Below, one piece after another: positions 1 through 64,000 of a stretch of DNA of 64,000 nucleotides. This stretch comes from Viola odorata (taxonomy: Eukaryota > Streptophyta > Magnoliopsida > Malpighiales > Violaceae), in NCBI GenBank assembly GCA_963691705.1, contig OY829538.1, forward strand, positions 34,740,836 to 34,804,835, in the 5' to 3' direction. The notes below the pieces were generated by a model. That model was not told the DNA's origin and did not search any database. It worked only from the letters and a program-made list of their open reading frames with translations. The stretch's first letter is position 1; every line of letters starts with the position of its first letter. Both the position numbers and the translations under genes were made by a program.

Positions 1-243
1 TAAATTCGTTGTTACTAGAATCAAGAATCAAAAAAAAAAAAAAAAAAAGAAAAGATAAAATTACTGCAGAGTTTTGTGAAGTTATTGCAAAAAGAATCAT
101 TGGATTTGGTGGCTAGAAGTGAGAGTTATTGAAGTTGTAAGTTGTGAGCAATTCATTCACAATTTGGAATTGCTTGAGCCCTTTCCGCGATAATTGAGCT
201 TTCCTTTGATTCCTATTCATTAATTGCTACTCCAGTAAGATAC
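1..243 (+). other. Retrotransposon 5' leader
   Basis: Non-coding sequence before gag, with an A-run at about 32-48. No LTR end or primer binding site is visible, so the 5' LTR must lie left of the window. Confidence 0.6.
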
Positions 244-1611
244 TTGTCTAGTTGTTTGCTTGTTGCAACTATTCAATTATTTTACATTCTCACTGTTCTC
301 AAGGATCTTACGGCGAGGTTTGCTGCTTTGGAGACTAAAGTGAATGAGTCTTCAAACAAGAAAGAAGAGGTAGCTACCCCACATTTTACTCAGAACCTCA
401 ATCCGGAGAACGCCGGGCATATGTATGATAAACCTCGGGGAGGAGGAGACAACCGGGGTTTGTTTGGAGGCCTACCAGATGGGTATGTTGGTGGAGGGGA
501 AAATGATGACGCTCGGTTTGTTACAGGCCCCATACTACACAATATTGAGCAGCGGCGCATGCATTTGCGCAATAACCATAGGAATGCTAAATCCGAGGAA
601 CACCAAGCATTCCATGATCAGTGGCACGATGAGCGTGAGGTTGATGAGCATGATAATGATAGGCGTGCACAAACTAATGAGCGGCAGCCTAGGATGGAAG
701 AGCGAGTCGACTCTAATCTGAGTGGTATTAAACTGAAGATTCCACCCTTCGACGAAAAGGATGACCCCGATGCATACCTTAAGTGGGAGCGGAAGGTGGA
801 AGCTATTTTTCTTTGCCACAATTATTTGGAGGATAAGAAAGTGAAGTTGGCAGCGGTTGAGTTCAGTGATTATACAGTCCATTGGTGGGATCAAATTAAT
901 CAAGAACGTATCCGCCTTAGAGCTGGCCCCGTGGTTACCTGGGAGGATATGAAGGCATTGATGAAGGAGCGGTTTGTGCCCGATTATTTTCAGCGTGACC
1001 TCCACCAGAGATTATAGTCTATGACTCAAGGGAGTAGGAGTGTCAGTGAGTACTTCAATGAGATGGAAATAGCGCTGGCTAGAGCGCGGGTGGTCGAGAG
1101 TGTTGAGGCGAGAATGGCGAGATTTTTGGGTGGTCTCAATCAGGAGATCGCCAATACTTTGGAGCTGACCTATTACACCAACCTTCGGGAGATGTTACAC
1201 ATGGCTATCAAGATTGAGAAACAACGGAAGAAGAAATCTTCTTTTACTAGTTCCTCTACAACTAGTGGGAAGACTACACCATGGAAGCCATGGGAGAAGA
1301 GTAGTAAGGGTGCACAGGACTCACAACGAAGGGCACCACCCCACTATGTGTCCAAGGGTACGACAAACACCCCACCACCTTCTCGGAACAATGGTAATAA
1401 TTCCTTTACTACAACCAATCGAGTTCCAACTAGGGATATAATCTGCTTCAAGTCTCAAGGAAGGGGTCATAGGCAAGCTGATTGTCCTAATAGGCGAATT
1501 TTACTTATACGTGATAATGGGGATCTAGATTCAGACGATGACCAAGAGTGTGATGATTCTGGTTGTGTGGATGAAGAAGCTGAAGGGGACAGTTCCGATG
1601 ATGGGGAGTAG
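244..1611 (+). pseudogene. gag: gag, with in-frame stop
   Basis: The capsid-like core lies at about 720-1230 and includes YLKWERKVEAIF, KVKLAAVEFSDYTVHWWDQ and the QGSRSVSEYFNEME segment. An in-frame TAG at 1015-1017 interrupts it where related gags usually have Gln (CAG). The zinc knuckle near 1441-1485 reads CFKSQGRGHRQADC: the second cysteine of the expected CX2CX4HX4C is Ser. The C-terminus is acidic (DSDDDQECDDSG). The frame is the same on both sides of the stop, so this is one broken gene rather than two. It would form the particle and package RNA if intact; here it is not expected to work. Confidence 0.85.
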
Positions 1612-1863
1612 AAGGTCGGCAGTTATAATATAAATCTAGTAGTTAGGCGCAATCTCAGCGCTCAACCCAAAGCCGAGATATGTGAAGAGGAACAAAGGGA
1701 GAACCTCTTTCACGCTCGCTGCTGGATCAATAAGAAGGTATGTTCCTTGATCATTGATAATGGTAGTTGTACGAACTGTGCTAGTACTTTATTGGTGCAT
1801 AAGTTGGGGCTACCAACCGTGAGGCATCCGAAGCCATTCCTTACAGTGGATGAACGACGGTAG
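1612..1863 (+). pseudogene. Retropepsin-like protease fragment
   Basis: In the same frame as gag after the stop at 1609, translation gives the motif CSLIIDNGSCTNCAS followed by LLVHKLGLPT, matching the aspartic protease of plant Ty3/gypsy elements. The active-site region reads DNG. The frame ends at a TAG at 1861-1863, and the protease-RT link continues in another frame, so this is decayed. Confidence 0.7.
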
Positions 1864-1960
1864 TGAATTAAAAGTGACATCACAAGTGTTAGTTTCATTC
1901 TCCATTAGAAAGTACAAGGACGAAATTCTTTGTGATGTTGTGCCTATGTAGTCGAGTCAT

Positions 1961-3793
1961 GTGTTACTTGGGCGACCATGGCAATTTGATAGGGAGGCCA
2001 ATCACGAAGGGAGGACCAATCGGTACAAACTGGTAAAGGATGGAAGGAAGTTTACTCTTGCACCATTGACACCGATGGAAGTTTTTGAGGATCAACAGTG
2101 GTTGATCAAGTCCTATGCTGAGTTCGAGATTCAAAGGAAAATCGAGAAAGAAAAAGGAGGGTTGAGTGTTGAAAAGAAAGAGAGTAAGAGAGAGCAAAAC
2201 AACCCCCATGAAAAAAGTGAGTATGGGAAAAGAAATTGTGTGAAAAACAGCCCCCATGAAAACAGAGAGCATGGGAAGAGTGCAAGTGAGCAAAATAGCC
2301 CGCATGAAAACAAAGAGCATGCGAGAGTGGGCGAAAGTGAGAAAAAGAAATTAAATATATTCGCCAAAGGGAGAGAAGTGAGGCAAGCTTTGCTGTTACA
2401 AAAATCTAGTTTTGGCGTAAGCCACCCACTGATTCTTCTTCGTTTTAAATCATTTTGCCTAACCTCTTCTAACCCCGACCCTATGAGTTCTATGCATGCT
2501 GGTATTGCTGATCTTTTACAGGAATTCAAGGATGTGATGCCTGATGAGATGCCTCTAGGGCTGCCACCTATTAGCAGGATTGAGCACCAGATCGATTTCA
2601 TCCCGGGTTCATCAATTCCAAACAGACCGGCGTATAGGAGTAATCCTGAGGAGACCAAAGAATTGAAGAGGCAAGTTAATGAGTTGCTGAGCCGTGGCTA
2701 TGTGAGGGAGAGCCTATCGGCTTGTGCCGTTCCGGTGATCTTGGTTCCCAAGAAGGACGGAACATGGCGCATGTGTGTTGACTGCCGCGCCATCAATAAA
2801 ATCACTGTAAAGTATCGACACCCTATACCTCGTTTAGATGATATGTTAGATGAATTGAGTGGTAGCCAAGTGTTTTCTAAGATAGACTTAATGAGTGGTT
2901 ATTATCAAATTCGTATGAAAGAGGGTGATGAATGGAAAACAACTTTTAAAACAAAGTATGGTCTTTATGAGTGGATGGTCATGCCTTTTGGACTGACCAA
3001 CGCCCCTAGTACCTTCATGAGGCTAATGAATCATTTTCTTAGGCACTTTATTGGTAAATTTGTTATGGTTTACTTTGATGATATATTAGTTTACAGCAAA
3101 TCCATTGATGAACATGTTTCACATCTTAGAGCTATTTTTACTACACTGCGGGAACAACAATTGTATGCTAAACTCTCTAAGTGTTCCTTTGCGTTGGAAC
3201 AAGTTAGTTTTCTTGGTTTCATTGTCAGTGTAGCCGGTGTGAAGGTTGACGAGGAGAAAATCAAGGCAATCAAGGAATAGCCAACCCCGAAGAACGCAAG
3301 CGACGTGCGCTCATTTCATGGCCTTGCGAGTTTTTATAGGCGGTTTGTTAAAGATTTCAGTACTTTAGCCGCCCTTTTAAATGAGCTAACCAAAAAGAAT
3401 GTGACTTTCAGGTGAGAGCAACCGCAGGAGGAGGCATTCCATACACTTAAGGATCGTTTGTCTTCGGCGCCAGTCTTGGCCCTACCAGACTTTGACAAGG
3501 CATTTGAGGTGGAGTGCAATGCAAGTGGGATAGGGATTGGTGTTGTTCTGATACAGGAGAAGAGCCCAGTAGCATATTTCAGCGAAAAGTTGAAGGATGC
3601 CCAACTTCGGTACCTAACTTATGATAAGGAACTCTACGCTCTTGTGCGAGCATTCGAAGTTTGGCAGCATTACCTAATGGCGCGGGAGTTCATTGTCCAC
3701 ACGGACCACCTGAGCCTAAAGTATCTCAAGGGGCAAGGAAAGCTGAATCGGCGCCATGCGACATGGATGGAATTCATCGAGCCATTCCCATAA
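1961..3793 (+). pseudogene. pol: Reverse transcriptase and RNase H, interrupted
   Basis: The first about 150 codons are a low-complexity linker with repeated NSPHEN-type units (about 2190-2330). The RT core follows: VPVILVPKKDGTWRMCVDCR, FSKIDLMSGYYQI, MPFGLTNAPSTFM and the catalytic YFDDILVYS near 3070. Stops at 3278 (after KAIKE, where Trp is usual) and 3414 (after VTFR, again a usual Trp) break the connection to RNase H, which resumes in the same frame at 3458 with [16 protein letters not shown] and [12 protein letters not shown] frame change near 3780 leads into integrase. Both stops are explained by G-to-A changes in TGG. Confidence 0.9.
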
Positions 3794-5288
3794 TATCCAA
3801 TACAAGCAAGGTAAGGAAAATGTGGTGGTTGATGCATTGTCGCGGTGGTATGTACTTCTCTCCTCTCTTAGCGCTAAGTTACTGGGATTTGCACACATTA
3901 TTGAACTATACCCCACTGATGTTGATTTTGGCGAGATATATAACACATGCATGACTCGTTCTGGATCTGAATTTTATAAGCATGAGGGTTATTTGTTTAA
4001 ACGCAAGCGATTGTGTGTGCATGTATGTTCCTTAAGAGAATTATTTGTGCAAGAGTCACATTGTGGTGGTTTAATGTGTCACTTTGGTGTGACCAAGACT
4101 CTTGATGTGCTGAAAGACCACTTTTATTGGCCCCATATGAAACGCGACATGGTCCGCGTAGTTGCTAGGTGTTTAGTGTGCCGAAAGGCCAAATCTAAAG
4201 TGGTCAGTCATGGCGAATACATACATTTACCTGTCCCTTCCCATCCTTGGACCGATCTGTCCATGGACTTTGTTGTAGGCTTACCTAAATCTAGTCATGG
4301 GAAGGATAGTATTTTTGTAGTCGTGGATCGATTTTCTAAGATGGCCTATTTTATTCCATGTGCTACTACTCATGATGCTACTGCTATTGCTGATTTGTTC
4401 TTTAAAGAAGTTGTGCGTTTGCATGGTATACCGTTATCTATTGTCAGTGATAGGGATAGTAAATTTCTGAGTCATTTTTGGCGTGTTTTGTGGAAGAGAC
4501 TTGGTACAAAATTACTTTATTCTACTTCTTATCATCCTCAAACTGACGGTCAAACAGAGGTAGTGAACCGAACCTTGGGTTCTCTATTGCGAACATTGGT
4601 CTGTAAGCATGTGTCCACATGGGTAGAGTGTCTACCATTTATTGAATTTGCTTACAACTGTTCCATTCATTCTGCTACTCATTATTCCCCTTTTGAACTC
4701 GTGTATGGCTTTAATCCTATGACTCCTTTGGATTTGATTCCTTTGCCTGTAAGTGATGTCTCTAGCTTAGGTGGAGCGAAGAAAGCAGAACTGGTGAAGA
4801 AGTTACACGAGAAGGCCAAGCGCAACATAGAGCGAATGAATGAGAAGTTGGCGACCCAGAAAAATGAAGGACGGAAGACGGTATCCTTCAATATGGGTGA
4901 TTGGGTGTGGCTACACTTACATAGGGAACGGTTTCCAGCCCAACACCGTGGCAAGTTGTCTGATAGGGGCAACGATCCATTCCAGATCATCGAGAAGATC
5001 AACAATAATGCCTACAAGCTTGCCTTACCAGGTGAGTATGGTTCTATGAGTGCCACTTTCAACGTTTCTGACTTAGCGTTGTTTGATGTAGGTGATGATA
5101 TCGAGGATCCTGCTGATGCTGGTACTGGAAAGGTTGTTGCTGGAACGGATTCGAGGGCGAATCCTCTTAAAGGGGGAGGGAATGATGCGAATCCACGCAT
5201 ACCTTTACCACCGAATGGTCCAATGACTCGAGCTAGGAGTAAGAAGTTGCAGGCGAGACTCTCTCAGATTATCTATAAGGAGTTATAG
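3756..5288 (+). CDS. pol: Integrase region of the Ty3/gypsy polyprotein, open
   Basis: About 510 codons are open. The first ~20 codons finish the RNase H/connection region ([18 protein letters not shown]). The HHCC zinc-binding domain ([20 protein letters not shown] ... CLVCRKAK) lies near 4060-4190. The DDE core has D in [12 protein letters not shown] in VSDRDSKF and E in [10 protein letters not shown], with usual spacing. A GPY/F-like module follows at about 4880-5070 ([29 protein letters not shown]), then the tail with [13 protein letters not shown] and PMTRARSKK. The function would be insertion of the cDNA. It is the best-preserved part of the element, but upstream breaks mean it cannot be made as the normal fusion. 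Confidence 0.9.
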
Positions 5289-5339
5289 TGCGAGACAAGT
5301 ATTGAAGAAGCCGTGCTTCGCGAGAAGAGCCCGCGACAA

Positions 5340-6081
5340 GTCACCCTACTTGCTACTTCCGGCGTAATTACGCCCTATCCCGACGTAATTACGCCACAAA
5401 CAGAAGGACGCGAGCCGCCAGCCTCGATGCTGGCGTAATTACGTCAGCCCCATGACGTAATTACGTCACAAACAGAAGGGGCAGACAAGGTCCGCTTCGT
5501 TCCCGACGTAATTACATCGCCTTCCTGACGTAATTACGTCCGTGCTGCCCAGTTTTGCGCCAAAGTAAAAGAAACCTTTGACTTTCTTTTATTTGGCTGA
5601 CTTTTCTATTTACGGATTTATTTGGCTATTTAATTAATTATTGTTTTAATTAGTTTAAATAGCTAATTAGAAGTAATTTAAGGAAAGGATTCTTATTGTA
5701 AGTATTTTAGGGTTTCTCCTATTTAAAGGAGCCACCCTCTTCATTATTATTTAGGTTATCTTGAAATAAAAACCAGAGAGTTTTCTCAATTGTTCTTCGC
5801 GAACCTTGTCCCTCATTGAGCCCGGATACTCGATTAGGATAGCAAGTAAAACTCGAAAATCCATTATATTGATTCGTAGCTCTAGTTTGGCTAATACAAG
5901 ATATTAGCAGGGTTAGAGATCGTTTCAAGAACCTCAATCAATAAGTTTAGGTTGGCTAATACACGGATATTAGCAGGGTTAAACAGTCGTATTGAGTTAT
6001 CATTCTTCCGAATCGAAATCCAAGCCTAGAACTGGATCGGGAATTATTCGTTACGCATCCTACGCAACTAGGATCGTATCA
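5340..6081 (+). repeat. 3' LTR of the first Ty3/gypsy element
   Basis: From about 5360 the sequence aligns base for base with the minus-strand copy at 15137-15850 (same order of palindromes, CAAACAGAAGG spacers, TTTGACTTTCTTTTATTTGG and the terminal GGATCGTATCA). The 5' edge is uncertain; no TG start is clear between 5289 and 5361. A 30-base segment TTGGCTAATAC...ATTAGCAGGGTTA is duplicated at about 5887 and 5952. Confidence 0.75.
5361..5540 (+). promoter_or_regulatory. Array of six GACGTAATTACGTC-type palindromes in the LTR
   Basis: Copies at 5361-5374, 5382-5395, 5432-5445, 5454-5467, 5505-5518 and 5527-5540. The core is [GA]-[AG]CGTAATTACG-[TC]C; 5453-5468 is the perfect 16-base palindrome TGACGTAATTACGTCA. 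Each unit carries two ACGT cores (bZIP-type sites, TGACG being the TGA-factor core) around a TAATTA homeodomain-type core. The position in the U3-like part of an LTR suggests enhancer repeats; this function is inferred. Confidence 0.6.
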
Positions 6082-7089
6082 CTTGATCAACTGATTATTA
6101 TTTTATGTGCATGCTGTCATCTTTGTGATGAATACGGAAGGAAAATTTCATGGAACAAGTAGGCAACTGTTTAGTCTTGACTGTGTCGAAGTGGTCTCGA
6201 CTAGATAGGGCGAGTAGTTGATTAGGGCGAGGTCACGAGCCTGACAAACTGAGGGACTTTTAGCTCTAGATCTGTCTTTTCTTATCTTCATGGGCAGTTT
6301 GAGTATGGACCTCCCGCATTCGTGCCTGGAGGGATGGCAAACTGTCAAGACTACCTCATATGTGAAAACGGGGGGTAGTTTCTCTTAAGAGAAAAGTAGG
6401 GGATATTCGAGGAATCTGATCCCTATGTCATTTCTATGATGTCTTGAATAGAATATCCTTGTGCTGATGACGATCGGGACCCCGAATGCAACCCAAGAAT
6501 ACCTTTTGCTAAGATCTTTCTCTAATTGATTATTTGTGTTTATTATTCCTCTGTTTTGTTATTTCTGAATTTATTCACTGATTTTCTATATTTTATCATT
6601 CGGGACCCCGAATTGACAGCTCAAGGTCCCGAATATTGCTTTCTTATGTAGAAATTGTTAGCTCCCAAATCTCTCTTGGCTGACTTGTTTTAGTCAAGTA
6701 AAACCCCATGCAACCCAAGAATGCCTTTGCTAAGATCCTTCTCTATCTGATTATTTGTGTTTATTTCTCTTTCTGTTTTGACTTATTCACTGATTTGTTA
6801 TAATTTTCCCTTCGGGGCCCCGAATTGACAACTCTAGGTCCCGAATACTGCTTTCATAGATAAAAATTGTTAACTCCTAAATCTATCTTGGCTGACTCGT
6901 TTAGCCAAGTAAAACCCCCCCGAGTGTTACTTTACGTGCTTTTGTCCTGTGATTTCATTCAAGACCTTGAATCAGTCTCTCTCAATCCCTATGTTCGACC
7001 CTGACTGCCACTATACACTTTATCCCTTGTGCACACACGTTTTCAGGCATTATAAATCTCTATTTGACTGACGATCAATAACAGCATGC
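6082..7089. repeat. Unassigned repeat with a 222-base tandem duplication
   Basis: No gene is seen. GCAACCCAAGAATRCC and the following 200 bases occur at 6488-6705 and again at 6710-6925, with the phrase CGGGRCCCCGAAT also recurring at 6475, 6600 and 6794. The block ending CCTATGTTCGACCCTGACTG (about 6985-7015) resembles leader or LTR sequence of plant retroelements but cannot be placed in a family. Confidence 0.45.
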
Positions 7090-7090
7090 G

Positions 7091-7640
7091 TCAGTCGTTT
7101 TCATCCCCTTCTATGCATAAGGTGAGTTGTTCCTCCATGAATAAAGGAGTTAGGATTTTCTCTATCATAACGTCCTTTGGCACGGCAGCTTTAGGATCCG
7201 CGGCCAGTTTTGCGATCTCATCGGCCTCGACGTTTTCCTCCCTCGGAATGTGTTTGATATTTACCCGAATGCCCTGTTTCCCGATAAATGCTAGTTCCTT
7301 TCTGGCTTTTGTGAGGTATCGGATCATTGTGGGGTCCCTTGCCTGTGTCTGGCCGTTGACTTGATCTACCATCAGTTTTGAGTCGCCATATAACTCTAGA
7401 TGCGGCTCTTCACTTTTGTTCCGCTCACGCGTTCTTTTCACCGCTAGGTCTTTCCCGATATGTAGGCCAGCCAGAAGCGCCTCGTATTCTGCTGCGTTGT
7501 TTGAAAATGGCATCGAAATTCTCAAGGCATAGCGTAGCTTGAGCCCTTCTGGTCTGGAAGCAATGATGTCTACCCCGGCGGATTCTTGGTTTTTAGCTCC
7601 GTCGACAAAAATGGTCCATCTGTCTCCCTCTTCGGGGTAG
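7091..7640 (-). pseudogene. Second (plant-type) RNase H of Tat element
   Basis: Minus-strand translation has IFVDGAKN (first catalytic Asp) near 7600, NNAAEYEALLAGL (catalytic Glu), LYGDSKLMVDQVNGQ (second Asp) and NVEADEIAKLA (last Asp), the order of a complete RNase H1-type domain. This extra domain distinguishes Tat elements from other Ty3 lineages. It ends within about 20 residues at the truncation point, so integrase has been lost. Confidence 0.8.
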
Positions 7641-7722
7641 GGTGAGTCCGTGTCTTCGGAGTCAGTCGTTTTCGGTTCAAGGGACGGCTCGCCCGAGAAT
7701 GTGCATTCGGCGATGAAGTCAG

Positions 7723-9023
7723 CTAAGGGTTGGCCTTGATCGATGGCCTCGATTGATATTGTAGGCCGTGTTGTTCCAGCTCGACGGTCCAGATGACCAT
7801 TCGGCCTAAAGTTTCTGGCTTCTTAAAGATTTTCCGTAATGGTTGGTCCGTTAGGACGATGACTGAATGTGTCTGAAAGTAGCGCGCCATCTTTCGGGTT
7901 GCTTGTACTAGGGTGAGGGCTACCTTCTCCACTCTTTTAATATTTTACTGATGAAGTATATGGGCTTGTGGATGCCCCCTTCGTCCCGTACCAAAACGGC
8001 GCTAACTGCCTCGTCGGCTGCCCAGAGGTATAGAAAGAGGACATCCCCTTGCTCTGGCCGTTTGAGTAGTAGGTCGGATGTGAGGTATTCCTTCAGATCT
8101 GAGAAAGCGTTCTCACAAACTTTCGTCCATCCGAACAGAGCCTTCTTCCAAATGAGTTTAAAGAAAGGGAGGCATCGCTCGCCTTGCTTAGCGATAAAGC
8201 GACTTAAGGCTATCACTCTACCAGTGAGCCGTTGGACCTCATTGATGTTCCGGGGAGATATCATGTCGTGGATGGCCTTTAGCTTGACGGGGTTGGGTAG
8301 GATTCCCTCTCGGCTAACGACGTATCCAAAGAATTTTCCCGTCTGGAAAGTGAACATGCATTTGTTCGGGTTAAGCTTCATGCCGAATGTCTACATGGTT
8401 TGGAATGTTTCCGCTAGGTCGATCAGGTGACCCTCAAAGCTCTTGCTTTTTACCAACATGTCATCGACATATACCTCGAGGCTTTGGCCCAGCTGGTCCT
8501 TGAAGATTTTGTTGGTTGTTCGCTGGAAAGTTGCCCCTGCGTTTTTCAAGCCGAAAGGCATAGCGCGGTAGCAATATGTTCCGGCTGGTGTTACGAAAGC
8601 TGTTTTCTCCTCATCTTCTACCGTCATCGGTATTTGGTGGTATCCTAAATTTGCGTCCAGGGAGCTCAAGAATTCGTAACCGGTCGTTCGGTCTACTAAT
8701 TGCTTGATTTGAGGTAGGGGGAAGCAGTCTTTCGGACAAGCCTCATTCAAAGAGGTGAAGTCGATGCACATCCTCCATTCTCTGTTTGCTTTGGGGACAA
8801 CCACAGGGTTTGCCAGCCATGGCGGGTACTGGACTTCTCAGATGAAGTTTACCCGTAGGAGTCGGGCTACTTCCTTTTCTATGGCGTCAGCATTCTCTTT
8901 GGAGAAAGCTCTGCGCTTCTGTTGTACTGGTTTGGCTTCCGGATTCACATTTAATTGATGTTCGGCCACTTCCCTGGATATGCCGGGCATGATTGTGGAT
9001 GCCCATGCGAACTCCCCCTGCAT
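7723..9023 (-). pseudogene. pol: Reverse transcriptase and first RNase H of Tat element, frame-broken
   Basis: Pieces in order on the minus strand: connector with REVAEHQLNV (9023-8838), RT fingers and palm with MVVPKANREWRMCIDFTSLN, LDANLGYHQI and MPFGLKNAGATFQR, the catalytic YVDDMLVKS near 8455, then MKLNPNKCMFTF with thumb/connection (8381-7920) and the start of RNase H (YLWAADEAVSAVLV). Breaks at about 8837/8804, 8391/8381 and 7932/7920 separate them. An intact enzyme would copy element RNA into DNA. Confidence 0.85.
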
Positions 9024-10006
9024 TTGTTCAATAATCGGGTCAGCTGTTGTTGCTCCGCTGGACTTAGCCTTCCACTGACAAGGAATTTCTCGTTGGGCTT
9101 CCCTTCTACCGGTGTCGATATCATGTTTTCTAGCGATTGGGTTAGTCTTTCGTCGTCCCCCACTTCTAGGGGGTCGTTGGCCACGCAGACATACTCATCG
9201 CAGTCACCCCCTATCATGGTGAGGTAGCACTCAACGGCTACCTTCTGGTCGCCTCCGATAGCGACAACGCCATCCCACGAGGGGAATTTCATTTTTAGGT
9301 GTCGTTGGGAGATAACGGCTCCGAAAGCGTTCAGGAAGGGGCGCCCAAGAATGGTGTTGTAGGGCAGGTTGAGGTCGATTATCATGAATAGTTGCCGCTC
9401 TGACCTTCTTGAGGTGTCTTCCCGAAAGTGTACCGATAGGAAGGTGATCCCGACTATCGGGATGGCGATTCCGTCTATCCCGATGATGGGCTTTTGACAG
9501 GTCGTTACTTCTGACTCTAGTCTCTTCATGATCTCGTATGCCCCTAACGAGAGCAAGTTAACTGCACTTCCATTATCCACAAGGGTTCTTCTTACCCCGA
9601 AATCTTCAACGAATATTGTGACTACGAGGGCATCGTTCTGCGGGTATCTCACTCCTTTGCAATCCTCCTCGGAGAAAGACTGCGTCATTCGGTTTAGGAG
9701 ATCGAACCCACCCTCCTCGGTCGTTGGTAGCTCGCGCTTTCGTTTATAGCCAATGGGGGTTTCCGGGGGGTTTGCTGCCCCACCTGCTATGAAGTTGATC
9801 ATTCTGTCCCCATCTTCAGACGTTAGCAGTACCTCTCTCCCTTTTGCACGGGGTATCGGGATGGCATTTGGGCCGGTAGCGATATGCCTTTCGTTACGCC
9901 CTTGCCCGGGGGTTGGTGTGTCGTTGGCTGGTTGTGTGTGGGGATTGTACTCCGGTAAGTGGCCCCCTCTATCAATCGCTCGATGCCCAATTTCAATGAT
10001 CGGCAT
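8951..10006 (-). pseudogene. Protease region of Tat element
   Basis: One open minus-strand frame of about 350 codons. The protease core is VRRTLVDNGSAVNLLSL followed by ITFLSVHF and LPYNTILGRPFLNAFGAV, typical of Tat proteases, where DNGS or DTGS is the active site. The N-terminal part is a Pro/Gly-rich linker from gag; the C-terminus (RLSPAEQQQLTRLL) leads to RT. Confidence 0.8.
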
Positions 10007-10053
10007 CCTTCGGTGTCGTGGCCGTTAGCTTTGTGGAAGCGGCAATAGAGGCC

Positions 10054-10352
10054 TCAGTTGCCTCCAACAACGTCGCCGGGTCGGGTGAAGGGGTATCGGA
10101 TCGACAGACCCTTGCTCTCGATAACAGCTAGGATTTTCGTCCTCCGTCCCAACGGTGGATTGATGGGGGGTGTTGTATACGTCCGTCTATCGGGTTGGAG
10201 ATTTCTCTCTCTCCCCGTTCGATTATCCGTGTGTCTTCTCTGTTGGGGATCGATTCTTCGGGCCTTATATCCCATAGTCGGGTTTTCCCTTGTGTCTCCG
10301 GCCGGGGTAGCCATTTCCTTTGTCGTTGGCTAAGGGGAGATCTCCCTACCAC
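10054..10352 (-). pseudogene. C-terminal gag linker, frame-broken
   Basis: Arg/Pro-rich minus-strand sequence between gag and protease, split over two frames (10352-10128 and 10314-10054). It has no recognisable domain; it is placed as the gag tail from position alone. Confidence 0.5.
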
Positions 10353-11520
10353 GTCCTCTCAGGAAATCTTCTTCCTCCATCTTAATGTATTCTCTTGCCT
10401 TGGCTTGCAAAAGGTCTAGGGTCGGCGGGGGGTCGGTGGTGAGCATATCTCCCAGCTTGTTGTATCCACAGTTCCTCCTTAGTGCTTCTGTCGCAAAGTC
10501 AATGGTGGCATCGGCCGTTTGACCAAGTTCTGCATTGAACCGCTCTAGGGATGCCTTAAGGGACTCATCCTGTCCCCAAACGACATCAAAGAGTGTCGCT
10601 GATGTTTTTTTCAGAGGAATCGCCGTGCTGAATCTGCTCAAGAATTTCTTTTCCAATTTTGCAAAACTGTCGATCGAGCCGGGTGGTAGCGCCTCATACC
10701 ATGTGCTGGCTATCCCGGCTAGGGAGAGCATGAAGATTTGGCAGAGCGCCTCATCCCTTGAAGTCTGGAAGGCGACTTGGTTTTTCACCCGCGTTAGGTA
10801 GATAACGGGGTTGGTTAGCCCAGCGTAAACGTCCGCTGGGATCTTGGTTCGTCGGTTAACCTTATGCCTACGGACCCGATGGGTCAAAGGGTTTTTCGGG
10901 TTTCTGTCCCGCTCCTTCCGGTCGCGAGATGACACGGATCGAGGGCGTTCTTCCTCCTTGCCAGCGAGGTATCGTTCCTGATTGTCCTGGTGGTACTCTG
11001 GACCGAGCTGTCGTTGGACAGGAGATCGCTCTCGGCTCCTCCGCCCTTCGTACCCTCCTAGGTTGGACTCCCAAGAGGGCTGACAGGCCACGTGTCGTCG
11101 GGAATACGGGTCATATTCGCCGAATAGGCTATCGGGATAACATCCCGGCGCAAGCGGAGGAACCGTTAGTGGCACGTATTCTTCCGTTAACCCTGGAGGG
11201 TGGGGCACGGGAGTCGTTGGCTGATGATCAGCGAAGGGGTGTGGACCCGTTGGGAAGGTCTGTGGAAAAGGGGGAACAGGAGGTCCCGAGGGAGCATTCG
11301 TCTGGTTTACCTGCTGAGGGATTCCCACGGTTAGTACGGCTAGGATCTGGTCTATCCTTTGGTGAAGGAGGGCTGTCTCGGAGCGGGGGAGGATGGTGTT
11401 AAAGGCGCTAGCTCTAGGTACCTCCGTGACGGGGGCGCTAGTCCCTGCACTGGTAAATGGGTTATTCCATTGATAAGCTGCTGGTGGAGGTGAGTTGTTG
11501 ACTTCGGCCCTATCTGCCAT
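10330..11520 (-). CDS. gag: gag of Tat element
   Basis: An open frame of 396 codons starting at 11520. The N-terminal half is Pro-rich, probably disordered. The retrotransposon gag core follows in the C-terminal half: KIPADVYAGLTNPVIYLTRV, IFMLSLAGIASTWYEALPPG, FAKLEKKFLSRFS and ESLKASLERFNAELGQ. No zinc knuckle is visible before the stop at 10330. The start lies about 280 bases inside the 5' LTR, as expected. Confidence 0.8.
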   Translation of the reverse strand: MADRAEVNNSPPPAAYQWNNPFTSAGTSAPVTEVPRASAFNTILPRSETALLHQRIDQILAVLTVGIPQQVNQTNAPSGPPVPPFPQTFPTGPHPFADHQPTTPVPHPPGLTEEYVPLTVPPLAPGCYPDSLFGEYDPYSRRHVACQPSWESNLGGYEGRRSRERSPVQRQLGPEYHQDNQERYLAGKEEERPRSVSSRDRKERDRNPKNPLTHRVRRHKVNRRTKIPADVYAGLTNPVIYLTRVKNQVAFQTSRDEALCQIFMLSLAGIASTWYEALPPGSIDSFAKLEKKFLSRFSTAIPLKKTSATLFDVVWGQDESLKASLERFNAELGQTADATIDFATEALRRNCGYNKLGDMLTTDPPPTLDLLQAKAREYIKMEEEDFLRGRGREISP

Positions 11521-11807
11521 GGCTGTCGGTTGACCGGCTCCTTGATCAGCAGAGAAATCAAGTCAGCGGCCTAAGGGTGCCGCTGGGGCTCTTGGAGGTG
11601 CCTGGTGGATTTCTGACCATGGTGCACGGGGCGGATCTGTGTAAAAGTTATAGAGGGATGCCTCTGTTTCCCCGAGGGGCGTAAACGGTTGGGGGTTCCG
11701 GTCGAATGTCATTTTGTGGAGTATTTTGTTCGGTGTTGGGGTAGGTGAGCCTGGATCTCAAGGTAGACTCACTTAACGATCTCAGACTCTCAACGAGAGC
11801 ACCAATA
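11521..11807 (-). other. Leader and primer binding site of Tat element
   Basis: On the minus strand the LTR end ATTATCA is followed by TAT and TGGTGCTCTCGTTGAGAG (11804-11787). A TGG start just inside an LTR is the position of a tRNA primer site; the tRNA was not identified. The rest is non-coding leader. Confidence 0.65.
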
Positions 11808-12293
11808 TGATAATCTGGGATATGGGGTGTGGATTAAATGGTAATTGCGTTGGGTGGGGTGGATCTGTGGTCGATGAATGGGTCCCTTCGTAGGGTCCGG
11901 CTTGCCGCGAGGTACCTGAAAAAGGACCGGATGGGGCCTCCGGCGTAGAGGCTCCGACAGTCAAGTTAGTATGAGAGAAGTGCGAGTAGTGGAGGATTTT
12001 AGTGAGTAGTGTCGTTTAGAGCTTACCTCTCGTTAGTGGGGGATGGGGGGTATTTATAGGACTTTTCCACATGAGTCGGTGGGACATGTGTCGCCAGGAC
12101 GTTGAGTCCGTTAGCGGGATACGTGTCTCCTACGGGCGCTTATCGGGTCCGTTAGGCCGTGTGTTGGCCGTTAGCCCCAAGAGACGCGCTAGACCGTATC
12201 TTGACTGATACGTTGGCCGTGCCCCCACCCCCCCCCCCCCCGAGGGGCGGGGGAAGGTCCATAATGCCCCCGTAGTCCAATTATGTATTATCA
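11808..12293 (-). repeat. 5' LTR of Tat element (486 bp)
   Basis: Minus-strand LTR starting TGATAATACATAATTGG at 12293 and ending CCCAGATTATCA at 11808; the ends form the inverted repeat TGATAAT/ATTATCA. A TATA-like CCTATAAATACCCCC lies at about 12061-12047. The U5 part (ACGCCGGAGGCCCCATCCGG) matches the solo LTR at 16956-17716. A run of about 18 C on the plus strand at 12225-12242 may be poorly sequenced. Confidence 0.8.
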
Positions 12294-12634
12294 CATGTAG
12301 TCCAAATGTGATGGTTTTAGAATTAGGGGTGAGGCTATTTTGATAAACCGGATCCAAGATATCTATCAACATCCATTATGAATGTGCAATTTAGAACCGT
12401 TAGGTTAAAGGCCAAAGGTGAATAAACGATTCATAGCGTATACATAGAATTATTTTTTTTTAAGAAAAAAATAAAAATATTATTAGTTGTTAATGTATAG
12501 AAATAGTTTGGTAGCAAAAATGTGAGAAAATATTATATTTATTGATCCCCAGTCTTAGTTACAAGTGAGACTTTTTTTGTTTCTTCGGCAGTGATGTCTT
12601 GCACGTGCGAGCTGATAGAGCTGTACATAATATA

Positions 12635-13474
12635 TAGGGCTGTAAATTTGGCCCGAGACTCGTAGACCCGACCCGGACCTGAGGTTTCGGACCGGATCTT
12701 GGATCAAATTTTGGTCCCGTTTTGGGTCGGGACCGGGTCTGTTCCCGACCCGAAAATTTTCTGGTCTCGCCGGGTTGGACCTGACGGGTCTCGGGTATGA
12801 CCCGACCAAATTAAAAAACCCTAAGTGAAGGTTTGCGGACTCACGCCCATCACCACCCATCGTTACTGCCGCCATCATCACCTCCTCCACCACCCATCTC
12901 CGATCCGCCATCACAGCCGCCACTCATCACCGTTGCCGCCATCATCACCAAATCCATCACCTCCGCCACTACCCACTACCGATCTCCTCTCCTATCACCG
13001 CCGATCGCCAACCACTAAACCTCTATCTCCCTATCTAAACCTTCACCATACCAATCCAAACCAAAATAGAAAAGAGAGGAAGAAGAAAGAAAAACAGAAA
13101 AGATAAAGGAAAGGGAAGAGAGGAAAGAAAAGAAAAAAGAAAGAAAAGAGGAGAGGAGAGTGAGTAGGGGAAGAAAATGAAAATAGAAAGAAAAGAAAGA
13201 AAAAGAATTGTTCTGGAAAGAAGAAAAAAAGGAAGAAGAGAAAAGAGAGAGGAGGTAAGAAAGAGGGATTGGGTCGGCCCAACCCAAGAAAAAAAAATTC
13301 GCGTCTATTTTTCTCGGGTCTGGATCCGGGACCTGAATTCTTAACCAGGCCGGGACTGGGACCAGATTTTGGTCCCATTTTTGGTCGGGACCGGATCTGG
13401 TCCCGACCCGAGTGTCTTCGGGTCTAGCCGAGCCGGGTCGGGTCCGGACTCGCAGACCCGAATTGACACCCCTA
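12635..13474. mobile_element. Non-autonomous hAT element (840 bp) with perfect 8-bp target duplication
   Basis: The ends are TAGGGCTGTAAATTTGG and, reversed, TAGGGGTGTCAATTCGG, Ac/Ds-like hAT termini. ATAATATA flanks it at 12627-12634 and 13475-13482, a perfect 8-bp duplication. Both subterminal regions are dense in GACCCG/CGGGTC motifs (12640-12810 and 13310-13470), as expected for transposase binding clusters. The centre is a CAYC-rich stretch (12840-13020) and a pure purine GA tract (13060-13260). No transposase is present. Confidence 0.8.
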
Positions 13475-13499
13475 ATAATATAGGTGGAGTTTTTGCTAA

Positions 13500-13730
13500 C
13501 AAATCTTTCAATCCCTCATGTCAGCGCCGCCACATGAGAAGAAATCTCTAAATTGATGATGTCATAACCCTCTTTGTTGAAACGTGCAATGTAGTCCCTC
13601 AAAGGCTCATCATCCTTCTACTTAATAGCCATTAAATTGACAATTGTTTTCTTTAGTTTACGAATGCTGGCAAAATATTTCATGAAGGCCAAAGCGAGCT
13701 CTGCAAAACAAGAGATACTACCAGGGTGTA
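13500..13730 (-). pseudogene. gag fragment
   Basis: The minus-strand translation of 13620-13550 contains PLRDYIARFNKEGYDII, the conserved gag segment of Ty3/gypsy elements; upstream FMKYFASI fits the preceding helix. No long open frame remains. Confidence 0.55.
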
Positions 13731-13743
13731 GCGTATGAAATCA

Positions 13744-14102
13744 CATACTCACCACCATACGCAACGCTGAGGGAAAGTCGCAACACTAGATTGCGTTCTG
13801 AAAATTAAGCATAAGCGCGATGGATTGGAAAGCAAAGATATGGTTATCCGAGTCACCAGAGTCATCGTAGAATTACACATGTGGCATCTTAAAATCTCGG
13901 AGGAGTGGCCATAACATAACATCATACTCGCCACCGTACACAGCATCGAGGGAAACCCGCGACACTAGGTTGCGTTGAGAAAATTATGCATAAGCATCAT
14001 AGATTGCAAATCAAAGATACGGTCATGCAGGTCACTAGAGTCGTCGTAGGATCCCACTTGTGGCATCTTGAAATCTCAGGGGAGCAGCCATAACAAAACA
14101 TC
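13744..14102. repeat. Tandem duplication, unit about 179 bases
   Basis: CATACTCRCCACCRTACRC starts at 13744 and at 13923, and both units run through GTGGCATCTTRAAATCTC to a CATAACAWAACATCAT end. The units have diverged by roughly 15-20 percent. A CATCAT microsatellite follows at 14139-14163. From 14164 to 14633 only decayed internal sequence of the LTR element is seen. Confidence 0.6.
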
Positions 14103-14858
14103 ATCCATGAATATGGGTCATGCGGAAAGAATTAAAGCATCATCATCATCATCATCATCATTATGATCGTTGTGCCTCGCAGCGAGTTGCTGACGCACCA
14201 ATCGGTCCATTTCTCTATAATTCATCTAGGCTCCACTCATGGTATGGATGTGACTCCTAGTCTCCGTGTGCCCCATCTCATAGTCAAAATCAGAACTCGT
14301 GTCAGCAGAACCATCATCAAGGTCTGCCGGAGTGTATTCATTAGAACGTCAACCTTCATTTGAATACCTAGATCTTTTGTAGCGCTCCAACTCCTCATTC
14401 TATTGTGCAACTAGTGTTGTAAGCCGTTGGACTTCTAGTTGTCAATTTGTTCCTCCATCAGCGTGGACGGAGGATGGAGGATCAACAAGAGTGTTGTCCT
14501 TGACAGGACCAACACTAGTGTTGTTGACGGAACCAAAACCAGTATCGGAAAAAACTTCTACACACCAAAGAGAATTTATAGTATGTGAGAAAATCATAAA
14601 CTACTGTCCTAATTGCCCACAGACGGCGCGAAATGTTAATATATAGAAATAGTTTAATAACAATGATGAGAGAAGATATTGTATTTCTTGATCCCCAATC
14701 TCAGTTAAAAGTAGCTTTTTTATAAGAATTAAAAGATACAACGTACAGAATTTGAGAGAGTTTGTTTTAATATTCATAAGAAACTTAAAAACTAATAAAG
14801 AAATTAAATATGAGAGTTACACAAAAGTAATATAGGGGTAATAGAGATAGCCCTAACA

Positions 14859-15136
14859 CTAGTGTAAATTTTATTTGTATCCCTATGTTTGTCTAAAACA
14901 TATGCTCTAGTTACGAGATAATTCGGTATACTCATTTGACTTAATTAGTTTTTGTTATTTTTTCTACTTCGTATTTAAAATGATTATTGAATTTGGTAAC
15001 CGTACAGATTTTTTTTGGCTTGCAAGTTTGAAATGCATATCTTATCCATATAAATATTTATTTATTTTCACATATCTATATAAAAACATACTAACATTTT
15101 TATCAATTTTTATACTAAAAATATACGTGTCATATA
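14859..15136. other. AT-rich spacer
   Basis: No gene, repeat boundary or RNA signal is seen. Confidence 0.5.
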
Positions 15137-16126
15137 TGATACGATCCTAGTTGCGTAGGATGCGTAGCACGTACCTTTTGATCTTTGTTCAAGACTGGAT
15201 TTCAATCTGCGAAAATAATATGACTCTCTTGATGTTTAAATCTCCTAACAGCCAGGCGTTAAGCAATCTAAACCAAGCAATCGAGGATCTTGAGTAGAAT
15301 CCTTAAATCTAGACTCCGGTATGAGAATCAATCTAAGGCAAACGACACAATGATGCAATATTCGGGTTTTACTTGAAACAGACTCGAGAATTGCAAGACT
15401 CAAGAAGGAACAAGTGCTCACGGATGAACAATGGGCATAAGTTGCAAGAAACAATTGTTCTGATTATCAAAATTAAGCCAAGTCGGCTAGAAGGAGAAAA
15501 TACTCCTTATATAGTCTTTATAACAAAACCCTAAGTATTTTAAAGTCCCTTCCTTAAATTACTTCTAATTAGTTATTTAAACTAATTAAAAATAATAATT
15601 AATTAAATACCCAAATAAATCCATAAATAGATAAGTCAGCCAAATAAAAGAAAGTCAAAGGTTTCTTTTACTTTGGCGCAAAACTGGGCAGCACGGACGT
15701 AATTACATCAGGAAGGCGACGTAATTACGTCGGGAGCAAAGCGGACCTTATTTGCCCCTTCTGTTTGGGACGTAATTACGTCATGGGGCTGACGTAATTA
15801 CGCCGGCATCGAGGCTGGCGGCTCGCGTCCTTCTGTTTGTGGTGTAATTACGCCGGGATGATATCCCCCTGATCATGTCGATCCAAAAGGCCGGTGAAGA
15901 TCCGGCTACCGGCAGGATCACCGTCACTTGGCGTGATGGTAAGGAGATTAACCATGCGCGGGACTCTCTCTCGCAATGTTGCTCCCTCCATTGCATCCTC
16001 GCGCTTCAGCTCTGTGTGAAGGAGTATAGATAACTGATCTTGAAGCTTTTTGACTCGTGCTCGAGTCACTGGTCCTGAAGGTGGCAAAGGAACAGTGGAG
16101 ATGCGTGGGATCGCATCAATATACAT
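15137..16126 (-). mobile_element. Inverted fragment of a chromovirus-like element: integrase tail plus LTR
   Basis: On the minus strand 16126-15848 encodes VPLPPSGPVTRARVKKLQDQ, matching the integrase tail of the element at 1-6081 ([17 protein letters not shown]). A purine run AGGGGGA (about 15872-15866) is a likely polypurine tract, and the LTR continues to 15137, ending GGATCGTATCA. Five palindromes of the GACGTAATTACGTC type lie at 15696, 15718, 15769, 15791 and 15841. All sequence upstream of the integrase tail is missing. Confidence 0.8.
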
Positions 16127-16955
16127 ATTTATTTAGTAATTATTTATTTAAATATAAATAATAATATAATTTAATTAAAAAGGGTATAAATTTTAATAAT
16201 TTTAACATATCAGTTAATATAATTTTATTAATAAAATATTATTCTTTTGTATACGAGAGCAACGTGGTGGAATTTAATGTGGTGGGAATAATAAGACAAA
16301 TGGGCAAAAATAGTATTTTTTTGAATTCGGCAAAAATAGTCATATATTGGATAAATGTGGTGGAGAAAAGCTTTTGTCAATTGTCAGTAGCTGATATGTC
16401 AAGAAATTATGTGTGGTGGTGAGAAGGAATTTGTCTACACGTGAGAGTATAACAAAGTATTATTTATATACGCACACGTATGTGCACTGTTGAGGAGCAT
16501 GTGCATAAAACTGGTGGTAACATGTTTCCCCAGAAAAAAGAAAAAAAAAAGAAACACTCCTTTTTAGTAAAATAAAAAATACTCTCATAATATTATAAAC
16601 ACTGAAATAAGTTATCATGATATGATCTTGTCTTTCCGGAACATTACGGTGAAAATTAAACAAGGAATTGACCCCCAAATCTAACTGCTTGAAAGAAGGA
16701 TTATTTATGGCTTCGGCATACCATGATTCCGTTTTGTACTGACTAATATGAAAAAAGACTTTTGTTTAGTGATATTTTACCCTCCATTTACTTAAACATT
16801 TCGTTAAAGTAACTTCTGTTTAATTATTTCATTACTTAGATTATTTAAATTTTCATTAAAAAAATATCATATTATAAACAAAACACTAATTGACAAGTGT
16901 CATACATCATGTGTCACATGACAAAGTGTAATAATATGACATCAAGGTTGTTCGG
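16127..16955. other. AT-rich intergenic sequence
   Basis: No coding potential or repeat structure is recognised beyond simple A/T runs. Confidence 0.5.
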
Positions 16956-17716
16956 TGATAATACATGAAGAAATGTCAGGGGTATTTCTATCATTTCGCG
17001 GGTCCTTTGATTTATGTCCGGCTGACTAAGGCCACATGGACAGGTTCAGTAAGATACCGACAAAGTCCCTAAGGGGTACATTACCGACTACTTGCCACCA
17101 ACAGGGGTCCCACGATAGCCATGACTACATCTATTGACTATGACAGACCTACCGGATCCGACAGGCAAGTACTTTACTAGTAGGGTATAACAGGGAAGAT
17201 ATCGGTTACAGGGACAGGTATCGGTAACCGTTATCTTGGTCCAAGCCACTTGGCACGCACGGATCGAGGCCAATCACCTCCTGGGGTGCATTTATGGCGG
17301 ACGTGAGAGTATTTACGACAGAAGTGATGGCCTTTATGGCGGATGAGAGAGCATTTATGGCGGATGTGACATTTAATGCGCCGCTCAGAGTATTAAATGC
17401 TCTGGCCCCCGGGCCCCACTTGTCCCAGGTAACCAAGCTGGGCAAGGGTATAAATACCCCCCTCACCTCTGAACTCAACTCTACGCATACACACACCCAC
17501 ACCCACACAAACCCTACAAAAGCTCCTACTCAAACCCGGCAACTATCCTAGTAACTCTCCTTGCACCTTACAATTTTAAGGATACTAACTTGATCGTTGG
17601 AGATTCTACGCCGGAGACCCCCTCTAGTGCTTTGCAGGTGACTTAAGAACAAGGAGATCATCCACATCAACACGCCAAGTTATGAAATTACCCTCACCCC
17701 GATCTCAGGATTATCA
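16956..17716 (+). repeat. Solo LTR (761 bp), Tat-related
   Basis: It starts TGATAATACATGAAG and ends TCAGGATTATCA, the same termini as the Tat LTR at 11808-12293 but in plus orientation. Flanks are TTCGG and TTCAG, a 5-bp target duplication with one mismatch. A TATA-like GGTATAAATACCCCC lies at 17448-17462 and a matching U5 motif ACGCCGGAGACCCCCTC at 17608-17624. No internal sequence is attached, so it is probably an LTR-LTR recombination product. Confidence 0.75.
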
Positions 17717-18424
17717 TTCAGTTTCTAATCTACTAAAAAGAAAAGTTGTTCAGTTTCTAACTGGCAGCAAGCTGCCCTCCCACTTCATTAAACAAGTAAA
17801 AACAAGTATTTTTTTTTAACAAAAAAAAAGGAATTTTTTTATACTCTTTTATTTATAAAAAATGTAATTTTACTTAATTTGGTTCTCGCTTAATTAAACT
17901 ATTAAACAAAATGATCAAATTAAACTAATAATTATGTAGCTTATTGATTATTTTGCTGGTGGTAAAAGTACAAATAGAGAGTTGGACCCAAGTTTGAATC
18001 TCACATCTGACAATAAAGAAAATGAACAAAATAATTGTATACCACTATAGAGACCAAATTAAACAAATTTATAACACAATAACTGACAAGTCGACATGGT
18101 ATGTCGATCATAGAATATCATAATACTACATTAACTAAATTTACTTTATTATAAAGAGCACATTACAGTGACATTTGGTTTTCGGAATGTAATTTTCTCT
18201 AAAATATAACTTTCCTCAGAAGTTATTTCTGGGAGAATGATTTCCGGGAAAGTTACAGTCATTTTTTTGGTTGATGCTTGTAAATTTTAAGGAATGATAA
18301 ATACATATTTTTTAAATTAAAAATATATATAAAAAAGTTGTCTTATCAAAATATAAAATTTTCTTTTTAAGTTTAGGAAAGTTAGATTCATAAGATTTTT
18401 TCAAGAATCACTCTTATTTTTTAG
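17717..18424. other. AT-rich intergenic sequence
   Basis: Nothing recognised. Confidence 0.5.
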
Positions 18425-19670
18425 GACAAAAGACGTTTTGGTATCCAACATTTTGACGTATGGACACTTTGACACCTAATTTTAATTTCTGGTTGAATAG
18501 GCACCTAACATTTACACCGTTAGACATTTTGGCACCGAGACCCCTCATATTTCAACTAACACCGCTAGTTTTGTTACATTTTTCTTTAGTTCTATTTAAA
18601 AAATTATACAAATTATAAAAAAAATAGAAAAATTAATATAAAATTATAAGGTAGTTTTAAATATGTAATAAAAATTAATTTTAGAAAGAAGTATTATAAT
18701 ATAAAAAAAATGGTGAAAAAAGAAAATTGTGGAACCAATAATATAGAGATTTATTGCTATTATGTAATTGTTTTTTGAATAAATGTAATATAAATATCAA
18801 ATTTGAAAAAAAATGAGAATTCAAAATTTGAAAAAAAAATTAAAAAATCATGATTGAGTTGCATTACCATATCATTAATTTTAATTTTTTCCACAATTTT
18901 ATTTTCTTTTTATATTAGTAGATTTAAGTATTTGAGAAAATAATTTAAAACAATATAATATAAAAAAGGAAAAAATGTGAAAATGGAAAATTGTGGAAAA
19001 AATTAAAAAATGATAAAATAATTAATAAATACATATAGAGGTGTATTGCAAATATGGAAACTTTTTTTGAATAAATTCATTATACAATATTAAAATTAGA
19101 AGAAAAATAAAATAACACCCTATATTTCATAGTTTCTTAAGTTGTATAAATTTCCAAATACTCCAAACTAAATATTTTTTCACAATTTTAATATTCCATA
19201 AAATCCAAAATTATTTTTCACGAATTATTTTTCAACTTTTTATACATTTTCTAAGTGAAAATTCTAATGAATAAAAGTAATATTTTTTATTATTTTACTG
19301 TCATGGATTTTTTCCCACAATTATAACTTTTTATGCTTTTTCGTTTTGATATTATATTATTACATATTTAACATTAATATTTTATAATTTTTATAATTAT
19401 TTTTGTATTTTTGTGATTTTTTTTATTTTATTTATTTATAATTATTTTTTAATTCTATAACAGGAAAAAATAAAATATAACGGAAAAAAATAAAGAATAA
19501 TAGGTTATATGAAAAGTTGGGTGCTTAAGTGCTAAAGTATCTAACAACGCAAATATTGGGTACTAAAGTGTCTGACGGTGAAAAAATGGGATGTCATTTT
19601 AACTGACCCCTAAAATTAGGTGCTGAAATGTCTAACCCCCTAAAAATTTGGTGCTAAAACGTTTTTTGCA
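18425..19670. mobile_element. Long-TIR element, Mutator-like, non-autonomous
   Basis: The left arm (CAAAAGACGTTTTGGTATCC, then GACACCTAATTTTA) and the reversed right arm (CAAAAAACGTTTTAGCACC, then CAGCACCTAATTTTAGG) form diverged inverted repeats of roughly 150 bases. The centre is extremely A/T rich with no open frame. No clear target duplication was found, so the superfamily is inferred from the long TIRs. Confidence 0.5.
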
Positions 19671-20610
19671 ATATATTTTTTTAACATATTTGAGAATATG
19701 AGATTTTCTAAAAAATAATATTTCTAAGACCAACTAAACATAATAATGTCTCGATACGCTTGCATTCGATCAACTAATTCGATTAGTAGAAACTTTCACG
19801 ATGATCTTTTAACATGGCATTAATAAGTTCTACAATTTAATAAAAGTTCTATTTTAGTAAACTCTGAAATTTAAGAGTTTAAACTTTTAGTATCCTACAC
19901 ACAAATTTATCGTATGCTAATACATCGAACTAAAAACTATTTTTGCAAGTTTAACATTCCTCATATAATTTATGCTCTACCTTATTGAACCTAGAATCCT
20001 TCTTAAAAAGTTTCCAAAACATGAAAAATAATAAAAGCGAGTCTTCTTTTTTTCCAATTCATAGCCACTGTTTTTTACTTTGAAAATTATTCTTTGTTTA
20101 GAATGTCCATGACATCATTTTCATATATCATTTTCCTAAAACCTTTGTTTTTATATTATTTTACTAGTATATTATAGATAATAAATTTTGAAATTTGAAA
20201 ATTGTTTGCCAGGCTCAAAATGAGTAATATTTTAATGGCCAAAAGTTATATAGTAAAACATGTCCAAAGCATACTATAGAAATATGCAACAGGAATAACT
20301 GCTCTAGCTATACAATGGTGTTCCTGGTAAACTAAACACCCAGAAAAACAAAAACATTAAAGTAGAGCAACATGCAACATCCTAAAAAATTGAGCTAATA
20401 CAACAACTCAAAATAGCAAAAGACAGAACTGAAACAATACCTCGACTTGCAATATTTGCTCACCATCTAACGCCATACAATGTTTTCAACAGAGACAATC
20501 ATCCTCTACGTTGGAACACATTAATAGTTATTCAAATAAGATAATAGAGAGAAAAATACAGCAAAACAAACACTCCTAACTATCTAAAGAAAATTTCAGA
20601 CTAAACATAA
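19671..20610. other. Intergenic sequence
   Basis: A/T-rich with no feature found. The right end may be the 3' flank of the relic gene at 20611-21746. Confidence 0.4.
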
Positions 20611-21746
20611 TCAAATCATAACCAACTTCTTGCCGTTGAACCTCTTCAAGGCTTTCACATCCATCCACTGCAAATCAATTGACACAACCTACAACTGGAA
20701 ATAACACAATTACACTAATCCTCTAAAAGGAAGTTGCATTATCCAGAGATATCAGACAATAATCAAACACATGCTTCTTGTTAGTCTTCTCCTCTGCAAA
20801 ATCACTAAACTAAAGGAGTAATCAATTTACACTTGAGAAACTCATGAATACCAAGCAAACTTTTAATTGCAAGGACAAATGAGTAAGAATATAAAGGGGA
20901 AATAAATACAAATCAGTTGGTGCGTAAAGAGAAATCAATATAAATTTTGAACAAATTTATCAACAAAAGAATTCAATGAAAAAACAAAGATCTCACCAAG
21001 GTTTCCAATTAAGGATATGAGAAAAATAGATCAATTAAGTACCAATGTTTCCCTACCTCCAACGAAGCCCCCACTTTCGCAAGCCTGTGCTTCGTTTACT
21101 CTTGTCATACAATACAAATTGTAGCTCAAACTAATGTGCAAATCCAACCATTTCCTAAGCATCTAAAAAATCAGAACTCATATTTAGTATTCTAAAAAAA
21201 TTAAGCAATCCCTTACTACAATTTTAATCCTTGCATTACAAAATTAGCATGTTTTTTCATCGGTGAAAGAATTTGCAGGTTGTATTTAGATTATCACAAT
21301 TATAGTTCTGCAATCAAACAAATAACACTAAGGAAATTAACAATATTTCATGCTTAGTAAGGAATCGACACAAAATATCTAATAATAACAAAAAAAAATA
21401 CTTAATTAATCAACAACGGACTCAAAGAACCCCCAAAACAACACCAAACCTTTAGAGAAAAACAGAAGATGAAAGGAGCAGTTTAAGGAATTGGAAGGAA
21501 GCTGTGCAATATTTTCCAGATCAATGCTTAAAATAAAACAACTATTAAATTACTTACCAAAACTTCAATCCTCCTCCATCCAATTTTCCAGTTCATTCTC
21601 TTCCAGTTTCGCCAGCCGTCACGCCTCAGCTCCCTTAGCGGCGGCCTCCGCTCGTTTCTCTGACTCCTCTTCGCAAGCTTTCTTTGTCGTCGAATTTGCG
21701 GCGGAATCCACACTTGCCGTTTGTTGGAGGTGATATGTCTGCCATG
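20611..21746 (-). pseudogene. Possible decayed two- or more-exon plant gene
   Basis: On the minus strand an ATG at 21746 opens MADISPPTNGKCG, but the plausible continuation (KACEEESEKRAEAAAKGAE, then RLAKLEENELENWMEED) is in another frame and has in-frame TGA codons. A good splice donor GTAAGT follows near 21551. A possible last exon at 20667-20611 follows an intron end TTTGCAG and encodes WMDVKALKRFNGKKLVMI then stop. Middle exons are not identified. The gene is not recognised; it may be a pseudogene, or the frame breaks may be sequencing errors. Confidence 0.35.
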
Positions 21747-21749
21747 GTG

Positions 21750-22934
21750 GGGATAGAGCTGCAACTTGAATGAGAAGATGCAGAGCAGGTTAAGAGAGAG
21801 AGGGGTAGAGGGTTTTTGGGTGTGGATAAAATCATACTAAAATTTTAGAAAACTGAACAAAGATATTGTTTTAACTTAAAACACTTGTCTCTAGAGAGAG
21901 GAAAGAAGATGCCACTCCTACAACGGTAAATACAAACACGTGTAAAGATGCCCCTGGTAAGAAGACAAAAAATACAAACTTAAAACTAAGACTGCCTTCC
22001 AAAATTTTCTGTTTTTTCTGTTTTTTATTTTCTAAAATTTTCTGTTTTTAGAAAATAGTTGAAAATTTTCTGAAAATGAAAATTTTATTTCACTGTACGT
22101 TTTCTATTTTTCAGTTTTCATTTTTCAGCCTTAAAAAAATTGAAATCCTATTCACCTAACAACTATTTCTTATTTTTTTAAAATCAAAAACTCCTACTTT
22201 TGTTAAATCAATTTTATTTTAATTACAAAACAATGCTAAGGTGTTTTTGAAAAAAAAAATAATAAACTAAATAGTACATTTTAAGTCTGTTAAAGATCAA
22301 ATATAAATATGCTAAATATATTTATGTCTAAATTCAAAAGCACAAGACATTTAGGAGCTGTTTAATTTTGAAAAAAATTCAAAAAAATTTCCAAAATCTA
22401 TTTCACAGCAATATTTTCCAAAATTTTCAGCAAATTTTCTATTTTTGCAAGTGGAAAACAGTTTTTCAGAATTAACACTACAAGTTTAGAAAATTCTGCA
22501 AACGCCATATTTGAAGTTTTTTCAATTTTTTTTTCTCCAGCTCAACCGATCCATATTGTTAATCTAAAAAAAATGTTATTTTAGACGTGTCTACCCTCGT
22601 AATTTTGATATGTTAAATCTATTCATGTTAAAAATCAAATATAAATATAATAATTCCGTTCATGAAAATAAAATACATATAAAATATTCTTGAATTATTT
22701 GTTCATGACATAAATACTACAAATTTGAACATTTAAAACATACTTAATTTAACTTGTTACTTCTTCATATTCTAACAATTATTATAATTAGCCCATAATT
22801 GATCTGTAATATCTTCTCTCACCGCATTCATTAGTTGTTGTTGGGACATATCCACTTGAATACCTTCTTGTGTCATAGTAGTTTCTTTCTCGTTTAAATT
22901 TTGCTGACCTTCTATACCATGTTCTGTGAATAGT
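21750..22934. other. AT-rich intergenic sequence
   Basis: Only runs such as TTTTCTGTTTTTT and their complements (about 22000-22110, 22380-22520) are seen. The similar CAGATTTTGAAATTTT motif at 23900 hints at an old inverted-repeat element with no clear ends. Confidence 0.4.
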
Positions 22935-23516
22935 CGAAAAACAGAGACCTCCCATAGCTTTTAAAAACTCTATTCAACCTCCTATGTACTAAGGGTCAAC
23001 GACAAAAGTGTAGTTTCTGTTAGTCAAACTAACAGACCGTTAGGCTTGACCGTTGACTTTAATTAAAAAATTTCAAAAAAATGTAAAAATTCTATAACAA
23101 ATAATTAATCTAAAAACCCAGAAAAAAATAATTAATCTAAAAATTCAAAAAATAATTTAAAAACTCTAAAAAAACTAAAAATTCAGAAAAAATGTAAAAA
23201 TTCAAGAAAAAAATGTTTTACAATTATTTTTGGAATTTTAGCATTTTTTGGATTTTTAGATTAGTTAAATTATTTTTGGAATTTTAACATTTTTATGGAT
23301 TTTTAGATTAATTAAATATTTTTTTGGAATTTTAACATTTTGTTTCTAGATTTTTAGGTTAATTAGTTTTTTTTAGAATTTTTTAATTAAAGTCAACGGT
23401 CAACACTAACGGCCTGTTAGTTTGACTAACAGAAACTACACTTTTGCCGTTGACCCTTAGTACAGGGGAGGTTGAATAGAGTTTTTAAAAGTCAAGGGAG
23501 GTTTCTGTTTTTCGCG
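22935..23516. mobile_element. Short long-TIR element (Mutator-like MITE), about 580 bp
   Basis: Left CGAAAAACAGAGACCTCCC pairs with right GGGAGGTTTCTGTTTTTCG. The arms, about 140 bases each, also share GTCAACGACAAAAGTGTAG and CTGTTAGTTTGACTAACAG. The centre is a degenerate array of AAAAATTCWRAAAAA. No convincing target duplication was found. Confidence 0.6.
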
Positions 23517-25004
23517 TTAGTACAAGGGGCCTTTTTTCTGTATGGTATATCGAATTATCAACCGAACTAATGTTAATATTTGTAATTCCAATGTTCCAAG
23601 ATTATATTTTTACTTATTTACTATTTATTACACTAATGTTTATATGTAATTCGATATTACCGTAATACCGTACTGAAATTATTGAGAGTATTGGTTAATT
23701 AATTTTTCAATAAATATTGATCTAATTTTATTCGTATGAATTTAATTAGGAGTATTGATTAATTAAAATAATTGAAACATTTGAATCAATTTAGCAGGAT
23801 TAATTTTAGATAAATATCAATTATAAAGTATTTTTAGCACAATTTTTCATTTTGGAAAACAGAAAAATTTTCAAAAAAATTTACATTTTGGAAAATTTTG
23901 TGTGTGAAACAGATTTTGAAATTTTTTCCAGTTTTGCAAAATTTTCAAAACAATTTCCGTTGTGAAACAGCACCTAACAAATTCAAAATTTACAAAGGAC
24001 AAAAATGTAATCCTACTTTGAGGCCCCAAAATAAAACTACCCTTACCAACAGACACTAATTACGAAGCACAACATGCAGCCAACTAACACACTAAGCTAG
24101 GGATAGAAACGTAATTTTAAGAAACCCTCTACTCTTAATATGTTATAGGGGATGTTATAATTATACCTCTATAATACAGTTTGTACCGATGGGAGTGCAA
24201 TAAGGACTCGATTGGATTCTTCCACAGTCTTGATTTCGAAGCTAATCCATTCATTTTAATCATAGTTTTAAAAACAGAACCGGAAACGAAAATTTCATAG
24301 TTCAACAGGGTTAAACCGATTTCGACCGAATTGACATATTAGATCATTTTGAACCATTCACACATCGAACCATTTAATTTTAAATAATTAAACTAAATTG
24401 AACTGGCTGATTCAATATCTATAATGAGTCGGCCCATCAAAATTTTCATATTTAAAAAAATATATATTAAATAAAAAATGCAAAACGACGTCGTTTTTGT
24501 TGGGTGATGAATAAAAAAGAAGATTGTAAGTAGTGTAACTCATTATAAATTATTTATTAACATGTAGTATTATATATATAAGTATAATATTTAGGTAACT
24601 TTAGAAGTACCGGAATTAACATCTGCTCCATTCCAAACAAAATTTTGGAGCAGAACACTTTGATTCCGGTATAGAATTCATGATAAATTTCAGAATGTCG
24701 AAATTTGATAATTGTACTCACCATTAATTGAAAGAGTAATAATAGTACACTAGGCTCGTGCTCGCGCCGGTATTTTTTTCTTAAAATTTGAATAATAAAT
24801 TTTTATATAATTGAAATATATTATTACTCGAACAACTCCTTCTTGTCCAGGGTTATTAGATGAAAAAAGCCATATATTCCTCCTACTCTTATAAATAATA
24901 TAATAAAATATTTTCAATATATTCATGTAATATAATCTTAGTCGGAAAAAAGTTAATTATAATAATAGTAAGAATTAGTAAATTACATAATTAATAAGAT
25001 TTTT
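23517..25004. other. AT-rich intergenic sequence
   Basis: No gene. A palindrome AAAACGACGTCGTTTT at about 24483-24498 is the only distinct motif. Confidence 0.45.
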
Positions 25005-25269
25005 TATATGTGTAGATCCTGCACTCAAATAATCGTATTAATTTGAGCCCTATACTTGTGCACTCATCAAAACCTGTCATTTTAGACCTCAAGCAGCTCT
25101 GACCCTGTCCGACCAGCCACATCACAACATACTGACGTGGCATGCCATGACGAGTAACACGTCATTCTCAACCCCACCACTAGGTTGCCCCGCCTGCCCT
25201 GATGCTCTGACCCGTCTCCACCTGGAACTGAAAAACGCAAACCAAATACTAGGGATGGCAATGGGTACC

Positions 25270-26099
25270 TGATAAGATCCAACCTCCTTTGTAAGGGGAG
25301 TTTGAATCTATGTTTGAAGGAGGATCTAGCTTGGAGTTGTAACACAAGGCAGATTGGAAGATGGAAGGAAATATGATGGAAGATGGACTATAAGTGCAGC
25401 GGAAATAGATGATATGAGAAAGGATGAATGGAAAGGGTTGTGTTTGGATTGGAGTTGGATGGATTGATGATGGTACACTTGAATTGAACTCAGATTGAAA
25501 GCACAAAGAACACTTGATTATTATTTCAGAACACACTTGAATTACAAGAAAGGAAACAATCTTAAATCACTCAAATATCACACTAGGATAAATGCCTTGG
25601 TGAAAAGGCTAGAGGAGGATTTCTCTCTAGCTTTTCACTTGGCCATTATATCTCCCTAATGACACTAGCTTGATGCTCTATATATAGGAAAGAACTACAA
25701 TAAATTATCACAAGTGGGGAAGCATTACAGCTCTTAATGTCCCCTCTAAAGCAGTGGCAAAACGCTATACTGGAAAGTTCACACGTCGAAGCTGGCTCGT
25801 TGAATCTGCGCGCTAAAATGTCGACGACCTTAACTTTTGATCCACCCGTCCGATTGGCCTGAAACTTGTCCCAAATGAAAGCTAACATCTTGACGTTTCC
25901 ATCAAGACTTTGTTTGCGCAAATTAGACGTCATTTTCTTGTCCATCGGATCATTATTCTTGGCCCTCTTGGATGGAGCTTTTGTTGCCGAGCTTTGTTCT
26001 GCGATCCCCATGCTTAGCCACTGGACAGTTGTGGCTGAGAACCCAATGCTTAGGTGGTGCTGGTACATAGAGAGAATGAGGTTAGGCGTGATCGTATCA
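25270..26099 (-). repeat. 3' LTR of nested retrotransposon
   Basis: It differs from the 5' copy mainly by single-base or short insertions and deletions (for example TATCACACTAGG against TATCAGG, and CCCCTCTAAAG against CCCCTCTCTAAAG). Confidence 0.9.
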
Positions 26100-27044
26100 T
26101 CACCTCTTCCTTTGAAAGGATTCGTCCTCGAATCCATTACATTAAATTCGTCTTCTCTCATTTGTTTGTCCATATGCTCATGATGATTTGTCCTCCTAGA
26201 TGGAACTTTTGTTGACGGGACTTTATGCGAGTTGAGTAAGTTAGGCTTTGCTGGAGGCCTTGGAGTGGTGCACGGATCCTCTTGAATGTCTAGGACCCAT
26301 ACTTGAAGTGGGGATGTGCACCGCGTCGTGATCACATCATCCTCTCCCTCTTCAAAAGGATTCGTCCTCGAATCCAGTTCTTCAAATTTGTCCTCTCCTA
26401 CATGGCAAAGGGTCAAGTTAGTAAGATAGAAGGATGTATTCATGGACCCATACTTACTTGGTAGGTCAAGGATATTGGCGTGGATGAAATGGAGGGAGAT
26501 TTGGCAAAGGAAAAGGATCAAGCGATCCCTACGCCGGTGGAATAAAACCCATTGTTCCTGTTTGAAAGATGTAAGCACGTCTTCCTTGTTATTTCCGTTG
26601 GGCGCTTGAGTATTCGTGGTTCCCTCTTCTACACACTTAAAATTACTTAAAGCACATGGCGAGAGATCAAGAGAATTCAGAGATGAAATCTCATATTCAA
26701 CCTCAAAAATAGTAAATTCAAATGAAGCTTGTTGCGCATGACCTTTGGTAAACTTGTTGTGAGGATTCTTTGATTTCCATTTAGTGTACAAAAAATGTTT
26801 CAGTAATTCAGTATGACTATCATTCAGAATGCTCATAAGAATGTCATGTAATTGAGTATCATGTTGAAAGAAGACGTGATCAAAGAACTGTTCTTTTAGA
26901 GTATAAAAAGCTTTAGTAATTTGAAGGAGATCACGTGTCGTTATCCCAGGTATTTGTAACACAAGTAATTTTTCAGTTTCGGTCTTACAAAATTGGTGAT
27001 GTCCTATTAAGAATTTATCATGTTCAATGAAAAGCAAATAGGGA
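25646..27044 (-). pseudogene. Integrase-tail region without catalytic core
   Basis: Open on the minus strand from the gap to 25646, the last ~450 bases running into the LTR. It contains KYGSMNTSFYLTNLTLCHVG and two copies of DSRTNPF followed by acidic residues (about 26340-26370 and 26100-26130), as at the C-terminus of chromovirus-like integrases. Upstream residues (ITTRDLLQITKAFYTLKEQF) are unfamiliar and no DDE core, RT or RNase H is present. It looks like a gag-to-integrase-tail deletion derivative. Confidence 0.6.
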
Positions 27045-28141
27045 NNNNNNNNNNNNNNNNNNNNNNNNNNNNNNNNNNNNNNNNNNNNNNNNNNNNNNNN
27101 NNNNNNNNNNNNNNNNNNNNNNNNNNNNNNNNNNNNNNNNNNNNNNNNNNNNNNNNNNNNNNNNNNNNNNNNNNNNNNNNNNNNNNNNNNNNNNNNNNNN
27201 NNNNNNNNNNNNNNNNNNNNNNNNNNNNNNNNNNNNNNNNNNNNCATTGTTCACTCATTATTGCTGTATTTTCGGTCACACTCTCTTCAATCAAATTATA
27301 TTTTTCAGTTACAATTGGTTCAAAAGATTGAGAGGGTGGTGGCTGTTTTTGGTGAGTGCAATCTCCTTGGTGTGCTTGGCTCGGCTTGTGCTCTATGGTA
27401 ATGGAAGTAGGAGCCTTCATGTTACTCGGACAACAATGGATCGAGCTACTATTTTGCTTCATCAAGAATTCTTGTTCTTCAACTGCACAAGCATGGAGCA
27501 TCATGGATTGCAAGCTTGTAAACTCATAGAGTTCAAGTTGTCTTCTAATCGTTCTATTTAACCCACTTTCAAATAAATCCATGATCATGCCCTCCTCTTC
27601 TTGAAGATAAGTCTTAATGAGTAAATCAACAAACTCATGATAATATTCTATCACGGTTTTGGTTCCTTGTTGAAGGGAGGACAACTCGTCTTCTAAGAAT
27701 TCTTGATAATATGATGACACAAAACATTGTCTCATGACACGTCTCATTTCAGCCCAAGTTGCAATCCTACCCCTTTCACCTTCATGGCTAGTAGAGTACC
27801 ACCGATCATAAGCAATGTCATCAAATGTCTTTCTTGTAAGCAAGTCTAATTTTCTGTTTTTCCGAAAGTTGATGACATTCAAATGTTTTTACTAGTTGAT
27901 ATTCCCATTCAATAAAGTCGGCCGAAAAGGATGTTCCTTTAAAGATGGGAAGTTGAATTTGTCGATGGAGAGAAGTGGAGTTTTCTCGATGGTTGCGACC
28001 ATTAGTAGAGGGGCCACGGCCAAGGCCTTGTTCGGAGGGACCTAGGCCATAGCTTGATTGACAAGAGATGTAGGAAGTCATTTTACCTGCAAAAATAAAC
28101 AAACTAGATGTATGTATATATGTTAGTTGAAAACAAATCAC
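27007..28141 (-). pseudogene. gag: gag of nested retrotransposon, frame-broken and cut by gap
   Basis: On the minus strand from about 28080: GRGPSTNGRN, LPIFKGTSFSADFIEWEYQL and TFECHQLSEKQKIRLA, then after a frame change near 27880 the core WYSTSHEGERGRIATWAEM, MRQCFVSSYYQEFLEDELSS, LQQGTKTVIEYYHEF and IMDLFESGLNRTIRRQLELY. No zinc knuckle is seen before the gap. An intact protein would form the particle shell. Confidence 0.75.
27045..27244. other. Assembly gap (200 N)
   Basis: Exactly 200 N, a conventional length for a gap of unknown size. It lies where protease and RT would be expected. Confidence 0.99.
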
Positions 28142-28788
28142 TCCCTTACGTGTTTGCTCTCGTGTTTGAAACTCTCGTAAAGATTGTCCTCACTTATGTA
28201 CTCAAGCCTCACAAGATTGTTTCGTGTCCTTTTGTCCAAATAATGTCCTCAAGCAGTGTCCCTGTTGTTTTCTTTTGTTCAATTATTGTTTTGAGCACAT
28301 TAGAAATTCAAGAAGTGAAAAGCTGAAAGGAAAGGCTTGGAAAGTAAAGAAAAGGATGGTAGAACCAACCCTTGGACAGAAAAGTAAAGAGGTCGGCAAA
28401 GCCTCCCTTTGAGCAAGAAAGTAAAGTACAAGAAAGTAAATTACTTGAAGTAAATTGCTGAAATTTAAATGGCAGAATTTAAATAGCTGAATGGAAATGA
28501 CTTGAATTGTAAGGAGAGGATGGTAGAACCGATCCTAGGACAGAAAAGTAAAAAGGGCGACAAGGCCTCCCTTTGAGCTTGAAAGTAAATGACTTGAATG
28601 GAAATAACGAAATTGAAATGAGCTTGAATGTAAATGACTTGGATGTAAATAACGGAATTGAAATGACTTGAATTTAAAGATTGCAACCGCCCATGTAGGT
28701 GGTATAGAATATAAATGAACGAATAATTGAAACAACACTTGGATTTTTTATTTTTTTTTATTTTATTTTTTTCAAAGTTCTCGTATTG

Positions 28789-28820
<32 letters not shown>

Positions 28821-29735
28821 ATTTTTTTTTATTTTAGAGAACAAACGTATCCTGCATGTGAACAAGTGTTGTTTGAAAGAGATGTGTTCCAAATCAAGGA
28901 ATGATTTCGGTTTGGGTTACAAAGGAATGACTTGGCTGTTTTGGATTGATTTTGTTTGAAGAATTGGAAGGATGGAAAGACTTGCACACGGACAGCTAGG
29001 TTCTAGCAAAGGTGGCGCACATTTGTAAGTGAATATTGAAGAATATATGCAAACACGTGCTAGGATTTTAGATCAAGAGAATATGTAAGGTTGTGTAAGA
29101 GAATATTCAGCTTTCTAGGAGTGGAATGTGGGTTGTGCACGGATGGGTAAGGGCTGGACTTTTGGCTTGTTTAATAGAAAGAAAGTAAGGCATGTGTTGG
29201 CTGCTCACATGTGAGGGAAATGAGGTGTTTGAATTCGTTTGTTTAATAGAAAAGGAGTGAGATATGTGCTGCCATTTATGACACAAAGCTGATTTGGAAG
29301 AATAGAATAACTGGGACAGCTTGGTGCAAACTTTCGATTTGGGCTCAAAGGAATAGCAAATGATGTCTAAAGATCACGAAATTTTACAGGAAGACTTTTA
29401 AGATGTAGAGATACAAGTTTTGTCAAGGAAGGAAGAGATAATTCCGTCTGGAAAGTACTTTAATCAGACCAACAATAAAGGTATGTTTTTCTCGGATGCG
29501 AATCTGTGCAACTTTTTGTTTGATCAGAATGAGTACTATTTTCATGGAATTTCAGGACGACCAAAACAAGGAAATTGTTAAGCACAGGACGAAGGTGTTT
29601 GACACAAAAATTCGGATTTTTGTAAGCTGTATTACTCACAAAACGAGACAGGAATATGGTGGATTTTCTGGACAGACTCGGAAAGAAGAAAGGCAACAGA
29701 AGGCAACTCGAAGCGGCTAGAGCTCCGCTACCACT
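28142..29735 (-). other. Leader of nested retrotransposon, with local repeats
   Basis: Non-coding. A unit of about 170 bases holding GGTAGAACCRAYCCT, GACAGAAAAGTAAA and AAGCCTCCCTTTGAGC-like sequence occurs at 28357-28425 and again at 28510-28585, followed by a degenerate AATGACTTGAATKKAAA array (28585-28680) and a T-rich run (28742-28832). Confidence 0.6.
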
Positions 29736-30564
29736 TGATAAGATCCAACCTCCTTTGTAAGGGGAGTTTGAATCTATGTTTGAAGGAGGATCTAGCTTGG
29801 AGTTGTAACACAAGGCAGATTGGAAGATGGAAGGAAATATGATGGAAGATGGACTATAAGTGCAGCGGAAATAGATGATATGAGAAAGGATGAATGGAAA
29901 GGGTTGTGTTTGGATTGGAGTTGGATGGATTGATGATGGTACACTTGAATTGAACTCAGATTGAAAGCACAAAGAACACTTGATTATTATTTCAGAACAC
30001 ACTTGAATTACAAGAAAGGAAACAATCTTAAATCACTCAAATATCAGGATAAATGCCTTGGTGAAAAGGCTAGAGGAGGATTTCTCTCTAGCTTTTCACT
30101 TGGCCATTATATCTCCCTAATGACACTAGCTTGATGCTCTATATATAGGAAAGAACTACACATAAATTATCACAAGTGGGGAAGCATTACAGCTCTTAAT
30201 GTCCCCTCTCTAAAGCAGTGGCAAAACGCTATACTGGAAAGTTCAGCACGTCGAAGCTGCTCGTTGAATCTGCGCGCTAAAATGTCGACGACCTTAACTT
30301 TTGATCCACCCGTCCGATTGGCCTGAAAACTTGTCCCAAATGAAAGCTAACATCTTGACGTTTCCATCAATGACTTTGTTTGCGCAAATTAGACGTCATT
30401 TTCTTGTCCATCGGATCATTATTCTTGGCCCTCTTGGATGGAGCTTTTGTTGCCGAGCTTTATTCTGCGATCCCCATGCTTAGCACTGGACAGTTGTGGC
30501 TGAGAACCCAATGCTTAGGTGGTGCTGGTACATAGAGAGAATGAGGTTAGGCGTGATCGTATCA
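29736..30564 (-). repeat. 5' LTR of nested retrotransposon
   Basis: 829 bp; on the minus strand it starts TGATACGATCACGCC and ends GGATCTTATCA. Confidence 0.9.
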
Positions 30565-30569
30565 GTACC

Positions 30570-33179
30570 CGTACCCGGATACCCGCCCATAATCATACCC
30601 GTCTTTGACCGGGTAGTATTCGCTTTGACTAGGTATGGTTCGGGTACGGGTAATACCCGAATTGATAATTTCGGTATGGCCGGGTATGATACCCGACTTA
30701 TACCCGTTCGGGTATAACCTCATTTTTACCCGCGATCTCTTTTCTCCTTCTTCCCCTCTCCCTCTCTCTCTCCCTCGCCCCAATCATCTCTTCATCTCTG
30801 CATTTATCAATTCGGGTTGCCTTCCTCCTCGCGATCTCCACTCCCACTTGGCCGACGCCGTTTCAGATCCTCCGTCGTCGTCCATTTCCTTCGGTAAGAT
30901 TCTGACTTGCCTAATAATGTTTTCATTTATTAGTTGCCAGATTATGAATAAATTAGGAATTTAGGGGTATTTGTGTCGAATAAGTTAGGTTTACGATGAG
31001 ATTGCTGGGATGTTCTGCTCTTGTGATTTGTGTATTTTTCATTTCCGTGTCTCATCTCTCTGGTTCAAATAAATGAGGGCAGTTGAAAGATGGGGCTGAA
31101 TCGGTTCTATTAATGGTGGAGGAGAGTTTTGTTGGTGAGTTTTGGGATTTTGATGAGTTGCCATTGATGAGTGGAGGAGTTGTTGATGAGCAAATGTCAT
31201 GGGGATCCATTTGGTTGCCGATTTGTTATATGGGTCATGATGAAATGTTCAGTGATGTTGCTTGGGACGATGATATTTGGAAGGACAAACATATCTCCTA
31301 TGGAGTCTCCTAACTTATGTTTATCAATGAAAAAAAGCAGTGCAGTTTGTGTTTATAAAATTGAGTTGTTTTATTTTATTACCCTGTTCATGAAATGTTT
31401 GGTTTGATACCCTGTTCGATTTTTTTGATTATGGACTTGAAAGGATACATGGCCATTGCACATGATAATAGCTAGGCATTGTTGTTGGGATATAAATGAT
31501 CTACAATAAGCCCCTTTATTACAATGCTATCCAGATTTGTTAAGAGTAGGAGTCACCTAAAATGCCTCCTAGACATTACAAGAGTAGGATGACACTGACC
31601 TTTTGGAGAATGATGCAGTAGCTAGGCCTTTGAACAGAACAAGACCGTCATAGTTACCGTCATTTGTCTAAAGCTTAATTATTCCGATCAACAAGCTTGA
31701 TTCAGCAGTTGTTCTTGGCTCAGTAGAACTTTGATCCAGTCTTTTTTGCTTCCTTTTAATCCAATTTGCCACAAAGTAGAGCTTGAATGACCCAACACTT
31801 CCCCTGATTTCTGGTCTCATTTTTCTTCCAGAGGCTTGCAAAATAGTATAGTTTATTGCTTGTGGACCCTCTAATGCATTTCCTCTTCATTTTTAACTGT
31901 TGGTGCTATGGAAAGGCTAGGTAATAAGATGGATTATCCTACAATTGTTTAGTTGTAGTAGTTATTGAATTGCAAACACTTCTCGAATAGCTAAGGAGAA
32001 GCAAGACCCTTGGAGTGTGGTCTTCTGGGTTGGAGAGGGGTAAAAATGAAACTATGGATACATTTACTTGGTGACATGGGGTTGAGATTGGAGGAGTAGT
32101 TATAGGAGTTATGGTTAAGAGGCTCCACCACTCTACACTTCACTCTAACCCATTTTCCCTAAGCTTCTGGAGTTCTGCATCTTGAGAGATTTGGCGAAGG
32201 TTCTTAGTGGGATTAGGAACTTAGATAACATTAGGTGATTGTTCTTTTCAGTAGGCCTTATGATAACCATGTGAAGAAGATTCCTGTGCTTTTTCCTACT
32301 ATGCATACACTTCTGAAACTTGCAACTTTTATTATTTGATGTAGTTGTTTTAATTTTTACGGCACAATGATATTATTTGATGTGAGGCTGAACTTCAATA
32401 TTGCTGAAGACGAGGGAGAGGAGGAGGATTGAAGATAGTAGTACTGTGTTTATTCAAGTTTTTATTTATTTGGGATTTTAAATTAGGTCTTGTTTTGGAG
32501 ACTCTATATATATGTATTACTTGATTTGGTGACGACGAGTGCTGCTATTCATCTGAAAATAATGATGGTGTGATAGACAATAATTAGCTAATCCTGGCCA
32601 AAACTCTTCATGCTGCTTTGATCTTTCTTTCCCCTTTGGAACTCTAAAGTTCCATTATTATGGTGTACTTTGTCCCATTTCTCCACCTTTGCCTTCCACT
32701 ATGATATATGGCACCCGCACTTGGCCAAAGAATCCATAATTCATAAATCCGGTAATAAAATTAGATTAAGGTAGCGAAAAAGAATCAAGTTAGATGAACT
32801 TTAAAAAAAAAATTATGTAAATTATGATGGAAGTTTATATAATTTTAATGTTTTAATGGAAATTATACCAAAAAGAAAAAAAACCAAAAGTAAAGGAAAT
32901 TAAAAAAGAAAAATCAATTTTCTGTTCAAAATTCAAATAATCGATATCCCAAATCCATAGTTATCAAATCACAACTGATTTAATTGGCTTATTTCCTTAA
33001 ACATGCATATTAACCAAATCATTACTTTATTTATATATTAATAAATCAACTTAATCAATAGCTAATTTTATTATTAAACCTAATTTATCTTTTCTCTTCA
33101 TTGGAATTCAATTATTGTAGTGGAGAAATTAAATTAGGTCTTGTCCAGTTTACAACAATGTAAATTGTATGGTAAAAAA
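30570..33179. other. Interior of hAT element, no gene recognised
   Basis: After the TACCCG array, a pyrimidine-rich leader-like stretch (30735-30790) leads to CTTCG|GTAAGATT near 30895, which could be an exon and splice donor. Position 31083-31313 is open (76 codons, acidic and Trp-rich, DDDIWKDKH near the end) but matches no family I know. It may be captured host sequence or a decayed transposase leader. Confidence 0.4.
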
Positions 33180-33400
33180 CCGAGCCAAAACGATAAAAAA
33201 TGAGAAAAACGGTAAAAAAAACGAGCCAAAATGAAAAAAAGAGCAAAAATGGTAAAAACGAGCTAAAACGGTAAAAAAAACGAACCAAAATGCTAAAAAC
33301 GAGCTAAAATGAAAAAAACGAGCCAAAATGATAAAAAAAATTAGAAAAACGGTAAAAAATGAGCCAAAATAAAAAAAGCGAACCTAAATAGTGAAAAAAA
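33180..33400. repeat. Degenerate AAACGAGCCAAAATG tandem array
   Basis: About a dozen imperfect repeats of (A)nCGAGCYAAAAYGGTAAA with a period of about 15-22 bases, just inside the right end of the hAT element. Confidence 0.7.
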
Positions 33401-33570
33401 ATTTAATTATAAAAAAATAAAATAATTTAATGAATTGGATATCCATTACATACCCAATTGGGTATTGGATATATTAAAGAGGGTATGAATTAGGTATTTA
33501 ACCATACCCGTCCATACCCGCCCAATTACCATCCCTACCAAATACCCCAAACCCAACCCGATTTATTTGG

Positions 33571-34019
33571 ACCTAGTATAAACACTGACAATACCCAATT
33601 ATCCATACAGAAAAATGGGAACTTGCCAGTGATTTAATCTCTTCTCCTCCATATTTTTCCGAAATCCCTAAACCTAATTTCTCATTCCCGAATTCTGAGT
33701 CTATCAATTTCACGAAGAACACGCTAATTTCTCGCGGAAAATACGACGAAGTTGAATTGAAGTCCATGTTTGGGCGTACTTGAAGGAAGTTGGGTCGGGC
33801 TCTTTCAATATTGGTCTAGGGTTTGTCTTCTAAGGTGTGGAATAGTGACAGGTATGGGAATCTTCTACCTCACTTTTATCTTTCTTATATGGTTTTGATT
33901 GTTGTTTTCTTTTCTCTGTCATGCGCTTTTTTTCTAGAAATCATGAAAGTAGAAGCTAGGAAAGGGTTGTTTATTAAATATATTGGTGATATTTTATTGT
34001 TTTTGTTGTTGTTGTTTTC
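33571..34019. other. Interior of the Mutator-like element upstream of the transposase fragment
   Basis: Non-coding, promoter- or leader-like sequence between the left TIR and the MuDR-like fragment. No definite motif. Confidence 0.4.
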
Positions 34020-34300
34020 ATGTTAGTCGAATTGCAGCAATGGTGGTTTTTAAAGTGCACAATGGGGGGAATTTTTAAGAGTATTAGTTTATGGTCATAT
34101 GTAGGGGGTACAGTACATGAGGAACCAATTGATCGAGATAAGATGTCATACATTACCCTTTTGGAATTGTGTGATAAGTTTGGATTAAAAAATGTGAAAC
34201 ATTTCTGGTATAATAAACCTACGATTTGTTTAGGGATGATAAATATACTTTAGTGATGATCTTAGATGACATGACCTTCATTCCAAATAAATTGGGTTGG
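34020..34300 (+). pseudogene. N-terminal fragment of MuDR-type transposase
   Basis: Translation gives MGGIFKSISLWSYVGGTVHE, then DRDKMSYITLLELCDKFGL and VKHFWYNKP. This is the YVGG...DxDKMS...EL...LG pattern at the N-terminus of plant MuDR-like transposases. A frame change near 34225 joins it to FRDDKYTLVMILDD, after which the right TIR begins. The catalytic DDE and SWIM zinc-finger regions are absent. It supports assigning the outer element to Mutator. Confidence 0.6.
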
Positions 34301-34445
34301 GTTTGGGGTATTTGGTTTGCGTTTTTTTGTTCCAGACGGGGACGGGTCGGAGCATCATGGTCCGCGGAGGGAACTAATGGTGGGGTCGAGATGACGTGTT
34401 ACTCGCCATGTCAGCATGTTGTGACGTGACATGCTAACGTGTCAG

Positions 34446-35233
34446 CTCAAGAAATCACATTTACCTCCCCAGACCTTTTTATTCTTGACAACCAACACTC
34501 TTTTATTTGAATTTTGGCCGAGAAACTAAACACCTACTGGATTTTCATGAGTTAACTTGGTGAGTAGAGGGCCCAAATTAATATAATCTTTTTAGTGTAG
34601 GGTCTCCACGTATCAAAAATCATAATTAATAACTAAAACATATACGAATTAGAAAGTTCTTTTATAGTTATTTGAATAATATACTGAAATCTAGTGAAGT
34701 AATAAACTATAATATTAGTAAGAGTTGATTTTTTAAGATGAGCAAATATTGATTAGCTTTCATTGAAGTTCTTTTTTGTGTTTACTACACCTACTTTAAT
34801 TTATTTTTTAATTTTTTATTAATGTTTAATTGAATTTTATTAATTAAAATTAATATTTTAGTTTGTATAAAGGTACAGTAAATATAATAGATAAGTAGAA
34901 TTAACAATAAATAGATAATTCATTAAATGCATTAATTGATGATTATTTATTTAATAATTGAAATTTTTGTATTTAAACATTATCTTCAAATGACACGTGT
35001 ATACTCCATATTGTATTTTAAATCCTATGTGTCAAATTTGTATTAATTTTCTCTTTTTCACCAACTTTACATTATATACAGATAGATTAGACCCTTTAAA
35101 TATTCATAAAAAATAAAAACTTCCGCTCAACTCAAGAAATCACATTTACCTCCCCAGACCTTTTTATTCTAGACAACCAACACCCTTTTGTTCGAATTTT
35201 AGCCGAGAAACTAAACACCTACTGGACTTTCAT
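34446..35233. repeat. 104-base direct repeat 685 bases apart
   Basis: CTCAAGAAATCACATTTACC through ACTGGAYTTTCAT occurs at 34446-34549 and 35131-35233 with about 92 percent identity. The first copy lies within the extra segment of the Mutator-like right arm. The spacer (34550-35130) is AT-rich and unassigned. Confidence 0.75.
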
Positions 35234-36141
35234 ATATAATAATTTAATGAATTTATTGATAAACTGATAGTTATGAGACTAAAAAAAGCATTATGCTAAA
35301 ATTTATTAATTAATTTTCAGTTTTTATAAACTAACGATTTTATTATGAATTGTATTTTTTAAAAGTTAGAAATACTCAAAGTAACCGGTAATAATCGTAT
35401 ACAAGTCATGTAGTCTATTGTGCATCAATCTCCGCGCCGCCACCATTTGTTGTGCATTTGATCTCCACTTCACTACTAATCGTTGCGCATAAACACCTAC
35501 TTTATCCACAAGATTAAACACAAACATAAACATTAAAGAACAAAAGACAACACACAATATTCTTTATAGTGATTCGACAACTTTCAAGGCCTACATCCAC
35601 TCTTCTCCATCAATTACATCAACGTAACTCCTTATGATCACATACGAATCCGTACAATCTAATTCACCTCGAACACGACAATCATAACATATTGTCGGTT
35701 CTCACACACACTCGCAATAAAAACTCACAAATGATAATTTCAACATATTATCATATGCTACACATCAAGACCTCGCACTATAAACCTACAATCACAATAA
35801 ACCTCTCAATAGAGGCGGACAAAAGCTGACAAACTTCCTACACCCAATCTCTGTTCATAGAGATTGCCGGACTTGCTAAATAGAAAAACTTACACAACTA
35901 AAAAAACCCTAAGTTATTTCCTTTACAATCACACCCTAATATTTCCTATCTAGACTACACAATCTATTCCCTTTCATAAAATAATTAATTCAAGACACAC
36001 AAAAATGAGAGCCATTAGATTAATGACTAAATTTGTACGGGAATATATTAAAGGTCTTGGAAAAAGAAATCAAAGGAAGTAAAATGTGATTTCTCAAGGG
36101 AGAGAAAGTTCTTAGTTTTCGCGAATAGTTTTGAAAAAGTA
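35234..36141. other. Intergenic, possible LTR-element relic
   Basis: No open frame. The stretch 35560-35600 (TTCTTTATAGTGATTCGACA, then CCTACATCCACTC) resembles plant Copia LTR ends, but boundaries cannot be drawn. Confidence 0.35.
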
Positions 36142-36143
36142 TA

Positions 36144-36403
36144 CTCCCTCCGGTCTCGAAACAATGTCGTTTTAGTTTTTGCTTTTACTGTTTCGGCAAG
36201 TATCTTAAAACGGCCGGTAGACTCACTATTTGAGACAATTTTGCCCCTAATTTTTTCTGGGAAGTACGTTAAGGATTAACGTACGTTCACAAAAAAATTT
36301 GAATTTTTTTAGGGTCAAATAGTGCCTCATCCGACCTCCTCGATATGCGTTCCCTACTGAATATTGGGATGCGAGGAAGACATTCTTTTGAGACTGGAGG
36401 GAG
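36144..36403. mobile_element. Stowaway-type MITE (260 bp)
   Basis: The ends are CTCCCTCCGGTCTC and GAGACTGGAGGGAG, the classic Stowaway (Tc1/mariner) terminal inverted repeat, with TA on each side at 36142-36143 and 36404-36405. It has no coding sequence. It lies about 870 bases upstream of the DnaJ start codon. Confidence 0.85.
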
Positions 36404-37026
36404 TATTATTTAATGTTGTTAAACTCAAGATTTGAAACTATAATTGAAATGGATAGGTAAAATTGAAAATGTAAAATCGTATGTGTTTAAAAATCGTAGT
36501 GAAGTGTATATTTTGTTAGACATCTAATCTAATACTAAAATTTTCCAACACACAGAAACATAAATTCACATATTTTTACTTTTATTTTAAAAGATGACAA
36601 TGAATACCATAATTCAAGGGGTAATTCTTGCAAGAAAAGTCCAAATATCTTGAAAAGACTTGAGTTGCTCAATCATATCATTTTATTGGAAAGTAAGATA
36701 AATAAGTAAACTCGTAGAATCGCGAGATTTCATCAATTTTAAGAGTTGATTCTAATTTTTAGGGAAATCTTACACCAATAAAATTTTACAAGAGAATTAG
36801 CACGTTTTGTAAAGTTAGATTTGTGAAATCGTAAAATTTTAAGCTGTAAACTCAAGATTTTAAGAATCTAACATATTATTACCCTAATTGAATCGAAGCC
36901 TACGGTATATATATTTTTCTAAAAAAGGGAGTAAAAATCTATGTGATGGATCAAAAAAGTTAACAATAATAGGAAGTTTGAAAAAAAATAAAAAAATAAA
37001 AAAATAAAAGGAAGCTAACGGCGTGG

Positions 37027-37039
37027 TTCTGGAATGTTC
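37027..37039 (+). promoter_or_regulatory. Heat-shock element upstream of DnaJ gene
   Basis: TTCTGGAATGTTC consists of three perfectly spaced alternating TTC/GAA units, the minimal binding site for a heat-shock factor trimer. It lies 236 bases before the DnaJ ATG. Heat induction is inferred. Confidence 0.65.
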
Positions 37040-37274
37040 TACTGCATTCTCAAATCATCGAAGAGCAAACTGCAAAGTAATAGAAACCCACCACCATCAA
37101 CCAGACTACCACCCCTAACCCTTCCCCGTCTTGCTTATTTTAGATACTATTAAAGAACAAATCGTTTCTTTCGACGAAAACCTAAAGATCACAACTTTAT
37201 ACGAAGTGTAAAAGAATCAACCAAAGCAGTCAAAAGTGAAGAAGAGAGAGAGAGAAGAGCAGCAGAAAGGAACC

Positions 37275-38887
37275 ATGGGTGTGGATTACTATAAGGTGTT
37301 AGGAGTTGATAGAAGCGCCAGTGATGACGACTTGAAGAAGGCTTATCGGAAGCTCGCCATGAAGTGGCATCCTGATAAGAATCCGACTAACAAAAAAGAA
37401 GCTGAAGCTAAGTTTAAGCAAATCTCTGAAGCTTATGAGGTTTGTAGTTTTTGCTTCAATCTCAACTTACGCCGACAGAAACATACTTACTTATACAATA
37501 TCAATTGCTTCTAATTCTCATATTTTTCATCTGGGCTTCGATTGTTTTTGTTCATTGTTGGATGAAGTTGTCATCTTTTCTGCAATTTTTTATGTTCTGT
37601 ATGTTGGATTTCTTTGTGTGTTACTGTCGGCCTGCGGATTTACTTCTACAGTTTCAATTCTTAATTGGATTTATCAGCAAATTAGTTGATGTTCCCGTCT
37701 GGGTGTGTTGGTATCTAATTCTTAGATAGCTCAGGATCAAAAAATCCATGCTGAAATTTGATTAGATTCCGTTGTTGAAATTCAGTTTTTTTTGTGTGTT
37801 GTGTAGGTTCTCAGTGATTCGCAGAAAAGAGCAGTGTATGATCAATATGGGGAAGAGGGGCTGAAGGGTCAGGTACCTCCTCCTGGTGCTGGTGGCGGTG
37901 CTGGCCCTGGTGGAGCTACCTTCTTCTCCACAGGAGATGGGCCTCGATTCAACCCCCGGAGTGCCGATGATATTTTTGCCGAGTTCTTTGGGTTTTCAAG
38001 CCCATTTGGAGGTGGAGGCATGAGAGGATCAAGGTTCTCACCATTTGGCGATGATACGTTTGCATCTTATGGTGATGCAGGGGGAGGTGGAGGAGCACCA
38101 ATGTATCAAAATGTTGTCAGGAAAGCTGCTCCAATCGAGAATAAGCTGCCTTGTAGTCTCGAAGAACTCTACAAGGGAACTACCAAGAGAATGAAAATAT
38201 CTAGGGAGATTTCTGATGCCAGCGGGTAAGTGCCATGTAGTTCTTCCATTTTTGCGAAATTCACTGTTATCTTTGATTGATCAAATTCAGTTGTGTTGTT
38301 AATCAATAGGGTAATATTGCTGTATTGGTTCAGGTTAGAAGTAAGAACGCTCGTAGTTTCTAGGATTTGACCTGCTGCCTAGGGTTATGAAAGCGTGAAA
38401 TTGCTTGTTGATAGGGCAATGCTTACATTTATATTACTTTGGGTGCAGCAAAACAATGCAAGTAGAGGAGATACTTACAATTGAGATTAAGCCTGGCTGG
38501 AAGAAAGGCACAAAGATTACCTTCCCAGATAGAGGGAATGAGCAGCCAAATATTATACCTTCTGATCTTGTATTCATTGTCGATGAAAAACCACATCCAA
38601 TATTTACTCGCGATGGAAACGATTTGGTTGTCACGCAAAAGATTTCGCTAGCTGAAGCCTTGACAAGTTACACCGTCAATCTCACCACCTTAGATGGAAG
38701 GAATTTGAACATTCCAATCAACAGTGTGATTCATCCGACCTATGAGGAGATTGTTCCAAGGGAAGGCATGCCGATGCAGAAAGAGCCAACAAGGAGAGGG
38801 AACTTGAGAATCAAGTTCAATATCAAATTTCCAACAAGATTAACTGCAGAGCAGAAAGCAGGACTCAGAAAGCTGTTGGGAGCCTGA
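37275..38887 (+). CDS. Type-B DnaJ/HSP40 co-chaperone, 3 exons, 340 aa
   Basis: Exons 37275-37439, 37807-38225 and 38449-38887 join with GT-AG introns to give 340 codons. The J domain covers residues 1-70 with the HPD motif at 32-34 (MKWHPDKN); it stimulates the ATPase of Hsp70. A Gly/Phe-rich linker follows (about 75-165: [23 protein letters not shown]), with no cysteine-rich zinc finger, so this is type B (DNAJB1/Sis1-like). The C-terminal substrate-binding domains contain [39 protein letters not shown] and [20 protein letters not shown]. The product is probably cytosolic or nuclear, as no signal peptide or C-terminal CaaX box is seen. The start was chosen because [11 protein letters not shown] is the family N-terminus and CC precedes ATGG; an in-frame ATG 39 bases upstream would add 13 charged residues. 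No breaks. Confidence 0.95.
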
Positions 38888-40356
38888 GATTAGTAGTGTT
38901 TGGTTGCCATGCATCTTGGATGTTGTTTGATACTCCTTCACTCAGAAAAGCAAATGGGGGAAAATATGCATTGAAAGCACTGAACAAAATTACCTCCTTG
39001 CAAGAGAAGGAGGCACGCTTTTGTGAATACACATAATATAAGTGATCATCTTAAATGCATTCTGTATGTATTCTCAGATTACTTGTGCTACAGTTATAGT
39101 TTTTTCATTTAGAATTTTTGGGATGGAAATGGTATGTATTCTCTCTTTTTTTTATGATAAGTCCTTGTACGTACTCATCAAGCTGATCCACATTGAATAT
39201 GGATTGGATCATATTTTTGTTTCCATCCTGATCCGTGCTCTACATATTCGAGATGGATTCTTGTAGCTGGTACAATACTATGTGCATAAACACGAATGCA
39301 GAAATCCAGACAGACTATGCTATGCTGGATTCGGAATTATTGCTGGAAATGAGGATGATCGTAGTGGCAGCGGCAGCGGCAGCTTATTTAGAATTGGTAG
39401 CTCCAGATATCTGTTATTTGGCTCTTTCTCCAGCACTGTAATTTTACTGGCGCTAGGCGGTATGCAAATATATACTCTAGCTAAAAGCGCAATTATTTTC
39501 GGTTTGGAAGAAATTTGATTGGAGAATCAGGATTTCGGATTTCCCCGCGTTTTTAAACCATTTGTAAAAAGCTAATTACAGTATTGAATCGTATCATTGG
39601 TTTTAAGATCGCGTGTTATTATGATCAATGATAATTTTTCTAACAGCTATAGTTGCTTTTTTTTATAGAGAAAATACACCAGATTTTTGATATTTTATAA
39701 AAAGTTTGATTGGGTCTTTAACGTTAGGGATTTTATTGAACCTAAAAATACGTTTAGGGTTCAATTAATTTTTTGTAAAACATTGGAGACCATGTGATGT
39801 ATTTTCTTTTTTTTTATAAAACAAATACTAAAAGATGCACATTATCTTATATAATGTACAATTTTTTATTTTGATGACAAGCTAATGTACAAACATTATA
39901 AAATAATGGTATGCAATGCTTTAGGTTTTTTTTCGATTTTTTCTTTAATCTCTTCAATTGTTTTTGTTAATATGGATTCTCTATCATATTTGTTACATTT
40001 GTTCTCTAACTCTTAGTTTTTTCTTCTTCATGTTTATCGTATTTTTTTCAATTTTTGAATCATCAAACAAGTTAAAAGTGCAGCTTCGAGAAAATTATAG
40101 GTTTCAAAATTGCAAATTCTAAGAACAAAGGTACTCAAATGGAAAATTCTGAAAATTATAGAATTTTTTTTAGATACTTTACCATATTTTATTGTATAAA
40201 TATTTTTCAGAACAAAATATCTGAGGTGAATAAAAATAAATAATGGAAAGAATTAATCAAATAAAAAAGGAAACTAACATTGGTTTATTAAAATAACCAA
40301 TAGCATCTACAATAAGCAACCATCCAATGTGTTTTTATATAACGTACGTGGTTGCC
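38888..40356. other. DnaJ 3' UTR and intergenic DNA
   Basis: The DnaJ 3' UTR probably ends within the first few hundred bases. Beyond about 39500 it is AT-rich with nothing recognised. Confidence 0.5.
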
Positions 40357-41821
40357 TGTCGTTAGCACCAAAAATGGTTGTAAAAGTGAATATAGAAATA
40401 GGTAAAAGAGTACAACTTATCACGGTCCACAAGGACTTGCAGATTGTGGTAAGAGGATCGTTCTCTGAGATCTGTAGGATTCTGTAGCTCTGAATTGACT
40501 TCCTCGTCACTGGAATTGGATTTGTTTCTGTAACTCAAAGTAACTAAACTATAAATTGGCAATCGAAAGTGATCTTGGTCAAGATTGAGTCTTGGCCTAG
40601 GGTGGTTGTTTTAGGGTCTAAACTTAGAATGGAGAAATTCCTAGTAAGGGCGAGTTCGTGAGCATTGATTCGCATACTTCGATCCTTGATTCAGGGATGT
40701 TCAACCTCTCCCTTCATAATACTGCTATAGATTGAGAGGTATTCCTTTCCAATTCTACTTTCCTCCTCTTGAAATCACTTGGCGGGAATTCCCTTTCCTA
40801 ATGATCATAATCAAGGGACACCTTGCTGGCTAAAGAATTTATCCACTTGATTGCTGGCTTGAGTCACATGCGCTTCTACAATGTCACAGGGAAAGACAAC
40901 ATCTAATTCATGTTACCCTCCGATCAGGGCCCTAGGGCATCAACCTGGTCTGAATTATATCCTCCAACTCTTACTAGCCTCAGCGAGGCTAGCTGCTTAC
41001 TGGAACCTCTAGTTTCGACTCCTCCCTTTTGAGGCTGGCTGCAAATTCACCAATGGGCTCAAGGATGATCAGGTCTTGAACACAACAGGAATCAATTTGT
41101 TGTAATGAAGGTTGGAGAGATTATGGAAAGAGATGGTTTGTGAAGTGCGCTTTGATCTCACGAAGATGGGATTTAACTCACTCGGCCCTTACCAAGAATG
41201 GGGGGGTTTAGTTGCTAGACATATTAATTAAAGAAGAAAAACGAATAATTGACGAACATGAACTGAATTAAATCTGCAATATTCAAAGTGAATTATCGCA
41301 GAACAAGTTTTTTACAGCCCAGAAGTTGGAAGGAAGATCCCGTGATCGGCAAACTTCCCTAACCTTTAACTAAGGCTAGAGTCCCCACCTCTCACGGTTC
41401 TTTCAAAATCCAAACTTCAAAATTACAAGATAAAGATAAAACTAAATTGTTCAAATTCTAAAATAATGAAATAAAATAAAATAAGAGATAGATTGTTTGT
41501 TCAAATGTGAAATCGGATCAATATCCGAGAGTCCTTCTTGCAAACGCTTCTGCCATCAAGACTGGCTCCAGTTGTCGTCCCGATCCATAGCGCATCTTCC
41601 TTGACTCCATAACCAGCACATCTCTAGCTTGGCAATCTTGGCCAAGCATGCGGCCAAGATTGCCCGATTATCTGGTATAAGCTCCAAAGTTGATTTTCCA
41701 TGAAATTGCCACTTCTTCGAACATCTGCACAATTAGGGAAATTTGGCACAATTTAAATAGTTTCACCACTCAATATGACAAGAATTAATTGGTAAAAATA
41801 TACGAATTTAATGGCCAATCA
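40357..41821 (-). repeat. 3' LTR of Athila-type element (about 1465 bp)
   Basis: On the minus strand the polypurine tract AAGTGTGGGGAGATT (41836-41822) is followed by the LTR start TGATTGGCCATTAAATTCG at 41821. The end is placed at GGTGCTAACGACA (40357) because of the CA end and the size usual for Athila; no second LTR is available to confirm it. Confidence 0.65.
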
Positions 41822-41836
41822 AATCTCCCCACACTT

Positions 41837-42949
41837 AAACGATGCTTGCCCCCAAGCATGACTGACTCAAAACAAATAAAAGACTCACAAAACAAAATCA
41901 AAACCAATACCTGTACTCGACAATTCACCTCTCAGGTTCCTAGATTTTCAAATGTATCAGTTTCCAGATCCCACTTCCTTGTTACTAGGGCCTGCTCAAT
42001 ACCCCAAGTATCCTAGATCCACATAATTAAAAATTCTAGGCACTCTTTGACAGAATCATACAAACAAGACAAACAACCACTTCTTTCCTTTACTTTTTCC
42101 TACTCTTGACTACTGTTCTTATTCCTTGAATTTTTTTTCGAGTCTTTACAAAATTAATGGGAGTGAAATGTTCAAAGTTTCTTGATTATCAATGCTTAAT
42201 GAGGCAGAAGTATCAAGACAAAAAATTTCCATATATATATAATTTTTTTTTCATTTTCATCTCCTTCATAAGTTATCTGGTCATTCTAACTTGTTGAGGA
42301 AAGAATGCCCGAGCAATATGCAACATTTAAAGACTCACTTTCTTCATTTACACATGGCAGTTTTGTGTCATCAGGAATTTTTCAAGAGAAAACTATGGTG
42401 AACAGTCCAGATATGCAGATTTTGGTGTTAAGCACTAGAACTTTTAATTATGTATACCTAGGATACTCAAGAGTACTAGGATTACGTACCCTTTAAGCAT
42501 TGAAGATGTTAACCCAATTTCCTACCCTAGTAATATGGTCTGGGGTCAATGGCGACTGATACATTTTCAAATCTAGGTGGGAAGCAAACATGGTGTCAAG
42601 ACAGGTGTAGTTCAGATCAGCACAACAAAACATGAAATCTTAGCTAAAACACACAAAAATTGAAAACAAAAAGTCATGCACAAGACTCTTACCAGACTGT
42701 CTTGGCCTACTGTCTTGGCCAAGACTCCTAAAAAAGAAAATTTACTTAACAAAAAGACACAAAAAGCATGTAAGAACAAGTATATACAGTCACAAACACA
42801 CAAAAAAACATGCACAAAAACTCTCCCCACACTTGAAAGACACATTGTCCTAAATGTGAAAAAGAGTTGACCCAAAAACAGAAAAGATGAAAGAAGAAAA
42901 ATAAAAAACTGAAAATAAAAGAAAAGAAAAGACACAACCTGGGGGCATA
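41837..42949 (-). other. Non-coding 3' region of Athila-type element
   Basis: Between the second ORF and the polypurine tract. It includes A-rich runs and another AAGTGTGGGGAG-like motif at 42834-42823, possibly a second polypurine tract. Confidence 0.5.
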
Positions 42950-45056
42950 CTAAGTGGCAGGATTGGATCCTGCTGCAGATGGTGCAGTGGCCTGAGCTGG
43001 TTTTGGCAAATCATCAGAGGATTCATCTGTCGACTCTAGTTCAAAATGCTCATCCACTTTGTGATGCAGACTGGCCATGGCTTCGTCTAAGGCATACAGG
43101 ATGGTGTGGTGATGGCTAAGAGAGTGTTCAATCCTCTTAAATTTGGACTCCTGGGTGTCAAGGAGCTGCTAGATCTGTTTCTTGGCCTCTATCTGCTGGT
43201 CGTGGAAGAAGTTCTGGTTGTCCACTAAAGTCTGAAGCATAGCCCGATGATGATCTAGGAGTTTCTGGATCCACTCTGGCAGAACAGGCTCCTCTTCCTC
43301 ATGGGGGTCTGATGCATGATCTTGACCAAGATCAGCTGCTGGGTCTGCCTCATCTTCTGGGAGTTTAATAGGTCTGAGCTTGAAATCTCCATTATTCTTC
43401 TTCCCATGGATATGGTCCTCGACTGGTGTAAAACCTACATTGAAACAAACAAAGCCTTTTTCCAAGTGGAAGTGACCCATCTGGTCAAAAGCCTTAAGGT
43501 CCATAAGTTTTACACCATAGCTCTCATGCAAATTGGCAGAACCCAAATCTAGACCCCTAGCAGATTGGGCAAGATGGGAAATTAAGTTTCCCATGATGAG
43601 TTTTGGCACAGGTTCACATGCTTGGACTTGCCTAACAATCCAATAGCCTAAAATAACCATTTTCTTATGCAACATACACCACAGGAGGAACGTTTCCAGT
43701 TTGGAAATGTTACCAGAAATAGCATTTTTTTCGTTCAGATTAAATGACAGAATCCTTTGGAGAATCCTCAAAGTAGGATCTCGAATCTGATGGGCTTTGG
43801 CATTCTTTTCAAGTTTAATGTTCTGGTCTCCTATGAGTTCCTTATAGGTTGTTGTTTTGTCCCAGTTAGAGGGATAGTCAGTCAAAGAATTCATATATGC
43901 ATCAGATTTAAGGCCATCAACATCCACAAAGCCAAGCATAACATTAAAAGCATCAACAGAGACATGTGACTAGACGTTGCACAATCTAAAATTGACCACA
44001 TCAGCAACATGCAAATCAGGATTACCCATACCAGTAGCATACAAGACATCCTGGTCTAACCAAAAGGAGGTATGAAATTCAAGGCATAACTCAGAGTAAG
44101 CAGGCATATCAAGCAACAAAAAGGGTTCCCAACCCAAGCTAATAATGAAATTTCTGGTCCTATTGCCAACACCCAATGCATCCAAAAAGGAAAAATCAAG
44201 TTTCACAAAAGGAACAATTTCACAAGGATGCTTTATAATCAATCTGGCCTTGAGGTTTGGTGTGTCAAACCTCAAGAAACCATTAAGTGTGTGCAGTGGG
44301 GGTACCTTAACAGGCTTGGCCACAAACTTGGTCAAGACTGGTGCTTCTGCCTCTTGCTCTTTCTAAGTTTGCTCCTCTACCTCTTCCTCAAGGATTGGGT
44401 CCTTTTCCTTGGCTTTCGTCGTGGCTGACCTGGTCCTTTTGGATGGGAGAGACTGCTCCTTCTCCACCTCCTTCTTCCTCTTCTTATCACCCTTCTTTTC
44501 AGTATCTTCCCTCGCTTATGACGTGAGAGGAGAATCTCGGGCCAAGAATTTTGCCACGACCTTCTTATGGGCGATTTGCTTCACTTTGTACCCTTTTCTT
44601 GGAGGCAGGGCATTCGTCAGCCTTAGGGGGTTCTTCTTCTAGCTCTTTCTTCACCGACTTTGCTTTCGCTGCAGCCTCTTTCAATACTCTCCTTGTCATC
44701 AATCTTTCCCCTCTTTCCTCAGTGGTCTGACTCGATTTCTTGATTTTTTTAGCCAGCGGCACTTCGTCAGAATCTGTATCACTAAATAGAACGTTAGAGT
44801 CAGTCCCTTTCCTAACCCTAGATTCGACCTTAGCCAATTTCTTCTGCTTCTCTCGTTCGTCTGCGAGGGAAAGTCTTCTTCTTGTTGCAGGGGCACTGCT
44901 GGTCGCGTCGGCTGGGTTTTCCTCTTAGGGTGTGCAGAAAACCACGTCGGGGGTGGACCCGGTGGTTTTTGGTGTTTTTGCGGTTGAAGAAGGGTTGGTG
45001 CGTTCTTTTTGTGGAATAACGAGGGGTTTTGGTGAGCTCTCTAGGTCGCTAGTCAT
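42950..45056 (-). pseudogene. Second ORF of Athila-type element (env-position, putative plant transposon protein domain)
   Basis: It starts at ATG 45056 (MTSDLESSPKP) and ends at TAG 42950, with an in-frame TAA near 44927 and further stops near 44365, 44523 and 43969. The N-terminal third is Lys/Glu-rich and may be nuclear-localised (PLAKKIKKS). The middle (44300-43560) has MPAYSELCLEFHTSFW, ELIGDQN, RDPTLRILQRILSFNL and IMGNLISHLAQSARGLDLGS, which I recognise as the putative plant transposon protein domain common in Athila-like repeats. The C-terminus is acidic then helical (LLDHHRAMLQTLVDNQNFF). No signal peptide or membrane segment is visible, so the env-position does not mean an envelope. 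Function unknown. Confidence 0.65.
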
Positions 45057-45694
45057 GGAGAGAATGGTTCTTGCTATTTTGAGGTAAAAATCTAGATTTC
45101 TGGGATTGGCTTGTTGGTGATCGGAGGCGGTGGTGTAGGCGGAGGATAGATATGTGGGAGTTTGCTCTGATTTTGGTGAGGGAGTAGGGGTTTTCTTAGA
45201 GGCTTTTGCTCTGGTTTTAACTATCTTGTATGGTTAGTGGAGGTAATGGAGCTGAGACGTGGTGAGATGAGTGGTTAGTGGCATTAATGGTGGGTTTAAC
45301 GGTCATGGGAAGCTAAAGGGTTGGAAGTTTAAGTGTGGTTAGGACATAAATTCCTTTAATTGAATTTCCTAGGAAATTCAAATTTCAGGAGTTTGGCGCT
45401 GCACGACACTTATGGTCGTCCATCTGTGCCACGCGTCCCACGTGTTCCCTTTTAACTTTCCAGAGCTAGGGCCTTAGTTGGAAACTCTGCCCATCAACTG
45501 TTATAATCTCCCCACACTTGTTCCTTGGAACAAAATACCTGAAACACACATAACCAAGCCACTGTCTCAAAAGTGAGCAACAATTTATTCACAAAATTAA
45601 AGAAATGATAAAAAATAAAATAAAAATCATGGGTTGCCTCCTATGTAGCGCCCTTAGTTATAGTCCTAGGCTTGACCCTTCTCACATTGCTTAA

Positions 45695-47148
45695 TCAGTT
45701 TGTGGGTGGTATGCCTACCACCTGACTTTCCACTTCGGTTGGAATTCCTTCAAAAAATGGTTTTAGTCGTTGTCCATTGACCTTGAAAATGACTCCTGTT
45801 TTTTCATTCTTGATATCAACTGCACCATGTGGGTAAATATTAGTAACAATATATGGTCATTCCCACTTAGTTTTCAATTTACTAGGAAACAATTTAAATT
45901 TAGAATTATATAAAAGGACTCTCTCCCCTGTTTGGAGATGTTTTTCAATAATTATTTTGTCGTGATACGCTTTCATCCTGGTCTTGGTGATCAAGTGATT
46001 ATCGTACGCTTGGTTCCTCAACTCCTCCAGCTCGTGGATTTGGAGTTTTCTTTCTTCTCCAGCCTTGTCATATGCCAGGTTTCATTTCCTTATTGCCCAA
46101 TAAGCCTTATGTTGCATACCCACAGGCAAATGGCAAGTCTTCCTATACACTAGTTTGTATAGGGTCATCCCTATAGACGTTTTGTAAGTTGTCCTGTACG
46201 CCCATAAAGCATCATCTAAACACTGGCTCCAGTCCCATCGATCTAGGCCAACTGTCTTAGCCAAGATCGACTTGACTTCCCTGTTTGAGACCTCCACTTG
46301 GCCATTTGTCTCAGGATGATAGGTTGTCGAAACCCTATGCGTGATGCCATACTTCTTGAAAAGTGAGTCAATAATCCTATTGCAAAAATGAGTCCCGCGA
46401 TCGCTAATGATTCCCCTAGGAACACCAAATCTATTCAAAATGTTAGATTTGAAAAATGCAATAACAATTTTAGCAACATTGTTCCTAGTAGCCTTTGCCT
46501 CTATCCATTTCGAAACATAATCTACTGCCAACAGAATATATTGATTCCCAAATGAACTAGGAAATGGCCCATAAAATCAATCCCCCATAAATCAAATATT
46601 TCGCAATTAAATATAAAGGTCATGGGCATTTGATTCCTAGAGCTTATGCTACCTATTTTCTGACAGTCTGGACATGTTTTGCAAAATGCATAGCTATCAT
46701 GAAAAATTGTGGGCCAGTAAAATCCTGATTCGAGGATTTTTAGAGCTGCTCTTCTTGCTCCAAAATGCCCACCACATGCATATGAGTGGCAGAATTTTAA
46801 AACATATGGGACTTCAATTTCAGGAATGCACCTCCTAAGCAACTGGTCTGATCCTATCTTCCAAAGATACGGATCATCCCAAACGAAATACTTACTGTCA
46901 TGCTTGATCTTTACCTTTTCTTGGCTGGTTAGGTCTCCATGATGTTTACCTGTGGCTAGGAAGTTGACAAGATCTGCATACCATAGTCTGAATTCCTTGA
47001 TCATGTATAGGTGTTCATCGGGGAACTCGTCCTTAACTGGTTCTAAATCGGTTTTGACAAAGCATCTACTTAGGTGGTCTGCAACTAGATTCTCCCTCCC
47101 TTTCTTGTCTTTAATTTCCAAATTGTATTCCTGCAAAAAAGAATCCAA
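45695..47148 (-). pseudogene. pol: Integrase of Athila-type element, frame-broken
   Basis: Zinc-binding HHCC domain (CHSYACGGHFGARRAALKIL ... FCKTCPDCQK) at about 46800-46660; first catalytic Asp in [10 protein letters not shown] near 46570; a frame change at about 46530; then [20 protein letters not shown] and [10 protein letters not shown] with the other Asp and Glu. The C-terminal module ([26 protein letters not shown]) ends at TGA 45695. The 46080-45700 part is in several frames. Confidence 0.85.
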
Positions 47149-48518
47149 CGGATCAGTCTCGGCTTAGATTCAGGTTTAGCTAAGAGATATCTCAAGGCCC
47201 CATGGTCAGAAAATACAATAACTTTTGTCCCTAACAAGTATGATCTGAACTTGTCAAGGGCAACAATTATTGCGAATAATTCCTTTTCAGTTGTGGTGTA
47301 GTTCTTCTGTGCTTCATCCATCATCTTTGAGGCGTAGTAGATCACATGTGGATCTCTACCCTTTTTCTGGCCTAGAACTGCACTGACTGCTGAGTTGCTC
47401 GCATCACACATCAGCTCGAAAGGCAGGCTCTAATCTAGTGCCTGGATTATTGGTGCCGATATCAATCTTTCTTTTATCTCATCAAAAACTTTCTGGCATG
47501 ATTCATCAAAGACGAATTCAACTTCCTTTTGTAGTAATTTGCACATAGGTTCCGTAATCTTTGAAAAATCCTTAATAAACCTACGATAAAATCCTGCGTG
47601 GCCAAGGAAACTTCTAACCTCACGCAAGCATGAGGGGTAAGGCAAACTCTTAATGACATCAATTTTAGCATGATCAACCTCAATTCCCTTTTTAGACACG
47701 ACATGACCTAAGACAATACCTTGGTCTACCATAAAATGACATTTTTCAAAATTCAGTACCAAACACTTATCCACGTATCTTTTCAAAATATTTTTCAAAT
47801 TAAATAAGCATTCATCGAAATTGTCACCATAAACGGTGAAGTCATCCATGAATACTTCAATACTCCTCTGCATATTCCGAAAAGATACTTACCATGCACC
47901 TTTGAAAGGTGGCTGGTGCGTTGCATAATCCAAAAGGCATTCGCCTATATGCAAAGGTCCCGAATGGTCAGGTGAATGTCGTCTTCTCCTGATCCTCGGG
48001 TGCAACCGGGATTTGATGAAACCCTGAATAACTGTCCAAAAAATAGTAGTGGGACTTACCAGTCAACCTCTCCACCATTTCGTCAATAAATGGCAGAGGG
48101 AAGTGATCCTTCCTTGTGACTGATTAAGCTTCCTGTAGTCGATACAGACCCTCCATCCGTTTTGGATTCTGGTTGTTCTTTTTATCCCGTCCTCTCCTTC
48201 TGTCACGGTGATTCCTGTCTTCTTTGGTACCACCTGCACAGGAGAGATCCATGAGCTATCAGAAATTGGATAAATTACTCCAACATCAAGTAATTTAATA
48301 ATTTCCTTTTTAACAACTTCCATCATTGGAGGGTTTAATCTCCTATGGGGTTGTCTAACTGTTTTCTTATCCTCTTCCACATGTATTTTGTGGGTACAGA
48401 TGGCTGAGGATATGCCCTTTATGTCTGCTAGAGTCCATCCCATCGCATCCTTGTGTTGTTTGAGAACGTCGATCAATCTGCGTTCTTCATCGCTGGAAAG
48501 CTTGGTTGAGATTATCAC
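47085..48518 (-). pseudogene. pol: Reverse transcriptase and RNase H of Athila-type element, frame-broken
   Basis: From 48518: IISTKLSSDEERRLIDVLKQ, CTHKIHVEEDKKTVRQPHRR, VQVVPKKTG and WRVCIDYRKLNQ, then a frame change near 48115. The palm motif FMDDFTVYGD lies at about 47850, followed by KNILKRYVDKCLVLNFEKC and LGHVVSKKGIEVDHAK. An in-frame stop near 47429 precedes RNase H (MCDASNSAVSAVLGQKKG, FSDHGALRYLL). Confidence 0.85.
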
Positions 48519-48533
48519 TGGTAAGGTGTTATC

Positions 48534-48806
48534 TTAGCCAAGATAGGCATATTTGAGATGGTCTGATAAGGCCTTCAGCTCCAATTCTGGTGCTTGTTCA
48601 ATGGAAGGTCGAAGCTTAGACTCTGAGGTTTGTAGAGTTTGACAAAACGAGGCTTCTGTTTGTGGTCCAACTTTGTTGAGTTCTGACACGGTTTTCTTAA
48701 GATCGTTTAGGTCGCCGATTCTATCTTCCAATTCTTCCAATTTCCTGTCCAAAATACTCCTGCTCAAGACATAATCAAGAGGGTCATTAGTGCAAACATC
48801 AATCAT
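48534..48806 (-). pseudogene. Athila protease-RT linker
   Basis: Minus-strand QAPELELKALSDHLKYAYLG is the conserved linker just before RT in Athila elements. A short gap with a stop separates it from RT at 48518. Protease and gag, expected further right, are missing. Confidence 0.7.
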
Positions 48807-49200
48807 TTCTTCAGCGATGGGTCCTCAAGAAACCATCGTTTTGTTTTCTTGTAATTCCTTCTCTGTCATGGCTTTCAAGAAAAGTAGCGTCGCAATTTTC
48901 TTCACCATAATGACAATCGCCGCTCTTTGTTCGGTTTCTGTAGCCTCTGAATTTTATTCGGGTGACCACGCCAGTTGGACCAGAATGGGTCAGGTTAACT
49001 ACAAAGTCGGTTGGGTTTCAGCTAACAAGTTCATTGTGAGTCACCCTCCAAGATCTTCATTGGGTTAAACCGAAATTTGGTCCCTGCAGTCTAATTGATT
49101 GACTTATTTCAGCCCTATGTTTTTAAAAAATAGTATTACATCCTCCCACTGTAGTTTTATGTTGGATTTCAGCCCTCACCCTAACGCCATCCAATTTTTC

Positions 49201-49280
49201 CGTCCGTTTGCGTACGTGTCATTGATTGCTGACGTGTCACCGTCCGTTTGCGTACGTGTCATTGATTGCTGACGTGTCAC
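49201..49280. repeat. Perfect 40-bp tandem duplication
   Basis: CGTCCGTTTGCGTACGTGTC plus the next 20 bases is present twice without a mismatch, at 49201-49240 and 49241-49280, in the left arm only. Confidence 0.95.
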
Positions 49281-49333
49281 GCCATGTAGGCAAAAGCCAA
49301 ACGGGTCGCAAAATGCCAAATTTTGCATGAAAT

Positions 49334-49388
49334 AGGACTTGAACCCACGACCTCATGGTTTCTTGTGCACTACCAACTGAGCTAGACT
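49334..49388 (-). pseudogene. tRNA-like fragment (Lys-like), decayed
   Basis: On the minus strand TCTAGCTCAGTTGGTAG (D arm, A box) and GTCGTGGGTTCAAGTCC (T arm, B box) are kept, but the anticodon arm between them is shortened and unpaired. Confidence 0.6.
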
Positions 49389-49458
49389 AATTGATTGTTA
49401 ACATTTTAATAAAATCTGACTATTACCTCCTATATTTTTCAACAAGCACCAGCAAAAG

Positions 49459-49529
49459 AGCTGAAGTGGGGCTCGAACCCACGACATCATGGTTAAGAGC
49501 CTTACGCTCTACCAACTGAGTTAGATGGC
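49459..49529 (-). pseudogene. tRNA-Lys(CUU)-like sequence
   Basis: Minus strand: ACTCAGTTGGTAGAGC D arm, anticodon loop CTCTTAA (CTT, Lys) and a perfect T arm GTGGGTTCGAGCCCCAC. The acceptor ends do not pair, so it is a pseudo-tRNA, closely similar to plant tRNA-Lys. Confidence 0.75.
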
Positions 49530-49647
49530 TTCTGTGTTAACACTTTAATAAAATCTGACTATTACCTCCCATGTTTTCAACAATAACAGCAGTACAAATA
49601 TTTTTACTAATAAAATCTAACTATTAAATTAATGGAATAAATAATTT

Positions 49648-49759
49648 ATGGGTGGGCTATTAGTACTTCTAATTATTAGTTATAATCAATTTGTCCATTA
49701 AAATTTAAATATATAAAATAAATGCGAATAAATAATTGCAGTACTAATAGCCCACCCAT
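49648..49759. repeat. Perfect 20-base inverted repeat with 72-base loop
   Basis: ATGGGTGGGCTATTAGTACT at 49648-49667 and its exact complement at 49740-49759, in the centre of the element. It may be an inner MITE or a hairpin. Confidence 0.8.
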
Positions 49760-49970
49760 AACTAAATTTATATATAATAAATATATGAACAAAACATATA
49801 TATCTTATTTGAAAACTTAAATATTAATAATTTTATAATAAAATTTAAATATTTAACAACATAATAATTAATAATTTAAAACAACCTCGGGTCGAGAGAT
49901 GATCATATTGTTGGTGTTATTATTGAAAAAGATGGGAGATAATAGTCAGAGTTTATTAAATTAACAAAGA

Positions 49971-50043
49971 AGTTGTCCAACTCAGTTGGTAGAGCGCATG
50001 GCTTTGAACCATGACGTTGTGGGTTCGAGCCCCACTTTTGCTC
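49971..50043 (+). pseudogene. tRNA-like sequence in right arm (Lys-derived, anticodon loop CTTTGAA)
   Basis: D arm ACTCAGTTGGTAGAGC, a perfectly paired anticodon stem CATGG/CCATG with loop CTTTGAA (nominal anticodon TTG), and T arm GTGGGTTCGAGCCCCAC at 50018-50034. The acceptor stem is unpaired. A TTTT run follows directly (50036), as at a Pol III terminator. Confidence 0.7.
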
Positions 50044-50329
50044 TTTTGCTGGTGTTCTTGTTGAAGGATGGCGTTAGAGTGATGGGTGAGGGCTGAAATC
50101 CAACATAAAACTACAGTGAAAGGATGTAATACTACTTTTTAAAAACAAATGGCTGAAATAAGTCAATCAATTAGACTGCAGGGACCAAATTTCGATTTAA
50201 CCCATCTTCATTCGTGCAAAACTTATTCGCCAATCGCAACTTACAGAATGGGATCCGATACCAGTCACTCTTGCCAGTCCGGGACACTACTACTTCACCT
50301 GCGGATGGATGACTGATCCATGAACTCGG

Positions 50330-50566
50330 ATGATAAGAGGTACACGTCACAAGACCACGCCGGCCAGTTCCACTAAAGATGTAATAGTTAATGCTTCACT
50401 ATTTCACTACATGATATCACATATGCACAGTTGCTACAACACCTATAGATAGATACATGGAAGTTTCTTACACGGTAGAGGCCAGCTAAATACCAAGATA
50501 AGATTACAAAGCTACCAAATGTCTCCCCTGCACTAATTAGATCTCTACTTTCCTATGGTTATTCCT
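50330..50566 (-). other. Probable 3' UTR of the RLT-type gene
   Basis: It lies directly after the stop codon and before the phytocyanin remnant, with no coding potential. The poly(A) site was not determined. Confidence 0.5.
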
Positions 50567-53500
50567 CTAATCACTGTAATCTGAAGATGTAGATCCAGTA
50601 CCATCATCTGGGCCCCCAATTGGTTCACCATGTCCATGCCTAATTTCATCCGCGTCCGACTCCTCATTCATATATTCCTCAACATCCAAGTCTGCTTCCT
50701 CGTTATCTACGTCGTCATAATCATCTTCGTTTGCATCAATATTATTATAATCACTTCCCTCTAGCATGTCATTAGACTTGCCACTAAAACCACCGGCATA
50801 ACCATCAACTACCAAATTATCGTATTCATCTCCTGTTCCTTGGCCATTCTCATCCTCAAACTCAGATCTGTCTGAGCTACTGGCATGTCCAGCAGGCTCT
50901 GCTAGAAACCTTGATGGATCACCACTCCACTCATCCCTCATTAACCCCCGTGATGAATTTGCATAAAGTGATTCCTTGGGGACTGCCTCTTTGGGATCAA
51001 CCTCAGCTGCTCTCTTGACCAATTTCTGCCTGCTCCTAACACTGCGACGTCCACGCTTACGACCTGATCGCCCTCGCGATTTCCCTTTCCATGTCAGTAC
51101 CTGCCCTAATCTGTCAGTGTTAGTCGTGGTGCTTCTCTTGCCAGATTCTATCATAGAACTAACCCTCTTTCGCGATTTGCCACCACGGGTACGGCCTTGA
51201 GCTCTGCCACGATTCCCTCGAGCACGACCACGACCTACTGCAGATAATTCAATCCCTACTTCAACCCAGTTGTCCTCTTGTAACAATCCGGTTTGGTGGG
51301 GAGTCTCTCTGGTTTCAGCATGATAGTTGTTCCTTGTGACAGCATACTTCAGTGGAGGCTTTTAAGAATCAAAGGAAAAAAGTGTCAAACAGCAAATGGA
51401 AAGACAGATTTAGCATCAAACAAAAAATCGATCTATCCTTGTAAGGCCCTCAATTTTGTTTTAAAGCTATTCTACTTTGTTTCTCTAGGAGACATCAAGA
51501 TAAGAATTCTACACTCCTTGTTGAATTATGAGCTTTGGCGTGGGATTAAATCACTACTAGCATCTGATTTGTAGTTCATGAAAATGTATATCAACTCACT
51601 GGGATGACACCAAATATTACCCAGAAGTTAAACATGTATTTGATTCATTTCTCTCAATTGAAATACACCACCGCATCTTATTTGGGATTAAACTAGCAAC
51701 ACAGAGAAGGATTACTCACAAATGAGTCCCCAGCGCTCTTGTCCTTCTGAGACTCGATCTTCTGATTTACCATGTAGGAGATGGATGCATCAAACTCCAT
51801 AAGCCGTAGAGCTAGAGCAGCTGTTGTATGTGGTAACCATGGAAGTGTGGGAGCTGCTTCTTTGCTCTCGAGTGACCCGGAAAAACCCAAAAGTTCACTG
51901 GTGGTTTCATAATTAGATGACATATAATCCCTCTTAATACCACTTTCCAACAATGTCAGAACCTGGAGATGCAATATACATAGTACACGTGAACAAGTTC
52001 CCAAGTTTTTTTTTTTTTTTTTTTGAAAAATTGAACAGAAAATGGGATCATTTTGCTTAGATGCTTATGAAAATTAGAACAAAACTACTCTTGACGTAAA
52101 ATCTGTAACATAAGTAGTAATCAGATATATCAGGAGAACAAGAAACTAAACTAGCCTTTGCTGCTGAGTACACTAATGACATGTCACAGTTTCATCTCTG
52201 GCAATACACTTTAAAAAGTCCATATAAATTGTTTTGTTCGTGCTTGTTTTATTGACAATAAATAAAAGGAAAAAAAATGAACAATCCCACTTCATTATAT
52301 TGAGATGATACAAAATGACAAATTTTTACTTCATTGTTATAATCTAAAACACTAAACTCTTATATAGGACCTTAGGAAAAACCAAATTAACATGTGAAAC
52401 AGATTCTGACACCTTATAAATCCATAAATATCCTGGAACAACGTAATTTTTGTTAACATGTCAAAACCAAACAAAAAAAATATGTCAAGTAGGAGGGAGA
52501 GGATTCAAGATTCTAATTTTTTCATTTATATATGAGTTTTAAACTTTCTTTTAGGTAGGAGGAGAAAATCAAATGATTAACTTTCTAGCTTTCATGCAAA
52601 ATGAGTGAGAGTGTTTTCTTCTTCATTTTCCCCTTTTACTGTTGATATGTAAATGAATGTGAAGATGATTGTCCGTTTTTATTATAATAGACAGGAAGCA
52701 AATAACGCGAAATCAATGGACAAATAGTACATGGTATTTGAATTTTGAACTACATCAGGAGATGTTTTTTGAGGTACTACGTACACAATGTTATAGGAAA
52801 GCTAGCATGTTTTTTCAAAATTCAAACGGAAAGGCTTCATGGATTAAGAAAAATGAAAAAAAAAAAACTAATCACTTGAACATTGCTTTCATTTTTAGTT
52901 ATCGTTGTAAATCAATGGACAAAAGAAGGACATGAACTTTTTTGAGTAATATGGGCAATACTATAGCTAAAAGCTATAGCATTTCTTGAAATTCAAAGGA
53001 GAAAAACTTGATGAATAAGAAAAGGTAAAACAGTGTTCGACAGAGTGTTGAAATTTTTTATTTCATAAATTCTATCCTCAATTTGACACCTCATATATGG
53101 TATCAGGTGATGATAAAAGATTTATGCAGTTTGATGTAATTCCATTAATCCTTCACAATGGAGAGAATTGGTTTCTTTCTGCTTTTAGTATTCTACCCAC
53201 CCATGTTTAATTTGATTTCTTGTTATGCCTTCCAGTTGAACTTGATTCCAAGTAGATATGATGAATAAAGTATTAAAAAGTAAGACGCACATGTCAATGG
53301 AAAAGGTGAACTAGCAAACTGTATGCCCCCCTGGTTGTGGTTGCAAACATGAATATGTTTGGTAAACACATTATGGTAGCCCTCAACCACAATTTAGTCC
53401 ATTAGCTGTATTTTGGATAGTCATGTCAAGTGCTGCTTTTAAAAAATTACTATTTTTTTAAAATGATGACACTTAAATTTCATTTTCCTCATTTATTTTA

Positions 53501-56500
53501 TAATTCAAACCATCACCAAATCATTAACATGTAAGTCTTCTCATATACTTTTATTTGCATTTTTCCCTTAGTAGTTTGTTGAAAAAATAATTAATTATTC
53601 TATTCATTTTATGTGTAATCTTAATTAAAATGTTTTGGTATGAAATATAACTATCCCACACAAAATAGTAAACAGCGTCTTATACCTTTTTTTATCATTT
53701 TATATTTTAACAGCATTTTACTAAATAGTTTAACTAAACACTTTAATAACTTTTGCAAACATCAATTTTATCAATTGCACAACAACGCAATGCATGGCAC
53801 AGCAATACAATACTGGGGTTAAAGAGACCCTTATATTGATGAGCAACAATTCAGTAGTAAAACAAGGCCAATGTATACCTGAAGTAAGTCTTCAGCTGAT
53901 GATGAGGACTGCAGCTTCAGACCCCATGATTTCCGATAATTGTTGGTCCAAACAGGGTGAAGAGCTTCTGGCAGAAACGAGACCTGCCAACCCACAGATT
54001 TACAGCATAGATGGTAAGTTGCATTTTAAACAAAAAAGAAATAAAGAGAAGGAAATTTGCAATCTTAGTAAGAGAAATAATTAATGCAGCAAAAACATCA
54101 AAGGAGCTTATACCTCAATCAAAGCTAACTGCCATCTAAGTATTCTGATCCTTAGTGGAGAAGTTAAGCCACAAAAAGTATAGTCAGAGTCCATTTTTAG
54201 TTTCCGCTCGCAGTAAACCACATGTTCAGAAAAACTCAAGGCACCCACGGAAGCACCATATGTCTTATGGCACGAAGAACAGTGATTATCTTCATAAAAA
54301 TAAATGTCACGGCAATCATCACAAACACTGAGCAGTTCTCGGCATCTCTTTTTCCCATACTTACTGCCGCATAATACCAAAGAATTAGAGCTCTCTTTCC
54401 ACATCCACTTCTCAAAATCTCGATATCTCTTCACAGCAAGACTTCTCTCAGATTCATTCCTTCCAATTTCAATAGCAAAAGATGTTGAAGTCTCAGACGC
54501 ACCAGCATCTGAAACACTGCTGCTTGGGCTATCAATAGCAGAGCTGGAATCGGGGCCAGCCACCATTACAGGAGCTTCAGTTTTAACAGAATCTGAGACT
54601 CTTCTTTGCTGGTGCATGTTAAGTCCTACCCTGTTCTTCCTCACAGTTTCCTTAAAGGTCATCTCAACCTTTTGCAACATTGTCTGCAAATGGAATTCTC
54701 TAAACCCTCGCACATCCAAAGATGCCAATAGAGCATCAAAAACCTGAAAAACAACTATGAAAATTGTCAACAAACAAAGCATGAGGAAAGATATGCATGT
54801 AGGAAGTTGTACAGCATATTAAATCCACTAGCCACGCTTTCAGGGTCACAAAAGTTGTCAATGTCTAGATCAAGTAACTTTTATATTGTATTAGATCTGT
54901 GCAAGACAAAATATCACATATAGCGGACACCAGTTACCTATGATACCACAGACACTTAAGAGCAAGGAGCATGCCATGGCTGCTCAACAGTCAATATGAA
55001 TTATTCGTTCATATATATTAAAGTTTAAGTAATGAACTTCAAGTTTACATTCCACAAGCACATCAGGTGCATGTGTGCCAACAACACCAACTCAATAAGC
55101 CACATTTCATACTACATAGGCATATGAAGATAAAGAAGTAATTCAAGATCCTACCTCTTCGGAATCAATCAGTCTCCAGCGACCATCATGTAACTCAACA
55201 AAGATCCTGCCACTGCCAGGATCATTGTGAGATGCAGATGCAATAAACTGCCAGTACCGATTGCGCCTGCGATCCTGACCAAGAGGCAATGATCTGTACA
55301 CGTACATCTCTTCTGCCTTTTGACCAACCAAAGATTTTAGCTGTGAGCGTGACCTTTCAGCAATAAGTCCTGGATGCTGATATGGAGCATGTTCTGGACC
55401 AGCAGAGAAATCTTGCATTTGCAGGTTGCTTTCAGAAGGCAAATTATTAATATAATTCAAGTCATTCTGCATGTCACATGCTTGTTCTTTCTGAACAGAA
55501 ACTTTCACTGACATCTCATTGCTTTTGTCATCAGTAGTCATCAATGGGCTTTGCTTACTCTCTGCTGCAGAAAGTGCATGGCTAGGTTCCATCTTATTCC
55601 CAAGAAATGGAGGAAAATGCATCTTCATTACATACTCCTCTTTCATACGACGCTTGTCAAGTTGTGTGTCTGCCCACATTTGCTTCTTTAGAGCATTTGC
55701 TGCTTCTAGACGTTCCTGAAAAAGTTTTTATATGAGATCAGAGACAAATAATCAAGCATGATTTTAGAATTAGCCAGAAGAAACAAACAAAACGATACCT
55801 CGAGAACAACACGAATTGAGTTCCCCTCAATTGCCACACCAATCAGAGCCACAAGAGCGTTAAGACGCTCTTCAACACTCAGATCAGAGTACTCCGCCTC
55901 CATAAGTCCCTGAAGCCACGATTCACCAGGATTGCTTTCATCAATATCCATAGCTTCTTCCCCAAGTTTATCACATATTCCAGAAACATTTACAGATTGA
56001 TCATTGGAAGCACCAACACCTTCTAACTGAGAAATGCCTTCAGAATTCAGTGAAGGCACATCCTCGCCACCATTCTCAAGGCCAACTTCTGGAGTTTTGG
56101 TAACACCATCATCCTCCCTTCCATTTCTTTGGACAGTTATGTTAAATTTATTTGCTTCCGGGGAATTGTGAGCCTCCTTCTTAGGGTTTAACTCTGCACC
56201 TAAATCATCAATCTCAGGATCTTCCGCCACATCGCTTCCAGAATCATCATCTCTCTCCGCATCATCAGCATCATCTCCATCTACAAAACCACTTTTAAAG
56301 ATTCGAATCCTCTCTCCGGCAGCAGAAAGTATTGCCTCAGCATCAGCTGGATCCTTTCTATAGGCAGTGCGTACACAATATGTTGATGGAGCAGTTCTCT
56401 CAAAAAGTTTAGAATCCCTAGACAAAGCAGCAGCTATCGACGCTTCTGGTGTTTTACTTGTTGTGAGATCCCGCAGTCCAGATTTCTTTAATCAAAACAT

Positions 56501-59500
56501 AACATACAAGACAGTTAAAATAAGAAATAACAAATGAGAATTTTCACAAAGGAAACGGCAAATACATTTAGTGTCGTGAACTACCTGAATCTTGTCAGCA
56601 ACTTCTAAAATTGTCAGACCATGGTTTCCCTCAAGAGAGAGAACATGGAATGCTGCATATTTAACAGTACCAGGGGTAAGGCGATGCCTAGATCTCCGTG
56701 GATTAGAAAATCCTCTCTCTTGCATTATTGCAAAAGCATTTTCAACAGCTGCTCCATTGCGTAAATTCATAACCACATCTTCACCCCCATTAACCTGAAT
56801 TTGACACTACAAAAACTTAAATAACTAGAAAACAGATAAAGGGGAAAAAAGAAGTCGCAATGGAAGAAGTGGCGTCATGTTGGAATATCTGTAAGAAAAA
56901 TAAAATTTGTTTCCAATTTTGTTCACAACTTCCCATTCTTGAGTGGAGAAATCAGCTTCCTCATGCTTTACAATTTCTCCAACTCATTACTAGAGCAAAT
57001 CATGCCACAATGAAAATGAAACATTAGAATTTATTAGACATGCCTGGCTTATTTTAAAATATTAATAGATATTCATGAGGCATGTTACGGTTCAATTACC
57101 AGAATGGAACCATAACAAAGGAAACTATCAATCCAGGAAAAACTGAAACCTCAGATATTAGCAGGTAGAATCAGAGAAGAGAAAACTAGAAGAGGAAGAA
57201 GAAAGAAAACCAGAAGAGAGGCAGATGAGAAAGAGAGGAATAAGAGAAGATTTATGTTTGAGGTAATTTTCTTGCCAATAAACATTTCACAGAGAAAGGA
57301 AATAGTTATACAAATAGCAAGATTTTATTTGAACCTACATGTCCCATTCTAAACAAGGAACAATCTTACTTATATGACAAATCAGTTCAGAAACCTGATT
57401 CGATGACAACCAGTTCACAGCCTCTGAACAAAACACAAGGAACACAGTATTGACGAATCTATATCTATATAAATATAAAAAAGATGTGGTGGAAACTTGA
57501 ATAAAGGCTTGAGAGGAAGCCACATAGGATCCATGAAATCCTCTTAATTTGACATGTGTCATCACTTGAGCTTTCATGTTTTGACATTTGGCAATATCAA
57601 ATATTAATTATGTTTTCTAATTCTCAAATTTGAAGAGTTTTTTCTCCATTAATATGATTTATTTACATTATTATTTTACATCAATTTATTTATTTTTAAT
57701 GAAAATTTGTCTTCTAACCTATAGATTTTGAAGAGATGTGAGTTACGGAATGTGTAAAGTCTCATATTAGCTATATAAACACTTCATCTTGAGATTTCAC
57801 ATCAACCACTCCATTTACTAGAACCGAAGCACAATTGGAATAACCATTGCATTTTGATGCTTCATGCTACAAAGACACAAGTATCATCGTAAATTCGTAA
57901 TATTTTACTAGAAAATGTTCTTCAAAATCAAGTCATTTGTACGCTTCTTTCAAGCTCTCCATGCAAGAATTCCTAGATATTTTTCGTAATTTGTGATAAT
58001 TTTGTAATGAGTAGTTTGTATATTCTAAGAACTAAAAAGAAATTTTGCAACATATTGTATTCGGGCAACACGAGTTTGACGCTAGTTAATCTTAAAATCT
58101 TCAACTGCTTATTTAATAAAAACTGTTAGAAGGCAATATTCTTCTTGGGATATAATGTGCAAAACACCTGGAGGTCTACTATCAGCCATAACCACCATCC
58201 CAAGCATGTATAACTCAAAACATAAATCAATCAAAATATAGGTTTTTCCATATTGCACATTCCCAAGTATAATTACCCAGCATCATTGATGAACAAGCAA
58301 CCCAGCATTCAGAAAGTGAAAAAATGATATGCTAGTCAAAATCAAATTATCTAAACAAGAGCATTCTATGGATGTGACCATTCTGAGAGCAATCATATAA
58401 TCAATTTTGAGACTGATCCAGAAACAATAAAAAAATATTAAAGAAAAAAGAAAACAGGCCAAAAATTGTCAACCTATTATCAACCAATAAATATTAAACT
58501 GGATAAAAAATAACACAACAATTTCCACATTGAAAAAGAAAAGGAAAAACACAAATGAAAAGAGAAGCACCTCATTATCATCACGAAGATATGCCTGCTC
58601 AATATTCCTTTTCTTTAGTTGTGGTCCAAATCCTGCAGAAAGACCAAATTGTCGCAGTATTTCTGGCCATGTTAATGGATTTAAGTGGCACTGCCAACTA
58701 CGTATATCAAACCCCCATGCATACGCCTGCACAAAACCAACAATTGTTTAGGATGATGGAGAAGGAACCTGGCAGATAAGAGGTGCTATTGTAACAAACA
58801 ACCATGGAAGACTTACCCCCTCGACAATCTGTGGATGTCCACCTCCAGGATTAGCAGCGCCATTCTGATTTGCCCCGAAACCAGTTGCAGGTGTCCTTGC
58901 TACATCTTCAATATCCTTAATGATTGATCTCAAGAGAGCGATATGTACTTCACCCAAAAGCCTGGGATCCTGAAAGTTCAGAGAAGGAAACGCATAGTCA
59001 CAAATTAGTACCGCAAAATATAAGACAACCCTAGCTCCAAAAATATCTCTAGCAGAAGAAAGAAATTTCAAGAAACTTACATAATCATGAAAAGCTTGAA
59101 TAAACTCATCCAGAGTAAAAGGCCATAGTCCAAGAACATCCACGAAAGTAATCAAGAACCGCCATACCTATTAATTCACAATTTGTCACAAATCATTTGA
59201 AATGGAAGAGAAAATAACAACATTGAGACGGAGCATTATGTATCTGAAAAAATTCCATGAAATGATGGATGCTAGGCCCAGGAAGCACCTTCTCCAACAA
59301 TTTGAGATGGCGGACAGTAGAATATATTAAAGTTCACGTGAATGCAATTTACTTGCAACAAATAATTTCATTTAGACAAAAAAAGGGTAAGATAACTACA
59401 ACACCACAAAAGATGAATGTTTTCAGATTACATGGTCCTAAGTAAAGTATTGTTCCCTAGAAGAAAGAAGTAGAGTATGAGAGAGACGAGGGAGAGAGAG

Positions 59501-62500
59501 AAGGGAATTAGTTTTTGTATTAATTCTCACGACAAATTCTATTATAGGACTTCCTCTTTATAATTGACCAATGGAGTGAATAGAAATATGGCCCTAACAA
59601 CTAGGCCTGACACCACATAAGCTAATTAAACTAACTAAAATATTGGGCTCACAACATAAATCAATGCAAGGAAATAAACTATGAACTACATGCTTACCAT
59701 AAGGAGGTTCCCAACATTCTCCTCAGAATCTTTCCAAGGTTGAATAGAAAAAGGCTTCTTCAACAGCAGAGATTTGGGAGGGAACACAGTTAGCTTATCT
59801 ACACAAAATATAAAGACAAGTTGTAAGTCAATCACTAACAAAGTAGATCAAACTTAAGTATCCACCTCCTAATGCCCAAGGATAAAGTTTCACTCCTTCA
59901 AGAACTAACATGGAAATGAGAAAAAACTATTGTTGACCGACAGTGTGGTCTATGGTTCCCTGGCCATGGACCAGGGAGCCTACCCTCACCTAAGCTTTCC
60001 AAAACAAACGGAAAAAAGGAAAGCTCTAATTGCTCTTTTTAGGAGCATTCTGCTGTTAGGTAAGAACTAACAAACCTCTAAACACATCTAGATTCTGCAA
60101 AGTTTCATAGTCAAGTGAAGTCATTGAAGGCAATCCCTTGCTAGAGGCAGCAAGCTCCATGAGTTCCAAGCGCTCATCTTCAAGGAGCTCCATAGATTCC
60201 TTGGCAATTCTGCGTGCAATTGCTCTCTCAGTAGCAGCCTTTTGCCTTGCCACCTCCTTTTCTCTTCTCAACTCTTCTTTTTGCCTCATTTTCTCAGTCT
60301 GTGAAAGAAGGAAACGATCATCATTATTTCACATGAAGAGTCATAAAGAGTTTTTTCTACTATGGTTCCAAAACCTACTCTGATAGTTTCCTTCTGCAAA
60401 AACTTTTCCCTCCGCTCCAGTTCGCGCCTTTGTTCCCTCTGGTACCTCTCCTCCTCGCGCTGCTTTTCACGCAATAACCTTTCTTCTTCCCTCCTCCTTT
60501 CACGGTCTTGCCTTTCCACATCTTTCTTTAGTTGCTCCTCTCTCTAAATATAAAACAAAATTTACATAATACTATTGGGATAAACTCGGGAAAAGAAGTA
60601 GAGGAATGGCTGGCAAGTCTCAGACCTTTCGCCTCAGAATGTCTTGCTTTTCTAGCTCTTTTCGGATCCTTTTCTCATGGGCCTGAACTTCACGTGCTAT
60701 TCTTGCTTCCTCGCTCTGCAAGTAGTTATTAACAGTAATTGGTACCAGCTACAAGTAAGAGGTATGGAATTCTACACAGTTAATACCTTGCGCTTTCGGT
60801 CCATGCGCAAGACATCCTCATCATGGGCACCCCTTCTGTCAGTTGGTAGAAATGGATTGTCCAAGGAAGTACTTGGATGAGCACTGAACTCAGAATCAGT
60901 ACCGATGTTAGTGAAGGAGCTTTTTCGTGGTACAGTTTCATACTCCAGTGCAGCAGATGGCAAAAGATGGCCTTGTCTGACTTCTTGAGGCACAAGACTT
61001 AAACTAGGCACTTGACTTGGAAAACCATATGCAGAGGGTCCTTGTTCGTTTGCAAGTATAACTGGGCGCACCGAAGATAATGTCTTGGCCGAAGGGCCTT
61101 CCACGGGGGAGCTGTATTGGTAGGATGGAGCACCTCTTTCATATGCATCTGATCTAACAGTAGGCTGCTGGGGAATGAACTGGTACTCATGCAGAGCCCT
61201 TGTAGTACTCTGAGGACAAAATACATGAACCTATAAATTATTTTCCAGTTGGAAAGAGAACCATTCTAGATTGCACCCAGAATCAGTCCGAGCCACAGAA
61301 TTAATGACTTGTGGGTACCACAAAAATGCCAGAAACACTATTATTAAAATATTCAGACAAGGATTATACTGAACAAGAAGTAGAAAGGTTAAGTCCAGGA
61401 AGAAATGAAGCAGGTCAGCAGAAAACATAAAGACCAGCTATTTGAAAGCAAGTACAGTTCATTAAATTATATTTTTCTTCTTTCATGTATGCAATTTAAC
61501 TTAAAAAATAGATCAAGAATTAGTAAGCATTGCCATTCATTTCAACTTTTGATTCACAATAGGGACATCCAAATAATGCAATGGATCAAAATTAGGCAAC
61601 TACACTAGGTAGAAACAAAATTAGTGGCCAATTTGCAACTGATCTTTGATTTGAAACTCTACAAATACTTACCCTATGCACATACATGCTAAACTATCAA
61701 CCACTTACTTCTATAAGCAAATAGGCCCAGTTAAGTTTACGTACATTGGCAAAGTATTGAGTATTCAACTCAAGAAGCAAATTTGTACTGGGTATATGTA
61801 TGTAAACTACCTCTATCTATTTGCAAATTCTGTTATGCCCACTCTAGTCTAATCCAACCTAAAGCTGTAAAGTATATTGCAAACAAACAGGCAACATACC
61901 ACTGATGAAGCAGTTCCACAAAAGATGGAGACAAAAATAACAATATCCACCCAATTAGCATCATTCATAGCACTGCAGAGGAAAATAATGCAGCCTAACC
62001 TTTATCGGCTTCACATCAGATCGCTCATATAGGTCTGCATCAAAGGTCTGAGAGAGCTTCTGCTGCCCCACAGTAGCTGAACCTATTAACACATAAGAAA
62101 TCTGAATAAGAATTCAACCAATTTAGTGTGATGTCACAATGATGGTACTAATGGTTGGGCATACTATAGCAAATGAAATTCAGCGCGTTTAAAAGCAGTA
62201 ATGATTTCTGTCAAGTATGAAACAAGAAAATTCAAAATTTGGATGAACATAAAAGGATCCCTTAAAATGCATATAAGAACAATCTACAGCTTATGCCAGG
62301 ATAGCCATGTCTGCTAATACCATCATCCATGCAACAGATGCTCTTTCTTTTGTGAAAATGAAGAGTTACATTCTATTCTTGTCAGGAGAGGAGGACACAC
62401 AAAACTTCAGTTACCCTTCAAGAATGGACTCCTAGCCTATACCCATAATACACTTGGGTTGGGTTCCTGCAGCATTGCTCACTAGTCCATCTGCTCTTTA

Positions 62501-64000
62501 AAATGTAACCAGGCAGTGCTAATGCCCTCCCATAGACCCTTTAAACACTCATCTAGACAAAAACAAGGAGTGACTGCATTACCCCACTTCTTTTCATGAG
62601 CGTCTTTATCTTCTCCACACACTGACATCTCCAACAGGGTTCCCATCATCTACAGTTACTTAGAGCTAAAATTCCACGGAAATACCATCACATGAATCCC
62701 TAATCCACATTAATATTTTTGATACAAGATCAATTGCATAACACAACATTTATTCAAAAGCAACATTGCACTCAGTTAAGCATGGCTACTGCATCACTCT
62801 TTGAAAAGTATCCTTTCAGTTCCATGGAAACAGAACAGAGCCCAGCCCACTAAGATACAGAAACATATTGGATGCCAACATTCCTTCAGAAGAGTTATAG
62901 AGGACCTCCACTGAAGACTCAACCTATGACCTCCTACTACCGACCAATATAGGAATGGATAGTGAGAGGATGTCATACTATATGGCCCTCAATTCAAAAC
63001 TACCAAACATGCATACAATCTTTTTTTCTTCTATGTTTACTTCCTATTAGCCCAACAGACCAAGCGGTACACCAGCATTTGCTACTTTTCCTAAATTCTC
63101 TGACTCCTCCATGTGTACTCCAAATGCTAACAAATGGTGTAACCAAAAACACAGTGCAAAAAGCTAACAACGGTGCCATACTATGCCACTATCTCTTGTG
63201 ATAAAATTATCGGCCTACTTAAGAAACAAAATTCTTACTGAGACACACTTCAAGTAAACTATGGTGCTATTTCTTACCCCCAATCATACCAACTTCATCA
63301 TACCCTAAGCAGTTCAAAAACTTCTAGAACAATCATGGTTGATTTGGTATTAAAAATGTTCAAACCAAAGATTAAAACAATTCCAGCTCATAGATCTTTG
63401 TACATAAAAACACTGGTCGTTGAGCCCTTACACTTCATAAACAATCTAACATCTTATCACCTCTGCTTAAGAAAGCTAAAATTCAATAGTCAAATCTCCA
63501 ACCAGCCAACAGGTTTTAGAACCCCTATGTAGATGCATTGTGAATGTGTATTAAAGTGCACTAATGAACTCAAGTGGCTACTAGTTCCAATTCACAACTA
63601 CGGAACTCAAAAAGGGAGAGATGTAAACACCAAGAATCATGAAAAACAATTACCTATAGGTGCACCAAATGCATCTGGTGGTAGGGGGTCAAACTCCATC
63701 CCAAGAACTGGACCATCCTCCCTTAGCCGCTCCCCCAATTGTGCTTCCATGAACGTGATTGCTCTAAGCTCCGCTATAGACTGCTGCGGCTCATAATACC
63801 TCTTGATTGCCTGCACATCACTGCTAAGCCTTGGAACAGCCACACCAGGTGTCCTCCCTACAATTTTCCTCGGATCCATCCCATGCCCAAATGGACTCAA
63901 TGGCATGGCAGACACTGAAAAATGCTCACTTCCCACCTCAGCCGCTACCATCAACATCTCCTCCCCACCCAGCACAGGTGAATCCTTTTGCGCACGCTTC
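50567..64000 (-). CDS. RLT: RLT-type DDT/WHIM-domain chromatin-remodelling protein (homeodomain end outside window)
   Basis: Exons on the minus strand: 64000-63654, 62082-62000, 61209-60787, 60715-60626, 60543-60379, 60298-60076, 59798-59698, 59167-59081, 58969-58817, 58726-58571, 56794-56585, 56485-55799, 55715-55155, 54743-54114, 53983-53879, 51962-51720 and 51358-50567 (stop). All junctions are GT-AG and the frame stays open for 1685 codons. In order: a basic/acidic coiled coil (60715-60076, RREEERLLREKQREEERYQR), the DDT domain (59798-58817, WRFLITFVDVLGLWPFTLDE), a HARE-HTH winged helix (56794-56400, RHRLTPGTVKYAAFHVLSLE), WHIM1 (LSVEERLNALVALIGVAIEG), WHIM2/3 (LPLGQDRRRNRYWQFIAS, FVELHDGRWRLIDSEEVFDA) and an acidic C-terminus. 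This is the layout of plant RINGLET (RLT1/2) proteins, known to partner ISWI ATPases in the nucleus. Introns 51963-53878, 54744-55154, 56795-58570, 59168-59697, 61210-61999 and 62083-63653 hold nothing recognised. No stops or frameshifts. Confidence 0.93.

Follow-up and report, generated by a model that had tools for sequence, protein, structure and literature searches.

Acquired DNA built into the extended ends of Mutator-like elements (MULEs) is on record (Ferguson and Jiang, 2012; PMC3310237), and the Pack-MULEs and those MULEs whose terminal inverted repeats (TIRs) are multiple or extended, as treated in the portions of that article drawn on here, share with the element described below long TIRs, target-site duplications of 9-11 bp and host DNA acquired within extended TIRs. 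The tandem duplication of terminal sequence described there has its counterpart here in loci with tandem TIRs (type B, see below). By contrast, the sequences reported as acquired in the same portions are genes or gene fragments, e.g., of a zinc-ion binding protein, whereas here a tRNA gene is present, mirror-wise, in each of the two arms; the main text of that article does not contain the word tRNA. In wheat, tRNA-Lys sequences are in excess in repeats, which have multiplied them, and their capture by repetitive, transposable elements was proposed (PMC3989483; PMC4298962). The wheat carriers named in the consulted part of PMC3989483 are Gypsy or undefined de novo repeats for which no MULE end structure is described there, whereas the carrier here has MULE ends. 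A DNA transposon that carries and spreads a sequence of Pol III type is also known from the mariner-type MER6, where, according to the part of the article used, a SINE is inserted in an animal element (PMC6887750); here, it is a tRNA unit and no SINE that lies in the terminal arms of a plant MULE. Among the open PMC papers listed by searches on this subject, titles and abstract openings contained no report of tRNA genes inside MULE ends, and earlier reports may exist. The family described here provides a concrete carrier, with its anatomy, for a plant tRNA-Lys-like repeat of the kind proposed for wheat, and shows that a Pol III gene can be taken up by extended MULE ends and transmitted through many insertions.

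In the window, i.e., the whole stretch of 64,000 nucleotides of Viola odorata DNA that was analysed, a MULE copy occupies positions 49062-50203. It begins GGGTTAAAC... and finishes ...TTTAACCC, and both its limits and the perfect 9-bp target duplication ATCTTCATT (9/9) around it are as given in the initial annotation (Table 1). About 110 near-identical bases had been assigned to each arm; near-identity holds for the outer TIRs (125/131 between left and right, with 7 gap columns), but the repeat is longer than that and a second inverted block follows in each arm. The length of the TIRs is that of MULEs (typically 100-500 bp), and a single TIR stands at each end, whereas tandem external and internal TIRs are found in type B loci such as L033. 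Between its two inverted blocks the left arm holds an extra 245 bp (49193-49437) that are absent from the right arm and contain two exact 40-bp repeats and a weaker tRNA-like unit (18 bits). The arms are unequal because the right arm lost these approximately 245 bases including its outer tRNA unit, and the window copy is accordingly classified, on the basis of the alignment, as a type A element with a deletion in the right arm. Whole-arm identity was 0.849 in the window copy and 0.878-0.974 in eight other copies, calculated over ungapped columns with 89-343 gap columns in each. Comparison of the rest of the window with the element by blastn returned a single 33-base match (E 0.005).

Table 1. 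Coordinates of the features of the MULE copy in the window.
Feature	Position	Strand	Remarks
Target-site duplication ATCTTCATT, left copy	49053-49061		
Outer TIR, left arm	49062-49192	+	Homologous block in fetched loci
40-bp direct repeat, two exact copies, left arm	49200-49280		Related pieces in other copies
Outer tRNA-like unit, left arm, anticodon arm shortened	49332-49384	-	Rfam tRNA 18 bits (cut-off 29); homologous unit in other copies
Inner inverted-repeat block, left arm (5' flank, tRNA-like unit, 3' flank)	49438-49591	-	133/151 vs 49912-50065, 6 gap columns
Inner tRNA-like unit, left arm, anticodon CTT (Lys)	49466-49523	-	Rfam 32.4 bits; core 53/58 vs genomic tRNA-Lys(CTT)
AT-rich core common to the family, internal hairpin at about 49637-49771	49600-49911		
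Inner inverted-repeat block, right arm	49912-50065	+	
Inner tRNA-like unit, right arm, anticodon TTG (Gln), anticodon stem paired, TTTT downstream	49979-50035	+	Rfam 38.6 bits; core 49/58 vs genomic tRNA-Lys(CTT)
Junction of ~245-bp deletion, right arm, outer tRNA-like unit removed	50065-50066		Alignment with same arm of L014, L016 and L020
Outer TIR, right arm	50066-50203	-	
Target-site duplication ATCTTCATT, right copy	50204-50212		

All three tRNA-like sequences of the initial annotation, two in the left arm and one in the right arm on opposite strands, were recovered, as were the fully paired anticodon stem and the downstream T-run of the right unit. The Rfam tRNA model, with a length of 71 positions and a cut-off of 29 bits, covers only positions 8/9-63 in the window units and the acceptor stem is not recognised, so that these units do not display the complete cloverleaf with acceptor stem of a functional tRNA gene. 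With default settings ARAGORN called no tRNA gene in the window element; at a threshold of 90% the right unit was called as tRNA-Gln(TTG), and in the control all three fetched genomic tRNA-Lys genes, each of them a full gene, were called. The genomic tRNA-Lys(CTT) is represented in the genome by 20 exact 35-mers, as compared to 0 in a backwards control. The cores of the units match it at 53/58 bases in both the window left inner unit and L036, and at 49/58 in the window right unit (maximum of 28 in 2000 shuffles of each core), while the acceptor bases match at 6/14 in L036 and at 5/14 in each of the two window units. The core match shows that the unit body is of Lys type and that the right anticodon became one of Gln type. 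The earlier description of the units as Lys-type tRNAs is therefore correct for their bodies and for the CTT of the left inner unit, but not for the right loop, as CTTTGAA contains the anticodon TTG. Similarly, of the A and B boxes described as intact, only the B boxes agree with the genomic tRNA-Lys; its A box is TAGCTCAGTTGG, whereas those of the inner units are TAACTCAGTTGG in the left arm and CAACTCAGTTGG in the right arm. A 50-base pattern built from the two inner units matched only those two places in the window and 0/100 shuffles; since it was derived from the units themselves it is a weak control, and the Rfam scores provide a better one. As in Pack-MULEs, captured host-gene sequence is present, namely the tRNA-Lys(CTT)-derived core, which comes from a tRNA gene and is not the usual protein-coding fragment.

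The host genome (699 Mb) was searched with the window element, which yielded at least 335 matches with 40 of 830 candidates scored, so that the family counts given here are lower bounds. From the match list 39 loci were fetched, a sample biased toward similarity with the window copy, and in these the tRNA-like arms for which the initial annotation had proposed a genome search recur at fixed places. The Rfam tRNA model scored at least 29 bits in 33/39 of them (20/20 in one set and 13/19 in the other). Along a type A arm, the outer TIR is followed by the region with the 40-bp repeat, a spacer, the outer tRNA-like unit, a flank, the inner tRNA-like unit and a second flank, after which the core begins; the fullest form has two tandem tRNA-like units per arm in mirror layout, and in all loci resolved block by block the units are oriented from the core to the terminus. 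Four tRNA hits were obtained in 7/39 loci (L014-L019 and L022) and three in 5/39 (L013, L020, L021, L023 and L036), where an outer unit of L013 and L020 is too worn for the blast threshold, yet visible in the alignment. In type B, to which most of L024-L048 belong, the TIRs are in tandem and only one of the arms contains a tRNA-like unit. Loci of this type (e.g., L033:672-1030) form a large subfamily with a different outer terminus and with one tRNA unit or half of one.

Six of the 39 loci had no tRNA match above the cut-off, and five of these share the same tRNA half. When the outer TIR alone was used as query, 40 of 1003 candidates were scored and 17 loci outside the fetched set were found; three of the four that were read carry half a tRNA and one, L089, carries none, while all four have kept the family core and the 5' flank. 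The half-tRNA and tRNA-less copies are considered deletion derivatives because flank and core of the tRNA-bearing form are kept in them. Members without the tRNA segment, which according to the initial annotation would speak against a tRNA-bearing terminal repeat, thus exist as a subfamily with half a tRNA and as L089, but they retain the surroundings of the tRNA-bearing form. A tRNA-free ancestor, or a copy predating the capture, was not seen among the fetched loci and the four of 17 TIR-found loci that were read. Since the subfamily with half or no tRNA also multiplied, the tRNA parts do not seem to be needed for movement.

Eighteen loci have both ends, and 13 of these display perfect target duplications of 9-10 bp, in line with the 9-11 bp of MULEs; the ends were allowed to slide by up to 4 bases in this test, with L014 and L015 requiring a shift of 1 base. 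The duplication of L031 is imperfect (8/9), and none was detected for L016, L018, L020 and L030, four copies which could be damaged or recombined. Comparison of up to 500 flanking bases, on one or both sides, among 24 loci revealed unrelated flanks except for L017/L021/L051 and, more weakly, L033/L044 (74% match over 222 columns). The elements thus form a family with long inverted arms that carry tRNA-Lys-derived units at fixed places and that inserted at unrelated sites with 9-10 bp duplications. How the arms were inherited can be seen from the inner units, of which 46 sufficiently complete ones representing 34 loci were collected from the 39 loci and the window, incomplete ones being dropped. 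The anticodon loop contains CTT in 12 units and TG in 27, and is different or missing in 7. Among the 12 elements with both inner units, 10 have CTT (Lys) in one arm and CTG or TTG (Gln) in the other; the exceptions are L022, with changed loops in both arms, and L023, which runs against the pattern with CTT in both. In a tree of the 46 units, drawn with the root at the midpoint, one branch with support of 100/98 splits the units by arm, with the 12 CTT units and one L022 unit on one side and the 27 TG units and six others, including the second L022 unit, on the other, so that in 11 of the 12 elements retaining both units these fall on opposite sides. This arm-by-arm tree shows that the arms already differed in the common ancestor and then travelled together, and it indicates that tRNA parts were present in both arms of this ancestor. 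Together with the occurrence of the same arms in independent insertions with their own target duplications, the tree supports the structural proposal of the initial annotation that a portion of a tRNA gene was incorporated into the terminal repeat of a DNA transposon.

The observations are very probably explained by a non-autonomous MULE family with an old capture of tRNA-Lys into its extended ends, which is carried along passively. In this scenario, an ancestor would have captured a tRNA-Lys(CTT) gene together with its AT-rich 5' flank and T-run, and tandem duplication of the captured piece would have been followed by its spread, in opposite orientations, to the two arms. Since then, the whole unit would have been moved by a MULE transposase that recognises the outermost bases in trans, with the tRNA parts as passengers that presumably decay at the rate of their flanks. 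MuDR DNA-binding, MULE and SWIM domains were found in pieces of a MULE transposase near L051, and the middle piece has 111 scored matches in the genome, itself included. Both L021 and L051 are part of a large inverted duplication; the transposase near L051 apparently lies beyond its breakpoint, which cuts the element copy in the core. No family arms were present within 1 kb at the matching distance near two close transposase copies, and among the MULE transposase copies compared none was tied to family ends. An autonomous partner beside L051 was therefore dropped as a candidate, on account of its position beyond the breakpoint and of the close transposase copies without such arms. At L052 and L057 (C9 near 57.91 and 57.96 Mb), a large inverted duplication has blocks of 3.8 and 1.2 kb that are 94 and 98% identical, and a copy of the element apparently contains its breakpoint.

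As an alternative to passive carriage, the tRNA units might be working Pol III promoters whose short transcripts aid the element, be it through dsRNA control, chromatin opening or a boundary function. Pol III transcription or tRNA-like processing had been called conceivable in the initial annotation. In its favour, TTTT follows downstream in 45/46 inner units, the B-box letters are those of genomic tRNA-Lys in 33/46, four units (L018, L021, L022 and L036) match the tRNA model from end to end, and the best of them (L036 1327-1399) reaches 55.4 bits with the full model. Moreover, the bases upstream of the element's tRNA units are AT-rich, as reported for plant tRNA genes in the part of PMC11700998 used here. 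The T-run, the T arm with B box, which is slightly more conserved than the 5' flank, and the paired anticodon stem of Gln-type units fit retained Pol III signals. However, the A box is as in genomic tRNA-Lys in only 5/46 inner units, CAA occurs at most 10 bases upstream in 7/46, and the half-tRNA subfamily has multiplied. Furthermore, identity to the class consensus, determined for two classes of inner unit with the 7 other units left out, was 0.96 and 0.958 for the tRNA body as compared to 0.96 and 0.963 for the 5' flank and 0.972 and 0.98 for the 3' flank, with 0.974 and 0.981 for the T arm with B box and 0.938 and 0.954 for the A box; in this set the tRNA body thus showed no excess conservation over its flanks. 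Folding was assessed for 30 of the 36 units delimited by Rfam hits (six truncated, gapped or worn ones were dropped, and type B is partly covered), in which 48.1% of the acceptor stem, 95.8% of the D stem, 90.7% of the anticodon stem and 98.7% of the T stem positions are paired, with the anticodon stem paired in Gln-type units and an A-A mismatch in Lys-type units. Covariation in the cloverleaf of these 30 units was no higher than in shuffles, and selection on the tRNA fold, with the body conserved like its flanks, is therefore not supported. The units look decayed, as judged by the mostly lost acceptor stem and the flank-like conservation, and the sequence evidence lends no support to Pol III transcription or tRNA processing and leans against it. 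We therefore consider working promoters unlikely. A related possibility, that the mirrored units are kept as TFIIIC/Pol III sites and that outward Pol III activity from both arms opens the ends for the transposase or shields the element from silencing, appears quite improbable; if it were true, the terminal control region of the transposon would include a promoter stolen from a tRNA gene, and the pattern of a Lys and a Gln version in the arms would represent a maintained asymmetry. Irrespective of this, a single genome contains copies with four, three or one tRNA units, with half a unit and with none, and the family therefore offers a natural test of whether remains of a Pol III promoter near transposon ends influence movement or silencing.

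Separate insertion of tRNA-derived SINEs by chance into the arms, the other explanation that the initial annotation had considered as a refutation, is very improbable. SINE heads are often tRNA-derived. A SINE within a DNA transposon is also known, namely in MER6 (PMC6887750, in the part consulted). On the other hand, the shared block extends about 59 bp 5' and about 22 bp 3' of the tRNA, no SINE body or A-tail was seen, and the combination of 5' tRNA head, body, tail and own target duplication that characterises tRNA-derived SINEs was not found. The units occupy mirror places in independent insertions, and those of the two arms lie on opposite sides of one strongly supported branch; as the arms were already distinct in the ancestor, later separate insertions are excluded as an account of the family. 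Additionally, with the right tRNA unit (89 bp) as genome query, all 40 scored of 176 candidates matched; 34 of these 40 best matches fall within the window or loci already fetched, and the two of the remaining six that were read (L068 and L080) are both type B copies of the family. A SINE origin is thus rejected on flank extent, mirrored position and the arm tree. Resemblance to tRNA by chance, to which only the absence of a gene call by ARAGORN with default settings could point, is practically negligible, being refuted by Rfam scores above the cut-off in 33/39 fetched loci and in the window and by core identities far above the shuffled maximum.

Further observations concern the termini, the core and the surroundings of the element. 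On arms that otherwise resemble each other, the outermost 25 bases occur in at least five versions (termini of L014, L018, L021, L025 and L036), as if termini had been exchanged or were fast-evolving. Matches of the terminal 19-mer in four stretches of viral contigs were read as chance because similarity stops where the pattern ends, and further exact pattern scans of viral contigs and genome contigs found nothing. The plant microRNA family MIR7486 gave weak hits, none of which reached its cut-off, in the type B loci L033, L037, L038, L042, L043, L046 and L047; they lie in the outer TIR spacer at about 800-900 and 1790-1940, in some loci on both strands, as expected for hairpin-like stretches. 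The hairpin of the family core, an inverted repeat of 75% identity in which a 20-base stem, ATGGGTGGGCTATTAGTACT, is perfect, may represent an older insertion nested in the element. An open reading frame that starts at 48868 is split by the window element (48868-49061 and 50204-50323); by eye, we take its product to resemble a plant phytocyanin. Pfam returned nothing above a cut-off for the interrupted coding sequence, and in the empty site rejoined in silico the later part of the frame runs on in other frames; on both grounds the frame may be an old pseudogene. Finally, a coding stretch with a WSD (D-TOX E) motif (PF15613, 3.4e-12) lies on the minus strand at 55146-55679 of the window, so that a chromatin-type gene is located approximately 5 kb away from the element.
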